A stretch of DNA of 64,000 nucleotides, taken from the NCBI GenBank assembly GCA_937942875.1, contig CALEBT010000013.1, positions 1 through 64,000 of the forward strand. Reading direction: 5' to 3'. Positions 1-64,000 of the stretch are shown here, piece by piece (positions within the stretch are counted from its first letter, which is position 1; every line of letters begins with the position of its first letter). The translations under genes and the position numbers were made by a program. Source of the DNA: an uncultured Ignavibacterium sp. (GTDB lineage: Bacteria; Bacteroidota; Ignavibacteria; Ignavibacteriales; Ignavibacteriaceae). The notes beneath the pieces are model-generated. The model saw only the letters and a program-made list of their open reading frames with translations, had not been told where the DNA came from and did no database searches.

Positions 1-309
1 GGTTGAGATGTCTTTGTTAATCTTACGGTCGCACGCCGTGAGCGTGCGTGGATTGAAACATTGTCTTTACTGTTTACTTAATCGCACCAATCTGGTCGCA
101 CGCCGTGAGCGTGCGTGGATTGAAACATAATAGAAAATTTAGAGTTAAAAGAGATACCAAGTCGCACGCCGTGAGCGTGCGTGGATTGAAACTTGACATC
201 AATGTCTGCGTTCCAGCTCGCAACCTCGTCGCACGCCGTGAGCGTGCGTGGATTGAAACAAATTTTTTGTTTACTTGCTCTAACTTACTTTGTGCCGCAC
301 TCCGTGTGC

Positions 310-329
310 CTGCCTTGTCAGCAGACAGG
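310..329. repeat. 20-bp imperfect palindrome CTGCCTTGTCAGCAGACAGG inserted in CRISPR repeat 5
   Basis: Identical 20-mer at 310-329 and 397-416. GCC-TGTC/GACA-GGC arms flank AGCA with one bulged T. It sits between the two halves of the CRISPR repeat. Confidence 0.9.
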
Positions 330-396
330 AGCGCGTGGATTGAAACTTGGCTTACTGAAGCCAGAGGCTTCGGCTACATTGTCGAACGCCGCGTGG

Positions 397-416
397 CTGC
401 CTTGTCAGCAGACAGG
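397..416. repeat. Second copy of the 20-bp palindrome, inserted in CRISPR repeat 6
   Basis: Exact match to 310-329, at the same position relative to the CRISPR repeat. Confidence 0.9.
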
Positions 417-511
417 CATGCGTTGATTGAAACACCTTTATTTTAAACGATAGGTTTCTATCATTTTTAGATATTGATTTTATCTTTATCTTGCTTTGTG
501 TTTTTTGAGAA

Positions 512-625
512 ATGATTATGGAATTTTTATTAGTTATATTATCAGTAATTATATCTTATATGATTGCAACCAGATTATTTAAACCCGGTAACCCCGATCC
601 ATTTCGCAACTATGATAACGACTAA
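512..625 (+). CDS. Candidate small single-pass membrane protein, 37 aa (MIMEFLLVILSVIISYMIATRLFKPGNPDPFRNYDND)
   Basis: ATG ORF below the ORF-track cutoff. Hydrophobic N-terminal helix then a polar tail; purine-rich GAGAA just upstream. Confidence 0.4.
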   Translation: MIMEFLLVILSVIISYMIATRLFKPGNPDPFRNYDND

Positions 626-956
626 CCCCTCTTTGTCTTCTGCGATTATCAACTTCATTTGTTTTAATTCTCTTACTTTGATTAAAATACCAATCGTCGT
701 AATATCCAATAACTAATTCATATATCAAATATATTTTCAATATTTAATTATGCCTGAGCTTAAATTGTAATGGTTTAATATTATATTCCTTAAAAATCTT
801 CTTTACAAAGAATTATCCGGGAAAGTTATCCTAATTTTATACTGAGCAATTCAACGAATTTATTTTTCATAATAAAAATCTTTTTGTAACAGCAAATCGG
901 AAATTTTTGATTTTTATTTTAAGATTTTATTACTTCAATAAGTTAGTGATGACTAC

Positions 957-1071
957 GATTACTTATTAGACAGCCAGAAAATATTTCGTTTTTGAGGAAA
1001 GGAACCGCTTTCAGTTAACGCCTCGAGGCAATCCCAAAAGGCTGGCTAATGCCACTGAAAGGTCGGTAATC
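957..1071. other. Candidate structured RNA or dispersed repeat element
   Basis: Complementary segments: GATTAC 957-962/GTAATC 1066-1071; AGCCAG 972-977/CTGGCT 1042-1047; ACCGCTTTCAGT 1004-1015/ACTGAAAGgtCGGT 1054-1067; palindrome GCCTCGAGGC 1020-1029. Locally GC-richer than its flanks. Confidence 0.4.
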
Positions 1072-1210
1072 AAAATTATTATTTCGATTTTTTTATCAAA
1101 CAGAAATTAAATTCTTTTTTCAATTAAAGATTTACTATTCTAACTATTTAATCTTTAAAGGCATATCTTCTTTGTTAAGTTGTAATTTTTTAAAGTTCTT
1201 TCCCAGATAT

Positions 1211-1240
1211 GTGAGATTAATTCTGAAAAATTAATCTCAC
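1211..1240. terminator. Hairpin downstream of the TPR/beta-barrel gene
   Basis: Perfect 12-bp stem GTGAGATTAATT/AATTAATCTCAC with 6-nt loop; poor T-run. Confidence 0.4.
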
Positions 1241-1266
1241 TTTTGCTCTTAATTTTTATTAAGTTT

Positions 1267-4197
1267 CTAAAGCGTCCAGAATAAAGATGCATAAATAGAC
1301 AGAAATCTATAAGCTGCTTCATCACGGCTTGTTTTACCTGCAAGGAAATATGTATAAAGCTGAAGATTATCTCTGAAGTTATGTTTTAGAGAAGCACCTC
1401 CCTGCATAATAACAAAATCATTTGCAGGTACATAACCGAGCTTTGTTAAAAGTTTAAATTCTGTTGTTTTATCTTTTCGTATAAACCAATCAGCCCAAAT
1501 AGAATGAGATTCAAACTCCCTTGGAGTATAATATAAATTCGATCTGTACTTGTAGTTTTGATAGTGAAATTCATAACCGGCAAGAACATTAGGTAAAAAG
1601 TATCTGCCTATACGAAATTGAAAGTCATTACCTTTGTTTTTACCATAGGTCAATTCGTTTCTTATGTAATCTAAAGATTCTTCGTTAGTTACATCTATAA
1701 ATGCAAATTCGGGTTTAACTTCCAGATATTGAAAATGGCTATAAACATAAACACCATAGTCAAAATTATATTCTCCTTCAATTCTGTAAATGGAGGTAGG
1801 AAATCTGTTCCAAAGAAGATAAGGGGAGTAAAGTAAAAGAGAACCATCAGCAAAAGTGTAAGTTCCGGCTACGTAAAAGACATCTCTTTTATCGTATCTT
1901 ATAAAAGCATCTCTTGCTGGTTTTTTCAAGTAACCACCAATATTGGTTGTCCCTAAACCGAATCCTGCCCGAAGTTTATCATAGAAATTGAAATAAAGGT
2001 GTCCTTTAAAAGTATTAAAAGATAAATCACCGTTAACGCTGGTAAAAATATTAGTTCTGTAGAAAGAAACACCAGCAGACAAGAACGAAATCAGGCCTAC
2101 TTCAATTCTTCCACCATAATTAAGATATTTAAAGCCAATATTGTCTGTATAAAATGCTGCAGCAGGTGAAATACCGACATAACTTAACAAAGTAGAAAAT
2201 AATAATGATGATGATCCTCTGGGTAACCATTGATATCTCATTTTAACCATAGACATCTGTGTTGAATCTAATTGCCATTCTAACAAGTTGTCATAAATCT
2301 TCTCGGCTCTATCGCCATCACCAAATAACGCATACGAATCCCCCAAGTATAAATTAGCTTCAAAATTATCTGGTTCCTTTTTAACTAAATCTGTAAAAGC
2401 ATTTACAGCATTTATTGAGTCACGCATCGAATAATAAACTTTAGCTCTTTGCAACTCAGCATCAAAATATTCTCCTTGCGAAAGAGCATTATTATAAGCA
2501 TCTAAAGCTCTGTCATATTGTTCCGCACAGAAAAGAACATCGCCAAATTCTTTGTAAAACAATATACTTGGCTCTACACGAGATTTAAATTGCTCGTAAT
2601 ACTGAATAGCACCATAACAATCTCCGGAAAGAACAAGTTGACGTCCCTGTTCAAGAATTTGATAATTCTCTTCTTCTTCTGCGCGAAGTTTCAATAGATC
2701 AATATTTGATTGTAAAGTTGGTAAATCAGGATTAGCTGGCTCAATAGCAGCAGCCCGGTTTGCCAGATTCTGAGCTTCATCAAATCTTTTTTGATATGCT
2801 CTTAAGGTACCCAAAGTAATAAGGGCAGGAACATAATTAGGCCTTGATGAAATTACATTTGTGAGATATTCATCGGCTAAATCAAAATCCCGGTCATTCC
2901 AAACAGCAAGTTGAGATCTGAATAACTGATAATCGATATTTGAAGGATACTGCTTTAATAGTTCATCCATAATATCTATTGACTTGTCAAAATCTCTATC
3001 CCAGGCAAGATATCTGGCATAGTTAAATTTTAATTCCGGATCAGTTTCATTAGGAACAAGTTCGTAATATTTTTCAATTGTAGCAACAGCGTTTATATAG
3101 TCTTCATTAAAAGCATAATACTGAGAGGCAATTTTTACAGCATTTAAATCTTTAGGATTGTTTTCAAGAATTTTTTGTGCCTGTTCAATTTTTTGTTCAT
3201 AGATTTTGGTTCGATATTCATTAACATAATTCCAACTGTCATCAAATCTTTTATTACCAGTGTACTCTGATTTTAATACTTGCAATTGCTGATAAGCTTC
3301 TTCTAATCTTTCTTCTTTAATTAATTCCTCAGCAAGTTTAAATCTGACCTCATCGTTGTTAGGATCATTTCTTAAAATTCGATAGTAATAATCTATAGCA
3401 TAAATTCTTTCCTTTGGTACCAAATCCTGAGCACGCCTTTTGGTAGTATCATTAACCTGATATATTAGTCCTTTTCCTCTAACCAGATCGAGTCCATCAA
3501 GAGCTTCTTTAAAGAATGGCCTTATCTCTAATGCGCGAAGAAAAGCTTGCTCTGCTAATTTGTTTTTTCCTAACCAGTGAAGGAAATATCCATATCTTGA
3601 CCAAAGTCTATGATCATTAGGATATTTTTCAGTATATCTCTTAAGCCACGGTTCGCCTTTTTGAATATGATTATTTTTAGCAAGAATTTCAGTATATCTT
3701 ATCAATTCATCTGCGGAAGGATCTTCCCTTTTTAAGTATTCATCGTACCAACTCTCAGCTTCAAGCCATTCCCCGAGTCTTTTGTAATTTTTCCCTATCT
3801 CAAGATAATTCTTAGCAACTGCCGGATTAATAGCAATTTCACGTTTATAACCTTCAATAGAATTATAAATCAGTGTGTACCACTTATCGGTAACTCTTGC
3901 CAGATTCTGTTGAATTTCCCTGTTTGCAGGGGCTATTTTTAACGCAGTACGGAGATCATAAACAGCCATCTCAAAATTGCCACGATTTTCATAACACAAT
4001 CCACGCAAATTATAACCTTCAGCATTTTGAGGATTAGCTGAGACATATCTATTCAGAGTTTCAATTGCTTCTCCATATCTACCGGCTTTCATTAATTCCT
4101 GAGCTTTTGCTTTTAAGTCTTCATTCCTTCTGTCTGTTTGTGTAAAAACAACAGATGAAAGGACTAAAAACATAGTTATCAATAGTGATGTTTTCAT
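1267..4197 (-). CDS. TPR-repeat protein with C-terminal outer-membrane beta-barrel-like domain (predicted polymer export porin)
   Basis: Long ORF (track 1267-4233). Likely start at internal Met MKTSLLITMFLVLSSVVFTQ (signal peptide). Multiple TPR motifs, C-terminal ~300 aa aromatic, beta-strand-like. Confidence 0.7.
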   Translation of the reverse strand: MKTSLLITMFLVLSSVVFTQTDRRNEDLKAKAQELMKAGRYGEAIETLNRYVSANPQNAEGYNLRGLCYENRGNFEMAVYDLRTALKIAPANREIQQNLARVTDKWYTLIYNSIEGYKREIAINPAVAKNYLEIGKNYKRLGEWLEAESWYDEYLKREDPSADELIRYTEILAKNNHIQKGEPWLKRYTEKYPNDHRLWSRYGYFLHWLGKNKLAEQAFLRALEIRPFFKEALDGLDLVRGKGLIYQVNDTTKRRAQDLVPKERIYAIDYYYRILRNDPNNDEVRFKLAEELIKEERLEEAYQQLQVLKSEYTGNKRFDDSWNYVNEYRTKIYEQKIEQAQKILENNPKDLNAVKIASQYYAFNEDYINAVATIEKYYELVPNETDPELKFNYARYLAWDRDFDKSIDIMDELLKQYPSNIDYQLFRSQLAVWNDRDFDLADEYLTNVISSRPNYVPALITLGTLRAYQKRFDEAQNLANRAAAIEPANPDLPTLQSNIDLLKLRAEEEENYQILEQGRQLVLSGDCYGAIQYYEQFKSRVEPSILFYKEFGDVLFCAEQYDRALDAYNNALSQGEYFDAELQRAKVYYSMRDSINAVNAFTDLVKKEPDNFEANLYLGDSYALFGDGDRAEKIYDNLLEWQLDSTQMSMVKMRYQWLPRGSSSLLFSTLLSYVGISPAAAFYTDNIGFKYLNYGGRIEVGLISFLSAGVSFYRTNIFTSVNGDLSFNTFKGHLYFNFYDKLRAGFGLGTTNIGGYLKKPARDAFIRYDKRDVFYVAGTYTFADGSLLLYSPYLLWNRFPTSIYRIEGEYNFDYGVYVYSHFQYLEVKPEFAFIDVTNEESLDYIRNELTYGKNKGNDFQFRIGRYFLPNVLAGYEFHYQNYKYRSNLYYTPREFESHSIWADWFIRKDKTTEFKLLTKLGYVPANDFVIMQGGASLKHNFRDNLQLYTYFLAGKTSRDEAAYRFLSIYASLFWTL

Positions 4198-4235
4198 AAA
4201 ATATCTTTTTAATGATTTATAAATCGTAATCATTC

Positions 4236-5699
4236 TTAAAACTGAAAATAAATAAATGGATGAACATCTAACGACTTAAATTGTACAACTATCCAAATAA
4301 TAAAAGTTAATATGGCAGCCTGAACAAATAATGGAGCGTCAGTTAACTTTTCTTTAATAGATTCCTCTAATCTTTTAGGTGTATAGTGAGTTAAAAAACC
4401 TATTATTAGCATTGCAAATACTATTGGATAACCATCAACAAACTGTAAAAAAACTTCAGGCTTAAAATAATTAAAAATCTGATTGACCATATCAATTCCG
4501 TGCTGAGTTGACTGAGATCGGAAGAAAATCATTGAAACGGCCCAAATATGAAAAGTAAAAAGCATTCCCAAAATTTTCAATATTTTAGATTTAGATAGTA
4601 ACTCTGGCAAATTTGTCATTTTTTCGAAAGCTAAAACTGAACCGTGTATTCCACCCCAAATAACAAAATTCCAACTTGCACCGTGCCAGAGACCTCCCAA
4701 GAGCATTGTTAACATTAAATTTATGTAAGTTCTTATTTTGCCAAGTCTATTTCCTCCAAGTGAAATATACAAATAATCTCTCAACCAAGAAGAAAGTGAT
4801 AGATGCCAGCGTCTCCAAAATTCTGTTATAGTAACAGCTTTATAAGGCGAATTAAAATTCATTGGTAATTTAAATCCTAAAAAAAGTGCCAACCCAATTG
4901 CCATATCAGAATAACCAGAAAAATCACAATAAATTTGAAGACAATAACCGTACAAAGCTAAAAGATTTTCTATTCCAGTATATCTTGCTGGCCAATCAAA
5001 AACTCTATCTACGAAATTAATGCTAATATAATCTGCAATAACAGCTTTTTTTAATAACCCTGTTATGATTAAAAACAATGCTTTCCCAATATCGGCTCTT
5101 GAAATTTCAGGTTTAATATGAATCTGTGGAAGAAAATCAGCAGCTCTAACTATAGGACCGGCAACTAATTGAGGGAAAAAAGAGACAAAGAATAAGAAAT
5201 CTGTAAAATTTTTCTCAGGCTTCAATACCCCTCTGTAAATATCAATAGTGTAACTCATTGATTGAAAAGTAAAAAATGATACTCCTACTGGCAGGAAAAT
5301 ATCCTGAAGCTGAATTTCAGCAGAAAATATTGCATTAACATTACCTATGAAAAAATTTGTGTATTTGAAGTAACCTAAAATTCCAAGATTGGCTATTATG
5401 CTTAAAATTAAAAATATTTTCTTATTAAATCTATCATTAGTATTGTGGATCTTAATTCCTGCAATATAATCCACCAAGGAACTGATCACCACAAGTATAA
5501 AGAATAATCCGCTTGATTTGTAATAGAAATAAATTGAACAAAAAGTCAGGAAAATAATTTTGGCTCTTTTATAATTTGAGAAAATTTTGTTAAAAATTAA
5601 GACGAACAAAAAAAAGTATAGAAAGAACCCCGAATTAAATAGCAATGGAGCCTGAGGGTTATATTGTAGAATCTCGTAGATCTTTTCAAATGAGTACAT
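4236..5699 (-). CDS. MBOAT family O-acyltransferase (AlgI-like)
   Basis: 487 aa polytopic protein with FWRRWHLSLSSWLRDYLYISLGGNR and LMLTMLLGGLWHGASWNFVIWGGIHG motifs. Confidence 0.92.
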   Translation of the reverse strand: MYSFEKIYEILQYNPQAPLLFNSGFFLYFFLFVLIFNKIFSNYKRAKIIFLTFCSIYFYYKSSGLFFILVVISSLVDYIAGIKIHNTNDRFNKKIFLILSIIANLGILGYFKYTNFFIGNVNAIFSAEIQLQDIFLPVGVSFFTFQSMSYTIDIYRGVLKPEKNFTDFLFFVSFFPQLVAGPIVRAADFLPQIHIKPEISRADIGKALFLIITGLLKKAVIADYISINFVDRVFDWPARYTGIENLLALYGYCLQIYCDFSGYSDMAIGLALFLGFKLPMNFNSPYKAVTITEFWRRWHLSLSSWLRDYLYISLGGNRLGKIRTYINLMLTMLLGGLWHGASWNFVIWGGIHGSVLAFEKMTNLPELLSKSKILKILGMLFTFHIWAVSMIFFRSQSTQHGIDMVNQIFNYFKPEVFLQFVDGYPIVFAMLIIGFLTHYTPKRLEESIKEKLTDAPLFVQAAILTFIIWIVVQFKSLDVHPFIYFQF

Positions 5700-5704
5700 A
5701 ATAA

Positions 5705-7153
5705 TTACTTCAACTTATTGTAAGCTTCTATAAGAGATTCTGCAAGAAAAGATGCTAATTTTTTAGCCCCTCTTTCATTTAAGTGCGTATAATCTCTCGC
5801 AGCCAAAGGAGGATTTGCATCAACCCAGTTAGCCATTGAATTTTCTCCACCCATAACTTCAAAGAAATTCCAAAATGCAATATTAGTAGTTTTAGCAATG
5901 CTTTTTTGAGCTTCGAGAAGCTGCTTAACGAGTGGATCTGTTTTCAGCCCTTTATCATAAACACTTACCAGCAAAAATGATGTCTTAGGGAAATTTTTCT
6001 TTATCGTTTCAATAACATTAACCATATTTTTTTCATAAAGGTTAAAATTACCTTTTGAAGCACCGATAGCATTTAGTCCAAACTCAAAAATTATCAGTTT
6101 GTAATTCATCTTACCTGCAAATTCTTTCATAAGGTTTTCATCTATTCTAATGAGATCAACGCCGGAGTTTCCTCTTAAAGCAAAATTGTCTATATAAAGT
6201 CCATTACCGTTTTCTAAACTAACACCAAAAACGTAAGCTTGATCTTCAACCGGAAAATCAACTCTCACACTTGTTGCAGGTTTTGAAGGATTGACTGTAA
6301 GAATATTCAGAGTCTGACCAGGCAAAAGTTTTTCACTTTTTCTTTCACCTCCGCTAAAAGTAAAATTAACATTAGAAGTTTTTGCATTGGTGTAAAGAAG
6401 TCTAACAGTGCTAAAACTTTTAAGGTAGTTATATAAATGAGGAGTTGAATATTCAACCCAACTGCCGGCAACAGGAACAAAAGTTTCTCCATTGAAACCA
6501 ATAGGATATCTGTTCGGGTTACCTGAATAGAGAGTGCCGGCTTTCCAATTGGTTGAAAAAGATATTTTCGTTGTCTGACGGAAATTAACATCCTGAGTTG
6601 TAATAGGTAAAAGTCCAACACCATTTCCACCAAAGCGTTTTTGTAATTCTTCTCGCAAATCTGCAGTAACTAAATCACCTTCTATCATAGAATCACCAAA
6701 ATGTGCGATTCGTACAACTTCAGATTTAGTTTTGTTCAATCCATCAAAGAAAAATTTCAGTTGTTGAACATTACCAACTATTGGCTGATTTCTTAATACT
6801 AAACGAGAACCTTTTACAAAGATTGTATCATTAGGATAATTAGCTAATAGAAGATTAAAAATAGATGACCTGATTTTTTCATTAATTCTATTTTGATCTT
6901 TATTACTATTATTAAGAATATTGCTGTTGGGTTCAATCTGATATTGAGGTTTAAAAAAATCATCCTCTCCGGCAGGTTTTTCAGGAGTCTTTGGCTGTTC
7001 TTCCTGTTTACTCTTTAGTTCAGAAAAAATGTCAATATTTTTCAAAGTAAAGCCAGATAGGTCATATTGGAATTGGAAAAAAGAAAGAATTGCTGTAAAA
7101 AGAAAAACAGTAGCAGTAAGAATGAGGGGGTAGTCATTAAGATTCTTTTTCAT
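5705..7153 (-). CDS. SGNH/GDSL-hydrolase-type protein, membrane-anchored (predicted O-acetyl transferase partner)
   Basis: N-terminal TM; IAHFGDSMIEGD motif and C-terminal DYTHLNERGAKKLA (catalytic D-x-x-H). Confidence 0.8.
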   Translation of the reverse strand: MKKNLNDYPLILTATVFLFTAILSFFQFQYDLSGFTLKNIDIFSELKSKQEEQPKTPEKPAGEDDFFKPQYQIEPNSNILNNSNKDQNRINEKIRSSIFNLLLANYPNDTIFVKGSRLVLRNQPIVGNVQQLKFFFDGLNKTKSEVVRIAHFGDSMIEGDLVTADLREELQKRFGGNGVGLLPITTQDVNFRQTTKISFSTNWKAGTLYSGNPNRYPIGFNGETFVPVAGSWVEYSTPHLYNYLKSFSTVRLLYTNAKTSNVNFTFSGGERKSEKLLPGQTLNILTVNPSKPATSVRVDFPVEDQAYVFGVSLENGNGLYIDNFALRGNSGVDLIRIDENLMKEFAGKMNYKLIIFEFGLNAIGASKGNFNLYEKNMVNVIETIKKNFPKTSFLLVSVYDKGLKTDPLVKQLLEAQKSIAKTTNIAFWNFFEVMGGENSMANWVDANPPLAARDYTHLNERGAKKLASFLAESLIEAYNKLK

Positions 7154-7176
7154 AATTAACCTTTAATATTTTATTG

Positions 7177-7887
7177 TTATAATCCGAGCTCTTTTAAAGC
7201 TTTTTCAATTTCTTCACCCCAAATCTTATAGCCTCTGGCATTAAGATGAATGCCATCGTAAGTGTAATCCTTATTTAGGAAATTACCTGATTTTAATCTG
7301 GAATTTACGTCCAAAAATAATATTTTATTACTTAACGCAAAATTCTTAAGTAATGTATTGAGTTTGTCTATTTCTTTATTTCTGCCGAGGTTAACATCAT
7401 AAGGTTTTACATCAGGATTATTGACTTTCAACCATTCTTCTCCCCAATTTTCACCAGCATAAATAACTGACTGAATAACAACTTTTATTTTTCGTGCCAT
7501 CAAGGATGCAACAACTTCTCTATAAGTATTAAAAATCTCATCAACAGAAGTCCAGTTGTAAATATCATTTATCCCACCCATAATAAATACAACTTTTGGA
7601 TTTAATTTATAAATATAATCCAATCTCTTCTTAAATCCACTTAAAATATCTGATGGAATTCCTCTGTTAACAACCCCTTCTCTGCCTAATAATTCATTCC
7701 AGTCCACACTCTTTGTAAGTGAATTTCCTAACATTACAATATCAGCTGATTTCGTTTTATAAATGCTGTAAAGTTCTGTTTGAAGTTTATAATTCGGATT
7801 ATCTTGAGGCATAATGATTCCCTGAATCAAAAAAGAAACTAATATAAAAAAGTATTTTAATAATAAATTATTGTTATTAAATATCAT
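7177..7887 (-). CDS. SGNH/GDSL-type lipase/esterase, secreted
   Basis: Signal peptide; VMLGNSLTKSVDW, GGINDIYN and YDGIHLNARGYKIW blocks. Confidence 0.85.
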   Translation of the reverse strand: MIFNNNNLLLKYFFILVSFLIQGIIMPQDNPNYKLQTELYSIYKTKSADIVMLGNSLTKSVDWNELLGREGVVNRGIPSDILSGFKKRLDYIYKLNPKVVFIMGGINDIYNWTSVDEIFNTYREVVASLMARKIKVVIQSVIYAGENWGEEWLKVNNPDVKPYDVNLGRNKEIDKLNTLLKNFALSNKILFLDVNSRLKSGNFLNKDYTYDGIHLNARGYKIWGEEIEKALKELGL

Positions 7888-8010
7888 ATTCTGTCTCGGT
7901 TAAATATTTGGTTTTATTTAACACTGCTAACTTAAAAAAATTATGTTAAGGATTTCAATTGTTTTTAGAGTTTATTAGGGATTATTTTTGTTAAGTTAAA
8001 ATTTAAAATT

Positions 8011-9129
8011 ATGAACACAGAAAATATCCTTCGATTAATTCCAAAAGTGCTTTTGCACGATCATCTTGATGGTGGAGTTCGACCTCAAACATTAATTGAG
8101 CTTTCTTCAGAATTTAACTACAAAAAACTGCCCACAAAAGATCCCGCTGAGTTAGCCGAGTGGTTTCACAGAGGAGCTAATAAAGGAAATCTCGTGGAAT
8201 ATTTAGAAGGTTTTGAACATACAACTGCTGTAATGCAATCAAAAGAAGCTTTAAGCAGAATAGCCTATGAAATGATGGAAGATATGAAAAATGATGGAGT
8301 TGTTTATGTAGAAACAAGGTTTGCTCCTGTTTTTCACACAAGCAGAGGACTATATCTTGAAGATACTGTTAAAGCAGTTTTAGAAGGATTAGAAAAGGGT
8401 AAAAATGATTTCGGAGTTGGTTATGGCTTGATTTTGTGTGGAATGAGAAATATGAAAAACACTCTCGAAATTGCAGAATTAGCAGTAAATTTCAGAAGAG
8501 ACGGAGTTGTCGGATTTGACCTTGCTGGTGAAGAAGGAGGTTATCCACCTAAAAAACACATTGAAGCGTTTCAATTCATACAAAGATCAAATTTTAATAT
8601 TACTATTCACGCCGGAGAAGCATTTGGTAAAGAATCAATCTGGCAGGCTATTCAATGGTGTGGTGCACACCGCATCGGTCACGCTACCCGACTGATTGAA
8701 GATATGGTACTTGATTCATATGGAAATGTAATCGCGTTCGGAGATTTGGCACAGTATGTACTTGATAAAAGGATCCCACTTGAGTGTTGTCTTCTAAGTA
8801 ATGTCCACACTGGAGCAGTTGATAAATTAGAAAATCATCCGTTCGGGATTTTTTACAAGGAAAAGTTTCGTGTTACTCTGAATACAGATGACAGATTGAT
8901 GAGTAACACAACAATGACAAAAGAATTCATAACAGCGGTAAAGTATTTCAATCTTAATTTTGATGACTTTGAAAAAATTACGATCAACTCTATGAAGTCT
9001 GCTTTTATACCTCATAAAGAAAGACTTCATTATATTTATAACATAATCAAACCAGGCTATCAGAAAATAAGAGAACAAATTTTATCATTTAATAACGCAA
9101 ATACAGAAAATGAAAAAACTCTTCAATAA
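8011..9129 (+). CDS. add: Adenosine deaminase
   Basis: LLHDHLDGGVRPQTL, HAGEAFG, HRIGHATRL and SLNTDDR-type (VTLNTDDRLMS) motifs. Confidence 0.88.
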   Translation: MNTENILRLIPKVLLHDHLDGGVRPQTLIELSSEFNYKKLPTKDPAELAEWFHRGANKGNLVEYLEGFEHTTAVMQSKEALSRIAYEMMEDMKNDGVVYVETRFAPVFHTSRGLYLEDTVKAVLEGLEKGKNDFGVGYGLILCGMRNMKNTLEIAELAVNFRRDGVVGFDLAGEEGGYPPKKHIEAFQFIQRSNFNITIHAGEAFGKESIWQAIQWCGAHRIGHATRLIEDMVLDSYGNVIAFGDLAQYVLDKRIPLECCLLSNVHTGAVDKLENHPFGIFYKEKFRVTLNTDDRLMSNTTMTKEFITAVKYFNLNFDDFEKITINSMKSAFIPHKERLHYIYNIIKPGYQKIREQILSFNNANTENEKTLQ

Positions 9130-9445
9130 TTACAATTTTGAATTTGATAAAAACGAAAGGAAACTTCTTAAAAGTTATTGCACACAGGTTCTGAAACAAA
9201 TTTCAGGTAATCCGAAATTCTTTTCGGAAGAAAAAGCTTTTAATTCTATAATTCAAAAACTCAACAGCTCTGAAGAAACAATTAAATTTACAAAAGACGA
9301 AAAGACAAAATTAAGTTTTCAATTAAGACAGAATATTGACCACATTGCAAAAGAAATGAAAAAAGGTTGGTTTATAAAAAAATGGATTTATAAATCACTT
9401 TATAATCAATACAACAATTTATTTGAAAAACATTTTAAGAATTAA
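9110..9445 (+). CDS. Hypothetical protein, 111 aa
   Basis: ORF overlapping the add stop by 20 nt and ending 2 nt before hutU; lysine-rich, no family recognised. Confidence 0.6.
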
Positions 9446-9447
9446 CT

Positions 9448-11112
9448 ATGATTGAAGAAAAAATTATATCAGCACCAAGAGGGAAAGAAATCTCCTGTAA
9501 AGGATGGATTCAGGAAGCTGCATTGCGAATGTTAATGAACAATCTTGATCCCGAAGTGGCAGAAAATCCTGCTGAACTTATTGTATATGGAGGAAAAGGA
9601 AAAGCTGCAAGGAACTGGCAAAGTTTTGAAGCGATAGTGGAATCACTAAAAAATCTTGATAATGATGAAACATTATTGGTTCAATCCGGTAAACCAGTTG
9701 CAATATTCAAAACACATCTGAATGCACCAAGAGTAATTATTGCTAATTCCAATCTTGTTCCCCGATGGGCAAACTGGGATGAGTTCCGAAGACTTGAAGA
9801 ACTTGGCTTAATTATGTATGGTCAGATGACTGCAGGAAGCTGGATTTATATTGGTACTCAGGGAATTTTACAGGGTACTTACGAAACTTTTGCTGAATGC
9901 GGAAGAAAACATTTCAACTCTGATTTGAGAGGAAAATTTTTACTTACGTGTGGAATTGGCGGTATGGGAGGTGCACAGCCCCTGGCAGCAACTATGAACG
10001 GAGCTGCTTTCCTCGGCGTTGATGTTGATATATCCAGGCTTCAAAAGAGAATTGACACTGGTTATCTTGATATTATTGCTAAAGATTTAGATGAAGCATT
10101 AAACTTAGTATTGAATGCCAAAGCAAATAAAGAAGCCTTATCAATAGGATTAGTTGGTAATGCCGGTGAAGTTCTTCCCGAAATTCTGAATAGAAATATT
10201 ATTCCTGATATAGTAACTGACCAAACCTCAGCTCACGACACTTTGAACGGTTATGTTCCAATGAATATGAGTTTAGAAGAAGCAATTGAACTGAGAAAAA
10301 CAAATCCTGAAAAGTATATTCAACTTTCTAAGCAAACCATCGTAATTCATCTTAAAGCAATGTTGGAGTTTCAGAAGCGAGGAGCAATAGTATTTGATTA
10401 CGGAAATAATATCAGAGGAGAAGCAAAAGCTAATGGAGTTGACAACGCTTTTGACATACCCGGTTTTGTACCTGAATATATCCGACCCCTTTTCTGTGAT
10501 GGTAAAGGTCCTTTCAGATGGGCTGCATTGAGCGGTGATCCGAACGATATTTATATTACAGATCAAGCTGTTAAAGAAACTTTTCCTGAAAATAAGCAGC
10601 TAATAAATTGGATAGATATGGCTCAAAAGAAAGTTCATTTTCAAGGATTACCGGCAAGAATTTGTTGGCTCGGATACGGTGAACGAGCAAAGATGGGATT
10701 GATCTTTAATAAATTAGTAGCTGAAAGAAAAGTATCTGCACCAATTGTAATTGGAAGAGATCATCTTGACTGCGGTTCTGTTGCTTCACCCTATCGTGAA
10801 ACCGAAGGTATGCTTGATGGAAGTGATGCAATAGCAGACTGGCCATTACTTAATGCTATGCTTAATTGCATTGGTGGAGCAAGTTGGGTTTCAATTCATC
10901 ACGGTGGTGGAGTTGGAATTGGAAATTCAATCCACGCTGGAATGGTCGTAGTTGCTGATGGAACTAAAGAAGCAGAAGAAAGATTACAGAGAGTTCTCAC
11001 TTATGACCCTGGAATGGGGGTTGTTCGTCACGCTGATGCAGGTTACTCCCGCGCTATAGAGAACGCAAACAGATGGAATATCAAAATTCCAATGATCAGT
11101 ATGAATAAATAA
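9448..11112 (+). CDS. hutU: Urocanate hydratase
   Basis: 554 aa; [31 protein letters not shown] and [23 protein letters not shown] motifs. Confidence 0.95.
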
Positions 11113-11139
11113 ACTAACTATAATTAAAAGAGGTTGTAT

Positions 11140-12330
11140 ATGAAATTAAAAGTATTAATCGCTGATAAATTCCCTGATAAATATATTCAGGAATTAAAAG
11201 ATCTCGGACTGGAAGTTATTTATGAACCCAAACTTGGGGAAAAAGATTTACCTAAAGCAGCAGAGGATGTTGATATTTTAGTTGTTCGTTCAACAATTGT
11301 TAATGAAGAAACTATTAATTCAAGTAAGACATTAAATCTCATTATAAGAGCTGGCTCAGGAGTTAACAACATTGCTATTCAAGCTGCAAATAAAAAAGGA
11401 ATTTATGTTGCTAACTGCCCTGGTATGAATGCTGTTGCAGTTGCAGAATTAACTATGGGGCTAATGATAGCTCTTGACAGATTTATTCCTGATAATGTCT
11501 CTGATTTTAATAATGGAATCTGGAATAAAGATAAATATTCAAAGGGTAAAGGATTAAAGGGAAAAACTCTTGGTTTAATTGGTGTTGGAAACATCGGTAA
11601 AGAGGTAGCTAAAAGAGCTCTTGCCTTCGAAATGAATGTTTATGGAAAAGATATTTCAAGAATTGAAGGAGTTCCAATTAAAGATTTCAGTGAGATGGAC
11701 AAACTTCTTGAACTTTGTGATGTGGTTTCTATTCATCTCCCGGCAACTCCGCTGACCAAAGGTTTATTTAACAAACAAATGTTTAGTTGTATGAAAAACG
11801 GAGCTTATCTTATCAATACTTCACGTCACGATATAATTGTAGAAGAAGATTTACTCGAAGCTATTAAAGAAAAAAATATTCGTTATGCTTGCGATGTTTT
11901 CAAAGGAGAACCTGAAGGAAAATCCGGTGAAGTAAAATCTATTCTGCAAGGTAATCCAAACATTTATGTTACTCATCATATTGGTGCATCTACTGAGCAG
12001 GCACAAGACGCAGTTGCTCAAGAGACAATAAATATTATTAAACATTTTGTTCACAGCGGAGTAATCGATCACTGGGTGAACAGAGCAAAACAAATAGATG
12101 TAAAGTATCAGTTAGTTGTAAAACATTTTGATAAGCCCGGGGTTCTTGCAAGCGTTTTAGATATAATCAAAGACGCAAATATTAATATTGAAGAAATTGA
12201 AAACATCATTTTTGAAGGTGGAATAGCTGCCTGTTGTACAATGAAGCTTAGAAGTCCTGCCTCTGCTGATATGATAAAAAAAATGAGAGAACTCCCAAAT
12301 ATTTTAAGTGTCAGTCACGTAGAGTTGTAA
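11140..12330 (+). CDS. serA: D-3-phosphoglycerate dehydrogenase-type 2-hydroxyacid dehydrogenase with C-terminal ACT domain
   Basis: GLIGVGNIGKEVAKRA Rossmann motif, NTSRHDIIVEEDLLEAI, ACT-like C-terminus. ATG at 11140 preferred over TTG at 11134; GAGG upstream. Confidence 0.85.
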   Translation: MKLKVLIADKFPDKYIQELKDLGLEVIYEPKLGEKDLPKAAEDVDILVVRSTIVNEETINSSKTLNLIIRAGSGVNNIAIQAANKKGIYVANCPGMNAVAVAELTMGLMIALDRFIPDNVSDFNNGIWNKDKYSKGKGLKGKTLGLIGVGNIGKEVAKRALAFEMNVYGKDISRIEGVPIKDFSEMDKLLELCDVVSIHLPATPLTKGLFNKQMFSCMKNGAYLINTSRHDIIVEEDLLEAIKEKNIRYACDVFKGEPEGKSGEVKSILQGNPNIYVTHHIGASTEQAQDAVAQETINIIKHFVHSGVIDHWVNRAKQIDVKYQLVVKHFDKPGVLASVLDIIKDANINIEEIENIIFEGGIAACCTMKLRSPASADMIKKMRELPNILSVSHVEL

Positions 12331-12340
12331 TTTTTTTTGT

Positions 12341-12444
12341 AGAGGGGCTGTCTAAAAAGTAATTATATAAATTAATAGACCGCAGATTTTGACAGATTTT
12401 AACGGATTAACACGAATAAATGGCACTTTTTAGACAACCCCTCT
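12341..12444. mobile_element. MITE-like element A (~104 bp)
   Basis: Terminal inverted repeats AGAGGGGCTGTCTAAAAAGT (12341-12360) and ACTTTTTAGACAACCCCTCT (12425-12444), one mismatch. Confidence 0.7.
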
Positions 12445-12515
12445 GCTATTAAAAATTTTGAAATATAATAACAAGTTAGACTATATGATTGTTTTATTCC
12501 TTAATAGATAACAAC

Positions 12516-13274
12516 TCAAACGAACTTTAAATCAATCATACTTTTGATCAAACCATAATAGAAAGGTAACTGAAGAAGAGTTTTAATTCCCTCTAAATCC
12601 TGCTCTTCAAAATCAAAAAGAACGTGTTGTAAGTTAACCTGGATAAAATCGCAAGAATTTCTACTGAAGTTTGAGAAAATTTTATCATCAGCTTCTGGAT
12701 GACCATTTATAAAATCATCTCTATGCTTTTCAGTAAACTGCTTCAATAAATTTTCATTCTTTGATGCCAGGACAAAATTCACATAAGGAGCATCTATCAA
12801 CTCAATAATTTCCTCAGAAAAGCTAAGACCTTCGAGAAATAACTCGTTATTAAAATTCTCATCACCTACAATCAAAACGTGCTCATCTTTAACTGAAAAA
12901 TCAGGAGTAGCAAGTTTTGGAGTTAAATCAATATCATACAATTCTTTCAGTAGAATTTTACTTAATATAACTTCATTAGAGGATACATCACCTTTAATGT
13001 AAAAGTTATTTATAGTATGCTGATTTTCTTTGAAATGTAGATAAGCATTGGAAAGTAAGGCATTAAAAGAAATTCCGATTTTGGAAGAGATATAAAATTC
13101 AGGATGATGTATCAAATCCAAAGTCGGAATTATGCCAATAGAATCTTCATTAGCTAAAAGATTTTTAGATATTACCGCAGAAGGCAGATAAGTCTTCTTA
13201 AAATCATTAACATCTGAAAGTTCACTCAACAAAAGTTTAGCAAACACATTCTCCGGTAAATAAAAATCAGGCAT
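12516..13274 (-). CDS. Divergent MqnA/MqnD-like (periplasmic-binding-fold) protein
   Basis: DSIGIIPTLDLIHHPEFYISSKIGISFNALLSNAYLHF resembles the MqnA 'ALLPVADYLRHP...IGIGSRGPVRSVLLF' region; later VNFVLASK.. block. Confidence 0.45.
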   Translation of the reverse strand: MPDFYLPENVFAKLLLSELSDVNDFKKTYLPSAVISKNLLANEDSIGIIPTLDLIHHPEFYISSKIGISFNALLSNAYLHFKENQHTINNFYIKGDVSSNEVILSKILLKELYDIDLTPKLATPDFSVKDEHVLIVGDENFNNELFLEGLSFSEEIIELIDAPYVNFVLASKNENLLKQFTEKHRDDFINGHPEADDKIFSNFSRNSCDFIQVNLQHVLFDFEEQDLEGIKTLLQLPFYYGLIKSMIDLKFV

Positions 13275-13291
13275 TAGTTTGAAAATTAAAG

Positions 13292-13636
13292 TTAAGGTTT
13301 CTTGCTCTTGATTTTAGCTGCTTTACCTGAAAGATTTCTGAGATAATAAAGTTTAGCTCTTCGCACACTTCCTTCTTTTACCAGATCAATTTTTGCAATC
13401 TTTGGGGAATTAAAAGGAAATATTCTTTCAACACCAACGCCACTTGCAATTTTTCTAACTGTAAAAGTCTTATTTAATCCTGAACCTCTGATGCTGATTA
13501 CATCTCCTTCAAAGGGCTGGATTCTTTCTTTTTCACCTTCAATGACTCTAACGTGAACTTTTATTCTATCGCCAACATTAAAATTTGGTAAATCAGTTCT
13601 AATCTGATCTTCTGCAATTTTATTTAAGTCAATCAT
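13292..13636 (-). CDS. rplS: 50S ribosomal protein L19
   Basis: [29 protein letters not shown]...[38 protein letters not shown]. Confidence 0.97.
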
Positions 13637-13638
13637 TT

Positions 13639-14325
13639 TTATTTCTCCATATTATTTATTTTTTTCCATCTTTCAGTTAACAAAGCTGACTGTTCTTCTT
13701 TCCACTTTTTTATCTCCTTTTCATTCCCTGAAAGCAATATTTCTGGGACTTTCATTCCGCGATATTCTGCGGGTCTGGTGTAATACGGTGCTTCCAGAAT
13801 TTCACCATCCTGGAAAGAATCATTCAAAGCAGCTTCAGAATCATTAAGAACACCAGGAATTAATCTAACAACAGCATCTACAATCATAAGAGCCGGAAGC
13901 TCGCCACCAGTTAATACAAAATTTCCAATAGAAATTTCATCGGTAGCGAAATATTTTCTTACTCTATCATCAATCTCTTTATAGTGCCCTGCAACAATTA
14001 TCAAATTATCTTCAAGCGATAATTCATTAGCATATTTTTGATTGAAGATTTTTCCTTTGGGTGAAGTAAAAATTATTCGTCCGTAATTTCTTTCTTGCTT
14101 TAACTTTTCAATGCACTCAAAAAATGGCTCCGGTTTTAGAATCATTCCTGGACCACCGCCAAAGGGCTTATCATCAATTTGTTTATGCTTATTAAAAGCA
14201 TAATCACGAAGATTATGAATTTTTATCTCAACCTTTTTTTTATCCTGCGCTCTTTTAATAATACTTGAATTCAGAGGACTAATTAATAAATCAGGAACGG
14301 CAGAAATAATATCAATTCTCATCAT
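13639..14325 (-). CDS. trmD: tRNA (guanine-N1)-methyltransferase
   Basis: [59 protein letters not shown]. Confidence 0.97.
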
Positions 14326-14875
14326 ATAAGAATTTACTTTCTTTGCTGAGATAAATTATCTTTTCTTCTGCATCAATTCTTTCAAAAAATTTAAGAACAA
14401 AAGGAATCATTAACATTTCATTGTTTTTTTGTCTTATTTCAATCACATAATTCATAGGTACATCTAAGACATCTTCAACTTTACCAATATACTTTTTTTT
14501 GTAATAAACTTCAGAACCAATTAAATCAGAGATAAGATAAGTGTCTTTATCAAGCACAATCTTATACTTAGGGATTAAAATTTCCTTATTAAGAAAAACC
14601 TGTAATTCACGTTCTTCAGCAAAATCTTTTAACTTTACGAAACAACTTCCCCCGCGGGAAACAACCTCGTCAATAAAAATTTTTCTTATGTTACCGAAAA
14701 AATTAAAGAAAACGAAATCCTGATTTAATATTTGCTGATTATCTTCAGAGAAAAGTTTTAGTTTTAACAAACCATCTTTAGCTGCAACTGAAGTTACGAC
14801 AGCAATAGTAACAAATTCATTCAAGTTTTTATTCTTGAATTTCCAGGATGGCACGCTTTCCTTCTTTAGCTGCAA
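14312..14875 (-). CDS. rimM: Ribosome maturation factor RimM
   Basis: Position between trmD and khpA; two-domain length and LIGSEVYYKKKYIGKVEDVLDVPMNYVIEI. Confidence 0.82.
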   Translation of the reverse strand: MQLKKESVPSWKFKNKNLNEFVTIAVVTSVAAKDGLLKLKLFSEDNQQILNQDFVFFNFFGNIRKIFIDEVVSRGGSCFVKLKDFAEERELQVFLNKEILIPKYKIVLDKDTYLISDLIGSEVYYKKKYIGKVEDVLDVPMNYVIEIRQKNNEMLMIPFVLKFFERIDAEEKIIYLSKESKFLYDEN

Positions 14876-15062
14876 CTGCAGTCAACAAAGTACGCATTGA
14901 CTGAGCAGTTTTACCCTGTTTCCCGATTACTTTGCCAATGTCTTCGGGCTTTACTTTCAGGGAGAGAACTATTTTCTTCTCCTCGACAGTTTTTTCTTCA
15001 ACAACAACACCATCCGGATTATCAACCAGATGTTTGGCAATGTATTCAACAAATTCTTTCAT
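14829..15062 (-). CDS. khpA: KH-domain RNA-binding protein (KhpA/YlqC)
   Basis: MKEFVEYIAKHLVDNPDGV...VKPEDIGKVIGKQGKTAQSMRTLLTAVAAKEGKRAILEI. Confidence 0.92.
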   Translation of the reverse strand: MKEFVEYIAKHLVDNPDGVVVEEKTVEEKKIVLSLKVKPEDIGKVIGKQGKTAQSMRTLLTAVAAKEGKRAILEIQE

Positions 15063-15196
15063 AGCAGTTGCCTCCTATGATTTATCCGGGTGCCTTAATA
15101 ATTATGTACAATACTACTGAAGAATTTTTTCAATAGTTAAACAGAAGCAGCAACCCATACTTCTGATGTACTTAAGAAAAATTATTATTCAGAAAA

Positions 15197-15586
15197 TTAG
15201 TTGTTACCTTCAGCTTTTGATTTTTTGCTTTTCTTTTTTCTTGTCTTTGGCTGAGACAATTTAGCTTCTTTAATTTTTTGCCAATTTGCTATTTCAGCCT
15301 GTATTTTCTCTTCTGAAAATTTCTTTTTCTCAAGATGTCTCTTCAAAAGAATACCATTCTGACTAAGAATACTTTTAACAGTTAAAGTAGGAATTGCTCC
15401 TCTGTTCAACCAAAGATTTATCTTCTCTTCATTCAACTGAATTAAATGAGGATCAACAAGTGGATTATAAAATCCAACTGCCTCAATAAATTTTCCATCT
15501 CTTGGAGAACGAGCATCAGCAACCACAATTTTATACATTGGCTGCTTTTTCTTTCCCATTCTTCTTAATCTTATTTTAACTGCCAA
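15197..15586 (-). CDS. rpsP: 30S ribosomal protein S16
   Basis: MAVKIRLRRMGKKKQPMYKIVVADARSPRDGKFIEAVGFYNPL. Confidence 0.97.
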   Translation of the reverse strand: MAVKIRLRRMGKKKQPMYKIVVADARSPRDGKFIEAVGFYNPLVDPHLIQLNEEKINLWLNRGAIPTLTVKSILSQNGILLKRHLEKKKFSEEKIQAEIANWQKIKEAKLSQPKTRKKKSKKSKAEGNN

Positions 15587-15612
15587 GATTTACCTCCGAA
15601 TTTATAACGTTT

Positions 15613-16938
15613 TCAATTAAATTTAAAATTTTTATTCTGTTGATTGAAAAAACCTTTCTTATTTAAGGTCATTACCATTTTCTGCATTTCTGAGAATTGT
15701 TTGATCAATCTGTTCACATCCTGAATTGTTGTACCACTACCCCGTGCAATTCTTTTTCTTCTGCTACCATTAAGAATTTTGGGAGCAGCCCTCTCTTCTT
15801 TTGTCATAGAATTTATTATTGCCTCTACCTTGATTAAAGCTTTTTCATCAATATTCGCATTTTTAATCTGAGCACCGAACCCTGGGATCATTCCTAAAAG
15901 AGATGAAAGAGAGCCCATCTTTTTTATCATTTTTATTTGTTTAAGAAAATCTTCAAAATCAAATTTATTCTTCTTTAGCTTTTCTTCTAATTTTTTTGCT
16001 TCAAGTTCGTCAATGTTTTCCTGCGCTTTTTCAACTAATGAGATTATATCTCCTTTACCCAAAATCCTTGAAGCAAGTCTTTGAGGATAAAAAATATCTA
16101 TATTATCTAATTTTTCGCCATTACTGATGAATTTGATGGGTTTTCCAACTACAGAACGAACTGATATTGAAGCACCCCCTCTTGCATCGCCATCAAGTTT
16201 AGTTAAAACTACTCCGTCAAAATTTACTTTTTCATTAAAAGCTTTTGCAGAGTTAACAGCGTCCTGACCAGTCATCGAATCAACGACAAAAAGAGTTTCA
16301 GTTGGATTAACCTTTTTTTTAATTTCTGCAACTTCATTCATCATTTCTTCATCCACGTGAAGTCTTCCTGCGGTATCAAAAATAACAGTATCAAAATTGT
16401 GCTCTTTCGCATAAATGAGAGCATCTTCAGAAATTTTTACGGCATTGTCAATATCACTTGAAAAAACTTCAACCCCTATTTGACTGCCAAGTATTTTCAA
16501 TTGTTGAATAGCGGCTGGTCTGTAAATATCTGCAGCAACAAGCAAAACTTTTCTTTTAAAATTTTTTAATCGCAAAGCAAGTTTACCGCAAAATGTGGTT
16601 TTACCAGAACCTTGTAATCCAACGACCATTATGGTGGTCAAACCACTCGGATTAATTGTAATCTCTCTGTGACCACCACCAAGTAATTCAACTAACTCAT
16701 CATAAATGATTTTAGTGATTAATTGTCCAGGAGAAATTGAGGCAAGAACTTCTTTACCAAGAGATTTAACTTTAACTTTTTCAATAAAATCTTTTGCAAC
16801 CAGATAATTAACATCCGCATCAAGAAGTATTCTTCTTATTTCTCTTAAAGTATCGGAAATATTACTTTCGGTAAGCCTACCTTGGCCAGTAACTTTTTTG
16901 AGAGCAGATTCTAATTTTTGAGATAATTCTTCAAACAT
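15613..16938 (-). CDS. ffh: Signal recognition particle protein
   Basis: GLQGSGKTTFCGKLA, DTAGRLHVDEEMM, TKLDGDARGGA, C-terminal M domain. Confidence 0.97.
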   Translation of the reverse strand: MFEELSQKLESALKKVTGQGRLTESNISDTLREIRRILLDADVNYLVAKDFIEKVKVKSLGKEVLASISPGQLITKIIYDELVELLGGGHREITINPSGLTTIMVVGLQGSGKTTFCGKLALRLKNFKRKVLLVAADIYRPAAIQQLKILGSQIGVEVFSSDIDNAVKISEDALIYAKEHNFDTVIFDTAGRLHVDEEMMNEVAEIKKKVNPTETLFVVDSMTGQDAVNSAKAFNEKVNFDGVVLTKLDGDARGGASISVRSVVGKPIKFISNGEKLDNIDIFYPQRLASRILGKGDIISLVEKAQENIDELEAKKLEEKLKKNKFDFEDFLKQIKMIKKMGSLSSLLGMIPGFGAQIKNANIDEKALIKVEAIINSMTKEERAAPKILNGSRRKRIARGSGTTIQDVNRLIKQFSEMQKMVMTLNKKGFFNQQNKNFKFN

Positions 16939-16972
16939 TTCATCAATTCCTTAAAATACAGAGCAAATATCC

Positions 16973-17851
16973 TTAACTTGATTTCAGAGCATTAGCACCT
17001 GAAACTATTTCAAGGATTTCCTTAGTAATTGAGGCTTGTCTTTCCTTATTATATTTTAAATTCAAAGTTCTTATCAATTCTTTTGCATTGGTAGTAGCAT
17101 TATCCATTGCTGTCATTCTAGCTGCAAACTCAGCAGCATTTGATTCCAAAAGGAATCTCCACATTTGCGCTTTAAGATTTTTAGGAACCAAAAAATCAAA
17201 AATAGATTTTCTGTCTGGTTCATAAATATAATTTATCTCAGCACTTGATGTTTTTCCTGAAGAAACTTTAACAGGAATGGGAAGGTATTGCTCAACAACT
17301 ATTTTTTGCTGAATAATTGATTTAAACTCATTAAAGATTACAACAACTTTGTCAAACTCACTATTGAGAAATCCATTTATTAATTTATCAGAAAGTCTCT
17401 GAGCGAAAGAGTAATCCAAAGATGAAAATACTCCCACGAAAGAATCAGCAACGGGAAAATTTCTTTTAGAAAAATAATCTTTACCCTTTTTACCAACACA
17501 AAACAATGAATATGAAAGATTATTAGCAACTACTTCTTCTTCAATAAACCTGTTTGCTTCACGAATAATGTTTGTGTTAAAAGCACCACAGAGACCTCTA
17601 TCTGCAGTAACAACTACTATTGCAACATTTTTCACTTGCCTTTGAAAGAACAAAGGATTGGAATTAACATCATCTTCTGTTGTTAAATCAGAAAGTAAAT
17701 TCTGAATTTTCTTTGCATAAGGTCGAGCATTAATTATAGCATCCTGAGAACGGCGTAACTTTGCAGCAGCAACCATTTTCATCGCTTTTGTAATTTGCTG
17801 CGTGCTTTTAACTCCCTTTATTCTTTGCTTTATGTCTCTAAGTGTTGCCAT
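16973..17851 (-). CDS. atpG: F-type ATP synthase gamma subunit
   Basis: MATLRDIKQRIKGVKSTQQITKAMKMVAAAKLR; C-terminal RMTAMDNATTNAKELI. Confidence 0.97.
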   Translation of the reverse strand: MATLRDIKQRIKGVKSTQQITKAMKMVAAAKLRRSQDAIINARPYAKKIQNLLSDLTTEDDVNSNPLFFQRQVKNVAIVVVTADRGLCGAFNTNIIREANRFIEEEVVANNLSYSLFCVGKKGKDYFSKRNFPVADSFVGVFSSLDYSFAQRLSDKLINGFLNSEFDKVVVIFNEFKSIIQQKIVVEQYLPIPVKVSSGKTSSAEINYIYEPDRKSIFDFLVPKNLKAQMWRFLLESNAAEFAARMTAMDNATTNAKELIRTLNLKYNKERQASITKEILEIVSGANALKSS

Positions 17852-17860
17852 TATTTCAAA

Positions 17861-19408
17861 TTACAATTTTTTGAAGACTGTTAAAAATTCTTCAGCAGCT
17901 TTTTTGATTAGTTCAACAGTTTCGGCACTAAGATCTTTTTCTTTTCTGATATTCTCGAATATCTGATTGTACTTTACTTCAATAAATTCTAAGATTTCTT
18001 TTTCAAATCTTTTAACATCATAAATTGCTATTGAATCAAGATATCCGTTAGTGCCCAGGAAAATACTTACAACTTGTTTTTCAACTGGTATGGGAGAATA
18101 CTGTCCCTGTTTTAACAATTCAACTAATCTGGCACCTTTGGCAAGCGTTCTCTGAGTGGCTTTATCCAGGTCAGAGCCAAACTTGGCAAATGCTTCTAAC
18201 TCGCGATACTGAGCAAGATCAAGCTTTAATGAACCAGCAACCTTTTTCATCGCTTTAATTTGAGCGTTACCACCTACACGAGAAACAGATATACCAACGT
18301 TGATCGCAGGTCTGACACCGGCATTAAATAAATTTGACTCCAGATAAATCTGTCCGTCAGTAATTGATATAACGTTAGTAGGAATGTATGCAGAAACGTC
18401 TCCTTGCTGGGTTTCAATAACCGGCAAAGCGGTCAAACTTCCGCCGCCTAAATCTTCACTTAATTTTGATGCTCTTTCAAGTAAGCGAGAGTGAAGATAA
18501 AAAACGTCACCAGGATATGCTTCACGTCCGGGAGGTCTTCTTAACAAAAGCGATAGCTCTCTGTAAGCTTGTGCCTGCTTCGAAAGGTCATCATAAATAC
18601 AAAGTGCGTGTCTGCCTGAATCCCTGAAATATTCACCCAATGTTGCACCTGCATATGGTGCAATGAATTGAAGTGGAGCGGGATCAGAAGCAGATGCCGA
18701 TACTATTGTTGTATAGGGCATTGCACCTTGTTCTTCTAATTTTGCAACTACCTGAGCTACTGTAGATTCTTTTTGACCTATAGCAACATAAACACAATAA
18801 ACAGGTTTAATTCCTAATGATTTAGCTTCTTCAGTATGGGTATATTTTTGATTGATAATTGTATCTATTGCAACGGCAGTTTTACCGGTTTGTCTATCAC
18901 CAATAATTAATTCTCTTTGTCCACGTCCAATAGGAATCATTGCATCAATAGCAGCGATTCCTGTTTGAAGAGGCTCTTTAACAGGTTGTCTTTGAATAAC
19001 GCCTAATGCTTTTCTCTCTATGGGTAAAAACTTTTCTGTTTTTATCGGACCTTTACCATCAATCGGAACTCCGAGCGGGGTTATTACTCTTCCCAACATA
19101 TTATCACCTACTGGAAGAGATGCAACTCTGTTTGTTCTTTTAACAACATCACCCTCTTTAATTAGAGTAGAATCACCAAACAATACACAACCAACACTAT
19201 CTTCTTCAAGATTAAGAACCATTCCGAATACATCGTTTGGAAACTCAACAAGCTCGCTCGCCATAACTTTTGAAAGTCCATATACACGAGCTATTCCATC
19301 ACCAACCTGTAAAACGGTTCCAACATCGTAAATATCAACTTCACTTTCGAACCCGGATAATTGACGACGTAATATTTCAGTTATTTCATCTGGTCTTACT
19401 TCAGGCAT
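17861..19408 (-). CDS. atpA: F-type ATP synthase alpha subunit
   Basis: [19 protein letters not shown] Walker [50 protein letters not shown]. Confidence 0.98.
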
Positions 19409-19429
19409 ATTTATTTCCTTCTTAAAAAA

Positions 19430-19984
19430 TTAATTAAGTGATAGACTTCCACTTATTAAATTTTGTTTTAACTTTTCTAATTGATGTTTGATTGAAGCAT
19501 CATATACAGTATCTCTAAATCTAACAACAAATCCACCCAAAAGTTTATCATCCTGAGCGAAATCAGCTTCAATCTTCTTATTAAAAATTGTTTCAAATTT
19601 TTTCAATAAAACTTCCTTGATATCGTCAGACAATGGGAAAGCTGATTTGACGTCTAATCTGACAATTCCTGAGTAATCATCTTTTAATTCAACAAACTTT
19701 TCAAGGATTTGAAGTAAAATATCCTCTCGCTTTTTATCAACAACAAATTCCAAAAATTTTTGAGAATGTGATGATATTTTATTCGCAAAGATTTCTTTAA
19801 GTATAGATTTTTTGAGCTCAGTTTTAATAACGGGGCTGCCGAGAAATCTTTGAAAATCCTCACTGGAATTAATTGAATTAATAATAATCTTTACATCAGA
19901 AGTAACTTCTTTTACTATCCCTTTTTCAATCGCATTAGCAAGTAATGAATCAGCGTACCTGTTTGCTACTTTTGAAATACTCAT
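19430..19984 (-). CDS. atpH: F-type ATP synthase delta subunit
   Basis: MSISKVANRYADSLL...; DDKLLGGFVVRFRDTVYDASIKHQLEKLKQ. Confidence 0.95.
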   Translation of the reverse strand: MSISKVANRYADSLLANAIEKGIVKEVTSDVKIIINSINSSEDFQRFLGSPVIKTELKKSILKEIFANKISSHSQKFLEFVVDKKREDILLQILEKFVELKDDYSGIVRLDVKSAFPLSDDIKEVLLKKFETIFNKKIEADFAQDDKLLGGFVVRFRDTVYDASIKHQLEKLKQNLISGSLSLN

Positions 19985-19986
19985 AC

Positions 19987-20532
19987 TCAGTTTTTGGAAA
20001 TTTCTTTAATATAATTCTGCACGAGATTTTTATTTTTTTCAGAATCCAAATTCTCTCTGATAATTTTTGAAGCAGCATCAACTGCAATCTGAGCAATCTG
20101 AATTTTCAACTCATCAAGCGCAGCTAATTTTTTTCTTTCAATCTCAGATGAAGCATCCTCAATCAATTTTTTCGCTTGAGATTTACTTTCATTAAGAATC
20201 TGCTGTTTGAGATTTTCAGCGTATTGCCTGCTTTGTTCAATTATTTTTTTTGACTCTTCCTCTGCTTTAGCAAGGTTAGCTTCATTTTGAGAGAGAATTT
20301 TTTTTGCTTCTTCTTTTGCTTTTTCAGCCTGCTCCAGTGATTCTTTTATTGCTGATTCTCTCTGTTTAAGAGCTGTTAAAATCGGTTTCCAGGCATATTT
20401 CTTTAAAAGAAAAAGAAGCAATAAAAAGGTCAGAGTGGTCCAGAAAGCTAATCCCTGATCAACAGAAAGTAACCCACCACCACCGCCTGCAGCTAGTAGA
20501 GAAATCAAAGCGAAATAAATTTCTGCTATCAT
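19987..20532 (-). CDS. atpF: F-type ATP synthase b subunit
   Basis: Single N-terminal TM, long coiled coil, position between atpH and atpE. Confidence 0.95.
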   Translation of the reverse strand: MIAEIYFALISLLAAGGGGGLLSVDQGLAFWTTLTFLLLLFLLKKYAWKPILTALKQRESAIKESLEQAEKAKEEAKKILSQNEANLAKAEEESKKIIEQSRQYAENLKQQILNESKSQAKKLIEDASSEIERKKLAALDELKIQIAQIAVDAASKIIRENLDSEKNKNLVQNYIKEISKN

Positions 20533-20548
20533 AATCTTAAATTAAGAT

Positions 20549-20767
20549 TTATTTGCTGGCAAGAATAAAACAGATAACCAAAGAGAACAATGAAATTCCC
20601 TCAATAAGTGCAGCAGCAATAATCATTGAAGTTCTGATTGCTCCGGCAGCTTCTGGTTGACGGCCACTTGCTTCCATTGCTGAAGCGGCTAATTTACCAA
20701 TTCCAAAAGCACCACCGAGAATTGTTAAACCTGCTCCTAAACCTGCTGCTAAATATGCGTAATCCAT
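20549..20767 (-). CDS. atpE: F-type ATP synthase c subunit
   Basis: 72 aa; LGAGLTILGGAFGIGKLAASAMEASGRQPEAAGAIRTSMIIAAALIEGISLFSLVICF. Confidence 0.97.
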   Translation of the reverse strand: MDYAYLAAGLGAGLTILGGAFGIGKLAASAMEASGRQPEAAGAIRTSMIIAAALIEGISLFSLVICFILASK

Positions 20768-20797
20768 TAATTACCTCCTTAAATTATTTTTTTATTA

Positions 20798-21658
20798 TTA
20801 ATGATCTTGATGAACTGCCATTCCAATAAACAAGGAAGAAAGCATTGTGAAAATGTAAGCTTGTAATAAAGCTACCAATACTTCCAAACCATAGATGAAT
20901 AATGCCATTCCTACAGAGACCGGTGAAATCAAATAGCTTTTCATTACGAAAATCAAACTAATCAAAGCATAAATTACTATATGACCTGCGGTCATATTTG
21001 CAAAAAGACGAATTGCCAAAGCAAATGGCTTTGTAAACAAACCCAATAACTCAACTACAGCCATAATTGGCAATAGAAAAATTGGAACTCCGTGAGGAAC
21101 TAATCCCTTAAAGTAACCTAAAAAACCGTTATTTTTAATTCCGCCAATTTGAATAACTAGAAATGAAAGTGTTGCTAAAGTGGCTGTTACAGCTATATTA
21201 CTTGTAAAAGTTGCTGAAAAGGGGATTAAACCCAAAAAATTTCCAAAGAGAATAAAGAAAAACGCCGTTAACAAATACGGCAAGAATGTTTCATACCCCT
21301 TGCCAATTGTAGGCTTTGCTATTTCATCTCTGACAAAAAGAATAAATACTTCCCAGAAATTACTACTTCCCTTAGGTGCTAAAGATTTTTTATAGGATTT
21401 AGCAACAGAAGTAAATACCCAAAACATTAACAAAGCAGCCAACCACATAAAAATTACGTGTCTTGTAATAGAAATATCAATACCGAATAATTCAAATTGA
21501 GGCAGATAAACCTTTAAAAATGGACTAAAATCAAGATAATTACCATCCATAACGTGATGTAATATCCAACCACTGTCATTCTCTGAATGAGTTGAGTGCA
21601 GAGTATCAGCAACCACCTTATTAACTACTAAAGAATCCATTATTCCTTTAATTTTCAA
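20798..21658 (-). CDS. atpB: F-type ATP synthase a subunit
   Basis: PFALAIRLFANMTAGHIVIYALISLIF and LEVLVALLQAYIFTMLSSLFIGMAV. Confidence 0.97.
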   Translation of the reverse strand: MKIKGIMDSLVVNKVVADTLHSTHSENDSGWILHHVMDGNYLDFSPFLKVYLPQFELFGIDISITRHVIFMWLAALLMFWVFTSVAKSYKKSLAPKGSSNFWEVFILFVRDEIAKPTIGKGYETFLPYLLTAFFFILFGNFLGLIPFSATFTSNIAVTATLATLSFLVIQIGGIKNNGFLGYFKGLVPHGVPIFLLPIMAVVELLGLFTKPFALAIRLFANMTAGHIVIYALISLIFVMKSYLISPVSVGMALFIYGLEVLVALLQAYIFTMLSSLFIGMAVHQDH

Positions 21659-22034
21659 CTTTTTTAAGGTTTTTCAAGTATAAAATCTCTATTACAAGAT
21701 AGTAAAAATATAATATAAAGGTTGTAAAAATAAAATAATCAGCTCTAACATCCAAAAAGGATAATACTCCTATAATCACTAAAAATACTGTAAAAAATCT
21801 GAAAATTATCGCTCCAAAAACAATAATTAAGAATAATTTGTCATTTTTCATCATTCCATAATTGATTGAGAAAAAACCTATCAAAAAGTTTACGAAAGAT
21901 ATCAATAGAGCATAAGTAAAAGATGAGAAAAGAATTAAATTAATGGATCTATTGATGAAAAGTATTAACAATAATAAAAAGAGAAAAATGGTAAGATAAA
22001 AAGCAGAAAATCTTAAAAATTTTTTATAATTCAT
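21648..22034 (-). CDS. Small polytopic membrane protein in atp operon
   Basis: Hydrophobic ORF (track 21648-22061) between atpB and the AtpI/AtpZ-like gene; likely start MNYKKFLRFSAFYL. Confidence 0.65.
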   Translation of the reverse strand: MNYKKFLRFSAFYLTIFLFLLLLILFINRSINLILFSSFTYALLISFVNFLIGFFSINYGMMKNDKLFLIIVFGAIIFRFFTVFLVIIGVLSFLDVRADYFIFTTFILYFYYLVIEILYLKNLKKVEN

Positions 22035-22284
22035 TATCTTTACTTTTTTTTCTCTTTTCAAGATAATTTAATGTTCTCAAAAGATTATACATTCCGGAGG
22101 CTACACCCAGAATCGCAAAAACTATCGTAAATAAATAATCCTTTTCAAATTTTTGATCAAGCCACTGACCGATGATTACCATCAGAATTATGGTGGCTGC
22201 AAGTTGAACCCCAATTCCAAGATAAGGACCAACCTCTTTTAAGCTCTGATTTAAATCATTTAAAGGACTTTTACCATTTATCAT
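22024..22284 (-). CDS. AtpZ/AtpI-like two-TM protein
   Basis: YLGIGVQLAATIILMVIIGQWLDQKF...VFAILGVASGMYNLLR; first gene upstream of the atp genes. Confidence 0.8.
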   Translation of the reverse strand: MINGKSPLNDLNQSLKEVGPYLGIGVQLAATIILMVIIGQWLDQKFEKDYLFTIVFAILGVASGMYNLLRTLNYLEKRKKSKDNEL

Positions 22285-22658
22285 TTCGGAGAATCTTTAA
22301 ACAAATTTTCATTTCCATTTGTCATTGAACTTTTCCCGTCAAAAATTGCCCCCGACTCTACAACAAGTATTCTTGTAATTAAATCTCCCTTAAGAATTGA
22401 TTTTGCTTCGAGTGTAATTTTGTCTTTGGCTGTTGCAGTGCCATCAACTTTTCCACCGATATTAATATTCTGACCATTTATATTTCCCTGCACGTAACCA
22501 CTTTCACCAATGGTAATATTTCCTTGTGCAGTAACATCGCCTTTAATATTTCCATCTATTCTGATATTTCCTTTACTTGAAATTTTTCCTTCAATGGAAA
22601 CACCATTACTTATAATTGTTACATCTTCCATAATTATTCCATTAGTTTTTGTTTTCAA
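22281..22658 (-). CDS. Bactofilin (polymer-forming protein)
   Basis: VTIISNGVSIEGKISSKGNIRIDGNIKGDVTAQGNITIGESGYVQGNINGQNINIGGKVDG beta-helix repeats. Confidence 0.93.
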   Translation of the reverse strand: MKTKTNGIIMEDVTIISNGVSIEGKISSKGNIRIDGNIKGDVTAQGNITIGESGYVQGNINGQNINIGGKVDGTATAKDKITLEAKSILKGDLITRILVVESGAIFDGKSSMTNGNENLFKDSPK

Positions 22659-22668
22659 TTTTTCCCTC

Positions 22669-23502
22669 CTAAAAATTTAATAAATAATTTTCAGGGTTAA
22701 CTGGTTTACCATTTTTCCAAATTTCAAAATGCAGATGACTGCCGTGCGATTTCATTCCTGTATTTCCAACAAGCGCGATTAATTCCCCTTGTTGTACTCT
22801 ATCGCCCGCTTTTTTAATTAGTATTGAACAATGCTTGTACTTTGTAATAAAATCAGATTGGTGAACGATAATAATTTCATTTCCATATTCCGGAGTGAAT
22901 CCGGCAAAACTTATATAACCATTTGCAGATGCAAAAATAGGAGTATTTTCCTTAGCACTGAAATCAACTCCGAAATGTCCTTTTGAGGGATCAAACTTGT
23001 TGGATAAAATACCTTCTACAGGTTTCAGAAAAATTATTTCATTTTGAATTTTATAGAAAAACTTATTTAAAAAATCACGAATAATAAAGAAAATATCCCC
23101 TTTTATCTTTTTCTTAAGCGAATCCTTTTCATTTGATCTTTGGTTTATACTATCCTGTTTATTAAAAATATTTCTCAGTTTATTATTATTAATCTGAAGT
23201 TTTTCAACTTCATTTGCCAGAAAGATTATTTTTTCATTTAATTTTTTAATTTCTTCACTGCGTTCAGATTCATAATAAGATTCCGGAAGAAAGATTGAAC
23301 TTAACCTAAGAAAAGTAATTGTATAAAAACCGGAAATGAACATAACAAGAGAGTAAATTATTACAAGAACTAAAATCCTTATAGATGAAATCTTATAACT
23401 TTTTGTTGAGATATAAGGATCTGTCGGAATGAGAACCAAATTAAAATGTCTTATTTTTCTAAATAAGTTTTTGAATAAAGAATTACTCATCACCATTTTC
23501 AA
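22669..23502 (-). CDS. M23 family metallopeptidase with N-terminal TM and coiled coil
   Basis: GHFGVDFSAKENTPIFASANGYISFAGFTPEYGNEIIIVHQ...GSHLHFEIWKNGKPVNPENYL. Confidence 0.93.
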   Translation of the reverse strand: MKMVMSNSLFKNLFRKIRHFNLVLIPTDPYISTKSYKISSIRILVLVIIYSLVMFISGFYTITFLRLSSIFLPESYYESERSEEIKKLNEKIIFLANEVEKLQINNNKLRNIFNKQDSINQRSNEKDSLKKKIKGDIFFIIRDFLNKFFYKIQNEIIFLKPVEGILSNKFDPSKGHFGVDFSAKENTPIFASANGYISFAGFTPEYGNEIIIVHQSDFITKYKHCSILIKKAGDRVQQGELIALVGNTGMKSHGSHLHFEIWKNGKPVNPENYLLNF

Positions 23503-24124
23503 AATGCTTTAATATTTCTTTAAACTTTATTTTCCCCTCTCTGATTAACACGGGTTTTTCAGAACTTAAATCAATAATAGTAGATGAAACAAAAAAAGAT
23601 TTCTTCTCTGAATAAAACACCGCATCAACATCTTTACCGAATTCCTGTAAAATCACATCTGGACTATTAAGAGGTTCCTGACCCGAATGATTTACACTGG
23701 TAGATATCAAAGGCATTTTAATATTTTCAAGAAGTTTTAGACAAAACTTATTATTGGGTATTCTAAAAGACATTGTATCTGATTTATAAATCTTCTTTGT
23801 CTGAGCATTAACCTTTAATATTACTGAGACAGGATTTGGCCATATTTTAAGAAGAAAATCGTAGTGGTGTTCATACTTTATATCTACATATTTTAGTAGG
23901 ATTTCAATATTACCTACCAAGTGAATATATCTTTTCCACTCATCTCTTTTTTTTATTTCCGATATCCTTCTAAGCGCACTTTCATTAAATGGATTCCCAC
24001 CAAAGCCATAAATTGTATCGGTAGGATAAATAAAGACTCCACCATTAAAAAAAAGTTTGGCTGCCTGATCTACAGCCCGGTTAAGGTTCTCGTCAATATT
24101 ATGTTTTTGAATAACTTCTTTCAC
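23483..24124 (-). CDS. Sua5/YciO/YrdC/TsaC threonylcarbamoyl-AMP synthase-like protein
   Basis: GGVFIYPTDTIYGFGGNPFNESALRRISEIKKR...SFRIPNNKF...STSVNHSGQEPL. Confidence 0.9.
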   Translation of the reverse strand: MKEVIQKHNIDENLNRAVDQAAKLFFNGGVFIYPTDTIYGFGGNPFNESALRRISEIKKRDEWKRYIHLVGNIEILLKYVDIKYEHHYDFLLKIWPNPVSVILKVNAQTKKIYKSDTMSFRIPNNKFCLKLLENIKMPLISTSVNHSGQEPLNSPDVILQEFGKDVDAVFYSEKKSFFVSSTIIDLSSEKPVLIREGKIKFKEILKHFENGDE

Positions 24125-25154
24125 TATTGTTTATCATTTCCATTATTTTAGCAAAGATTAATTCTTCACTCAAATCATTACCACATTTGAAATGACCAAG
24201 TGGACATTCTTTATGTCCGTGAATACCGCAAGGTTTACAATCCAAATCATTCAGACTTATATAATCACTCAAATTATTATATGGATAAAATCCAAATTCA
24301 GGTACGGTTGAGCAATAAATTGTCAAAACAGGAATATCTGCACACATCCCCATATGAGTTGGAGCGCTATCATTTGAAATTAATAACTCACATTTTTTTA
24401 ATAACTCCACAGTTTCAATAAATGAAAATTCGCCTGCAAAATTTACAACATTGTTTTGATTATTTCTTATTGTCTGGCAAAGATCTTTATCAGATTTTGA
24501 ACCTATTAAAAATATTTGGTAATCTTTTTTTACCAATTTTTCGAGAATTCTAATATACTTTTCTGCCGGATATTTTTTTGTAAACCAAATACTTCCGGGA
24601 GCAATAGCAATTTTTTTCTTATCTCTAAATTCAATTAAAATCTCTGTAATTCTTGTTTTTGCATTTTGGTCAAGAAGTACTTTTGGCAATATTCTCCATT
24701 CTTCAACTCTAAAAGGATAGGAAACAAGGTCAAGATTTCTCTGAACCTCGTGATGCTCTCTATTGTATTTTACGAGTGTTTTATAAACAAAACTGAAAGA
24801 AGAATTCGAAAAACCATATGTTTCTCTAACCTCACTTAAAAGAACTAAAAGAGAAGTGCGAAATGATCTGTGAGCTGAATAAATCTTTTCAAAATTTTTA
24901 TTCTTTGTTTCTTTAGCAAACTTTATTAATGCAAATAGAGATTTATGCTTTTTTCTTTTATCAAAGACAATCGTTTCGTCAACAAAAGGACTGTTTGCAA
25001 ATACTTCTTCAGTTTCGGGAATGCACAAAACAGATAAAGATGAGAGAGGAAATATTTTTTTTAATCGTTCGAGAGCCGGCAAAGATAAAATTGCATCTCC
25101 TAAAAATGCAGTTTGAATGAATAAAATTCTTTCTTGATTTTCTAATGTTTCCAT
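24099..25154 (-). CDS. Glycosyltransferase family 9 (ADP-heptose:LPS heptosyltransferase-like)
   Basis: RILFIQTAFLGDAILSLPALERLKKIFP; IAPGSIWFTKKYPAEKY; CELLISNDSAPTHMGMCADIPVLTIYCST. Confidence 0.92.
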   Translation of the reverse strand: METLENQERILFIQTAFLGDAILSLPALERLKKIFPLSSLSVLCIPETEEVFANSPFVDETIVFDKRKKHKSLFALIKFAKETKNKNFEKIYSAHRSFRTSLLVLLSEVRETYGFSNSSFSFVYKTLVKYNREHHEVQRNLDLVSYPFRVEEWRILPKVLLDQNAKTRITEILIEFRDKKKIAIAPGSIWFTKKYPAEKYIRILEKLVKKDYQIFLIGSKSDKDLCQTIRNNQNNVVNFAGEFSFIETVELLKKCELLISNDSAPTHMGMCADIPVLTIYCSTVPEFGFYPYNNLSDYISLNDLDCKPCGIHGHKECPLGHFKCGNDLSEELIFAKIMEMINNSERSYSKT

Positions 25155-26011
25155 CTTTTATGCATCCACAACCATTGCTCAGGATATTTTACTATTATTT
25201 CTTCAAGGTGTTTTAACATTCTTTCACAAAGAACTTTTACCTGATTATCAAAATCATCAGGTAAATTACATCTATCTATCTCACAAATTTCGGCAAAATA
25301 GGAATAGTCTGGTCTTCTGATTGGAATACCAAACAGTAAAGGTGCTCCTGTTTTAAGCGACAATACTGCAGGTCCGGTAAAAACAGAGGTTTTTTTTCCA
25401 AAAAACTCTATTTTCAATCCATCTTCTGGACCTCGTTGATCTGCAACAATAGCCAGAATCTCACCATTCTTTAATACAGAGAAAGTTGTTCTTATTGAAA
25501 CACCCAAAGGGATTACTTTGTTTATCCATCTTGTTCTTGCTCGATTCATCCAATCATTTACATATTTATTTCGTTGATTTTTTACAACAATATTAAACGG
25601 AATATTAACCTGCAGAGACCCTGAAGCAGCAATAAATTCCCAATTGCCAAAATGAGCCGAAAGAACAATTACTCCATTACCTTCATCATATTTTTTCTTT
25701 ACTAAATCCAAATTTTTTATCTCTACTAAAGTTTGGACTTTCTCCTTGCTTAAGTATGGAAGTATTAAAATTTCCACCATAGAAATACAAAAACTCAGAT
25801 ATGATTTAAAGGCAATTTTCGATTTTTCTTCGAAAGATTTATCGGGAAAAGCAATGTCAAGGTTTTCGAAAACAGTTTTTTTACGAATAGGGATTAGGTT
25901 ATAAAATAATAAAGCTAAGAGATAAGCAAATTTTCTGGAAAGATTAAGTCCCATCAATCTGAGTAAAAAACTCAGACCAGTAAATAAAATATATTCGATT
26001 CTATCTTTCAA
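25142..26011 (-). CDS. Lipid A biosynthesis lauroyl acyltransferase-like (LpxL/HtrB family)
   Basis: GVIVLSAHFGNWEFIAA (HX4D/E-like), ADQRGPEDGLKIEFFGKKTSVFTGPAVLSLKTGAPLLFG, PEQWLWMHKRWKH. Confidence 0.9.
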   Translation of the reverse strand: MKDRIEYILFTGLSFLLRLMGLNLSRKFAYLLALLFYNLIPIRKKTVFENLDIAFPDKSFEEKSKIAFKSYLSFCISMVEILILPYLSKEKVQTLVEIKNLDLVKKKYDEGNGVIVLSAHFGNWEFIAASGSLQVNIPFNIVVKNQRNKYVNDWMNRARTRWINKVIPLGVSIRTTFSVLKNGEILAIVADQRGPEDGLKIEFFGKKTSVFTGPAVLSLKTGAPLLFGIPIRRPDYSYFAEICEIDRCNLPDDFDNQVKVLCERMLKHLEEIIVKYPEQWLWMHKRWKH

Positions 26012-26054
26012 TATTGTATGGAATTATTTAAAATAGTTTTAGACGACAAAATTA

Positions 26055-27425
26055 TTACTTAGCTATGATAATTCTCCTTCCCCAATTATCATCTCTGAGT
26101 TCCCCACGTTTTGTCGAATGTACTAAAGTATATTCTGAAAATCCTGTTAAATCTGCAAATATGAAATATATTCCTCCTTCAATTTCGTTGTAGTACCATA
26201 TTTCATAGGGCCTGCTTTCAATCTGATTAGGATATCTTTCAATTTCAGAAGGTTCGCCATAAATGATAAACACTCTTCCGCGGTCAGTTTTCCAACCTTG
26301 CTTCTGCATTGAATTGTATCTCTGATTAGATAAATCTATTCTTTTCAGATAGTCATAGAAATATTCGTTTTCAGTTGTTGATGGATTATTATCACGAGCT
26401 TTCCAAAAATCGAATAAAAATTCACGCTTACTTTCTTCACCTTTTAGTTTATTGAATTTATCGATTTCAGCGGATGAAGCGATATATTTGGATTTTGCAA
26501 AAATATCATCAAGCTCTTCTTCACTCATTGCTCCAAATGTGGAACTTAAAACCGGTTTAAGAATCCCAAATGAAGTGTCAGAATCTACGATGTTAGGATT
26601 ATATACAAAAAATCTTTTTGAAGAATTTACGCCGACATTATTTACTGTATCTATTATCGAAACAATCAGTGTATAAGTATCCGTTGGTAACTTAGCCACA
26701 ACAAAAGAACCTGCTTCCACGCGCGTATCTGTGCTCCTTGAAAGGACTTTATCTTTTCTTAAAACAATTTTTCCACGGCTATTTATAATGATTTCATTTA
26801 GTCTGAAATTTTCGTTCGAATAGGAGTTATCTTTAAGATTATATATTTCGGTATAAAAAAATAAGACCGGTTGATTTTCACCAAAAACCAAATTAGGAAT
26901 AGGAATAATCTCGAAACTATTCTTATAGAAAATTGAATTTGTATTATCACTTCCCTGAATCATTTTTGAAGCTATTTGAATATCGCTGATTGATAGCACT
27001 TCTTTTCTGATAGGATTAACTCGAAGAAATTCATCTATAACCTTACTATTTGACGGGAAATTGATATCTCCCCCCTCAAGGGAACATTTATAGACGCCCT
27101 TGGGAATAATAAAACTAATTACACCTACAAGACTTTGGGAATTAATTGATTGGGAAGTAAGTTCGTGTTGGACACCCCAACGATTGTTAATTATTGTATC
27201 ATTACTTGCGGAGTCAATAACAATAACTTTCAAAAAAGCTTCAACAAATGATTTATTGTCTTTATTTATCGGTAATAATTTTGATTGCTCGAATACATAA
27301 TAAAACTCAACAAAGTTAGAAGCAGAATCATAGCCAAACTGAGCATAATCAAAATCAAATCCGATGTCTTGTGAATAAGAGAACTGAGAAACGAAAAGAA
27401 ATAAAAAAACAAAAATATTTTTCAT
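26055..27425 (-). CDS. GWxTD-domain secreted protein
   Basis: Signal peptide; KQGWKTDRGRVFIIYGEPSEIERYP...PYEIWYYNEIEGGIYFIFAD. Confidence 0.85.
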   Translation of the reverse strand: MKNIFVFLFLFVSQFSYSQDIGFDFDYAQFGYDSASNFVEFYYVFEQSKLLPINKDNKSFVEAFLKVIVIDSASNDTIINNRWGVQHELTSQSINSQSLVGVISFIIPKGVYKCSLEGGDINFPSNSKVIDEFLRVNPIRKEVLSISDIQIASKMIQGSDNTNSIFYKNSFEIIPIPNLVFGENQPVLFFYTEIYNLKDNSYSNENFRLNEIIINSRGKIVLRKDKVLSRSTDTRVEAGSFVVAKLPTDTYTLIVSIIDTVNNVGVNSSKRFFVYNPNIVDSDTSFGILKPVLSSTFGAMSEEELDDIFAKSKYIASSAEIDKFNKLKGEESKREFLFDFWKARDNNPSTTENEYFYDYLKRIDLSNQRYNSMQKQGWKTDRGRVFIIYGEPSEIERYPNQIESRPYEIWYYNEIEGGIYFIFADLTGFSEYTLVHSTKRGELRDDNWGRRIIIAK

Positions 27426-27450
27426 AAAAAAACACCTCTCAATAAAAAAA

Positions 27451-27484
27451 TAAGGCGTTCAGCTTTTTTAAGTTGAACGCCTTA
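27451..27484 (-). terminator. Intrinsic terminator after the PorV-like gene
   Basis: 11-bp stem TAAGGCGTTCA/TGAACGCCTTA followed on the minus strand by TTTTTTTATTG. Confidence 0.8.
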
Positions 27485-27503
27485 AAATACGATTTATCAG
27501 AAA

Positions 27504-28523
27504 TTATTCAATGCCAAGTTTCAGTGTAATTATATGATTTGCAGTCGGAAATTCCTTTACTTCTCTGAATGCATAATCAAGAGTAAGATTGATTCCATCA
27601 GCCATCTGATAGCTAACACCTGCACCGGCAGTTAATCCGAAAGTATTCTGACTGGTATTTTCGAGCAACAAATCATATCCGCCTCTCAGGAAGAACATAT
27701 TATTAAAACCGTATTCAAGACCAAGCTTTAACTGATCTTCCAGAGCATTATTACTTCTGAAAGTTGAAGCAACCTGAAGCATATTTTGTTCATTCATATC
27801 AAATTTATATCCGAGCGCTAACTCAAAATAACTTGGTAACTGGAAAGCTTCGGTTACTACTTCATACATACCAGTTCTTGAACCTGGTAAAGTATTTGGA
27901 ATAGGAGCTCTTTGCTGCAAAGCTGATCCACCATATTGCATATTAGTTCCAACATTTTTCACAGCAGCACCTAAACTAAAATTACCTGAGAATTTATATT
28001 GAACACCAAAATCTATAGCGAAACCCACAGCACTTACATCCAAAATTGATTCGCTAATAACTTTAGCATTAACACCAATACTTACTCTGTCGGTAATAAC
28101 TTTTGAATAAGTTAAACCAGCAGTTAAGAAACTGGGCGAATAAAGATCGCCATTTCCATCAGGTGCTTCAAAAGTTGTTACGGGAATATCCCCGAAATCA
28201 AAAGTTTTAACACTGAAGGCAAATGAACCTAAATCACCGAGATTAGTTCCAACAGCGAAATAAGAAACATTAATATCGGCAAAATAACTCATATAACTAA
28301 ACATTGCTTCGCTGCCTTGCTGATGGGCAAAGCCGGCAGGGTTATAGTAAATAGCTTCCAACCCTGTTACATTTGATAAGAATGCTTCTCCCATTGCTAT
28401 TCCTCGAGCGCCAACTGGAATCAGCAATTGATCTGCACCAGTAGTACCCTTTCTTGATTTATCTCCCGCAAAGTTTACGGCTATGCAAGCAGATAATACT
28501 AATAAAACTAACAATTTTTTCAT
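27504..28523 (-). CDS. PorV/PorQ-like outer-membrane protein
   Basis: TTGADQLLIPVGARGIAMGEAFLSNVTGLEAIYYNPAG signature; C-terminal GINLTLDYAFREV.... Confidence 0.88.
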   Translation of the reverse strand: MKKLLVLLVLSACIAVNFAGDKSRKGTTGADQLLIPVGARGIAMGEAFLSNVTGLEAIYYNPAGFAHQQGSEAMFSYMSYFADINVSYFAVGTNLGDLGSFAFSVKTFDFGDIPVTTFEAPDGNGDLYSPSFLTAGLTYSKVITDRVSIGVNAKVISESILDVSAVGFAIDFGVQYKFSGNFSLGAAVKNVGTNMQYGGSALQQRAPIPNTLPGSRTGMYEVVTEAFQLPSYFELALGYKFDMNEQNMLQVASTFRSNNALEDQLKLGLEYGFNNMFFLRGGYDLLLENTSQNTFGLTAGAGVSYQMADGINLTLDYAFREVKEFPTANHIITLKLGIE

Positions 28524-28560
28524 TTTCTATTTTCTCCTCAAGTATTTTCAAAATTTTAAG

Positions 28561-28585
28561 GCAGCGGTCTAAAAATGACCGCTGC
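28561..28585 (-). terminator. Hairpin terminator after the 1177-aa secreted protein gene
   Basis: 9-bp perfect stem GCAGCGGTC/GACCGCTGC, AT-rich tract downstream on the minus strand. Confidence 0.6.
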
Positions 28586-28596
28586 AAGTTTTCAAC

Positions 28597-31500
28597 TTAG
28601 TATCTTTCTATTTGTTTTTGAGGCATAATTATCGAGAATTTCAGAATCTTTTCACCATATTTGGGCGATTCTACAACAGCTATATATAAACCGGAAGCTA
28701 CTCTTAAACCATCTTCATTCTTCAAATTCCATCTCAAGAATGTTGAGTTTGGTGAAGATTTATCTGCACTTGTTAATGTTCTTACTCTTGTACCAGCCAA
28801 AGAGAATATTTTAATAGTAACTTCTTCTGGTAAATTAGAGAAAGTAACAAATGGTTCATCAGGTGGAGTATTTGCATAACTTGTAGCAGGATTAAATCCA
28901 AACAAAGGATTTGGAAATACATTTACTTTGTTAAACAATGCTCTTTGATCATCTTCACTTAACAAACCCTTTGCAGTAGTTTTGAATGTGAATTTATCTG
29001 CCGAAGTGTAAGGATAAGTAACTACAGGAATTCTAAGAATGTCACCATTAGTGAAAGTACTGGTTTCACTTCGTTTCTTCAAACTGACTGCATACAAAGT
29101 ATTAAATAATCTTGAAGATGCAATAGCTTTTTGATCTGCATTTGCAGCCGGATCATTTAATGTATATGACCTTACAATATCTGGCCAGTTTGTTCCGGAA
29201 TATGAGCCATTTCCACCAGTGTAAACAATATTAGCACCATTTGGATCGTAGGGTGCATCCAAAATAAGAATTATTTCATTTCCTAATGGTGTTGTAACAG
29301 TACCAGGATCCCAAACTCCATCAGGATTACCTCCCATAGCGGCAGAAATCTCTACAAATGCAACTGCGAGTTGTCTTTCTTCTTTAAATTTGTCATCTTT
29401 TACCCAGGCTGTAAACGGAACATCAACAAATCCTTCACCGAATTTCTTAATACCAGTATTAGTGGTTTCGGCAGCAGTAACGAAAGGAGCATAAATAAAT
29501 GAAGTACCTCTGGTTACTGCAGGCGGATTACCAACAGGTTTAAATCCGTTTAAATACCTGTAAGCTTTTCCATTAGTACCAAATCTTAATTCTACTGTTC
29601 TTAAGCTGCTGGCTCGTGAATAATTAGATGAAATATTCGCAGTCTGTCTTATTGTTATTGCAGTACTTTGTGAAATATCTCTTCCAACATAGAATACTCC
29701 CGTACCTGAATCAGAACGAAATGTTGTAAACCATCTGTTTGTTGAAGGAGTATATGTAATCTGATTGCCAGAGCCAATCAATGGTTCAACTGGTTGAACT
29801 TTTACTATAATTCCTTCTTTAACTTCACCGGCATATTTGGTAGTATCCCAATCATATACTTTTGAAGAATCAATCAGAACTGCATTAGTTCTATTATTTT
29901 TTAATCTCCAGAAAGGAGCATAAGGCGTTCCGGGAGCTTGACCTTTATCTTCGAAAAATTCAACTGTATATTGATCACCAGTTAATGCATCGTTATTAAC
30001 TATCAATGCCTTTACTGCTCCATTTGCCGGACCTGTTTTTTCAGGTTGAATTCCATAATAAGCCGGAGCATATTGATCTTCACCAAATACTACGTCAATT
30101 CGCTGAGTTTCAAATTCTTCAATTGCCCCACCACCCGGATCATAATAATCGCCGGGAGTACCAAATGGAAATCCATTATTATGAATTATTGCTCTATGGT
30201 TCAAATAATAATGAGTAATTGTAAAGTAATATTCATGACCTTTAATAAGTGGACCACCATCAAATGGGTCTTTATTAATTCGTACACGCATTCTACCTGT
30301 ATTAGGATTTCCATAAATCGAAGGGCTTAACTTATTGGTTGCATCTACTTCTTTAATTGCAAGGTTTTTTCCACCATTACCAGCAACCTGATAAACATTC
30401 TTTATGAAATTATCTACCTGGAATTCTGCTATTACAGTGCTGTTTGGAATTCCTTGAATACTTGGTTCTTTTGAGCGGGTTCTGAAAGCTGTTACATAAT
30501 ATCCTTGTAATCTTCTTTCAATATCTAATACTGAATCTCGTGCAACATAATTTACCTGTTCATCAGTTTTAAAGTTAATATCAATAAAGTCACTTCCATT
30601 TTTTACATCATATTTAACCTGTGGAGGTGCTGGTGGCGAAGGGAAATTACTATCGAACACTAACTGTGCTAATAAATCATATTGTTTTGCAACTGTTATA
30701 CTATTTAATGCATCAGTTCCTCTACCAACAACATAGGCAACAACTATATCAACCGGCACATTTTTAATCATCTTAAAAGGACCAGTATTTGACATTAATC
30801 TTTGGTCTGTTGGGAAGATGTTGATCCAACCTGTATTAGTAACAGGGTCACCACTGTAAGAGAATAAAGGATTAACTTGTGCACAATTTACTCCACCTCT
30901 TACCTGCCCAAATCCCCAGGTACAAGGATCAAGAATCTGTCCAACTCTATTTAGTCCTAACATATAATTTCTTGCTTCAAATTGAGTATTAGGATCTCCG
31001 TGAGTGGGGTGACTTTGCATATAATGAACGAAAGAAGAAAGTCCTTCATTCATAGCACCAGGGAATTTTGCAATTCCTCTGACCTGACCTTGAACATTAA
31101 TAGCGGTGTCAAGTGGAGTATCACCAGCATCATAAATTCCATTTCCATTGTTATCTACGAAGGTCTTACCAGGAACGTATGCAATTGGTCCCTGGAAAAA
31201 GTCCATCAAGAAGCAAGGTGGAGTCTGGCCCCATTCATTATCATCACCATCATTATAAACATATCCTGCATTCAGTGTTGTATCACAACCAACTAAATCA
31301 TCAAGATATGCATCATTAACATTACCTAAATCAGGATCTGCCCAAACACCGAAGTAAACATCATCTAAAGTATCAGCTACGGATCCTGTATTTAATAGGC
31401 TGTATCTGATAAATATCATATTTCCGACAATACCTTTAGAAGCAAACGCAAATACGGTTTGACGTACTTCAATACCTTGAGGATCAACATCGTTGAATCT

Positions 31501-32103
31501 TCTTAAAGCAGGTGATTTTGAATCTTTATAAACACACCAAACAGTAGCATCGCCAATCAGGTCGGGCCTATCTTCTGTTGGATCCCATTTGCCATTACCG
31601 TTCAAATCAACAGGGTTATATTTACCATCTCCATCACCATCGTAAAAATAGGCGCCTAATTCAACAGCTTCTTTCCAATCTTCCCATTGTTCATTAAAAT
31701 CACCTTTATTCTGTTCGAGAACAAAAAGCTGATTTCTTGGATCATTAGTGCCATATTTGTAGGTACCTTGTTCGTAATCTGTAATTCTTGATGCAGAGGC
31801 AACTGCATTTGCCCAAGGAATACCATTTGTTTTCCCACTTAAGAAGAAACCACCCGAATAGAGAAATTCTTTTCCGTCTAATCTACCACCAGAACTTCCA
31901 CCGATAGAAACATCACCAAGAACTCCAATTCTATTTAATGGAATACTGATATTATTGATGAATAATCTATAAGAATCTCTAGCCGGGACATTTCCTTTAA
32001 AGGTAGTATTTTTGCCACCATCTCCGCTTCTGAAGGCCAAAGAAACTAAGGCAATCAAGAACAGAGATATTAAGTATGTTTTATTTTTCATTATTTTTTT
32101 CAT
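28597..32103 (-). CDS. Large secreted protein with C-terminal T9SS type A sorting-like domain
   Basis: Signal peptide after internal Met; D/N-rich DGDGDGKYNPVDLNGNGKWDPTEDRPD; C-terminal VNVFPNPLFGFNP...LPEEVTIKIFSLAGTRVRTL...LRVASGLYIAVVE. Confidence 0.8.
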   Translation of the reverse strand: MKKIMKNKTYLISLFLIALVSLAFRSGDGGKNTTFKGNVPARDSYRLFINNISIPLNRIGVLGDVSIGGSSGGRLDGKEFLYSGGFFLSGKTNGIPWANAVASASRITDYEQGTYKYGTNDPRNQLFVLEQNKGDFNEQWEDWKEAVELGAYFYDGDGDGKYNPVDLNGNGKWDPTEDRPDLIGDATVWCVYKDSKSPALRRFNDVDPQGIEVRQTVFAFASKGIVGNMIFIRYSLLNTGSVADTLDDVYFGVWADPDLGNVNDAYLDDLVGCDTTLNAGYVYNDGDDNEWGQTPPCFLMDFFQGPIAYVPGKTFVDNNGNGIYDAGDTPLDTAINVQGQVRGIAKFPGAMNEGLSSFVHYMQSHPTHGDPNTQFEARNYMLGLNRVGQILDPCTWGFGQVRGGVNCAQVNPLFSYSGDPVTNTGWINIFPTDQRLMSNTGPFKMIKNVPVDIVVAYVVGRGTDALNSITVAKQYDLLAQLVFDSNFPSPPAPPQVKYDVKNGSDFIDINFKTDEQVNYVARDSVLDIERRLQGYYVTAFRTRSKEPSIQGIPNSTVIAEFQVDNFIKNVYQVAGNGGKNLAIKEVDATNKLSPSIYGNPNTGRMRVRINKDPFDGGPLIKGHEYYFTITHYYLNHRAIIHNNGFPFGTPGDYYDPGGGAIEEFETQRIDVVFGEDQYAPAYYGIQPEKTGPANGAVKALIVNNDALTGDQYTVEFFEDKGQAPGTPYAPFWRLKNNRTNAVLIDSSKVYDWDTTKYAGEVKEGIIVKVQPVEPLIGSGNQITYTPSTNRWFTTFRSDSGTGVFYVGRDISQSTAITIRQTANISSNYSRASSLRTVELRFGTNGKAYRYLNGFKPVGNPPAVTRGTSFIYAPFVTAAETTNTGIKKFGEGFVDVPFTAWVKDDKFKEERQLAVAFVEISAAMGGNPDGVWDPGTVTTPLGNEIILILDAPYDPNGANIVYTGGNGSYSGTNWPDIVRSYTLNDPAANADQKAIASSRLFNTLYAVSLKKRSETSTFTNGDILRIPVVTYPYTSADKFTFKTTAKGLLSEDDQRALFNKVNVFPNPLFGFNPATSYANTPPDEPFVTFSNLPEEVTIKIFSLAGTRVRTLTSADKSSPNSTFLRWNLKNEDGLRVASGLYIAVVESPKYGEKILKFSIIMPQKQIERY

Positions 32104-32130
32104 TTTTTCCTCGTTATTAATCCTGAACAA

Positions 32131-34959
32131 TTAAAAGGAAATATTTGAGAAATTAATTTTTAATCCCAACTTAATTAATCTTGGAATACCGAAATTAAAT
32201 GGATTCATTTCAAGTGATTTATAATCAGCTTCAAATAACTGTGGATAAGGATGTTCATTTCTAAATTTCCTTCCCTGAGCAGTGTTCAACCACGCTGTTG
32301 TATAAGGACTGCCAGTTGAGCGATATACTTCAACCGGATTATCAGCATCAAACAGGTTCTCAATAACTACATAAGGAGTTATTACTAAATTACTGATTGG
32401 AATACCTTTTTCGATCTTTAAATCAACCCTGAAATTTCCTGGTCCATAAGCTGAGTTTACATATCCTTTGGTTTCACCCCAGTTTGAAGAGCCTTCTAAT
32501 AAGTTTTGTTCCTGAAGAGGAGTATAAGGCCTTCCACTATTGAATGAAACGAGAATATTAGCGTTTGTCATTTCCAATAGACCAAGGTCGTTTCTTGGAA
32601 CACTAATGTCTAAGTTAACTGTTCCTGTATGTCTCTGATCGAAATCCAATGGAGCAATAACTTTTGGTATTCTGTCAGGTCCTGTATTTCTGAAAGCTGC
32701 AATAAAGTTAGATGAAGTTGAAGAACCTGTACCCTCTGCAATTGAATATGTATAATTCAATGCCATTGAGAAATAACTGATTCTTGCAACATCCAAAGAG
32801 AATGCAAGACCTTTAATTGTACCAAAGTCTGTATTTGTTGGGGTATAATATTCTAACAATTCACCACCAGGAGTTCTTTGGAAAAATACCAATTGCCGAT
32901 TTATCAATCCTCGTGTGTTTTTATAGAAAGCTGTGATGTTTAATGCTGCAATATCACCTAATACTTGCCTGAAACCAACTTCATATTGAGTTGTTTCTTC
33001 ACTATTAACATATCCATTTAAGAAAGTCAATGATGCATCTCTTACTAAATCATTATAATCTATTTTGCTTGAATAAAGCTGATTTAAATTTGGTTGTTGG
33101 ATAAATTTCCCGTACTGAGCGTGGAAAACTGTTGTTGCAGTTACGGGGAATCCCAATCCAATTCTTGGTGAAATCTTAAGTTCAGCTTTTTTAGTAATAA
33201 AATCTTCAGCATCAAATTTATTTGGATCACCAGCAGCATATGGTAATTTAGGATCTTTCAAAATATCTGTTTTAGTATCAAAATAATCCATTCTTAATCC
33301 TACATTAAGAACTATATCTTGTAATTCAAATCTGTCCTGTATGTAAGCATAAGCTAACAAAGGTTTCTTGGGGGCAAATTCTGTATCATCTGCATTATCT
33401 GAAGAAGTTTCATTTTTGCCTGTAATATCATAACCAAATACAGTAGGCTGCAATCTGGAATACTTTTCTTTTTCAGGAAGGTTTCTAATATTTTTGGAAG
33501 CAAGCCCAACTGGATTGATATCAAAATATCTCAAAGTATGAGTATTTAAACCACCACCAACTTCAATGAGGTGATTTGAAATCTGCGTAGTAAAATCTGC
33601 ATCGAAATTGAATGTTTCTGATTTATATTTTGTGTAAGAGTTAGATACTCTTCCTTTTAACCAGTAAATTCCGACCGAATCTTGGAGTAACCTTTGCCCA
33701 TCGCGAGGAAGAGTAACACCAATTTTTGCATTTGCTATACTATCTCCATAAGCTTCAATATTTCTGAACCAAATTCCGTCTCCAGATTCGCTGGTATATA
33801 ATTTATATCCGGCATTAAAGTTCCAGAATGAGTTTGAGGATAAGTTATTTGAAACTCTCATTGTGTAGGAATAATTACCAGTTTCATTTTGAGTATTGTG
33901 TTCAGGATTATTTTTTATATAAGTTCCGATAACACCTCTGTATTTTCTGGTATTGATATTTGCACCCAACCTGAGTGTCCAATTTTCAATGCTAAAGTTT
34001 GTTCTACCTGTAATTCTGTAAACACCCGCATCATTCTCAGGTATAAAATCAAAAGATTTACCGATTGATGGGAAGCTATAGTTTACAGCTTTAGGATCTG
34101 CATCTTTAAACCAACCTCTTTCTACAGATACGAAGAAAGTCTGTTTTGGATATCCGGGGATAATTGGACCACTCAATGATCCAGTATAAAGATTATAACC
34201 AAAATCGTCCGTGAATGAAGATGTTAAAACATCGGCAAAAATAGAGTAATTAGCAGCACCAGTTTTTGTAGTAACGTTAATAATACCAGATTGTGCCTGA
34301 CCGTACTTGGCTTCGTAACCGCCAATTTCAAATGCAATCTGTTCGATAGCTGCATTACTTACTTGAGAAGTATTATTTCCAAAAAATACGTCATTCTGAG
34401 GAACACCATCAACTATGTATAAAACTTCACCACTTCTGCCACCACGAACGTTAATTGTAGCGTTACCTTCAGAACCACCACTGCCTTCCTGCATAACAAC
34501 ACCAGCCTGAAGAGAAGCAAGTTTCTCAACACCTTTTACAGGAAGTCTGGCAATTTCTTCGGAGTCAATAACTTTTTTAGTGTTAGTGGCTTTTTCTTCA
34601 AAGAATTTTTTATCCTGAACTACTATTTCAGGAAGAGTAAAATCAGTGCTCAATTCAACATTTAGTTCGTAAGTTACACCTCCAACAACTCTTACATTCT
34701 GAACAGTTTTAGGAGCATAACCAACATAACTAAAACGCACATCGTAAGTTCCGGGCGGAACGTTTAGAATAAAATATTCGCCTTCAATATTTGAGGCAGC
34801 ACCCCAATCGGTATTGATGATTACGATGTTTGCCCCTACTAAGGGTTCTTTAGTGGCTGCATCGATAACCTTACCGCTAATTTTACCCACACCCGTTTGG
34901 GCAAAATTGAATGAGGTAATAAGGAGTAAACCGAATAAAACGGTATAAATTCGTTTCAT
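32131..34959 (-). CDS. TonB-dependent receptor with N-terminal carboxypeptidase-regulatory-like domain
   Basis: GKISGKVIDAATKEPLVGANIVI...GEYFILNVPPGTYDVRFSYVGY; plug domain INVRGGRSGEVLYIVDGVPQND; barrel. Confidence 0.93.
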   Translation of the reverse strand: MKRIYTVLFGLLLITSFNFAQTGVGKISGKVIDAATKEPLVGANIVIINTDWGAASNIEGEYFILNVPPGTYDVRFSYVGYAPKTVQNVRVVGGVTYELNVELSTDFTLPEIVVQDKKFFEEKATNTKKVIDSEEIARLPVKGVEKLASLQAGVVMQEGSGGSEGNATINVRGGRSGEVLYIVDGVPQNDVFFGNNTSQVSNAAIEQIAFEIGGYEAKYGQAQSGIINVTTKTGAANYSIFADVLTSSFTDDFGYNLYTGSLSGPIIPGYPKQTFFVSVERGWFKDADPKAVNYSFPSIGKSFDFIPENDAGVYRITGRTNFSIENWTLRLGANINTRKYRGVIGTYIKNNPEHNTQNETGNYSYTMRVSNNLSSNSFWNFNAGYKLYTSESGDGIWFRNIEAYGDSIANAKIGVTLPRDGQRLLQDSVGIYWLKGRVSNSYTKYKSETFNFDADFTTQISNHLIEVGGGLNTHTLRYFDINPVGLASKNIRNLPEKEKYSRLQPTVFGYDITGKNETSSDNADDTEFAPKKPLLAYAYIQDRFELQDIVLNVGLRMDYFDTKTDILKDPKLPYAAGDPNKFDAEDFITKKAELKISPRIGLGFPVTATTVFHAQYGKFIQQPNLNQLYSSKIDYNDLVRDASLTFLNGYVNSEETTQYEVGFRQVLGDIAALNITAFYKNTRGLINRQLVFFQRTPGGELLEYYTPTNTDFGTIKGLAFSLDVARISYFSMALNYTYSIAEGTGSSTSSNFIAAFRNTGPDRIPKVIAPLDFDQRHTGTVNLDISVPRNDLGLLEMTNANILVSFNSGRPYTPLQEQNLLEGSSNWGETKGYVNSAYGPGNFRVDLKIEKGIPISNLVITPYVVIENLFDADNPVEVYRSTGSPYTTAWLNTAQGRKFRNEHPYPQLFEADYKSLEMNPFNFGIPRLIKLGLKINFSNISF

Positions 34960-35017
34960 CTCATCTCCACCATATATTGTTTAATAAAAGTTTTCTAAAT
35001 ATTTCAAAGAAATTAAA

Positions 35018-35062
35018 AAGCGGATGGTTGAATTCTGTTGCCGGAATCCTTTCCATCCGCTT
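35018..35062 (-). terminator. Intrinsic terminator upstream of the TonB receptor gene (after 35110-36903)
   Basis: 10-bp stem AAGCGGATGG/CCATCCGCTT followed on the minus strand by TTTTTAATTTC. Confidence 0.7.
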
Positions 35063-35109
35063 AGAAAATTATAAGAACTTATTTGCTAAATTTCTCACTT
35101 AAATCCGAT

Positions 35110-36903
35110 TTACTTCATTAACATCATTTTCTTAGATGCTGTAAAGTTTCCGGCTGTAATTGTATAAACATACATTCCGGAGGAAAGATTTGATGCGTTA
35201 AAATTAACATCATAAGAACCAGCATCTTTTACTTCATTAACTAATGTTGCAACTTCTTTTCCAAGCATATCAAATACTTTGATAGAAACATTTGTTCTTT
35301 CAGCAACAGAGTAAGTGATTCTTGTACTTGGATTGAAAGGATTCGGATAATTTTGACCAAGTTCAAAACTATTTACAACCGGCGTATTATCTGCAGATAC
35401 TACATCAATATCAAAAGTAGTATAAACAATTGGATTATCTGTCAATACGTTATCGAATGGACCAACACCAGTTGTTAAATCTGCTAAATAAACAATATGT
35501 GCACGATATTTTGTAGCACTTACTTTTTCTAAATGCTGAGCAACTGTTCCATAAGTTTCAGAAACTGTATTACTCATTCCGGGGAATTTACCACCATATA
35601 CCCACGTGTCTCCACCATTGGTTGAGAATGCGTGATATAAATCTCTCCAATAATACATAGCTGGAGTTGCAGCGCCATTACTTGCAGTATCTAACCCACC
35701 CTGTGCATTTAACTGTGGGCCGGTCCAGATAACATAAACAACTGAACCATCTTCGTTAGTTGCAACTGATGGATATGATTGTCCGATTGCATTAGTTGGA
35801 TAATAATTTGAAATAGCTCTAATGGTATCAATAGCTCTTGAAGAAATTGATTTCCAGGTATTTGATGTTGAATTATAATACAACAATGGGAATTGTGCAC
35901 CGAGAGAAGTATCTCTTGTTGCATTAAAATATAATCCATAACCATTTGCAACAGCGTGGAAAACTCCATTATTTGCAATAGCTATATCAGTTTGAGCAAA
36001 GTTTTCAATTATCGGGGCAAAATTAGGAGTATGATAACCTACAACCTTATCAAATTCACCATCAACAGCAATTTTCTGAGCAGTCCAGTTAGTACCTCCA
36101 TTTGTAGATTTTATTACCCAGAAACAATCTGCTTCATTTGGATTTGCACCGCTATAAACGTGAGCACCACCACCAGTTGGGGTACCTTCAGCGTTTCCAA
36201 ACATTATTAAGTGTTGTTCGTTAAGTGACTTACTCATACCAACTTCAACACCACCATTGTTTGTCCACGATGAAATAAAACTTTTAATACTATCCCAATT
36301 TGTAAAAGACACGCCAAAATCTGTAGTTTTATAAAATTGATACTGAACTCTGCCACCAGATGTAGCCAAGAAGATATTACCACCTGACATTTGTACGGAT
36401 GGATCAGTTGAAGGGTCAAACTGTGCAGTTAAATATCCTGCACCACCATCCCAAATGGAAAGGCGGCTTGGAGTATGCCAAACCAAAGCAAGAGTGCCTG
36501 TACCATCACCAGTTAAACCTAAATCTATATGAGGCCAACCGCCAGCGCCATTGCTAACTGTTTGAGTAACCCAGGATGTACCTTCTTTTCTTGAGTGAGC
36601 AGCGTGTCTGGTTGCAGCACCCTGCCACGGACGAATCATATTAAAAAGATGAGGTTTTTGATTTGTAACGTCAAAAACTATTTGGTCACGAATGACTGAG
36701 TTTGAAAAATAATCGTAATTTGTAGTAATTACGGTTTCACCATTAATAATAGCCGGAGGAGCAATGTGTTTTTCAACGACGCTGCCAACAGCATTGTCAT
36801 CAGCCAATTGTCTGTAGTGAACCTTAACGGAACCGTCTTGTGCCATTGCTAAACTAGCAACGAAAAGAGTAACTAGAATAACTGTAAGAATGTTTCTAGT
36901 CAT
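35110..36903 (-). CDS. Secreted protein with T9SS type A sorting domain
   Basis: Signal peptide; C-terminal NSFELGQNYPNPFNPSTRITYSV...VSIKVFDMLGKEVATLVNEVKDAGSYDVNFNASNLSSGMYVYTITAGNFTASKKMMLMK. Confidence 0.93.
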   Translation of the reverse strand: MTRNILTVILVTLFVASLAMAQDGSVKVHYRQLADDNAVGSVVEKHIAPPAIINGETVITTNYDYFSNSVIRDQIVFDVTNQKPHLFNMIRPWQGAATRHAAHSRKEGTSWVTQTVSNGAGGWPHIDLGLTGDGTGTLALVWHTPSRLSIWDGGAGYLTAQFDPSTDPSVQMSGGNIFLATSGGRVQYQFYKTTDFGVSFTNWDSIKSFISSWTNNGGVEVGMSKSLNEQHLIMFGNAEGTPTGGGAHVYSGANPNEADCFWVIKSTNGGTNWTAQKIAVDGEFDKVVGYHTPNFAPIIENFAQTDIAIANNGVFHAVANGYGLYFNATRDTSLGAQFPLLYYNSTSNTWKSISSRAIDTIRAISNYYPTNAIGQSYPSVATNEDGSVVYVIWTGPQLNAQGGLDTASNGAATPAMYYWRDLYHAFSTNGGDTWVYGGKFPGMSNTVSETYGTVAQHLEKVSATKYRAHIVYLADLTTGVGPFDNVLTDNPIVYTTFDIDVVSADNTPVVNSFELGQNYPNPFNPSTRITYSVAERTNVSIKVFDMLGKEVATLVNEVKDAGSYDVNFNASNLSSGMYVYTITAGNFTASKKMMLMK

Positions 36904-36996
36904 TTTGATCTCCTTTTTTTTGTGAATGATTAGTTTTGGTTAATTAGTTAATAAAAATTACACTTTTAGTTAATTTCTTTTCAAATCACTATGAAA

Positions 36997-37023
36997 AATA
37001 TATTACAACAAAATTTTTGTCAA
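36997..37023 (-). promoter_or_regulatory. Candidate promoter for the 35110-36903 gene
   Basis: Minus-strand TTGACA (37023-37018), 15-bp spacer, TATATT (37002-36997); spacing is short. Confidence 0.35.
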
Positions 37024-37105
37024 GTTTTTCGGTAATTTTTATTTTTTTTGTTGAAAATAATGATTTTTAAACAAAAGTCAAATCATTTTTAAGTACATAA
37101 ATTTT

Positions 37106-37432
37106 TTAATTAGTCATAAAAGGCTGAAGCTTACTTAAGATATTTGCCTTAGGAACAGCACCAACAATTGTATCAACAACTTTTCCATCCTTGAATATCA
37201 GCAAGGTTGGTATTCCACGAATACCATATTTAATAGAGGTTTCCTGATTAGAGTCAACATCCAGTTTACCAATCTTAACCTTTCCAGAAAGTTCATCAGC
37301 TAATTGTTCAACAATTGGTGCAATCATTTTACAAGGACCACACCAAACTGCCCAGAAATCAACCAGAACTGGAAGATTTGATTTTATAACTTCTTCCTCA
37401 AAATTTTGATCTGTAAAAGTATATGGTTTCAT
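37106..37432 (-). CDS. trxA: Thioredoxin
   Basis: LVDFWAVWCGPCKMIAPIVEQLA...YGIRGIPTLLIFKDG. Confidence 0.96.
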   Translation of the reverse strand: MKPYTFTDQNFEEEVIKSNLPVLVDFWAVWCGPCKMIAPIVEQLADELSGKVKIGKLDVDSNQETSIKYGIRGIPTLLIFKDGKVVDTIVGAVPKANILSKLQPFMTN

Positions 37433-37457
37433 AAATTTACCTTAATTATTTATTAAA

Positions 37458-38282
37458 CTAAATTAAACTATTGTTCTGACCAACATAATTAACAATATCT
37501 TCACCACCATCTGCGTGAATAACACTTCCGGAAATCCAATTACCACCATCTTTACATAATAATGAAACAATCTTTGCAACATCTTTCGGATCAGTTAGCC
37601 TTCCCATAGGATTTTTTCTTTTAGCAATTTCAATCATTTCTTTATTACCGGGAATTTTTCTCAAAGCAGGAGTATCTGTTACACCAGCCATAATAGCGTT
37701 TACCGAAGCCCTTGTATGACCAAGTTCCATAGCAAGTTGACGACAGTGAGATTCAAGCGCAGCTTTTGCCGCGGATACTGCACCATAAGATGGAATTACT
37801 GTGTGACTACCGGAACTTGTCATCGCAAAAATTCTTGATTCCGGTGCAAGCAGACCATTGGTATATACATCCTGAGTCCAATAAACAAGAGAATGAGCCA
37901 TAACATCCATGGTCATTTCAATCTGAGCTTTAGTAATTGCCTGCTCTGATGATTTAGGTATATATGGTCTTAGAGTTCCAAATGCAAGAGAGTGAACAAT
38001 AACTTTTATTTCTGGTTTTCCGGATAGTTTATTTTTTATTGAAGATATTATTTCATTTCTTTTTTCATCATCAGCAGCATTAGCATTAAAAAAAACTGCT
38101 TCACTTCCATAAGATTTAATTTCAGATATAATTCTTTCAACATTATGTAAAGTTGCCTGTCTATCTAAGTGAACGCCAAATATATTATAACCATCTTTAG
38201 CTAATTGCAGAGCAATTGCTTCACCGAAGCCTGATGAAGCTCCTAAGATTAAAGCCCAATTTAACCGTTCTATATTTTTCAT
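37458..38282 (-). CDS. SDR-family enoyl-ACP reductase-like (FabL/FabI type)
   Basis: ALILGASSGFGEAIALQLAKDGYNIFGVHLDR; SYGAVSAAKAALE gives a Tyr-X6-Lys spacing as in enoyl-ACP reductases. Confidence 0.7.
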   Translation of the reverse strand: MKNIERLNWALILGASSGFGEAIALQLAKDGYNIFGVHLDRQATLHNVERIISEIKSYGSEAVFFNANAADDEKRNEIISSIKNKLSGKPEIKVIVHSLAFGTLRPYIPKSSEQAITKAQIEMTMDVMAHSLVYWTQDVYTNGLLAPESRIFAMTSSGSHTVIPSYGAVSAAKAALESHCRQLAMELGHTRASVNAIMAGVTDTPALRKIPGNKEMIEIAKRKNPMGRLTDPKDVAKIVSLLCKDGGNWISGSVIHADGGEDIVNYVGQNNSLI

Positions 38283-38338
38283 TTACTAATTCCTACTTAT
38301 TCGTAAACAGTGGAGCAATAATACTAAATAGAAAAAAT

Positions 38339-41300
38339 CTACACAAGATTTGATGACTTGGGTTTCAGAACTATGGAGTCTTCACCAAAAAGTTTTTCAA
38401 CTTTTTCAATGAATTCATAATCTATTTTAACACGAAAATTTTCTATTGAATATAAGTCAACTTTAGAACCATTTTCAGATAAAGCAATGTAAACAGGAAT
38501 ATTTCCTTCGTGGTTAATAAAAATATTTTTTAATTCTGAAAATCTTTTTTCATCAACAGAATTTTTATCAATCATAATTTTCACACTTTCAACAAGCTCA
38601 TCATTGGCTTTTTTGATTGGAATAATTTTGTTTATCTGAATTTTAACCGAGTCGCCACTGCTTTCAAGATTACCGATGGCTACAATTACTTCATCTTCAC
38701 GAATATATTTTTCATACTCTTCAAATGTTTTTGAGAAAACAATACACTCACAAGAACCTGTAAAATCATCTAAATTAAAAAATGCCATTGGCTTGTTTGA
38801 TTTATCGAGTTTAGTTTTAAGAGCTGTAATAACCCCGCACGCTGTAACATTTCCTTCAATTTCAAATTCTTCGGTTTCACCAAGATGAATGGTGGAAAAG
38901 GATTCATACTCAATTTCATATCTTCTGAGTGGATGGTCAGAAATATAAAATCCTACAACTGTTCTTTCCTTAGAAAGTTGAATATCTTTATTCCAGTTTT
39001 TGATTTCAGGAAGTTTTGGTTCGCTAAGTTTTATATCCTCAGAATCAGCAAATAAACTGTCTGATAGATTTATTTTGGAGTTCTGAACTTTATGTGCAAA
39101 ATCTAAAACTATCTCAACTGATTCGAAAAGTTGTGCTCTGTTTTTATGCAACAAATCAAATGCACCAGCTAAAATCAGACCTTCAATAGCCCTTTTGTTA
39201 ACAATACGAGTATCTACATTAATACAGAAATCGAAGATGCTTGTAAAATCTCTGTTCAGTTTTTCTCTTGCAGAAATAATTTCTTTAACTGCGGGAATCC
39301 CAACATTTTTAATCGCTGCTAATCCAAAAACTATCTCACCATTTATAACATCAAAATAGATTGAAGGCTTATTTACATTTGGAGGGAGAACTTTAATTTT
39401 AAGCTTTCTACAATCTTCCAGAAACTTTGTTACTTTCTTTGTATCGCCGAATTCATTTTTAAGATTTGCTGCAAGAAATTCTGCGGTATAGTGAGCTTTA
39501 AGATATGCTGTTTGATATGCGACGTGGCTATAGGCAATTGCGTGACTTTTATTAAATCCATAATTGGCAAATTCGAAGATGTTATCAAAAATTTTCTCAG
39601 CAATTTTTTTATCAATTTTATTTTTTTCTGCTCCGTCCAGAAATTTTATTTTTTGTTCCTTCATTGCAATGAGGTCTTTTTTACCCATCGCTTTGCGAAG
39701 ATTATCAGCTTCGGCTAAAGACATTCCACCAATTTTGTTAGCAATTTGAATTACCTGTTCCTGATAAACTATAATTCCGTAGGTTTCACGAAGTATTGGT
39801 TCCATCATTGGGTGAAGATACTCAGTTGCCTGCTCTTTAAATTTACGTTTAATGAAGTCATCAATAAATTTCATTGGGCCTGGTCGGTACAAAGCATTCA
39901 TAGCAGCAAGGTCTTTTATTGACGATGGTTTCAGTCTTTTTAAATATTCTCTCATTGGTGCAGATTCAAACTGAAATATTCCGGTTGTCTGACCTTTTCT
40001 AAAAAGATTGTATGTGGCTTCATCATCAAGAGGGATATTGTCTATATCTATTTCAATCCCATAATTTCTCTTAACCATATCAATAGTATCTTGAATAATT
40101 GTCAATGTTCTTAAACCAAGGAAATCCATTTTCAACAAGCCAACTGATTCTAAATCCTTCATATTATACTGAGTGACAATTTCTTCCTGAGAAGTTGTTT
40201 TGGCAAGAGGAGAATAATTGCTCACATCATCCGGAGTAATTACAACACCAGCAGCATGCTTTGATGAATTTCTTACCATTCCTTCAAGTACTTTTGCATA
40301 TTTAATCAAATCAACAATTTGTTGATCATCAGATTCCTTCACCCATTTTAATTCAGGAACTTCTGCTAATGCCTGATCAATAGAATAAACTTTTCCAAAT
40401 TTTGAAGGAATAAATTTCGTAATCTTATTTACTGTTGGAATAGGGATTTTTAATACCCGTGCAACATCTCTTATAACTGCTTTGGAGGATAAAGTATTAA
40501 AAGTAACTATCTGGCTTACACAATTATGACCATATTTGTTTTTGACATATTCAATTACCTCTCCTCTTTTATCATCAGCAAAATCCACATCAATATCGGG
40601 AAGCGATTTTCTTGATGGATTAAGAAATCTTTCAAATAGTAAATCATAATTGAGAGGATTAATATTTGTGATTCCAAGTGCATAAGCAACAAGACTTCCT
40701 GCAGCACTTCCTCTTCCCGGTCCAACAGGAATTCTTTTCTCTTTAGCTGCGTTAATAAAATCCTGAACTACAAGAAAATAACCAGAAAATCCCATTTGTT
40801 TAATTGTATCAAATTCATATTCAAAACGCTTTTTAATTTCAGGAGTAACTTCGGAAATTTTTTTATGTAAGCCATCGACAGCAAGCTCATATAAATAATC
40901 ATCAAGATTTTTAGAATTAGATTCTGGCGGGATTGAAAATTTAGGGAAGAAATGTTGTTCCAAGTTCAAGTTGAGATTAATCTTTTCATCTATTTCTAAT
41001 GTATTCTCAATTGCATCTTTGTGTTTTTTGAAAATTTTCTTCATCTGTTCAGGTGATTTGAAATAAATTTCATCTGTTCCATACTTTAACTGTCTGTAAT
41101 CATAATCATTTTTATCAGAAAGAAGAAGCAGAATATTATGTGCAATTGAATGTTCTTTCTCAATGTAATGACAATCATTTGTAGCAATCAGCTTTATACC
41201 CAATTCTTTAGAAAGACGCGGCATATGCTCAAGAATTGGTTGTTCAATTTCTAATGAATGATCCTGAATCTCTAGGTAAAAATCGTCTCCAAATATTTCT

Positions 41301-41812
41301 TTATAAGTTATTGCCGTTTCTTTTGCTTTAACTAAATCGCCGTTAACTATATGAGATGAAATTATTCCGGCAGGACAAGCTGAGGTACAGATTATTCCTT
41401 CACTATGCTTTCTTAAAACTTCCAGATCAATTCTTGGTCTGTAATAATATCCTTCAAGAAAACCTATGGTTGACAGTTTAACAAGATTGGAATATCCTGT
41501 TTCATTTTTTGCTAAAAGAAGTAAATGGTGATAAGGCTTGGTTTTTTTTCTGCCGGGAATTTCTTCAGCTTTGCTTTTATCGAATCTGCTTCCTTCTTTT
41601 ACTATGTAAGCTTCCATTCCAATTATCGGCTTAATGCCTTCCTTCTTAGCCTTTTTATAAAACTCAATTGCTCCGAACATCACACCGTGATCAGTAATTG
41701 CAACAGATTTCATATCGAACTTTTTGGCAGCACCGATTAGTCCTGAGACTGTACAAGCACCATCCTGAAGACTATAATGAGTATGGTTATGTAAATGAAT
41801 AAAATCTGACAT
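38339..41812 (-). CDS. dnaE: DNA polymerase III alpha subunit
   Basis: FIHLHNHTHYSLQDGACTV PHP domain; VGPGRGSAAGSLVAYALGIT; LPDIDVDFADDKRGEVIEYV; GIFQFES. Confidence 0.97.
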   Translation of the reverse strand: MSDFIHLHNHTHYSLQDGACTVSGLIGAAKKFDMKSVAITDHGVMFGAIEFYKKAKKEGIKPIIGMEAYIVKEGSRFDKSKAEEIPGRKKTKPYHHLLLLAKNETGYSNLVKLSTIGFLEGYYYRPRIDLEVLRKHSEGIICTSACPAGIISSHIVNGDLVKAKETAITYKEIFGDDFYLEIQDHSLEIEQPILEHMPRLSKELGIKLIATNDCHYIEKEHSIAHNILLLLSDKNDYDYRQLKYGTDEIYFKSPEQMKKIFKKHKDAIENTLEIDEKINLNLNLEQHFFPKFSIPPESNSKNLDDYLYELAVDGLHKKISEVTPEIKKRFEYEFDTIKQMGFSGYFLVVQDFINAAKEKRIPVGPGRGSAAGSLVAYALGITNINPLNYDLLFERFLNPSRKSLPDIDVDFADDKRGEVIEYVKNKYGHNCVSQIVTFNTLSSKAVIRDVARVLKIPIPTVNKITKFIPSKFGKVYSIDQALAEVPELKWVKESDDQQIVDLIKYAKVLEGMVRNSSKHAAGVVITPDDVSNYSPLAKTTSQEEIVTQYNMKDLESVGLLKMDFLGLRTLTIIQDTIDMVKRNYGIEIDIDNIPLDDEATYNLFRKGQTTGIFQFESAPMREYLKRLKPSSIKDLAAMNALYRPGPMKFIDDFIKRKFKEQATEYLHPMMEPILRETYGIIVYQEQVIQIANKIGGMSLAEADNLRKAMGKKDLIAMKEQKIKFLDGAEKNKIDKKIAEKIFDNIFEFANYGFNKSHAIAYSHVAYQTAYLKAHYTAEFLAANLKNEFGDTKKVTKFLEDCRKLKIKVLPPNVNKPSIYFDVINGEIVFGLAAIKNVGIPAVKEIISAREKLNRDFTSIFDFCINVDTRIVNKRAIEGLILAGAFDLLHKNRAQLFESVEIVLDFAHKVQNSKINLSDSLFADSEDIKLSEPKLPEIKNWNKDIQLSKERTVVGFYISDHPLRRYEIEYESFSTIHLGETEEFEIEGNVTACGVITALKTKLDKSNKPMAFFNLDDFTGSCECIVFSKTFEEYEKYIREDEVIVAIGNLESSGDSVKIQINKIIPIKKANDELVESVKIMIDKNSVDEKRFSELKNIFINHEGNIPVYIALSENGSKVDLYSIENFRVKIDYEFIEKVEKLFGEDSIVLKPKSSNLV

Positions 41813-41937
41813 CTTATTATCTAGTTGGATAAAATGGTTAGAAAGACTACTTCAATTTTAAAGATTTTTCTCTTTAAATCAATGTAACGAAAAAAATTAA
41901 TTTCAGAAAAAGAAAACCCCCAATTTCAAAAAAAATT

Positions 41938-43245
41938 TTATCTGATAAAAAGCAACTGAATAAGTATAAAAACCGGCAACAAGAATATCAGAGAAAATTT
42001 GAACATATAACTAAAGAAATCCGGCATTTTGATATTATTTTCTTCTGCAACTGCTTTCACCATAAAATTCGGTCCGTTTCCAATATAAGTCATTGAACCA
42101 AATAAAACTGAAGCTACAGATATTGCTACTAAAATATTCTCTGGAATTCCGGCAACTATCGCGCCGGTCTTTATTCCAAGTCCAACTGCCAATGAATGAA
42201 AAGTAACCGCTGTAGGCGTATTATCCAAAAAACTACTAAGTAAACCAGTATAATAATAAAATTGTGGAGGAGTGTTTACACCAAGAGTTTTTGCGTGAGA
42301 CTGCAAATACATTAAAGCCGGAATCATTGTAAAAAAAATACCTAAAAACAAATAAGCTACTTCCTGAATCGGATGCCAGGTAAAGTTATTTTGTTTCCTT
42401 AAATTATTTTCAGTGAATTTTAGCGAAAGTAAAGCCATTGAGAGGATGACTATTTCTCTGATGAATTTGAAATATTCATTGGATTTTACAAAAGGTAAAT
42501 AGAACTCATTCAAAAATTCGACTGATAAAACTACACCAATAAGAAAAATAAAATTTCTTTTTCCTTGAATTTTAATTGATTTAATATTTGTTTTATCTCT
42601 TTTAATTGCCTCAATAGGTTCTTTCTTATAATAATAAGAATCAATAATAAAATAGATAGTAAGTAAAATAGCATTTGTAAAAAACCATTCAACATCCAAA
42701 GTGAAGAACCATTCAAAAGGGGCACCGCGCAGATACATCATAAAAAGCGGAGGATCTCCAAGTGGCGTTAACAAACCACCACAATTTGCTACTACAGCAA
42801 TAAAAAAAAGAATGGTATGAACTTTAAAGGTTCTTTCTTTATTAGTCTGAATTACTGGTCTGATTAAAAGCATTGCTGCTCCGGTAGTTCCCATAAAAGA
42901 AGCCAGCACTGCTCCAATTCCCAGAAAAATTGTATTGATTGAAGGTCGGGCTTCAATATCCCCCGTTAATAAAATCCCACCTGTAATTGTAAAAAGCGCT
43001 CCCAATAAAATTATGAAAGGCACATAATCAAAAAGCATCGTGTGAATTATTTCGTGAGTAAAACCATTAATCAGAAGAAAAATTAAAACCGGAATACTCA
43101 ATACAATTGAGATTATAAGTTTATTGCTGTTCTTTTCCCAGAAATGATTCCACTTTAGTGGCAAAACAGCAATTGCCCCAAGCATTAATACAAATGGAAT
43201 AATTGAATAAATTGTTACGGTTGAATAATCTGCGTGTTGTTCCAT
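41938..43245 (-). CDS. NhaD-like sodium:proton antiporter / ArsB-NhaD superfamily transporter
   Basis: 12-TM-like protein; GTTGAAMLLIRPVIQTNKER, NCGGLLTPLGDPPLFMMYLRGAPFEW, LSSFLDNTPTAVTF. Confidence 0.85.
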   Translation of the reverse strand: MEQHADYSTVTIYSIIPFVLMLGAIAVLPLKWNHFWEKNSNKLIISIVLSIPVLIFLLINGFTHEIIHTMLFDYVPFIILLGALFTITGGILLTGDIEARPSINTIFLGIGAVLASFMGTTGAAMLLIRPVIQTNKERTFKVHTILFFIAVVANCGGLLTPLGDPPLFMMYLRGAPFEWFFTLDVEWFFTNAILLTIYFIIDSYYYKKEPIEAIKRDKTNIKSIKIQGKRNFIFLIGVVLSVEFLNEFYLPFVKSNEYFKFIREIVILSMALLSLKFTENNLRKQNNFTWHPIQEVAYLFLGIFFTMIPALMYLQSHAKTLGVNTPPQFYYYTGLLSSFLDNTPTAVTFHSLAVGLGIKTGAIVAGIPENILVAISVASVLFGSMTYIGNGPNFMVKAVAEENNIKMPDFFSYMFKFSLIFLLPVFILIQLLFIR

Positions 43246-43284
43246 AAAAATCCCGATTTAAATATTGCTTATTAAATGATATGA

Positions 43285-44217
43285 TTACATAACCAAAGCC
43301 ATAATAGCTTTCTGAACGTGAAGCCTGTTTTCTGCCTCATCAAAAATTACAGAGTTTGGAGAATCAGCAACTTCATCCACAACTTCTTCACCACGATGAG
43401 CTGGCAGACAGTGCATAAATAAGTAATCATCTTTTGCGTGTTTAACTAATTCCTGATTGACCTGAAATGCCTCAAATTTTTTCTTACGTTCAGCAGCTTC
43501 GCTTTCCTGTCCCATACTTGCCCAAACATCTGTGTAAACAATATCAGCATCTTTAACCGCCTGAACAGGGTCTTCAAGAATTTCAATTTTACTTCCCATA
43601 TAAGAAGCAAACTTCATAGCATTATCAACAATTTCTTTATTCGGTTTATAACCTGAAGGAGAAGCAATTGCAATATTCATCCCGACTTTTGAACAACCAT
43701 TCAACAGACTGTGAGCCATATTATTTCCATCACCAATGTATGCCAATTTCAATCCCTGAAGAATTCTTTTCTTTTCAAGAACTGTAAATAAATCTGTCAA
43801 AACCTGACAAGGGTGTAATAGATCTGTAAGTCCATTGATAACAGGAATATCAGCATACTTTGCTAATTCAACGACATCTGAGTGAGCGAATGTTCTGATC
43901 ATAATTCCATTTAAATATCGAGAAAGAACTTTTGCTGTGTCTGAAATACTTTCACTTGTTCCGAGTTGTAAATCATTCGGACCAAAATACATTCCTATTC
44001 CGCCAAGTTGATAAATTCCTGTTTCAAAAGAAACCCTTGTTCTTGTTGAACGTTTTGTGAAAATCATTCCCAGAGTTTTTCCTTCTAAAAGACGATGAGG
44101 TTCATTCGTATATAGTTTCTGTTTAAGGGATTTAGCAACATCAAATATTTCATAAATTTCTTCTATCGAAAGATCCGCTATGGATATTAAATCTTTGCCT
44201 TTCATATTAACTGCCAT
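43285..44217 (-). CDS. argF: Ornithine carbamoyltransferase
   Basis: KRSTRTRVSFE, HPCQVLTDLFT, HCLPAHRGEEV motifs. Confidence 0.93.
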   Translation of the reverse strand: MAVNMKGKDLISIADLSIEEIYEIFDVAKSLKQKLYTNEPHRLLEGKTLGMIFTKRSTRTRVSFETGIYQLGGIGMYFGPNDLQLGTSESISDTAKVLSRYLNGIMIRTFAHSDVVELAKYADIPVINGLTDLLHPCQVLTDLFTVLEKKRILQGLKLAYIGDGNNMAHSLLNGCSKVGMNIAIASPSGYKPNKEIVDNAMKFASYMGSKIEILEDPVQAVKDADIVYTDVWASMGQESEAAERKKKFEAFQVNQELVKHAKDDYLFMHCLPAHRGEEVVDEVADSPNSVIFDEAENRLHVQKAIMALVM

Positions 44218-44246
44218 AAATAACTCCTTATATTTTTAATAATTGT

Positions 44247-45191
44247 TTAGTCAGAAATAATTTTAGTCCCGCAATTAGGATCACCAAGCTGAGTAGCTTC
44301 AGTAATTACAGCTTCCTTTCCACCATTAGTTAAAAACCTGATTGCGGCAAGTACTTTCGGCCCCATACTTCCCGAGCCAAATTCGCCAGCGTCATAATAT
44401 TTTTTTGCATCGGAAATGGTAACAAGGTCAAGTTCTTTTTGATTTGGTTTGTGAAAATTCAAATAAACTTTTGGAACATCAGTAAGGATTATTAAATCTT
44501 CAGCATTTATTTCAGAAGCAAGTAATGAAGATGCTAAATCTTTATCAATAACAGCTTCTGTTCCCTGAAGATTTTTTTCTTCATCAAAAAAAACTGGGAC
44601 ACCACCACCACCGCAAGCTATAACAATATTTCCTTTCTGAACAAGTTGTTTTATTATTTTTTTATTAATTATATCTATTGGATCGGGCGAAGGGACTACT
44701 CTTCTCCAACCTCTTTTCCTCGCATCTTCTTTAAAAATAAAGTTATTACTTTTTGCCAATAAATCAGCTTCTTCTTTCAGATAAAAAGGACCGACTGGCT
44801 TGCTTGGGTTTTGAAAAGCAGGATCATTTTTATCAACAAGAACTTGTGTAACAACTGTAACTATATTTTTTCTGATTTTATTTTTGGACAGAATATTTTT
44901 CATCTGCCTTTCTATCATATAGCCGATTCCTCCTTGTGAATCAGCAACACATATATCTAAAGGCATTTTAGGAATTTTGTAGGTATTGTAACCAGCTTCA
45001 TTTCTTAACATAATATTGCCAACCTGAGGACCGTTTCCATGAGTGATTACAATTTCAAAACCTTTTTTGAGAAGATTTATAAGATTAATGCAGGTATCGT
45101 AAGTATTTTTTTCTTGTTGCTGTATTGTCCCTATTTCGTTGCCACGAAGTAACGCATTTCCGCCTAATGCTACAACTGCAATTTTGGTCAT
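44247..45191 (-). CDS. arcC: Carbamate kinase
   Basis: VVALGGNALL, ITHGNGPQVGN, IACGGGGVPVF, FGSGSMGPKVLAAI. Confidence 0.96.
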   Translation of the reverse strand: MTKIAVVALGGNALLRGNEIGTIQQQEKNTYDTCINLINLLKKGFEIVITHGNGPQVGNIMLRNEAGYNTYKIPKMPLDICVADSQGGIGYMIERQMKNILSKNKIRKNIVTVVTQVLVDKNDPAFQNPSKPVGPFYLKEEADLLAKSNNFIFKEDARKRGWRRVVPSPDPIDIINKKIIKQLVQKGNIVIACGGGGVPVFFDEEKNLQGTEAVIDKDLASSLLASEINAEDLIILTDVPKVYLNFHKPNQKELDLVTISDAKKYYDAGEFGSGSMGPKVLAAIRFLTNGGKEAVITEATQLGDPNCGTKIISD

Positions 45192-45285
45192 AAATTTCCT
45201 TATTATTCATTGGCATTCTTTACAAGTTTTTTTAAAATTACAGCGTAAACTTAAACAAGCTTTTACTGAAATAAAATTTTGATTT

Positions 45286-45885
45286 ATGGACTTCAATACT
45301 TTGGAGATTGATTCAACTCTTCAACCTGATAATATGATTAAATTATATGCATCAGGTGCCTTCCCAATGGATGATGGGTATGGAAATATCAACTGGTATC
45401 TCCCCTCGAAAAGAGCAATTATTCCTTTAGATCATTATAATATTCCCCGCTCGGTAAAAAAGATTATTAACCAAAATGAATTTGAAATAAGATTTGATTT
45501 TGATTACTTGAGTGTTATAAAAGGATGTGCAAACAGAGAATCCACCTGGATTTCTGATAAATTAATAATTGCATATAAAAGACTTCATAAAAGAGGATTT
45601 GTTCACTCTGTAGAGACTTATCAGAATGATAAACTTGTTGGAGGATTATATGGTATTGCTTTTCGTGGTGCTTTCTTCGGAGAATCAATGTTTTCCAAAA
45701 TTTCCGGAGCCTCAAAAATTGCTCTTGCAAGTTTGATCCTCCATTTGAAGGAAAGAAATTTTGTTTTGTTAGATGTTCAGTATTTAACTGATCATCTTAA
45801 AATGTTTGGAGCTAAGGAAATTGAATGGGATGAATATTACAACCTTTTAATAAAATCATACAATACAAATACAACTTTTTTATAA
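45286..45885 (+). CDS. aat: Leucyl/phenylalanyl-tRNA--protein transferase
   Basis: YASGAFPMDD..INWYLPSKRAIIPLDHYNIPRS; GLYGIAFRGAFFGESMFSKISGASKIALASL; LLDVQYLTDHLKMFGAKEI. Confidence 0.92.
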   Translation: MDFNTLEIDSTLQPDNMIKLYASGAFPMDDGYGNINWYLPSKRAIIPLDHYNIPRSVKKIINQNEFEIRFDFDYLSVIKGCANRESTWISDKLIIAYKRLHKRGFVHSVETYQNDKLVGGLYGIAFRGAFFGESMFSKISGASKIALASLILHLKERNFVLLDVQYLTDHLKMFGAKEIEWDEYYNLLIKSYNTNTTFL

Positions 45886-45891
45886 ATATCA

Positions 45892-48102
45892 ATGCCTGAC
45901 TCCAAATCGAACATATTAAATAGTTCTGTAAAATATATTAAGTCAGTTGGGCCAAGGCGAGCAGCTGCTTTTGAAAAAGCCGGAATAATCACAATTAAAG
46001 ATTTACTATTTTACTTTCCTACTCGTCATCTTGATAGGACTACAGTTCTTACAGTTGCACAGGCATATCAATATGCTTTGAACGGATTTGATGGTGAAGT
46101 TACAATTATTGGCAAAGTTATTAATAAGGAAATAATTCGAACAAGAAAAAGAGAAATTCTGAAAGTTTTTTTTAAGGATAAGACTGGATTTTTTGAGTGC
46201 GTCTGGTTTTCAGGTGTGAAATATTTTTATCAGGTTTTCAATGAGAATGACTTTTTTGCAATTAGTAATAAACCGGAAATAGACAAATATGATCACTTTC
46301 AGTTTATCCATCCGGATTATGACAAAATAACTGAAGAAGAATCTCAAAGTTTTCTTAACACAGGCAAGATTATTCCATTTTACAAGATTCCCAAAGAGCT
46401 TAAGCTAACAAATCTTGGTGATTTGGGAATAAGAAGAATAATTCATAATGCTATTGAAAAATATTTCGATAAAATTGAAGAAACTTTGCCTGAATATATT
46501 TTGCAAAAACATTCATTGCTTTCACTGCCCGAAACAATTCTGAACTTTCATTTTCCTGAGAACAGCGAGAAACTTTTTCAGGCAAAAAGGAGGATGAAGT
46601 TTGAAGAAATATTTTTTCTGGAATTATTAGTAGCACTTAAAAAAAATAAAATCCAGAGGAACAAAAAAAAACACAGATACATTATAAAATCAGACCTGAT
46701 AAAAAAGTTTTTGTCAATTCTTCCCTATGATTTAACTCAATCACAATTAAAAGTTCTTTCAGAAATAAAAAAAGATTTGCTATCTGACTTTCCGATGAAC
46801 AGATTGTTACAAGGTGATGTTGGATGTGGAAAAACAATTGTTGCACTGATTTCTATGCTGATTGCAATTGAAAGTGGTTATCAAACTGCACTAATGGTTC
46901 CAACTGAAATTTTAGCTGACCAACATTTCAAAAATATTTCTTCTCTTATTGAAAAGCTTAATAAAAATAATCCTGAGAAAAATATTAAAGTAGATCTTCT
47001 GCTCGGAGGTCAGAATAAATCATTACGAAGTAAAATTCTAAAATCAATTGAGGAAAAACAAACAGATATAATTATAGGAACCCACGCATTGATTGAAGAA
47101 AATGTCAGTTTCAAAAACTTATCCTTTGTTGTAATTGATGAACAACACAGGTTTGGTGTTCGGCAAAGAGCTGATTTAATTTCAAAAGGTTTCAACACAG
47201 ATGTTTTAGTGATGAGTGCAACTCCGATTCCAAGAACTCTTACAATGACTTTATATGGTGACTTGGACGTTTCAGTTATAGATGAAATGCCAAAAAACAG
47301 AAAGAAAATTATAACCGTTTTAAGAGGCGAAAAAAAACTGCCTGAGATTTATAATTTTATAAGAGATAAAGCTAAAGAAAACTACCAAACTTTTATTGTA
47401 TATCCGCTTGTTGACGAATCAGATAAACTTGATTTGAAAGCAGCAACAAAATATTATGATCAGTTACGCTCAACGTTTTTGACTAATTTATCTGTTGGAT
47501 TAATTCACGGCAGAATGTCCTGGCAGGAAAAAGAAGAAATGATGATAAAGTTTCTTAAAAAAGAATTCGATGTTTTAGTTGCAACAACAGTAATTGAAGT
47601 TGGAATAGATATTCCAGATGCAAATATCATTTTAATTAATGATGCTCATCGTTTCGGACTATCACAACTTCACCAACTCCGTGGAAGAGTAGGAAGAGGT
47701 GATAAACAAGCTTATTGTATTTTGGTTACTAATGATAAATTAGCTGCATCACAGAATCTAAATAAACTGAACCTTGAGTATTTATCTCAAATGCAAATGG
47801 AAAATTATAAAGCTTCAGTTCGGCTTCAATCAATGGTTGATCACAGCGACGGATTTAAGATTGCAGAAATTGATATGAAGCTACGTGGACCCGGAGACAT
47901 TTTTGGAATAAAACAAAGTGGTTTCCCTGACTTAAAATTTATTAATCTAATTGAAGACGAAAAATTAATTTATGAAGCAAAACTTTCTGCATTTGAAATC
48001 ATCAATGATGATTCAAATCTGAATGAAGAAAAAAATTTTTTACTGAAGAAAAAAATTATCAGTGACTTCAAAGACAATTTTATTTTTTCAAAAATCGGTT
48101 AA
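45892..48102 (+). CDS. recG: ATP-dependent DNA helicase RecG
   Basis: RLLQGDVGCGKTIVA, VVIDEQHRFGVRQR, VMSATPIPRTLTMTLYGDLDVSVIDE, QLHQLRGRVGRG. Confidence 0.97.
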   Translation: MPDSKSNILNSSVKYIKSVGPRRAAAFEKAGIITIKDLLFYFPTRHLDRTTVLTVAQAYQYALNGFDGEVTIIGKVINKEIIRTRKREILKVFFKDKTGFFECVWFSGVKYFYQVFNENDFFAISNKPEIDKYDHFQFIHPDYDKITEEESQSFLNTGKIIPFYKIPKELKLTNLGDLGIRRIIHNAIEKYFDKIEETLPEYILQKHSLLSLPETILNFHFPENSEKLFQAKRRMKFEEIFFLELLVALKKNKIQRNKKKHRYIIKSDLIKKFLSILPYDLTQSQLKVLSEIKKDLLSDFPMNRLLQGDVGCGKTIVALISMLIAIESGYQTALMVPTEILADQHFKNISSLIEKLNKNNPEKNIKVDLLLGGQNKSLRSKILKSIEEKQTDIIIGTHALIEENVSFKNLSFVVIDEQHRFGVRQRADLISKGFNTDVLVMSATPIPRTLTMTLYGDLDVSVIDEMPKNRKKIITVLRGEKKLPEIYNFIRDKAKENYQTFIVYPLVDESDKLDLKAATKYYDQLRSTFLTNLSVGLIHGRMSWQEKEEMMIKFLKKEFDVLVATTVIEVGIDIPDANIILINDAHRFGLSQLHQLRGRVGRGDKQAYCILVTNDKLAASQNLNKLNLEYLSQMQMENYKASVRLQSMVDHSDGFKIAEIDMKLRGPGDIFGIKQSGFPDLKFINLIEDEKLIYEAKLSAFEIINDDSNLNEEKNFLLKKKIISDFKDNFIFSKIG

Positions 48103-48256
48103 TAAAAACATAAAATCTTATTAATGCGTTTTAACCCCTTCAATCAATGTTACAATCAATGTCCAATATTTAATTAAAATATTTCTTTTCAATTCTTTCA
48201 TTTCTGACATTAAAGAAATTTTATCTCAAACATTTTTCATTCGTTCTTAAAACTTC

Positions 48257-48284
48257 TTGACAAGATTTTTATAAACATTATATT
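48257..48284 (+). promoter_or_regulatory. Candidate sigma70-type promoter of the ATP-grasp/KamA operon
   Basis: TTGACA 48257-48262, 16-bp spacer, TATATT 48279-48284. Confidence 0.6.
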
Positions 48285-48342
48285 TGCTCTCGAAAATAAA
48301 AATTTAGGAGAAGTTATTTTATCAACACACTTTAGTAAGAGA

Positions 48343-49398
48343 TTGAGTGTTGCATTAACATTCAATGTAAAACCAGAAAGTGAAACTTTCTCCGAATCAG
48401 TGTCCTCAAATTTTCAACAATCATCTCAAAATGAATCTTCAAAAATCGATCAGTTTGCTGAATGGGACACATGGGAAACCATAAATGCCGTCAAAGATGC
48501 TCTTTCAATTTATCACGATGTAACTTTAATTGAAGCAGACCAGAATGCTTTCGAAAAATTTAAATCAGTTCGTCCTGATATTGTCTTTAATATCGCTGAA
48601 GGATTAAAAGGAGTAAATCGTGAAGCACAAATCCCTGCTATGTTGGAAATGCTTGATATTCCATACACAGGAAGTGACGCTTTAACGCTGGGAATTTGTC
48701 TTGATAAATCGAGAACAAAAGAAATTTTAAGTTACTATAATATTCCTAACTCAAAATTTTTTATTTATGATAATCCTTCTCAACTGAATGGAAACACATT
48801 CAATTTTCCTCTCTTTGTAAAACCCATAAGTGAGGGATCATCAAAAGGAATTTTCTCCTCTTCAGTTACAAATAATCTCGATGAGTTGCAAAAAGAAATC
48901 GAAAGAATAAACAATTTGTATAATCAACCAGCACTCGTTGAAGAATTTTTACCGGGAAGAGAATTTACAGTTGCCATATTGGGCAATGGTGTCGAAACAA
49001 AAGTTCTTCCAATTATTGAAGTAAGATTCGACAAATATCCCAAAGGCGTTCTTCCAATTTATTCTTTTGAGACAAAATGGATTTTAGATACCAAAGAGAG
49101 TGATTTCGATGTTTTTGATTGTCCAGCTATAATCGAAAAAGAATTAGAAAATAAAATTATTGATTACTGTCTCAAAACTTACAAAGTATTAAGATGTCAA
49201 GACTGGAGCAGAATTGATGTTCGCCTTGATAAAAATGGTCAACCAAATATTATTGAGATAAATCCATTACCTGGAATTATGCCTGATCCAAGAGAGAATT
49301 CCAGTTTTCCGAAAGCGGCAAGAGCTGCTGGTATATCTTACGAAGAAATGATAAACACAGTTTTATTCTCTGCTTGTAAAAGATATAATTTATTATGA
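48343..49398 (+). CDS. D-alanine--D-alanine ligase-like ATP-grasp enzyme (paralog 1)
   Basis: FPLFVKPISEGSSKGI, LVEEFLPGREFTVAILGN, CQDWSRIDVRLDKNGQPNIIEINPLPGIMPDP. Track start is TTG; a possible ATT start at 48316 has a better SD. Confidence 0.88.
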   Translation: MSVALTFNVKPESETFSESVSSNFQQSSQNESSKIDQFAEWDTWETINAVKDALSIYHDVTLIEADQNAFEKFKSVRPDIVFNIAEGLKGVNREAQIPAMLEMLDIPYTGSDALTLGICLDKSRTKEILSYYNIPNSKFFIYDNPSQLNGNTFNFPLFVKPISEGSSKGIFSSSVTNNLDELQKEIERINNLYNQPALVEEFLPGREFTVAILGNGVETKVLPIIEVRFDKYPKGVLPIYSFETKWILDTKESDFDVFDCPAIIEKELENKIIDYCLKTYKVLRCQDWSRIDVRLDKNGQPNIIEINPLPGIMPDPRENSSFPKAARAAGISYEEMINTVLFSACKRYNLL

Positions 49399-50456
49399 AG
49401 AAGAATGCTAAAATATTAATCTGTTACAATGCACCTGTAAGTGTTTATTCCATTTACAATGGTAAACCTGATTCAGAAAAATCATCTGCTGTTGATTTAT
49501 CTGAATACTCTTTTGCTGATCAAATAAATAATATCAAAGAAATCTTATCTGAGGAATTTTCTTTTGTTGAATCCTTTGCAGTAGACAGAAATATCAAAAA
49601 TTTTATCAACAAGCTGAAAGAATTTAACCCTGATGCGATTGTTAATTTCATTGAATCTGTAGAAGGCATTACTAACTATGAATATTGTGTTGCTGGTTTG
49701 TTTGAACTAATGGATATACAGTTTACAGGAAATACTTCCATAACGCTCGGCAACTGCCTTAATAAAGAGAGAACTAAAATTATTCTTTCGTCTTATGGAA
49801 TTTTAACTCCGAGATTTCAAATTTTAGAAATAGATCAAAAGGTCACCCCTAAAAGCATAAAACTTAATTTTCCTTTAATTATGAAATTAGATGAAGAAGA
49901 TGCAAGCATTGGAATATCTGAGTTTTCTGTAGTTAAGAGCTTTAATGAATTAAAAAAGCATTATAGGTTTTTATCAGAGACTTATAATAAAAAAATACTT
50001 TTGGAAGAATATATTGAAGGAAGAGAAATAAATGTTGCAATATTGAACGGCAATGTTCTTCCTCCATCAGAGATAGATTTCACGGGACTTCCTGAAGAAC
50101 TTCCCAAAATTGTTACCTACGAAGGGAAATGGATTGAGGGAAGTGAATATTATAATTTTACAAAACCAGTTTGTCCTGCTAAGCTGAGTAAAAAAATGAA
50201 ATCGAGAATAGAAAAGATAGCTTTATATGCATACACAGTAATGAATTGCAGAGATTATGCACGCGTAGATATCAGGTTATCAAAGGAAAATATTCCTTAT
50301 GTAATTGAAGTTAATCCAAATCCCGACATTTCTCCTGATTCCGGATTTGTAAGGGCAGCGAGTGCTGCGGGAATTGGTTATGATGAACTCTTAAAAACAA
50401 TTACAAGTTTTGCTTTAGAAAGAAAGAAAAATGATTCGCTCATTCAAGCCATCTGA
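49395..50456 (+). CDS. D-alanine--D-alanine ligase-like ATP-grasp enzyme (paralog 2)
   Basis: ATGA overlap with the previous gene; FPLIMKLDEEDASIGI, LLEEYIEGREINVAILNGN, CRDYARVDIRLSKENIPYVIEVNPNPDISPDSG. Confidence 0.88.
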   Translation: MKKNAKILICYNAPVSVYSIYNGKPDSEKSSAVDLSEYSFADQINNIKEILSEEFSFVESFAVDRNIKNFINKLKEFNPDAIVNFIESVEGITNYEYCVAGLFELMDIQFTGNTSITLGNCLNKERTKIILSSYGILTPRFQILEIDQKVTPKSIKLNFPLIMKLDEEDASIGISEFSVVKSFNELKKHYRFLSETYNKKILLEEYIEGREINVAILNGNVLPPSEIDFTGLPEELPKIVTYEGKWIEGSEYYNFTKPVCPAKLSKKMKSRIEKIALYAYTVMNCRDYARVDIRLSKENIPYVIEVNPNPDISPDSGFVRAASAAGIGYDELLKTITSFALERKKNDSLIQAI

Positions 50457-50913
50457 TGTTAGCAGCATTGAACTGTTATTAAAAAGAATCCCGAACTTTA
50501 ATAATGAAGAAATTAAAGTTGCAATGGAACTGGTAAATATTGTTGCAAATGATCCAGAACAAACTGATTATAATATTTTTGTTTATGAAGAAGATGAGAA
50601 AATACTTGGCTATCACTGTATTGGAAAAAGACCATTAACAGATGCAGTTTATGATTTATACTGGATAGTTTCTGATCCTCAAAAATCAGGTGCTGGCATT
50701 GGAAGAAAATTATTAGAACATGCAGAAAATTTTGTCTTAGAAAAAAATGGCAGATGGATAATAGCGGAGACATCATCTAAAACAGAATATCTTTCAACAC
50801 AGAATTTTTATTTCAGAAATAACTACACAATACTTGGAGAGATAAAAGATTTTTATTCAGTTGGAGACAACCTTCTGATTTTCGGAAAGTTTTTCAATCA
50901 AAAGCAAAACTGA
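50431..50913 (+). CDS. GNAT family N-acetyltransferase
   Basis: MIRSFKPSDVSSIELLLKR...YDLYWIVSDPQKSGAGIGRKLLEHAENFVLEKNGRWIIAETSS; overlaps the previous gene by 26 nt. Confidence 0.9.
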   Translation: MIRSFKPSDVSSIELLLKRIPNFNNEEIKVAMELVNIVANDPEQTDYNIFVYEEDEKILGYHCIGKRPLTDAVYDLYWIVSDPQKSGAGIGRKLLEHAENFVLEKNGRWIIAETSSKTEYLSTQNFYFRNNYTILGEIKDFYSVGDNLLIFGKFFNQKQN

Positions 50914-50920
50914 GGATAAA

Positions 50921-52078
50921 ATGGAACTATGGCAACAGATGATACGAGACAGCGTCCACACAGTGGATCAGCTTGTAGAAAAATTTGGTCTTGAAAGACA
51001 AGTTGCTCAAGATCTTGATGAATTCTTTCAAGCTCGTATCAATCCTTATTACTTAAGTCTAATCCGATACCCCGGGGATCCTATTTGGCTTCAATGCGTT
51101 CCTGATAAAAAAGAATTAGAAGATTTTGATGCTGAAGAAGATCCTTTGTTAGAGGATGCAATGAGTCCTGTACCTAATATCACTCATCGTTATCCTGACA
51201 GAGCGTTGTTTCTTGTAACAAGTCAATGTGGTTTATATTGTAGATTCTGCACAAGAAAACGAAAAGTCGGCAATTATGAAAAAATCTCGATGCGTGGATT
51301 AGAAAGTGCATTCAAATATTTAGAAGAGCATACCGAAATCAGAGATGTTATTTTATCAGGCGGCGATCCGTTAATGTTAACAGATGCTATGCTTGAAAAA
51401 ATTTTACAAAGATTACGGCAGATTCCTCATATTGAAATAATTCGTCTGGGGACAAAAATGCCCTGTGTTCTTCCACATAGAATAACTGCAAAGCTCTGTA
51501 ATATGTTAAAAAAATATCATCCAATTTATTGCAATACGCACTTTAATCATCCTTGGGAAATTACTCCTGAAAGTTCTAAAGCTTGTGAAATGCTTGCTGA
51601 TGCAGGTATTCCGGTTGGGAATCAGATGGTGGTGATGAAAGGTGTTAATGATGATCCAGAGGTGGTAAAAGAATTAGTGCAAAAGTTATTGAAAATCCGT
51701 GTGCGACCTTATTATATGTATATGGCCGATGAAACAAAAGGAGCAAATCACTTCAGAACATCTGTTGAAACCGGATTAAAAATAATTGAAGCATTGAGAG
51801 GCTATACATCAGGATTAGCTGTTCCGCATTTCGTTATCGATGCACCCGGAGGCGGTGGGAAAATTCCAATTCTTCCCAGTTATGTTCTTTACCACGATGA
51901 AGAAAAAATTATTATGCGAAACTATCAGCATAAATTATTTACGTATAAAAATTATGCAGATAGGAATAATATAAATGGATATGGCCCGGATTCAAGAAAA
52001 AATATTAAAAACAACAAGAGTAAGAAATCAGTTAATCTTAAAGAAAAATCTCCGATAGAAATATTGCAGGAATTATAA
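50921..52078 (+). CDS. KamA-family radical SAM aminomutase (lysine 2,3-aminomutase-like)
   Basis: TSQCGLYCRFCTRKRKVG (CxxxCxxC), DVILSGGDPLML, GGGGKIPILPSYV; 385 aa. Confidence 0.93.
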   Translation: MELWQQMIRDSVHTVDQLVEKFGLERQVAQDLDEFFQARINPYYLSLIRYPGDPIWLQCVPDKKELEDFDAEEDPLLEDAMSPVPNITHRYPDRALFLVTSQCGLYCRFCTRKRKVGNYEKISMRGLESAFKYLEEHTEIRDVILSGGDPLMLTDAMLEKILQRLRQIPHIEIIRLGTKMPCVLPHRITAKLCNMLKKYHPIYCNTHFNHPWEITPESSKACEMLADAGIPVGNQMVVMKGVNDDPEVVKELVQKLLKIRVRPYYMYMADETKGANHFRTSVETGLKIIEALRGYTSGLAVPHFVIDAPGGGGKIPILPSYVLYHDEEKIIMRNYQHKLFTYKNYADRNNINGYGPDSRKNIKNNKSKKSVNLKEKSPIEILQEL

Positions 52079-52091
52079 TACTTTAAAGAAA

Positions 52092-52225
52092 TAGGGGCTG
52101 TCCAAAAAGTAATTTTGTCATCACGAACGAAGTGAAGTGATCTCATTTTTGAATTAAAAGATAAAGATTGCTTCACTCGAAGACTCGTTCGCAATGACAT
52201 TTTACCTCTTTTGGGACAGCCCCTA
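52092..52225. mobile_element. MITE-like element B (~134 bp)
   Basis: TIRs TAGGGGCTGTCCAAAAAG (left) and CTTTTGGGACAGCCCCTA (right), one mismatch; TIR nearly identical to element A at 12341-12444; inner inverted repeat GTCAT..CGAACGA..AGTGAAG..ATCT. Confidence 0.75.
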
Positions 52226-52248
52226 CAATCGTGAAAAAATCCAATCTT

Positions 52249-54651
52249 TTAATTACTCAATTGCGATTCTTTTAACCTTTTGCTGAATGCTATAAAAAAC
52301 CCAATGACAACTACCAAAACACCGATCCAAACTAAACTTACAAAAGGTTTAATACTTGCGTTAACTACTAAAACCTCTTCTGCTTCTTTTTTTACTGTTT
52401 CTTTTGGTTCGTCCAATTTAGAGAGTGATAACTCTACTCCCTGAGCAGAAAGATTTAATAACTCAACTCTGAGATTTAATTCTTTTGACTCGAATGAAGT
52501 AAACTCAACTTTATCACCACTTTGTTTTCTGTATAAAATGAAAGAGATGTTTTTATTATCTGATATAGCTGATAACACAGCTCCTAATTGAAAATCTCTT
52601 CCTTCCTGCATCGCTTGCATAACATCAGAACCCATTTCAAATTTTTCAAAAGTTAAAGTGATATTTTCATATTTAACAGATTTACCTTTTTCGATTGAAA
52701 CTGAACCTGAGTGGTCGTGATCACCAGTCTGTTCATAACTTAATGGAGCTATATATATATCTTTAGTTGGTAAGACAACAATTGAAGGTTCTCTCATTAA
52801 ACTATTATTATATTCAGCAATATACATTACGGGAGAAGCATTAAATGTTTTACCATCTTTATTCATATTAATATTAAATGCGTATTTAGTAGCATTTTCA
52901 ATCGGTTCATATCCCGTAAAAACCATTTGATATCCAAAAGCTTCTGTTGGTTTACCTTTGACTAAATTTAAAGTTTTTTCATTGCTATAAGCAGAAGAAC
53001 CTATAACACCTAAAATAAAAATTGCCAATCCGATATGTGCAACATAAGCTCCAAGTTTATCAAAATTATTTTTAACGATTTTAATTGCAATTTCTCCGTT
53101 AACTATAATTGTAAATATTGAAGAAAAAGCTAAAAGAATCATCATAATATCATTGACTCCGCCAAACAGTATTATGATAACTGTGACCACCACACTTATT
53201 GCTAAATAGATAACTGACTTACTTAAAAGTTCCTGTGTAGAAGTAGTTTTCCATTTCAATAAAAGGCTTAGACCATTTAATAATCCTACTATTATTGCCA
53301 ATGGAACATGCATTTCATTGTAAAAAGAAATATCAACTGATCGTCCTACAATAGGAGCGGAAGTACCAACAAATACTATTATTGCAGAAGCACATAAAAC
53401 TACTGAAGCTGTAAATAATGATAATTCTCTGGAAAAGAGACCTTCATCCTGCGGGACTTCTGACTTCAAATATTTCCATCTGTAAACTATCAATCCAAGA
53501 CCAAGCAAAGTAAAAGAACTGATGAAAATAATCAGGAATAAATAAGCTAACATTCCCGGATCAACAAATGAATGAACAGAAGCATCACCTAATACACCAC
53601 TTCTTGTAAGGAATGTACTGTATAGGACTAAAATATAAACTAAGATGCTCAGTATCAGATTTGTTTTTGCATATCTGCCAATTCCTTCAGATTGAGATTG
53701 ACTTTTCTTCTGAACCAACATTGTATGAATTGCAGCTACACCAATCAGCCAGGGGATTAAACTTGAGTTTTCTACAGGATCCCAAGCCCAATATCCTCCC
53801 CAACCAAGCATTTCATAAGCCCAATAGCCACCAAGCATTATTCCCAAGCCTAAGATTCCCGTTCCAACTAATAACCACGGGAATGATTGACTTACCCAAT
53901 CTTTATATTCATTTTTCATCAATGCAGAGACTGCAAAAGCAAATGGAACTGTAGCCATTGCAAAACCAATAAATAAAATTGGCGGATGAATCTGCATCCA
54001 GAAATTGAGAAGCTGGGGATTCAAACCTCTTCCATTTACAATAAAAGTATTTGGATCAATTCCATTCTGAACTAAAGAAGCAAAAAGAGTTGAGGAAACC
54101 TGAACATAAGTTGTATTAGTCTGCGGATCGGGGAATAAAAATTGTTGAAGAAATGGAAGATCTAAGTAGATTGAATTTATTGATTTCAAATCAACGAAGA
54201 TTGGATTAACCCAAATGTATTCAAATGGATTTTTAAACCAAGGAGAAACCATAAGAAGTAAAAACGAAATAGCCAAAGTAAAGATTGTCATAACTCTTGG
54301 TTCAAGATCACCTCTCTTTGAAGTATAGGATTGAAGAATGATTCCTACAACAACAGTAAGCAAAATCCATAACATAAAACTGCCTTCCTGACCGCCCCAG
54401 AAAGACGAGAGTAATAGTCCGGTTGATAACGAATTATTGCTGTAACTGAATACATATTTATATTGGTATTGATGCGTTAATAAATAATACCATAAAAAAG
54501 TAGATGCTACAATTACAAAAATTGAACAAAGATGATAAAAAATTCTTGCATAAGAGATAGTATTCCTGTAGCCCTTGAAGTTCAGGAAGTACATAATCAT
54601 TGAAATGATACTAAAAACTAAAGCGAAAGTAAGAATGATGCTTCCAATCAT
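52249..54651 (-). CDS. ccmF: Cytochrome c biogenesis protein CcmF/CcsA-type heme lyase
   Basis: HPPILFIGFAMATVPFAFA, GGYWAYEMLGWGGYWAWDPVENSSLIPWL (WGGYWAWDPVEN tryptophan-rich motif), STFLTRSGVLGDASVHSF. Confidence 0.95.
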   Translation of the reverse strand: MIGSIILTFALVFSIISMIMYFLNFKGYRNTISYARIFYHLCSIFVIVASTFLWYYLLTHQYQYKYVFSYSNNSLSTGLLLSSFWGGQEGSFMLWILLTVVVGIILQSYTSKRGDLEPRVMTIFTLAISFLLLMVSPWFKNPFEYIWVNPIFVDLKSINSIYLDLPFLQQFLFPDPQTNTTYVQVSSTLFASLVQNGIDPNTFIVNGRGLNPQLLNFWMQIHPPILFIGFAMATVPFAFAVSALMKNEYKDWVSQSFPWLLVGTGILGLGIMLGGYWAYEMLGWGGYWAWDPVENSSLIPWLIGVAAIHTMLVQKKSQSQSEGIGRYAKTNLILSILVYILVLYSTFLTRSGVLGDASVHSFVDPGMLAYLFLIIFISSFTLLGLGLIVYRWKYLKSEVPQDEGLFSRELSLFTASVVLCASAIIVFVGTSAPIVGRSVDISFYNEMHVPLAIIVGLLNGLSLLLKWKTTSTQELLSKSVIYLAISVVVTVIIILFGGVNDIMMILLAFSSIFTIIVNGEIAIKIVKNNFDKLGAYVAHIGLAIFILGVIGSSAYSNEKTLNLVKGKPTEAFGYQMVFTGYEPIENATKYAFNINMNKDGKTFNASPVMYIAEYNNSLMREPSIVVLPTKDIYIAPLSYEQTGDHDHSGSVSIEKGKSVKYENITLTFEKFEMGSDVMQAMQEGRDFQLGAVLSAISDNKNISFILYRKQSGDKVEFTSFESKELNLRVELLNLSAQGVELSLSKLDEPKETVKKEAEEVLVVNASIKPFVSLVWIGVLVVVIGFFIAFSKRLKESQLSN

Positions 54652-54691
54652 AAGATCTCCATTTGATTAATAATCATTAACCGTAACATTT

Positions 54692-55084
54692 TTACAAACT
54701 AGATGATTGCGCTGCCGGTTGTTCCTGATATTTGCTGGGACACTTAGTTAAAATATCCTTAGCATAGAAATAGTTATCCTGATAAGAACCTGTTACTACA
54801 ACACTTGTGGCTGATTCGAAATTGTTTGGCATTGCTCCGCGATAAACAACCAACATTTCTTCACCTTTATCATCTTTCATATAAAACTGGAACAAATTGT
54901 TTTCTGAATCATAGGTATATTTTTTTTCTTTAACCCAACTTCCAGTAGCTTTGACTGTTTTATGAGTTGATTTGACTAAAGCCAGATTATTTTCATATTT
55001 AATATTACTTTGAGTAAACAGATATCCCATTATTCCCAAAAACAAAACAATAATAAATCCACCTATGATATATTTATTCTTCAT
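54692..55084 (-). CDS. ccmE: Cytochrome c maturation heme chaperone CcmE
   Basis: 130 aa, N-terminal TM; YRGAMPNNFESATSVVVTGSYQDNYFYAKDILTKCPSKYQ (CcmE C-terminal CPSKY). Confidence 0.9.
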   Translation of the reverse strand: MKNKYIIGGFIIVLFLGIMGYLFTQSNIKYENNLALVKSTHKTVKATGSWVKEKKYTYDSENNLFQFYMKDDKGEEMLVVYRGAMPNNFESATSVVVTGSYQDNYFYAKDILTKCPSKYQEQPAAQSSSL

Positions 55085-55223
55085 TGTTTTCTCCTTTCAT
55101 TTCATTTTCGATTGATTTAATTCTCCTATCCATTCCTAAAAGATAAAAGAATATACCAGTCCATACAATTAAAACAATTATCATTACAATATAAATTGCA
55201 TTATCCGTTAAAAATTGAATCAC
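55074..55223 (-). CDS. ccmD: CcmD-like small membrane protein (49 aa; GTG start), absent from the ORF track
   Basis: MIQFLTDNAIYIVMIIVLIVWTGIFFYLLGMDRRIKSIENEMKGENNEE: one TM then a charged DRR tail, between ccmC and ccmE. Overlaps the ccmC end by 23 nt and the ccmE start by 11 nt. Confidence 0.8.
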   Translation of the reverse strand: MIQFLTDNAIYIVMIIVLIVWTGIFFYLLGMDRRIKSIENEMKGENNEE

Positions 55224-55926
55224 GCACTACCTCAATATTTTTTTGTAATTTCTCTTTAATTAAAATTGATTTATAGCCAATGTTCCACATCCAAAAATAG
55301 AGAATTGTAAAAGCAATCAGTGATAAGAAAAATATAAGCAACATATTCTCATTCATTTTAAAGTTAACAATCGGACCAGATGTTTCATCATCAGCAGAGC
55401 CAGGATGCAAACCAGTCATAATTCTTGGCATAATGAAAATAAAAAATGGCACGGTAACAAAAGCAATTATCGAATAAACTGAGGAAAGAGTTGCTCTTTT
55501 TTCTTCCGATTCTATAGAAGAACGTAATGCAAACCACGCGCCATAAATCAGTAGAAGTGCAAAAATACTGGTTTGTCTTGGGTCCCAACTCCAGAATGCA
55601 CCCCAGGCAAATTTTGCCCAAACAGCACCTGTAACTGTAGCAAGAATACAGAAAATTATTCCTAATTGATTAGCGACATACGCTTTAACATCATCATTAA
55701 GATTTTTGTTTTTAAGATATCGGAAACCATAAATACAAGACATTAAAAATGCAATCACTGTCAACCAGGCAGTTGGTACGTGAAAGAAAATGATTTTAGC
55801 ATTCTCTCCTAATCCGGGAATAAAAGGGAATTCATACCAAACTGATGGTTTGTCAACTATTGGAAATGTAATTCCAGCAATAGAGACAAAAGCCATTAAA
55901 ACAAATAAAAATATTTTCCAGTACAT
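55201..55926 (-). CDS. ccmC: Cytochrome c biogenesis protein CcmC (CcsA-like)
   Basis: HVPTAWLTVIAFLMSCIYGF; WAKFAWGAFWSWDPRQTSIFALLLIYGAWFALRSSIE. Confidence 0.94.
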   Translation of the reverse strand: MYWKIFLFVLMAFVSIAGITFPIVDKPSVWYEFPFIPGLGENAKIIFFHVPTAWLTVIAFLMSCIYGFRYLKNKNLNDDVKAYVANQLGIIFCILATVTGAVWAKFAWGAFWSWDPRQTSIFALLLIYGAWFALRSSIESEEKRATLSSVYSIIAFVTVPFFIFIMPRIMTGLHPGSADDETSGPIVNFKMNENMLLIFFLSLIAFTILYFWMWNIGYKSILIKEKLQKNIEVVRDSIFNG

Positions 55927-55957
55927 AATTTTTAGTATTCAGATTATTTATAATTAG

Positions 55958-56623
55958 TTACTCTTTCCAAATAAAATCGAATAAAAGATACGAAACTGTA
56001 ATCATTATGCCATCATAACTAACAACTATTGCTAATTCATAAAGAGCATTTGCAAAGCTTGTGCCATCAAAACAAAAAATTGTCAGTTGGACACAAGTCA
56101 AAATTAGCGGCAATAAAACCGGAAATGAAAGGACAGGATACAGTGTTCCTTTCGAGCCAGCTTTTGCAATAATTGATGCAATTATTGTTGATGAAATTGC
56201 AAGTCCGATATTGCCAAAAATAAATGTGACTAAAAATAAAACGAAATTATTAATCACAAAACCCTCAAAAAATGCCGCATAAATGAGAGTAATGATTACA
56301 TTGATAAAAAAAGTCAGAATCAGATTGAATAAAAGTTTTCCTGAAAAAATGGTGTCGGGAGAAGCAATTAGCTGTAAGGTAAGTGTTGTCCCTTTTTCTT
56401 CTTCGGAAACAAATGCTCTTGAAAGACCACTCATTGCCGAGAAAAAAATCACAACCCAGTATAAACCAGCAGTAAGTTCAGGCTGAATTTTCTCATTTCC
56501 GATAGAAAAAAGTATAACACTTATCGCAACTAATATAAACATCACCAAAGCATTTATTGCGTATCTGGTTCTTAGCTCAGATTTAATATCCTTTAAAAAT
56601 AAACTGTAAGATTTAGTAATCAT
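55958..56623 (-). CDS. ccmB: Heme exporter CcmB
   Basis: Six-TM protein; FSAMSGLSRAFVSEEEKGTTLTLQLIASPDTIFSGKLLFNL; position between ccmA and ccmC. Confidence 0.92.
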   Translation of the reverse strand: MITKSYSLFLKDIKSELRTRYAINALVMFILVAISVILFSIGNEKIQPELTAGLYWVVIFFSAMSGLSRAFVSEEEKGTTLTLQLIASPDTIFSGKLLFNLILTFFINVIITLIYAAFFEGFVINNFVLFLVTFIFGNIGLAISSTIIASIIAKAGSKGTLYPVLSFPVLLPLILTCVQLTIFCFDGTSFANALYELAIVVSYDGIMITVSYLLFDFIWKE

Positions 56624-56633
56624 TAAAATTCAG

Positions 56634-57263
56634 TTATTTATAATTTTCTAAATAAATAATATCACCACACATTCTTAAGTCTTGCTCTTCATTTGAAGCA
56701 ATAATTACTATATGATTTTTAGAATATTCATCCAAAATTGTATAAACGGAATCTTTGCCCTCACTATCAAGATTAGAGGTTGGTTCATCCAAAAGTAATA
56801 ACCCGGGTTTGTGCATAAGAGCAAAAACATATTTCAAACGTTGTTTCATTCCTGATGAATAAGTTTTCACAATATCTTTCCTGCGATTGTATAAATTCAT
56901 TTTCCCGAAGAGCATTCTGATGTATTCCGAATCGTATTTAATCCCTCTGATTTTAGAAAAGATTTTTAGGTTTTCCTCAGCAGAAAATTCCTCATAAAGT
57001 ATTAGATAAGGAGAAACAAATCCGATATGGTTAAACAATTCATCACCAGTTATTTTAATTCCATTTAATAAGTGAACTATTTGCCCTTTATTTGGCGAAA
57101 GAACTCCGGCAATAATTTTCATAAAAGTGGATTTACCAGAACCATTATTCCCCGAAATTCCAAGAACAGTATTAGAACTGATTGAATAATTGATATTCTG
57201 AAAGATTAACCTTCTTCCAAAATTTTTTGAAAGATTTTTTATTTCAAGTGAATAACTATTCAT
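56634..57263 (-). CDS. ccmA: ABC transporter ATPase CcmA
   Basis: GISGNNGSGKSTFMKIIAGV, TYSSGMKQRLKYVFALMHKPGLLLLDEPTSNLD. Confidence 0.9.
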   Translation of the reverse strand: MNSYSLEIKNLSKNFGRRLIFQNINYSISSNTVLGISGNNGSGKSTFMKIIAGVLSPNKGQIVHLLNGIKITGDELFNHIGFVSPYLILYEEFSAEENLKIFSKIRGIKYDSEYIRMLFGKMNLYNRRKDIVKTYSSGMKQRLKYVFALMHKPGLLLLDEPTSNLDSEGKDSVYTILDEYSKNHIVIIASNEEQDLRMCGDIIYLENYK

Positions 57264-58929
57264 TCAGGATTACGATTTTATCTTTGAAAACTTTATCACT
57301 CACTCTTACCGAGATGAAATATACTCCTGAAGGGACATCTTTTCCACTATTATCTTTCAAATTCCATTTTATTCCTTTTGCACCATTTGGTAAAAAAACA
57401 AGTTTCTGAAAATCATTATAGATAAGTTTCATTGAAGAAGAATAAACATAAAATTCAACTCCATCCAGAAAACTTTTATTAAACTGAATATTTAAGAACT
57501 TTCCCAGAACATAATTTTCACCAAAACGGAATGGATTAGGGAAAGCAAATAATTCCTTCTGATTTATCTGAGGATTGAAGGTAGTATCTCCATTTACTAC
57601 TATATCATTAAGAATTTCTGAAACATTGTAAAATGATTGATGAAAAGGATTTAACGTTTCAAAATCTGCCGAAAAAATGCCCGCAAGTTTTCTTACACCT
57701 TTGGCTGTGTCATTATAAAGTGAATAAATAAAAGGAAAAGTTTTATCAATACTATCTATTCCGCTCGCAATATCAGAATTAGATAAAATTACCAACAAAG
57801 TATCTAAACCTGAATTAACCTTTAAATAAAAATTTGTAGTAGCCCTACTTCTCATAGCATAAGAACGTGATGGCGGAGTAAATGGCATTGGATCGGTCGT
57901 TCTAATCATAGGATAATTAGCTGCCTCTTTGTAATATCTGCCTGGGAAATTTCTATATCCTGTAAAGTAATTCCAAATTCCGAATTTATTCAACTGATCT
58001 TTAAAAGTTGAACCTCTTTCATTTATTGCCAACGCAATAGAAGTTAAAGCCCGGTTATTTGGCATTAGTTCCCATATTCTCTTAAGTATCTGATAATCAA
58101 AATTATTTTGAAGAAAGATATTCCACAAAGAAAGGTTGTATCCGTTATTCAGTAAAAATGGACGGGTAGGATTATTAAAGTAATCAGGTAAATAAAAATA
58201 ATAATCGTTAATGTCGTCAAATACAAATTCTTCCATAGCAGTAGAAGTAATCTCATAGTAAAATATATCTGCTTCCCTATAGATATAATTCCCAATCTGA
58301 ATAGCGTGATGAAACTCGTGAGCAACAGTCACTTTTGCACCATTTATTCCGGAAGTCGGATATCCAAAATAATCATTATCAATTACTGTGAAGCTTGTGT
58401 AGCGCTCATTTCCAAGCGGAGTTTCAGGTTGGGTAAAGCCATAATAATCTGCACCAAGATTGGTGATGTAAATATCAAACTTATTATCTCCTCCCATTCC
58501 ATTATCCGGAGGCGGAGGTGGATAACCGAGAAAGTTAACTTCAAATTCATAGACAGAATCGAGCGCCGCAGCAAGTTCAGTTAAAGAATATCCTGGTGCA
58601 TTTGCACCCGTTTGATCATAATGAATTCTGAAATATCCTTTTGGTGTAACAATACTTGTTTGTAAAGGAGGTCGTTGAAGCAGAATTTTCAATACATCTT
58701 GCTGCTCGGGTAAAAATTTATTAAAATTAGTAAAAACTGAAGCGGCTAATCCAAAACCACATTTTTTCTGATCCTGAGAAATAATTATTGGTTTTTCCCC
58801 AACTTGCTCCTTTGTTCTGATAAATACATATAAATTATACAGAGAATCCAACTGACTTTGAGATAGATTCTGTCCAATGATTTCTGAAACTGATATAAAA
58901 AGAAAAAGTAATAATAGTTTATTTATCAA
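57256..58929 (-). CDS. Secreted putative zinc metalloprotease with C-terminal sorting-like domain
   Basis: Signal peptide; VTVAHEFHHAIQIGNY (HExxH); C-terminal FAFPNPFRFGENYVLG...VPSGVYFISVRVSDKVFKDKIVILNE. Confidence 0.8.
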   Translation of the reverse strand: MINKLLLLFLFISVSEIIGQNLSQSQLDSLYNLYVFIRTKEQVGEKPIIISQDQKKCGFGLAASVFTNFNKFLPEQQDVLKILLQRPPLQTSIVTPKGYFRIHYDQTGANAPGYSLTELAAALDSVYEFEVNFLGYPPPPPDNGMGGDNKFDIYITNLGADYYGFTQPETPLGNERYTSFTVIDNDYFGYPTSGINGAKVTVAHEFHHAIQIGNYIYREADIFYYEITSTAMEEFVFDDINDYYFYLPDYFNNPTRPFLLNNGYNLSLWNIFLQNNFDYQILKRIWELMPNNRALTSIALAINERGSTFKDQLNKFGIWNYFTGYRNFPGRYYKEAANYPMIRTTDPMPFTPPSRSYAMRSRATTNFYLKVNSGLDTLLVILSNSDIASGIDSIDKTFPFIYSLYNDTAKGVRKLAGIFSADFETLNPFHQSFYNVSEILNDIVVNGDTTFNPQINQKELFAFPNPFRFGENYVLGKFLNIQFNKSFLDGVEFYVYSSSMKLIYNDFQKLVFLPNGAKGIKWNLKDNSGKDVPSGVYFISVRVSDKVFKDKIVILNE

Positions 58930-61049
58930 TTCAACTGCCTTATTTTAATTTTTTGATCGTAGGAATCAATAAAAATCAAATGTTTATTTTTTTTATCTAA
59001 TTTGGTAACTGCAAACTTCGCCACATTAACATCTTTAAATACTGTTTTGATTATCAATTTGCTCAATCTTTTTACATAAATAATTCTGAATATCTGATTC
59101 AACTCTGAATCATAAAAGTAAAGAAACCCTTCATTATCTGAAATCAAAGGTCTCTCTGAGAGTAAAGAGTGATTTGTCAGCAATTCAGACTTTATTAAAA
59201 CATTTAAATCACGGCTAAAAATAAGTAAATATTTCTTATCTGAAATTTGCATAAGTGAGGAGAAATAGTCATAATTTTTTACTTGTTTTGAAATACTGTT
59301 AAAAAGTTTAATGTCTTCTTTAACATCAATTGAATACAATTTTTTTTCTTGTTTACTATCAAACAAATAGTTTACTGAATTAAGAGTATATGATGAATCT
59401 GATTTATTCCAATAAAGAATTTTATTTTCATTTTCTGATAAAATATTAGCAGATAGAAAATTATCAGTAACAAGTGGATATTTAATTAAATTATATTTTT
59501 TATCGAGAGACAATTTTAATATTCCATAATTGAGTTCATTTCCTTTTGAATACAAGATTTTTATTTCTCCTGAACCATTAACATTCGAACTCCACAAATC
59601 CTGAATTTTCCCTTCAGCATAAACAAAATTCTTTTTGAGCCTGAAACTTGTAAAATCTATTTCAATAATTTCTATTAAACGTTCATTGAGTGAGTAACAA
59701 TACAAAATGATTTCAGTTGCTGATTTTCGTATAATAAATATTTCCGAATGAACACCTTTTAAATCCAATTGAAATAATTCAGAAGGTATTCCCCTATTAT
59801 TTCTCAAAATAAATTTTAGCTTATTATCAAATCTGTCAATGAAAATTAAGTCCAAAAGACTATTGTTATTAAGATCAAAAGTCTGTAATCCAAAGGGTTT
59901 TATACCATAGATCAGGTTTACATCTTTATTAAATGAAGCAAATTCCGAAACTATTTTAATCCTGCCATTCTTTGAAATACTGGCAACTCCGTAAATAAAT
60001 CTTGAAAAGAAAGGAATCAATTCGTCAATCTGACTTTCAAAGTCAAAAATAATTTCTTCAAAAAAATCATTTGAATTTTTTGCAAATAAGACAGATAAAT
60101 AATTACCGGAGGATGAATGACAAATAATATCAAAGTTACCATCGTGATTAAAATCTCCGACTGTAAAATTTGATATAGCAGAAGAGGTCCTAATTAAAAT
60201 AGATTGATTAAAGACACTTAAATTGTCACCAAAGTAAATCAGCAAACCATTATCTGTCGAAAAGATCAAATCTTTATATCCATCAAAATTGATATCAATT
60301 ATCTGAAATTTATTTACGTTTTGATTGATATAAAGTTTTCTTTCTATCTGAAATCTTTCACCATCTTTATTATAAATAAAGAAAAGATTTTGAGAGATTA
60401 AATCGTAGGCAAGAATATCAATATATTCATCCCCATTTATATCAAAGAAAAATGCATCAAGAAATGAATGGTTTTTGAATAATTTTCTCTCAACCAATTG
60501 GTTATTTGATTCCGAAATTATTGATAAACCCTCAAAAGCTTCTCCTGAGATTAAATAATCATTTGACTTGTCCAAATCAACATCTGCAACATCAATTTTA
60601 TTCGGGTAAGAACTCATTTTAATAGTCTTTGTAATACGAGGATAACCATATTGGTTGAAATTTATTAGTCCGAACATCCGGGATTTTCTTGAAGAAAAAG
60701 CGTATTCTATTATTTGATTTTGCGAATTATAAATTGGTTTAAAGAAATTAGGTTCAAATCTCAAAAGTAATTTACGGGGTTTTGAAAATTTAAGATTTGG
60801 CTGACCCGTTAATAAATAAGCTGTTTTATTTTCCTGATTATAAACAAGAAGGTCAGAATAAGAATCTTTGTTATAGTTCAAACTAAAAAATCTGTTTTGA
60901 CCTGCTATAATTTCAAATTCAGAAAAATTCGTAAAACCATTAATTGGAATTTGAGCATATAACAGATTAGATAGAAGAATCAGAGGAAATAAAAAACTAA
61001 ATATTTTTAGATCTGTTTTTAAGTCTATCTTCTCTTCTCCTGAGTGCAT
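58926..61049 (-). CDS. Secreted FG-GAP/VCBS-repeat protein
   Basis: Track ORF 58926-61190; likely start MHSGEEKIDLKTDLKIFSFLFPLILLSNLLYAQ. Repeats such as NDYLISG, YIDILAYD, YKDLIFSTDNG, FTVGDFNHDGNFDIICHSSSG. Confidence 0.72.
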   Translation of the reverse strand: MHSGEEKIDLKTDLKIFSFLFPLILLSNLLYAQIPINGFTNFSEFEIIAGQNRFFSLNYNKDSYSDLLVYNQENKTAYLLTGQPNLKFSKPRKLLLRFEPNFFKPIYNSQNQIIEYAFSSRKSRMFGLINFNQYGYPRITKTIKMSSYPNKIDVADVDLDKSNDYLISGEAFEGLSIISESNNQLVERKLFKNHSFLDAFFFDINGDEYIDILAYDLISQNLFFIYNKDGERFQIERKLYINQNVNKFQIIDINFDGYKDLIFSTDNGLLIYFGDNLSVFNQSILIRTSSAISNFTVGDFNHDGNFDIICHSSSGNYLSVLFAKNSNDFFEEIIFDFESQIDELIPFFSRFIYGVASISKNGRIKIVSEFASFNKDVNLIYGIKPFGLQTFDLNNNSLLDLIFIDRFDNKLKFILRNNRGIPSELFQLDLKGVHSEIFIIRKSATEIILYCYSLNERLIEIIEIDFTSFRLKKNFVYAEGKIQDLWSSNVNGSGEIKILYSKGNELNYGILKLSLDKKYNLIKYPLVTDNFLSANILSENENKILYWNKSDSSYTLNSVNYLFDSKQEKKLYSIDVKEDIKLFNSISKQVKNYDYFSSLMQISDKKYLLIFSRDLNVLIKSELLTNHSLLSERPLISDNEGFLYFYDSELNQIFRIIYVKRLSKLIIKTVFKDVNVAKFAVTKLDKKNKHLIFIDSYDQKIKIRQLN

Positions 61050-61464
61050 CCTCAAATCGTCTGATTTCATCCTCTGTTTCAGGAGTAATCTGGTCAACTG
61101 GAACTGGTTTTTCATTCTCGTCAACAGCAACGAATGTAAGGTAAGCTGTATTTGTGTGAATTTTTGTCCCAAGTCTGAAGTTCTGAGCATAAACTTTTAC
61201 ACCGACTTCCATAGAAGTTTTAAATACTCTATTTACTGAAGCAATTAAAGTAACAGCGTCACCAAGTTTTATTGGATGATGGAAATCAATTCTATCAACT
61301 GAAGCGGTAACACATATTTTATTTGCGTGTTTTGCTGCACTCAAAGCAGCACAAATATCAATCCAATGCATTAATTGTCCGCCAAGCAAATTACCAAGCT
61401 GATTAGTGTGATTGGGTAGCACTAATTCTGTCATTTCAATCTGAGAATTTCCAACGTTTTTCAT
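60997..61464 (-). CDS. Acyl-CoA thioesterase (hotdog fold, BACH/YciA-like)
   Basis: MTELVLPNHTNQLGNLLGGQLMHWIDICAALSAAKHAN...VDRIDFHHPIKLGDAVTLIASV. Confidence 0.93.
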   Translation of the reverse strand: MKNVGNSQIEMTELVLPNHTNQLGNLLGGQLMHWIDICAALSAAKHANKICVTASVDRIDFHHPIKLGDAVTLIASVNRVFKTSMEVGVKVYAQNFRLGTKIHTNTAYLTFVAVDENEKPVPVDQITPETEDEIRRFEDALRRREDRLKNRSKNI

Positions 61465-61468
61465 AAAA

Positions 61469-62230
61469 TTATTTTAATGATAATTCTTTCTCCAGATTAT
61501 AAATTATTCTTTGAACGTCTCCTGCCCGAGAATTATTAGGATAGTTTTGAATAAATATTTTTGATGATTCCAGAGCTTCGCTTAATCTGTTCTTTGACAA
61601 TAAAATATTTATTTTATTGTAGTGAGCTAAAGGTGCGAATTCTGTGTCGTGGTAAATTTGCATCACATTATCATAATAGAAAATTGCGGCGGTGGTATAT
61701 TCCATTTTTTCATAAATCCTGCCTGTTTCAAATTCTTTTTTTGCCAATTTTTGATTCAGCTCAGAAATTTTTGCTTCAGCTTCTGAAACCTTTTCATCAA
61801 GTGGAAAGAAATCAATAAATGCCTGGTATTCCTGAATTGCCTTTTTTGAATATTTTTGGTCAAGAGCAAAGTTAGGGGAAAGTTTATAATAACATTCTGC
61901 AAGCATAAACTGGGATTTAGTGAGGTATTCACTTGTAGGCATACTCTTAATCAACCTACTGAATTCATAAGCACCAAGAATATACTCTCCTCTATTAAAT
62001 CTCGACATTCCAAGATAATAGATTGCATCATCATTAATTCCACTTGCCGGAAATTGAAGTAATATTGCTTCAAATTCTTTTATAGCATCAAGATAATCTT
62101 CATTTTCATAAAGTTTAATTGCGACTGCTAACCTTTCTTCCGGACCAAGATTTGCAGTTTCTAAAGAAGAAGAGCAAGAAGTAATTATTAAAACTGATAA
62201 AATTGAAAAGACAACAAAATATTTTTTCAT
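61469..62230 (-). CDS. bamD: Outer membrane assembly lipoprotein BamD-like
   Basis: Lipobox-like LIITSCSSS; TPR repeats EDYLDAIKEFEAILLQFPASGINDDAIYYLGMSRFNRGEYILGAYEFSRLI. Confidence 0.87.
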   Translation of the reverse strand: MKKYFVVFSILSVLIITSCSSSLETANLGPEERLAVAIKLYENEDYLDAIKEFEAILLQFPASGINDDAIYYLGMSRFNRGEYILGAYEFSRLIKSMPTSEYLTKSQFMLAECYYKLSPNFALDQKYSKKAIQEYQAFIDFFPLDEKVSEAEAKISELNQKLAKKEFETGRIYEKMEYTTAAIFYYDNVMQIYHDTEFAPLAHYNKINILLSKNRLSEALESSKIFIQNYPNNSRAGDVQRIIYNLEKELSLK

Positions 62231-62300
62231 CTATTTACATAATATTTATTAAAAACCTGACAATTATAATTAAAATTGTCGTGCCTGAAAAGGTATTAAA

Positions 62301-62891
62301 CTACTTAGACCTTATGGTAAAAAAAAGTATTACGGCAGTGGCGGTCGCTGCAATTGCAATTATTGGTTCGATTAAATTTGAGAAAAAAGGCTCTTTCGGA
62401 GGAATTCCTTCTGTAATTGGATAAATCTTACTCTCTAATTTTGTGTAATTATCAAATCCCACTGTATCTGAAGAACTGAAATTAAAATCAAAAACTTCGT
62501 TTTTCCTTTCTAAAATAAAATTTCCAGACAAATTTATCTCTCGTGTCATAAAATAATTTCCAAACAAATGGTCCTTAAATAAATTTTTATATTCCACTTT
62601 TGCTTCAGAGAAGGACAATGAAATTTTCTCATCGTATTCGAATTCAGAACCTAATTTAATTCCGCTTCTGATAAGTTTAATTTTAATAAATTCATAAAAA
62701 ATATTCAAATTCCCCTCATTTTTTAATGTTATTAACAGATTTGAATTACTATCTGGCAAAGCTCGAATAATTTTTTCAGAAACAGAATCGGTTAGATTAT
62801 TGAATACCTGAAGATTGGATAACTCCTGCCCAAAAGATGTTTTAATCAGGAATAATACTAAAATAAAAAGCCGGAATAATGAAATTTTCAT
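62301..62891 (-). CDS. Hypothetical secreted protein with C-terminal TM
   Basis: Signal peptide MKISLFRLFILVLFLIKTSFGQ; C-terminal hydrophobic IEPIIAIAATATAVILFFTI. Confidence 0.7.
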   Translation of the reverse strand: MKISLFRLFILVLFLIKTSFGQELSNLQVFNNLTDSVSEKIIRALPDSNSNLLITLKNEGNLNIFYEFIKIKLIRSGIKLGSEFEYDEKISLSFSEAKVEYKNLFKDHLFGNYFMTREINLSGNFILERKNEVFDFNFSSSDTVGFDNYTKLESKIYPITEGIPPKEPFFSNLIEPIIAIAATATAVILFFTIRSK

Positions 62892-62901
62892 TCCAGCTTT
62901 T
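62855..62901 (-). terminator. Intrinsic terminator-like hairpin after htpX, overlapping the start of 62301-62891
   Basis: Minus strand AAAAGCTGGAAT...ATTCCGGCTTTT, 12-bp stem with one G-U, then TATTTTAG. Confidence 0.65.
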
Positions 62902-62923
62902 GAGAAATATTTTAATAAAATTT

Positions 62924-63769
62924 TCAGATTCTTCCTGCAGCTAGTTTCTGTAATCTTTTAATTCTTTCCTCTATTGGCGGATGAGTAGAAAATAATTTAC
63001 CAATCCCTCCGAATAGCGGACTCACAATGAACATATGTGCTGTGGCAGGTTCAACATTCCTCATATGTTGAATTTGATTTGATCGGGAAATTTTTGCCAA
63101 TGCATTTGCTAAAGCTAAAGGATTTCGACTTATTCTTGCTCCACCTTCATCTGCCATATATTCCCTTGAACGTGAAATTGCAAGTTGAAGCATTGTTGCA
63201 ATAATTGGAGAAAGGATAATTAACAATAAACTTCCGATTGCACCACCATTATCCCTATCATTACCTCTTCCTAACATCGCGAACCATCCAGCCATATGAG
63301 CTATGTAAGAAATAGTTCCAACGAGAGTGGCAGCTATTGTACTTATCAGAATATCCCGATTTTTAATGTGTGCTAATTCGTGAGCCATAACTCCTGCAAT
63401 TTCTTCATCATTAAGACTTTGCAAAATTCCTGTGGTTGCTGCAACAGCTGCATTTTGAGGATTTCTTCCAGTGGCAAATGCATTAGGTGTCGGGTCATTT
63501 ATAATGTAAACTTTTGGCATTGGTAAGTTTGCATTCTGAGCTAATCTTTCAACCATATCATAAAATTTGGGAGCTTCTGAGCGGGTTATTTGCTTTGCCC
63601 GATACATTGAAAGGACTATTTTATCCGAGAACCAATAAGAACCGAAATTCATCGCCAGAGAAAAAATAAAGGCTATTGTCATTCCGGAATTTCCACCTAT
63701 GGAATATCCTACAAGAAGGAACAAAGCCATCATTAAAGACATTAAAAATACTGTTTTAATTGCGTTCAT
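62924..63769 (-). CDS. htpX: M48 family membrane protease HtpX
   Basis: GVMAHELAHIKNRDIL (HExxH), NPTPNAFATGRNP-like DPTPNAFATGRNPQNAAVA, SREYMADEGGARIS. Confidence 0.96.
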   Translation of the reverse strand: MNAIKTVFLMSLMMALFLLVGYSIGGNSGMTIAFIFSLAMNFGSYWFSDKIVLSMYRAKQITRSEAPKFYDMVERLAQNANLPMPKVYIINDPTPNAFATGRNPQNAAVAATTGILQSLNDEEIAGVMAHELAHIKNRDILISTIAATLVGTISYIAHMAGWFAMLGRGNDRDNGGAIGSLLLIILSPIIATMLQLAISRSREYMADEGGARISRNPLALANALAKISRSNQIQHMRNVEPATAHMFIVSPLFGGIGKLFSTHPPIEERIKRLQKLAAGRI

Positions 63770-63847
63770 ATTTCTCCTTTTTGATTTATCGTATCTTAAT
63801 ATTTTATGATTTTAGATGAATCAGAAAAATTTTTGTTTCATTTTAAT

Positions 63848-64000
63848 TTACTGATTCTTAACAATTTCGAGAAAATCTGCTTCTAAAGTAACATTTGGTA
63901 ATTCAATTATTCTACCAATCTCTTGATTATTTTTATAGAAAATAAATGTAGGGACAAGATTTATATCAAGGTCATCTGCTTCATTTCCAAAGCCTTTTTT
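63848..64000 (-). CDS. Thioredoxin-like protein, C-terminal fragment (runs off the window)
   Basis: Open frame KKGFGNEADDLDINLVPTFIFYKNNQEIGRIIELPNVTLEADFLEIVKNQ*; VPTFIFYKNNQEIGR is thioredoxin-like. Confidence 0.65.
   Translation of the reverse strand, partial: KKGFGNEADDLDINLVPTFIFYKNNQEIGRIIELPNVTLEADFLEIVKNQ

Follow-up and report, generated by a model that had tools for sequence, protein, structure and literature searches.

A dispersed REP-like palindrome nested in the two terminal repeats of a type I-C-like CRISPR array from an uncultured Ignavibacterium

Introduction

The window analysed here, a 64,000-nt stretch of DNA from an uncultured Ignavibacterium sp. (C13:1-64000), starts inside a CRISPR array whose leader side is cut off by the contig start. 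The two repeats at the trailer end share a palindrome nested in the hairpin of the repeat itself, which raises the question of what this palindrome is and how adjacent repeats came to hold the same one.

Small palindromic elements are known from other settings. Elhai et al. reportedly described, in 2008, small dispersed repeats of 21-27 bp in cyanobacteria, and we know of no insertion of these repeats into CRISPR. REPs, GTAG- and CGTC-tagged families among them, have been described as nested in palindromes, and some families are found regularly inside other palindromes (A. variabilis GTAG-15, T. roseum GTAG-23 and H. neapolitanus CGTC-1) (PMC3733652). REPINs mobilised by RAYT transposases have likewise been documented (PMC3116915).

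Results

The canonical repeat of the array, GTCGCACGCCGTGAGCGTGCGTGGATTGAAAC, is present in four identical copies (Table 1). Its length of 32 bp, its stem-loop and its 3' end (ATTGAAAC) are type I-C features, and a near-identical repeat of a sister species (G004), GTCGCACGCCCTGTGCGTGCGTGGATTGAAAC, lies directly downstream of a Cas5c-Cas8c-Cas7-Cas4-Cas1-Cas2 operon. Cas8c was not found in the window's own 71%-complete genome, in which the contig ends inside the array. An Rfam search returned only CRISPR-DR9 matches, weak and sub-threshold. In another sister species (G001), cas8c is distributed over two contigs (G001:C7:373-1809 and G001:C177:5-310) and is possibly interrupted; a Y1_Tnp gene lies about 1.2 kb away from one of the pieces.

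The last two repeats, R5 and R6, measure 53 bp as opposed to 32 bp, and the spacers (35, 34, 35, 34 and 34 nt, in order) keep their normal length of 34 nt beside them, both as the first-pass annotation had described. R5 and R6 each contain the 20-mer CTGCCTTGTCAGCAGACAGG in a 16 + 20-mer + 17 layout. Within the window this 20-mer occurs at positions 310 and 397 only, where shuffled sequences lead one to expect none, and no match at up to three mismatches was found elsewhere in the 2.02-Mb MAG (71% complete). The spacer between the two long repeats folds as a hairpin (z -2.3), a fold absent from the neighbouring spacer.

Table 1. Features of the array end in the window
Feature	Position	Strand	Remarks
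Intact type I-C-like CRISPR repeats (four)	28-59, 95-126, 161-192, 228-259 (28..259)	+	32 bp, identical
R5, 53-bp repeat with nested palindrome	294..346	+	repeat stem damaged: G8T, T18C
21-bp palindromic insert of R5	310..330	+	20-mer 310-329 + A330; boundary from comparison with G005:C85:1-53
34-nt spacer between R5 and R6	347..380	+	hairpin GAAGCC AGA GGCTTC
R6, 53-bp terminal repeat with nested palindrome	381..433	+	repeat stem damaged: C5A, C16G, G17A
21-bp palindromic insert of R6	397..417	+	20-mer 397-416 + C417
35-aa ORF MEFLLVILSVIISYMIATRLFKPGNPDPFRNYDND flanking the trailer	518..625	+	71% identity to an ORF past the 53-bp repeat in G005

This description is confirmed, and comparison with a sister species refines it. 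A genus-wide DNA search located the same 53-bp terminal repeat, intact, at G005:C85:1-53 in a second uncultured Ignavibacterium sp. (contig CALHAB010000085.1, also labelled L107 and L025). It reads GTCGCACGCTGTGTGC-CTGCCTTGTCGGCAGACAGGC-GTGCGTGGATTGAAAT, and this clean 16+21+16 split sets the true length of the insert at 21 bp. The split first proposed for R5 and R6 is correct as a reading of the letters, but the true insert includes one further base; nor does it sit at the exact centre of the repeat palindrome, as had been thought, but at the junction of the loop and the 3' arm, after base 15 or 16. In G005 the small trailer ORF lies 1.2 kb past the long repeat, with 1.1 kb of unrelated sequence intervening, and synteny is lost beyond the ORF. 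The identity between the two small ORFs nevertheless indicates orthology of the array ends. Since G005 shares both the 53-bp repeat and this array end, the insertion is probably older than the split of the two Ignavibacterium species.

Among 164 genomes of the order, type I-C repeats with a loop insert were found in the window and in G005 only. A scan of 84,980 species for the palindrome beside GATTGAAA gave 44 matches, among which G005 alone lies in a CRISPR repeat; several others are tRNA-Leu or other repeats. The G005 interval between terminal repeat and small ORF (L025:54-1240) includes a 237-aa minus-strand ORF with no function assigned, and a further palindrome copy is seen at about L025 326-345.

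The palindrome has the general form CCTGYCT..RRCAGG (consensus CCTGCCTTGTCGGCAGACAGG, reverse CCTGTCTGCCGACAAGGCAGG), with a one-base-shorter form also seen, and it is dispersed among related genomes. With at most two mismatches it is present in 28 of 80 family genomes in more than 100 copies, reaching 17 to 30 in some of them (G040, G066), and the reversed-pattern control gave zero; exact matches to the 20-bp form number 51, spread over 21 of the 396 genomes of the phylum, again against a control of zero. Sharp pairs of empty and filled sites, as expected of a mobile insertion, exist both for CRISPR repeats (32 versus 53 bp) and for tRNA-Leu (with and without the 20-mer). The insert falls within the 20-40 bp of a palindromic REP unit, and the related genomes support its assignment as a copy of a dispersed REP-like palindrome. 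The earlier suggestion of such an element is thus borne out by the relatives, although in the window's own 71%-complete MAG no copy was found outside the array. Five viral-contig matches from an exact 17-mer scan are single-copy and lie outside CRISPR repeats and palindromes; we regard them as coincidental.

Where do the copies land? Many are located inside existing inverted repeats, among them other REPs (GTCATCCTGAA^CTTGTTTCAGGATC), a RAYT gene's REP and the palindrome's own copies. Flank-to-flank complementarity of 58 family copies exceeds that of permuted flank pairings (z=4.5), with stems of at least 6 in 15.5% of the observed pairs versus 2.2% of the permuted ones, and forcing the stem to begin at the element edge gives z=5.1 (78 copies). 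An independent phylum-wide set of 23 copies gives z=3.5, but in this set stems that start elsewhere than at the edge show the same enrichment (z=3.4). Because of this equal off-edge enrichment, it is safe to say that the palindrome lands inside hairpins more than permuted flanks allow, and landing exactly at the hairpin junction is only suggested. The CRISPR site agrees with this pattern: a 6-bp stem, CGCACG/CGTGCG, starts exactly at the element edge. About 85% of the dispersed copies are outside any obvious hairpin, so that hairpin targeting is a tendency and not a rule.

A further target is tRNA-Leu. The complete genome G003 contains nine tandem tRNA-Leu 5' halves, each reading GGTAGA^CCTGTCTGCCGACAGGCAGG^CGCGC, which adjoin an intact tRNA-Leu, the empty site. 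Taken together with the enrichment in inverted repeats, these D-loop insertions make the CRISPR hairpin one more hairpin target. Truncated tRNA-Leu copies of Flavobacteriia carry the palindrome at the identical D-loop nucleotide. The G003 cluster (L075:6636-7405, G003:C1:842635-843404) has a period of about 77 bp, with the palindrome in the D-loop, and one intact tRNA-Leu (CAA) comes after it. The nine copies had at first suggested a CRISPR array with long repeats but proved to be tandem truncated tRNA-Leu.

A small GIY-YIG ORF recurs together with a truncated, palindrome-bearing tRNA-Leu 5' half and an intact tRNA-Leu in Flavobacteriia and Ignavibacterium (L118:454-839, L120, L104, L100, L096, L090, L058:1494-1915 and L076:4870-5175); L090 ends before any intact tRNA could appear. 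PF01541 was confirmed for the 81-aa ORFs of L118 and L058, the other loci being read by eye. The arrangement looks as if a GIY-YIG element targeted tRNA-Leu and left a broken 5' copy behind.

Y1_Tnp (PF01797) genes are present in sister species, and the window's genome gave no PF01797 match. Two RAYT genes of G066 flanked by palindrome copies had made a RAYT the candidate mobiliser. This candidacy is weakened by the sampled PF01797 loci, in which copies lie near 2 of 40 and the remaining 38 are free of close copies. It is further weakened by one of these two, a G066 locus (L182:1255-2065, G066:C123), where the Y1_Tnp gene has its own REP, of CCTCTACGAGG type and a different palindrome, to its left and right; on either side, one copy of this REP holds the dispersed palindrome nested inside. 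A GTAG or CGTC end tag is absent, and the flanks of 58 copies contain no constant tag.

Discussion

Taking these results together, we consider it likely that one ancestral insertion into the type I-C repeat hairpin survived at the trailer, was copied locally and has since decayed. The palindrome would have inserted once at the junction of the loop and the 3' stem (GTGTG^CGTGCG), in an ancestor common to two or more Ignavibacterium species, the site being chosen through the element's tendency toward hairpins such as tRNA D-loops, other REPs and its own copies. It would have persisted at the trailer end, among old repeats that are no longer copied. A second, adjacent repeat would then have gained the insert in the window's genome, a duplication or conversion inside the array being the likeliest route, and both copies would now be decaying with broken repeat stems, while the leader-side repeats stay canonical. 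The folds are in keeping with this last step: the G005 53-mer folds with a 7-bp repeat stem intact around the element, whereas R5 and R6 do not fold so and each have broken stem pairs. Given these broken pairs, crRNA function at R5 and R6 has probably been lost, and both repeats have the look of decaying passengers. The data show the dispersed family, the sharp filled and empty sites, the G005 copy and the enrichment in inverted repeats; that the insertion arose once and was then copied, and that crRNA function was lost, we infer. The copying step meets an objection, in that array copying runs from the leader end, yet the two trailer repeats are filled and the four younger ones empty. Moreover, G005 is the one further CRISPR case found overall.

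The first-pass annotation had offered two routes to this structure, one insertion that was duplicated before the halves decayed or an element that hit the same site twice. The former is favoured because R5 and R6 share a minority A variant (CAGCAG) at a position where the family mostly has G, and because G005 has the matching terminal repeat. The latter, two or even three independent insertions at a hot site with all repeats equal targets and the oldest exposed longest, is the most serious competitor, although we judge it clearly the less probable. It could still apply because tRNA-Leu D-loops were struck at the identical nucleotide across phyla, in Ignavibacteria and Flavobacteriia; the same REP loops have also been struck repeatedly, and 8 of the 32 flank sites are not alike in R5 and R6. 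Independent hits do not readily explain, in addition to the shared A, why the two inserts have the same orientation and length, both in the 21-bp TT form, why only adjacent terminal repeats are affected and why the assembled genome contains no source copy.

Alternatively, the palindrome could have inserted once in a leader-proximal repeat and been multiplied by spacer acquisition into an ancestral array rich in 53-bp repeats, with 32-bp repeats later restored on the leader side through recombination or array loss. We regard this as improbable. Two adjacent repeats are filled in the window, the G005 repeat keeps an intact stem and the G005 contig begins exactly one base ahead of its 53-bp repeat, which hints at more than one occurrence in that array and is expected if the repeat is multi-copy there. 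On the other hand, contig ends can arise otherwise, the G005 assembly contains no second 53-bp repeat and the younger repeats of the window, being 32 bp long and identical, require a precise loss. A broader version is somewhat more doubtful still: a hairpin-seeking micro-element of 20-21 bp might use CRISPR repeats, tRNA D-loops and REPs as safe sites and be multiplied by the CRISPR adaptation machinery whenever it sits in a copied repeat.

Could selection have kept the insert, say because it makes the trailer repeat act like a terminator or alters processing? Both species have kept the insert at the end of the array, and the 20-mer is identical in R5 and R6 while the flanking halves have diverged, as first noted; counted this way, differences amount to 9/33 in the flanks versus 0/20 in the 20-mer (Fisher p=0.010). 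With the 21-bp boundary the contrast weakens to 8/32 versus 1/21 (p=0.07), and pooling with G005 gives 10/96 versus 2/63 (p=0.13). The contrast alone demands neither selection nor recent re-insertion, the repeat stems of R5 and R6 are broken, and selection on the insert, raised at first pass, is left unsupported and in our view very unlikely. An assembly artefact, conceivable in that the window begins at a contig end, inside a repeat array, and the MAG is 71% complete, is largely refuted and hardly worth entertaining, because a separate MAG of another species (G005) holds the same arrangement; R5 and R6 also differ at eight flank sites and their spacers are distinct.

How does the element relate to known systems? 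It resembles REPs as a dispersed palindrome of 20-40 bp with interspecific families and nesting in palindromes, and differs from them in lacking a GTAG/CGTC tag and a consistent RAYT neighbour and in counting a CRISPR repeat and tRNA D-loops among its targets (PMC3733652). As with REPINs, it is non-autonomous palindromic mobile DNA with Y1_Tnp (PF01797) in sister genomes; unlike them, it is a single palindrome and not a REP doublet, in a genome with no PF01797 match (PMC3116915). It is very small, hairpin-forming, apparently mobile and sharply bounded, as are the cyanobacterial small dispersed repeats, from which it differs in lineage and sequence. Degenerate terminal CRISPR repeats also carry substitutions at the trailer end, but R5 and R6 add a defined 21-bp mobile palindrome that a sister species has too. 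Neither the palindrome sequence nor any report of insertions in CRISPR repeats was found in the literature searched, which covers few subscription journals. A REP inside a palindrome is thus known, and a REP inside a CRISPR repeat appears to be unreported in that literature.

We read the finding as a dispersed palindrome of REP-like kind that bears no tag, has no confirmed transposase and lies inside a CRISPR repeat. Although CRISPR repeats are commonly taken to be fixed, they serve as targets of tiny palindromes that nest in hairpins, and such nesting can yield long 'terminal repeats', which array-finding programs may overlook. Lastly, the clean filled and empty sites make the target rule of the palindrome, insertion inside existing hairpins, directly testable.
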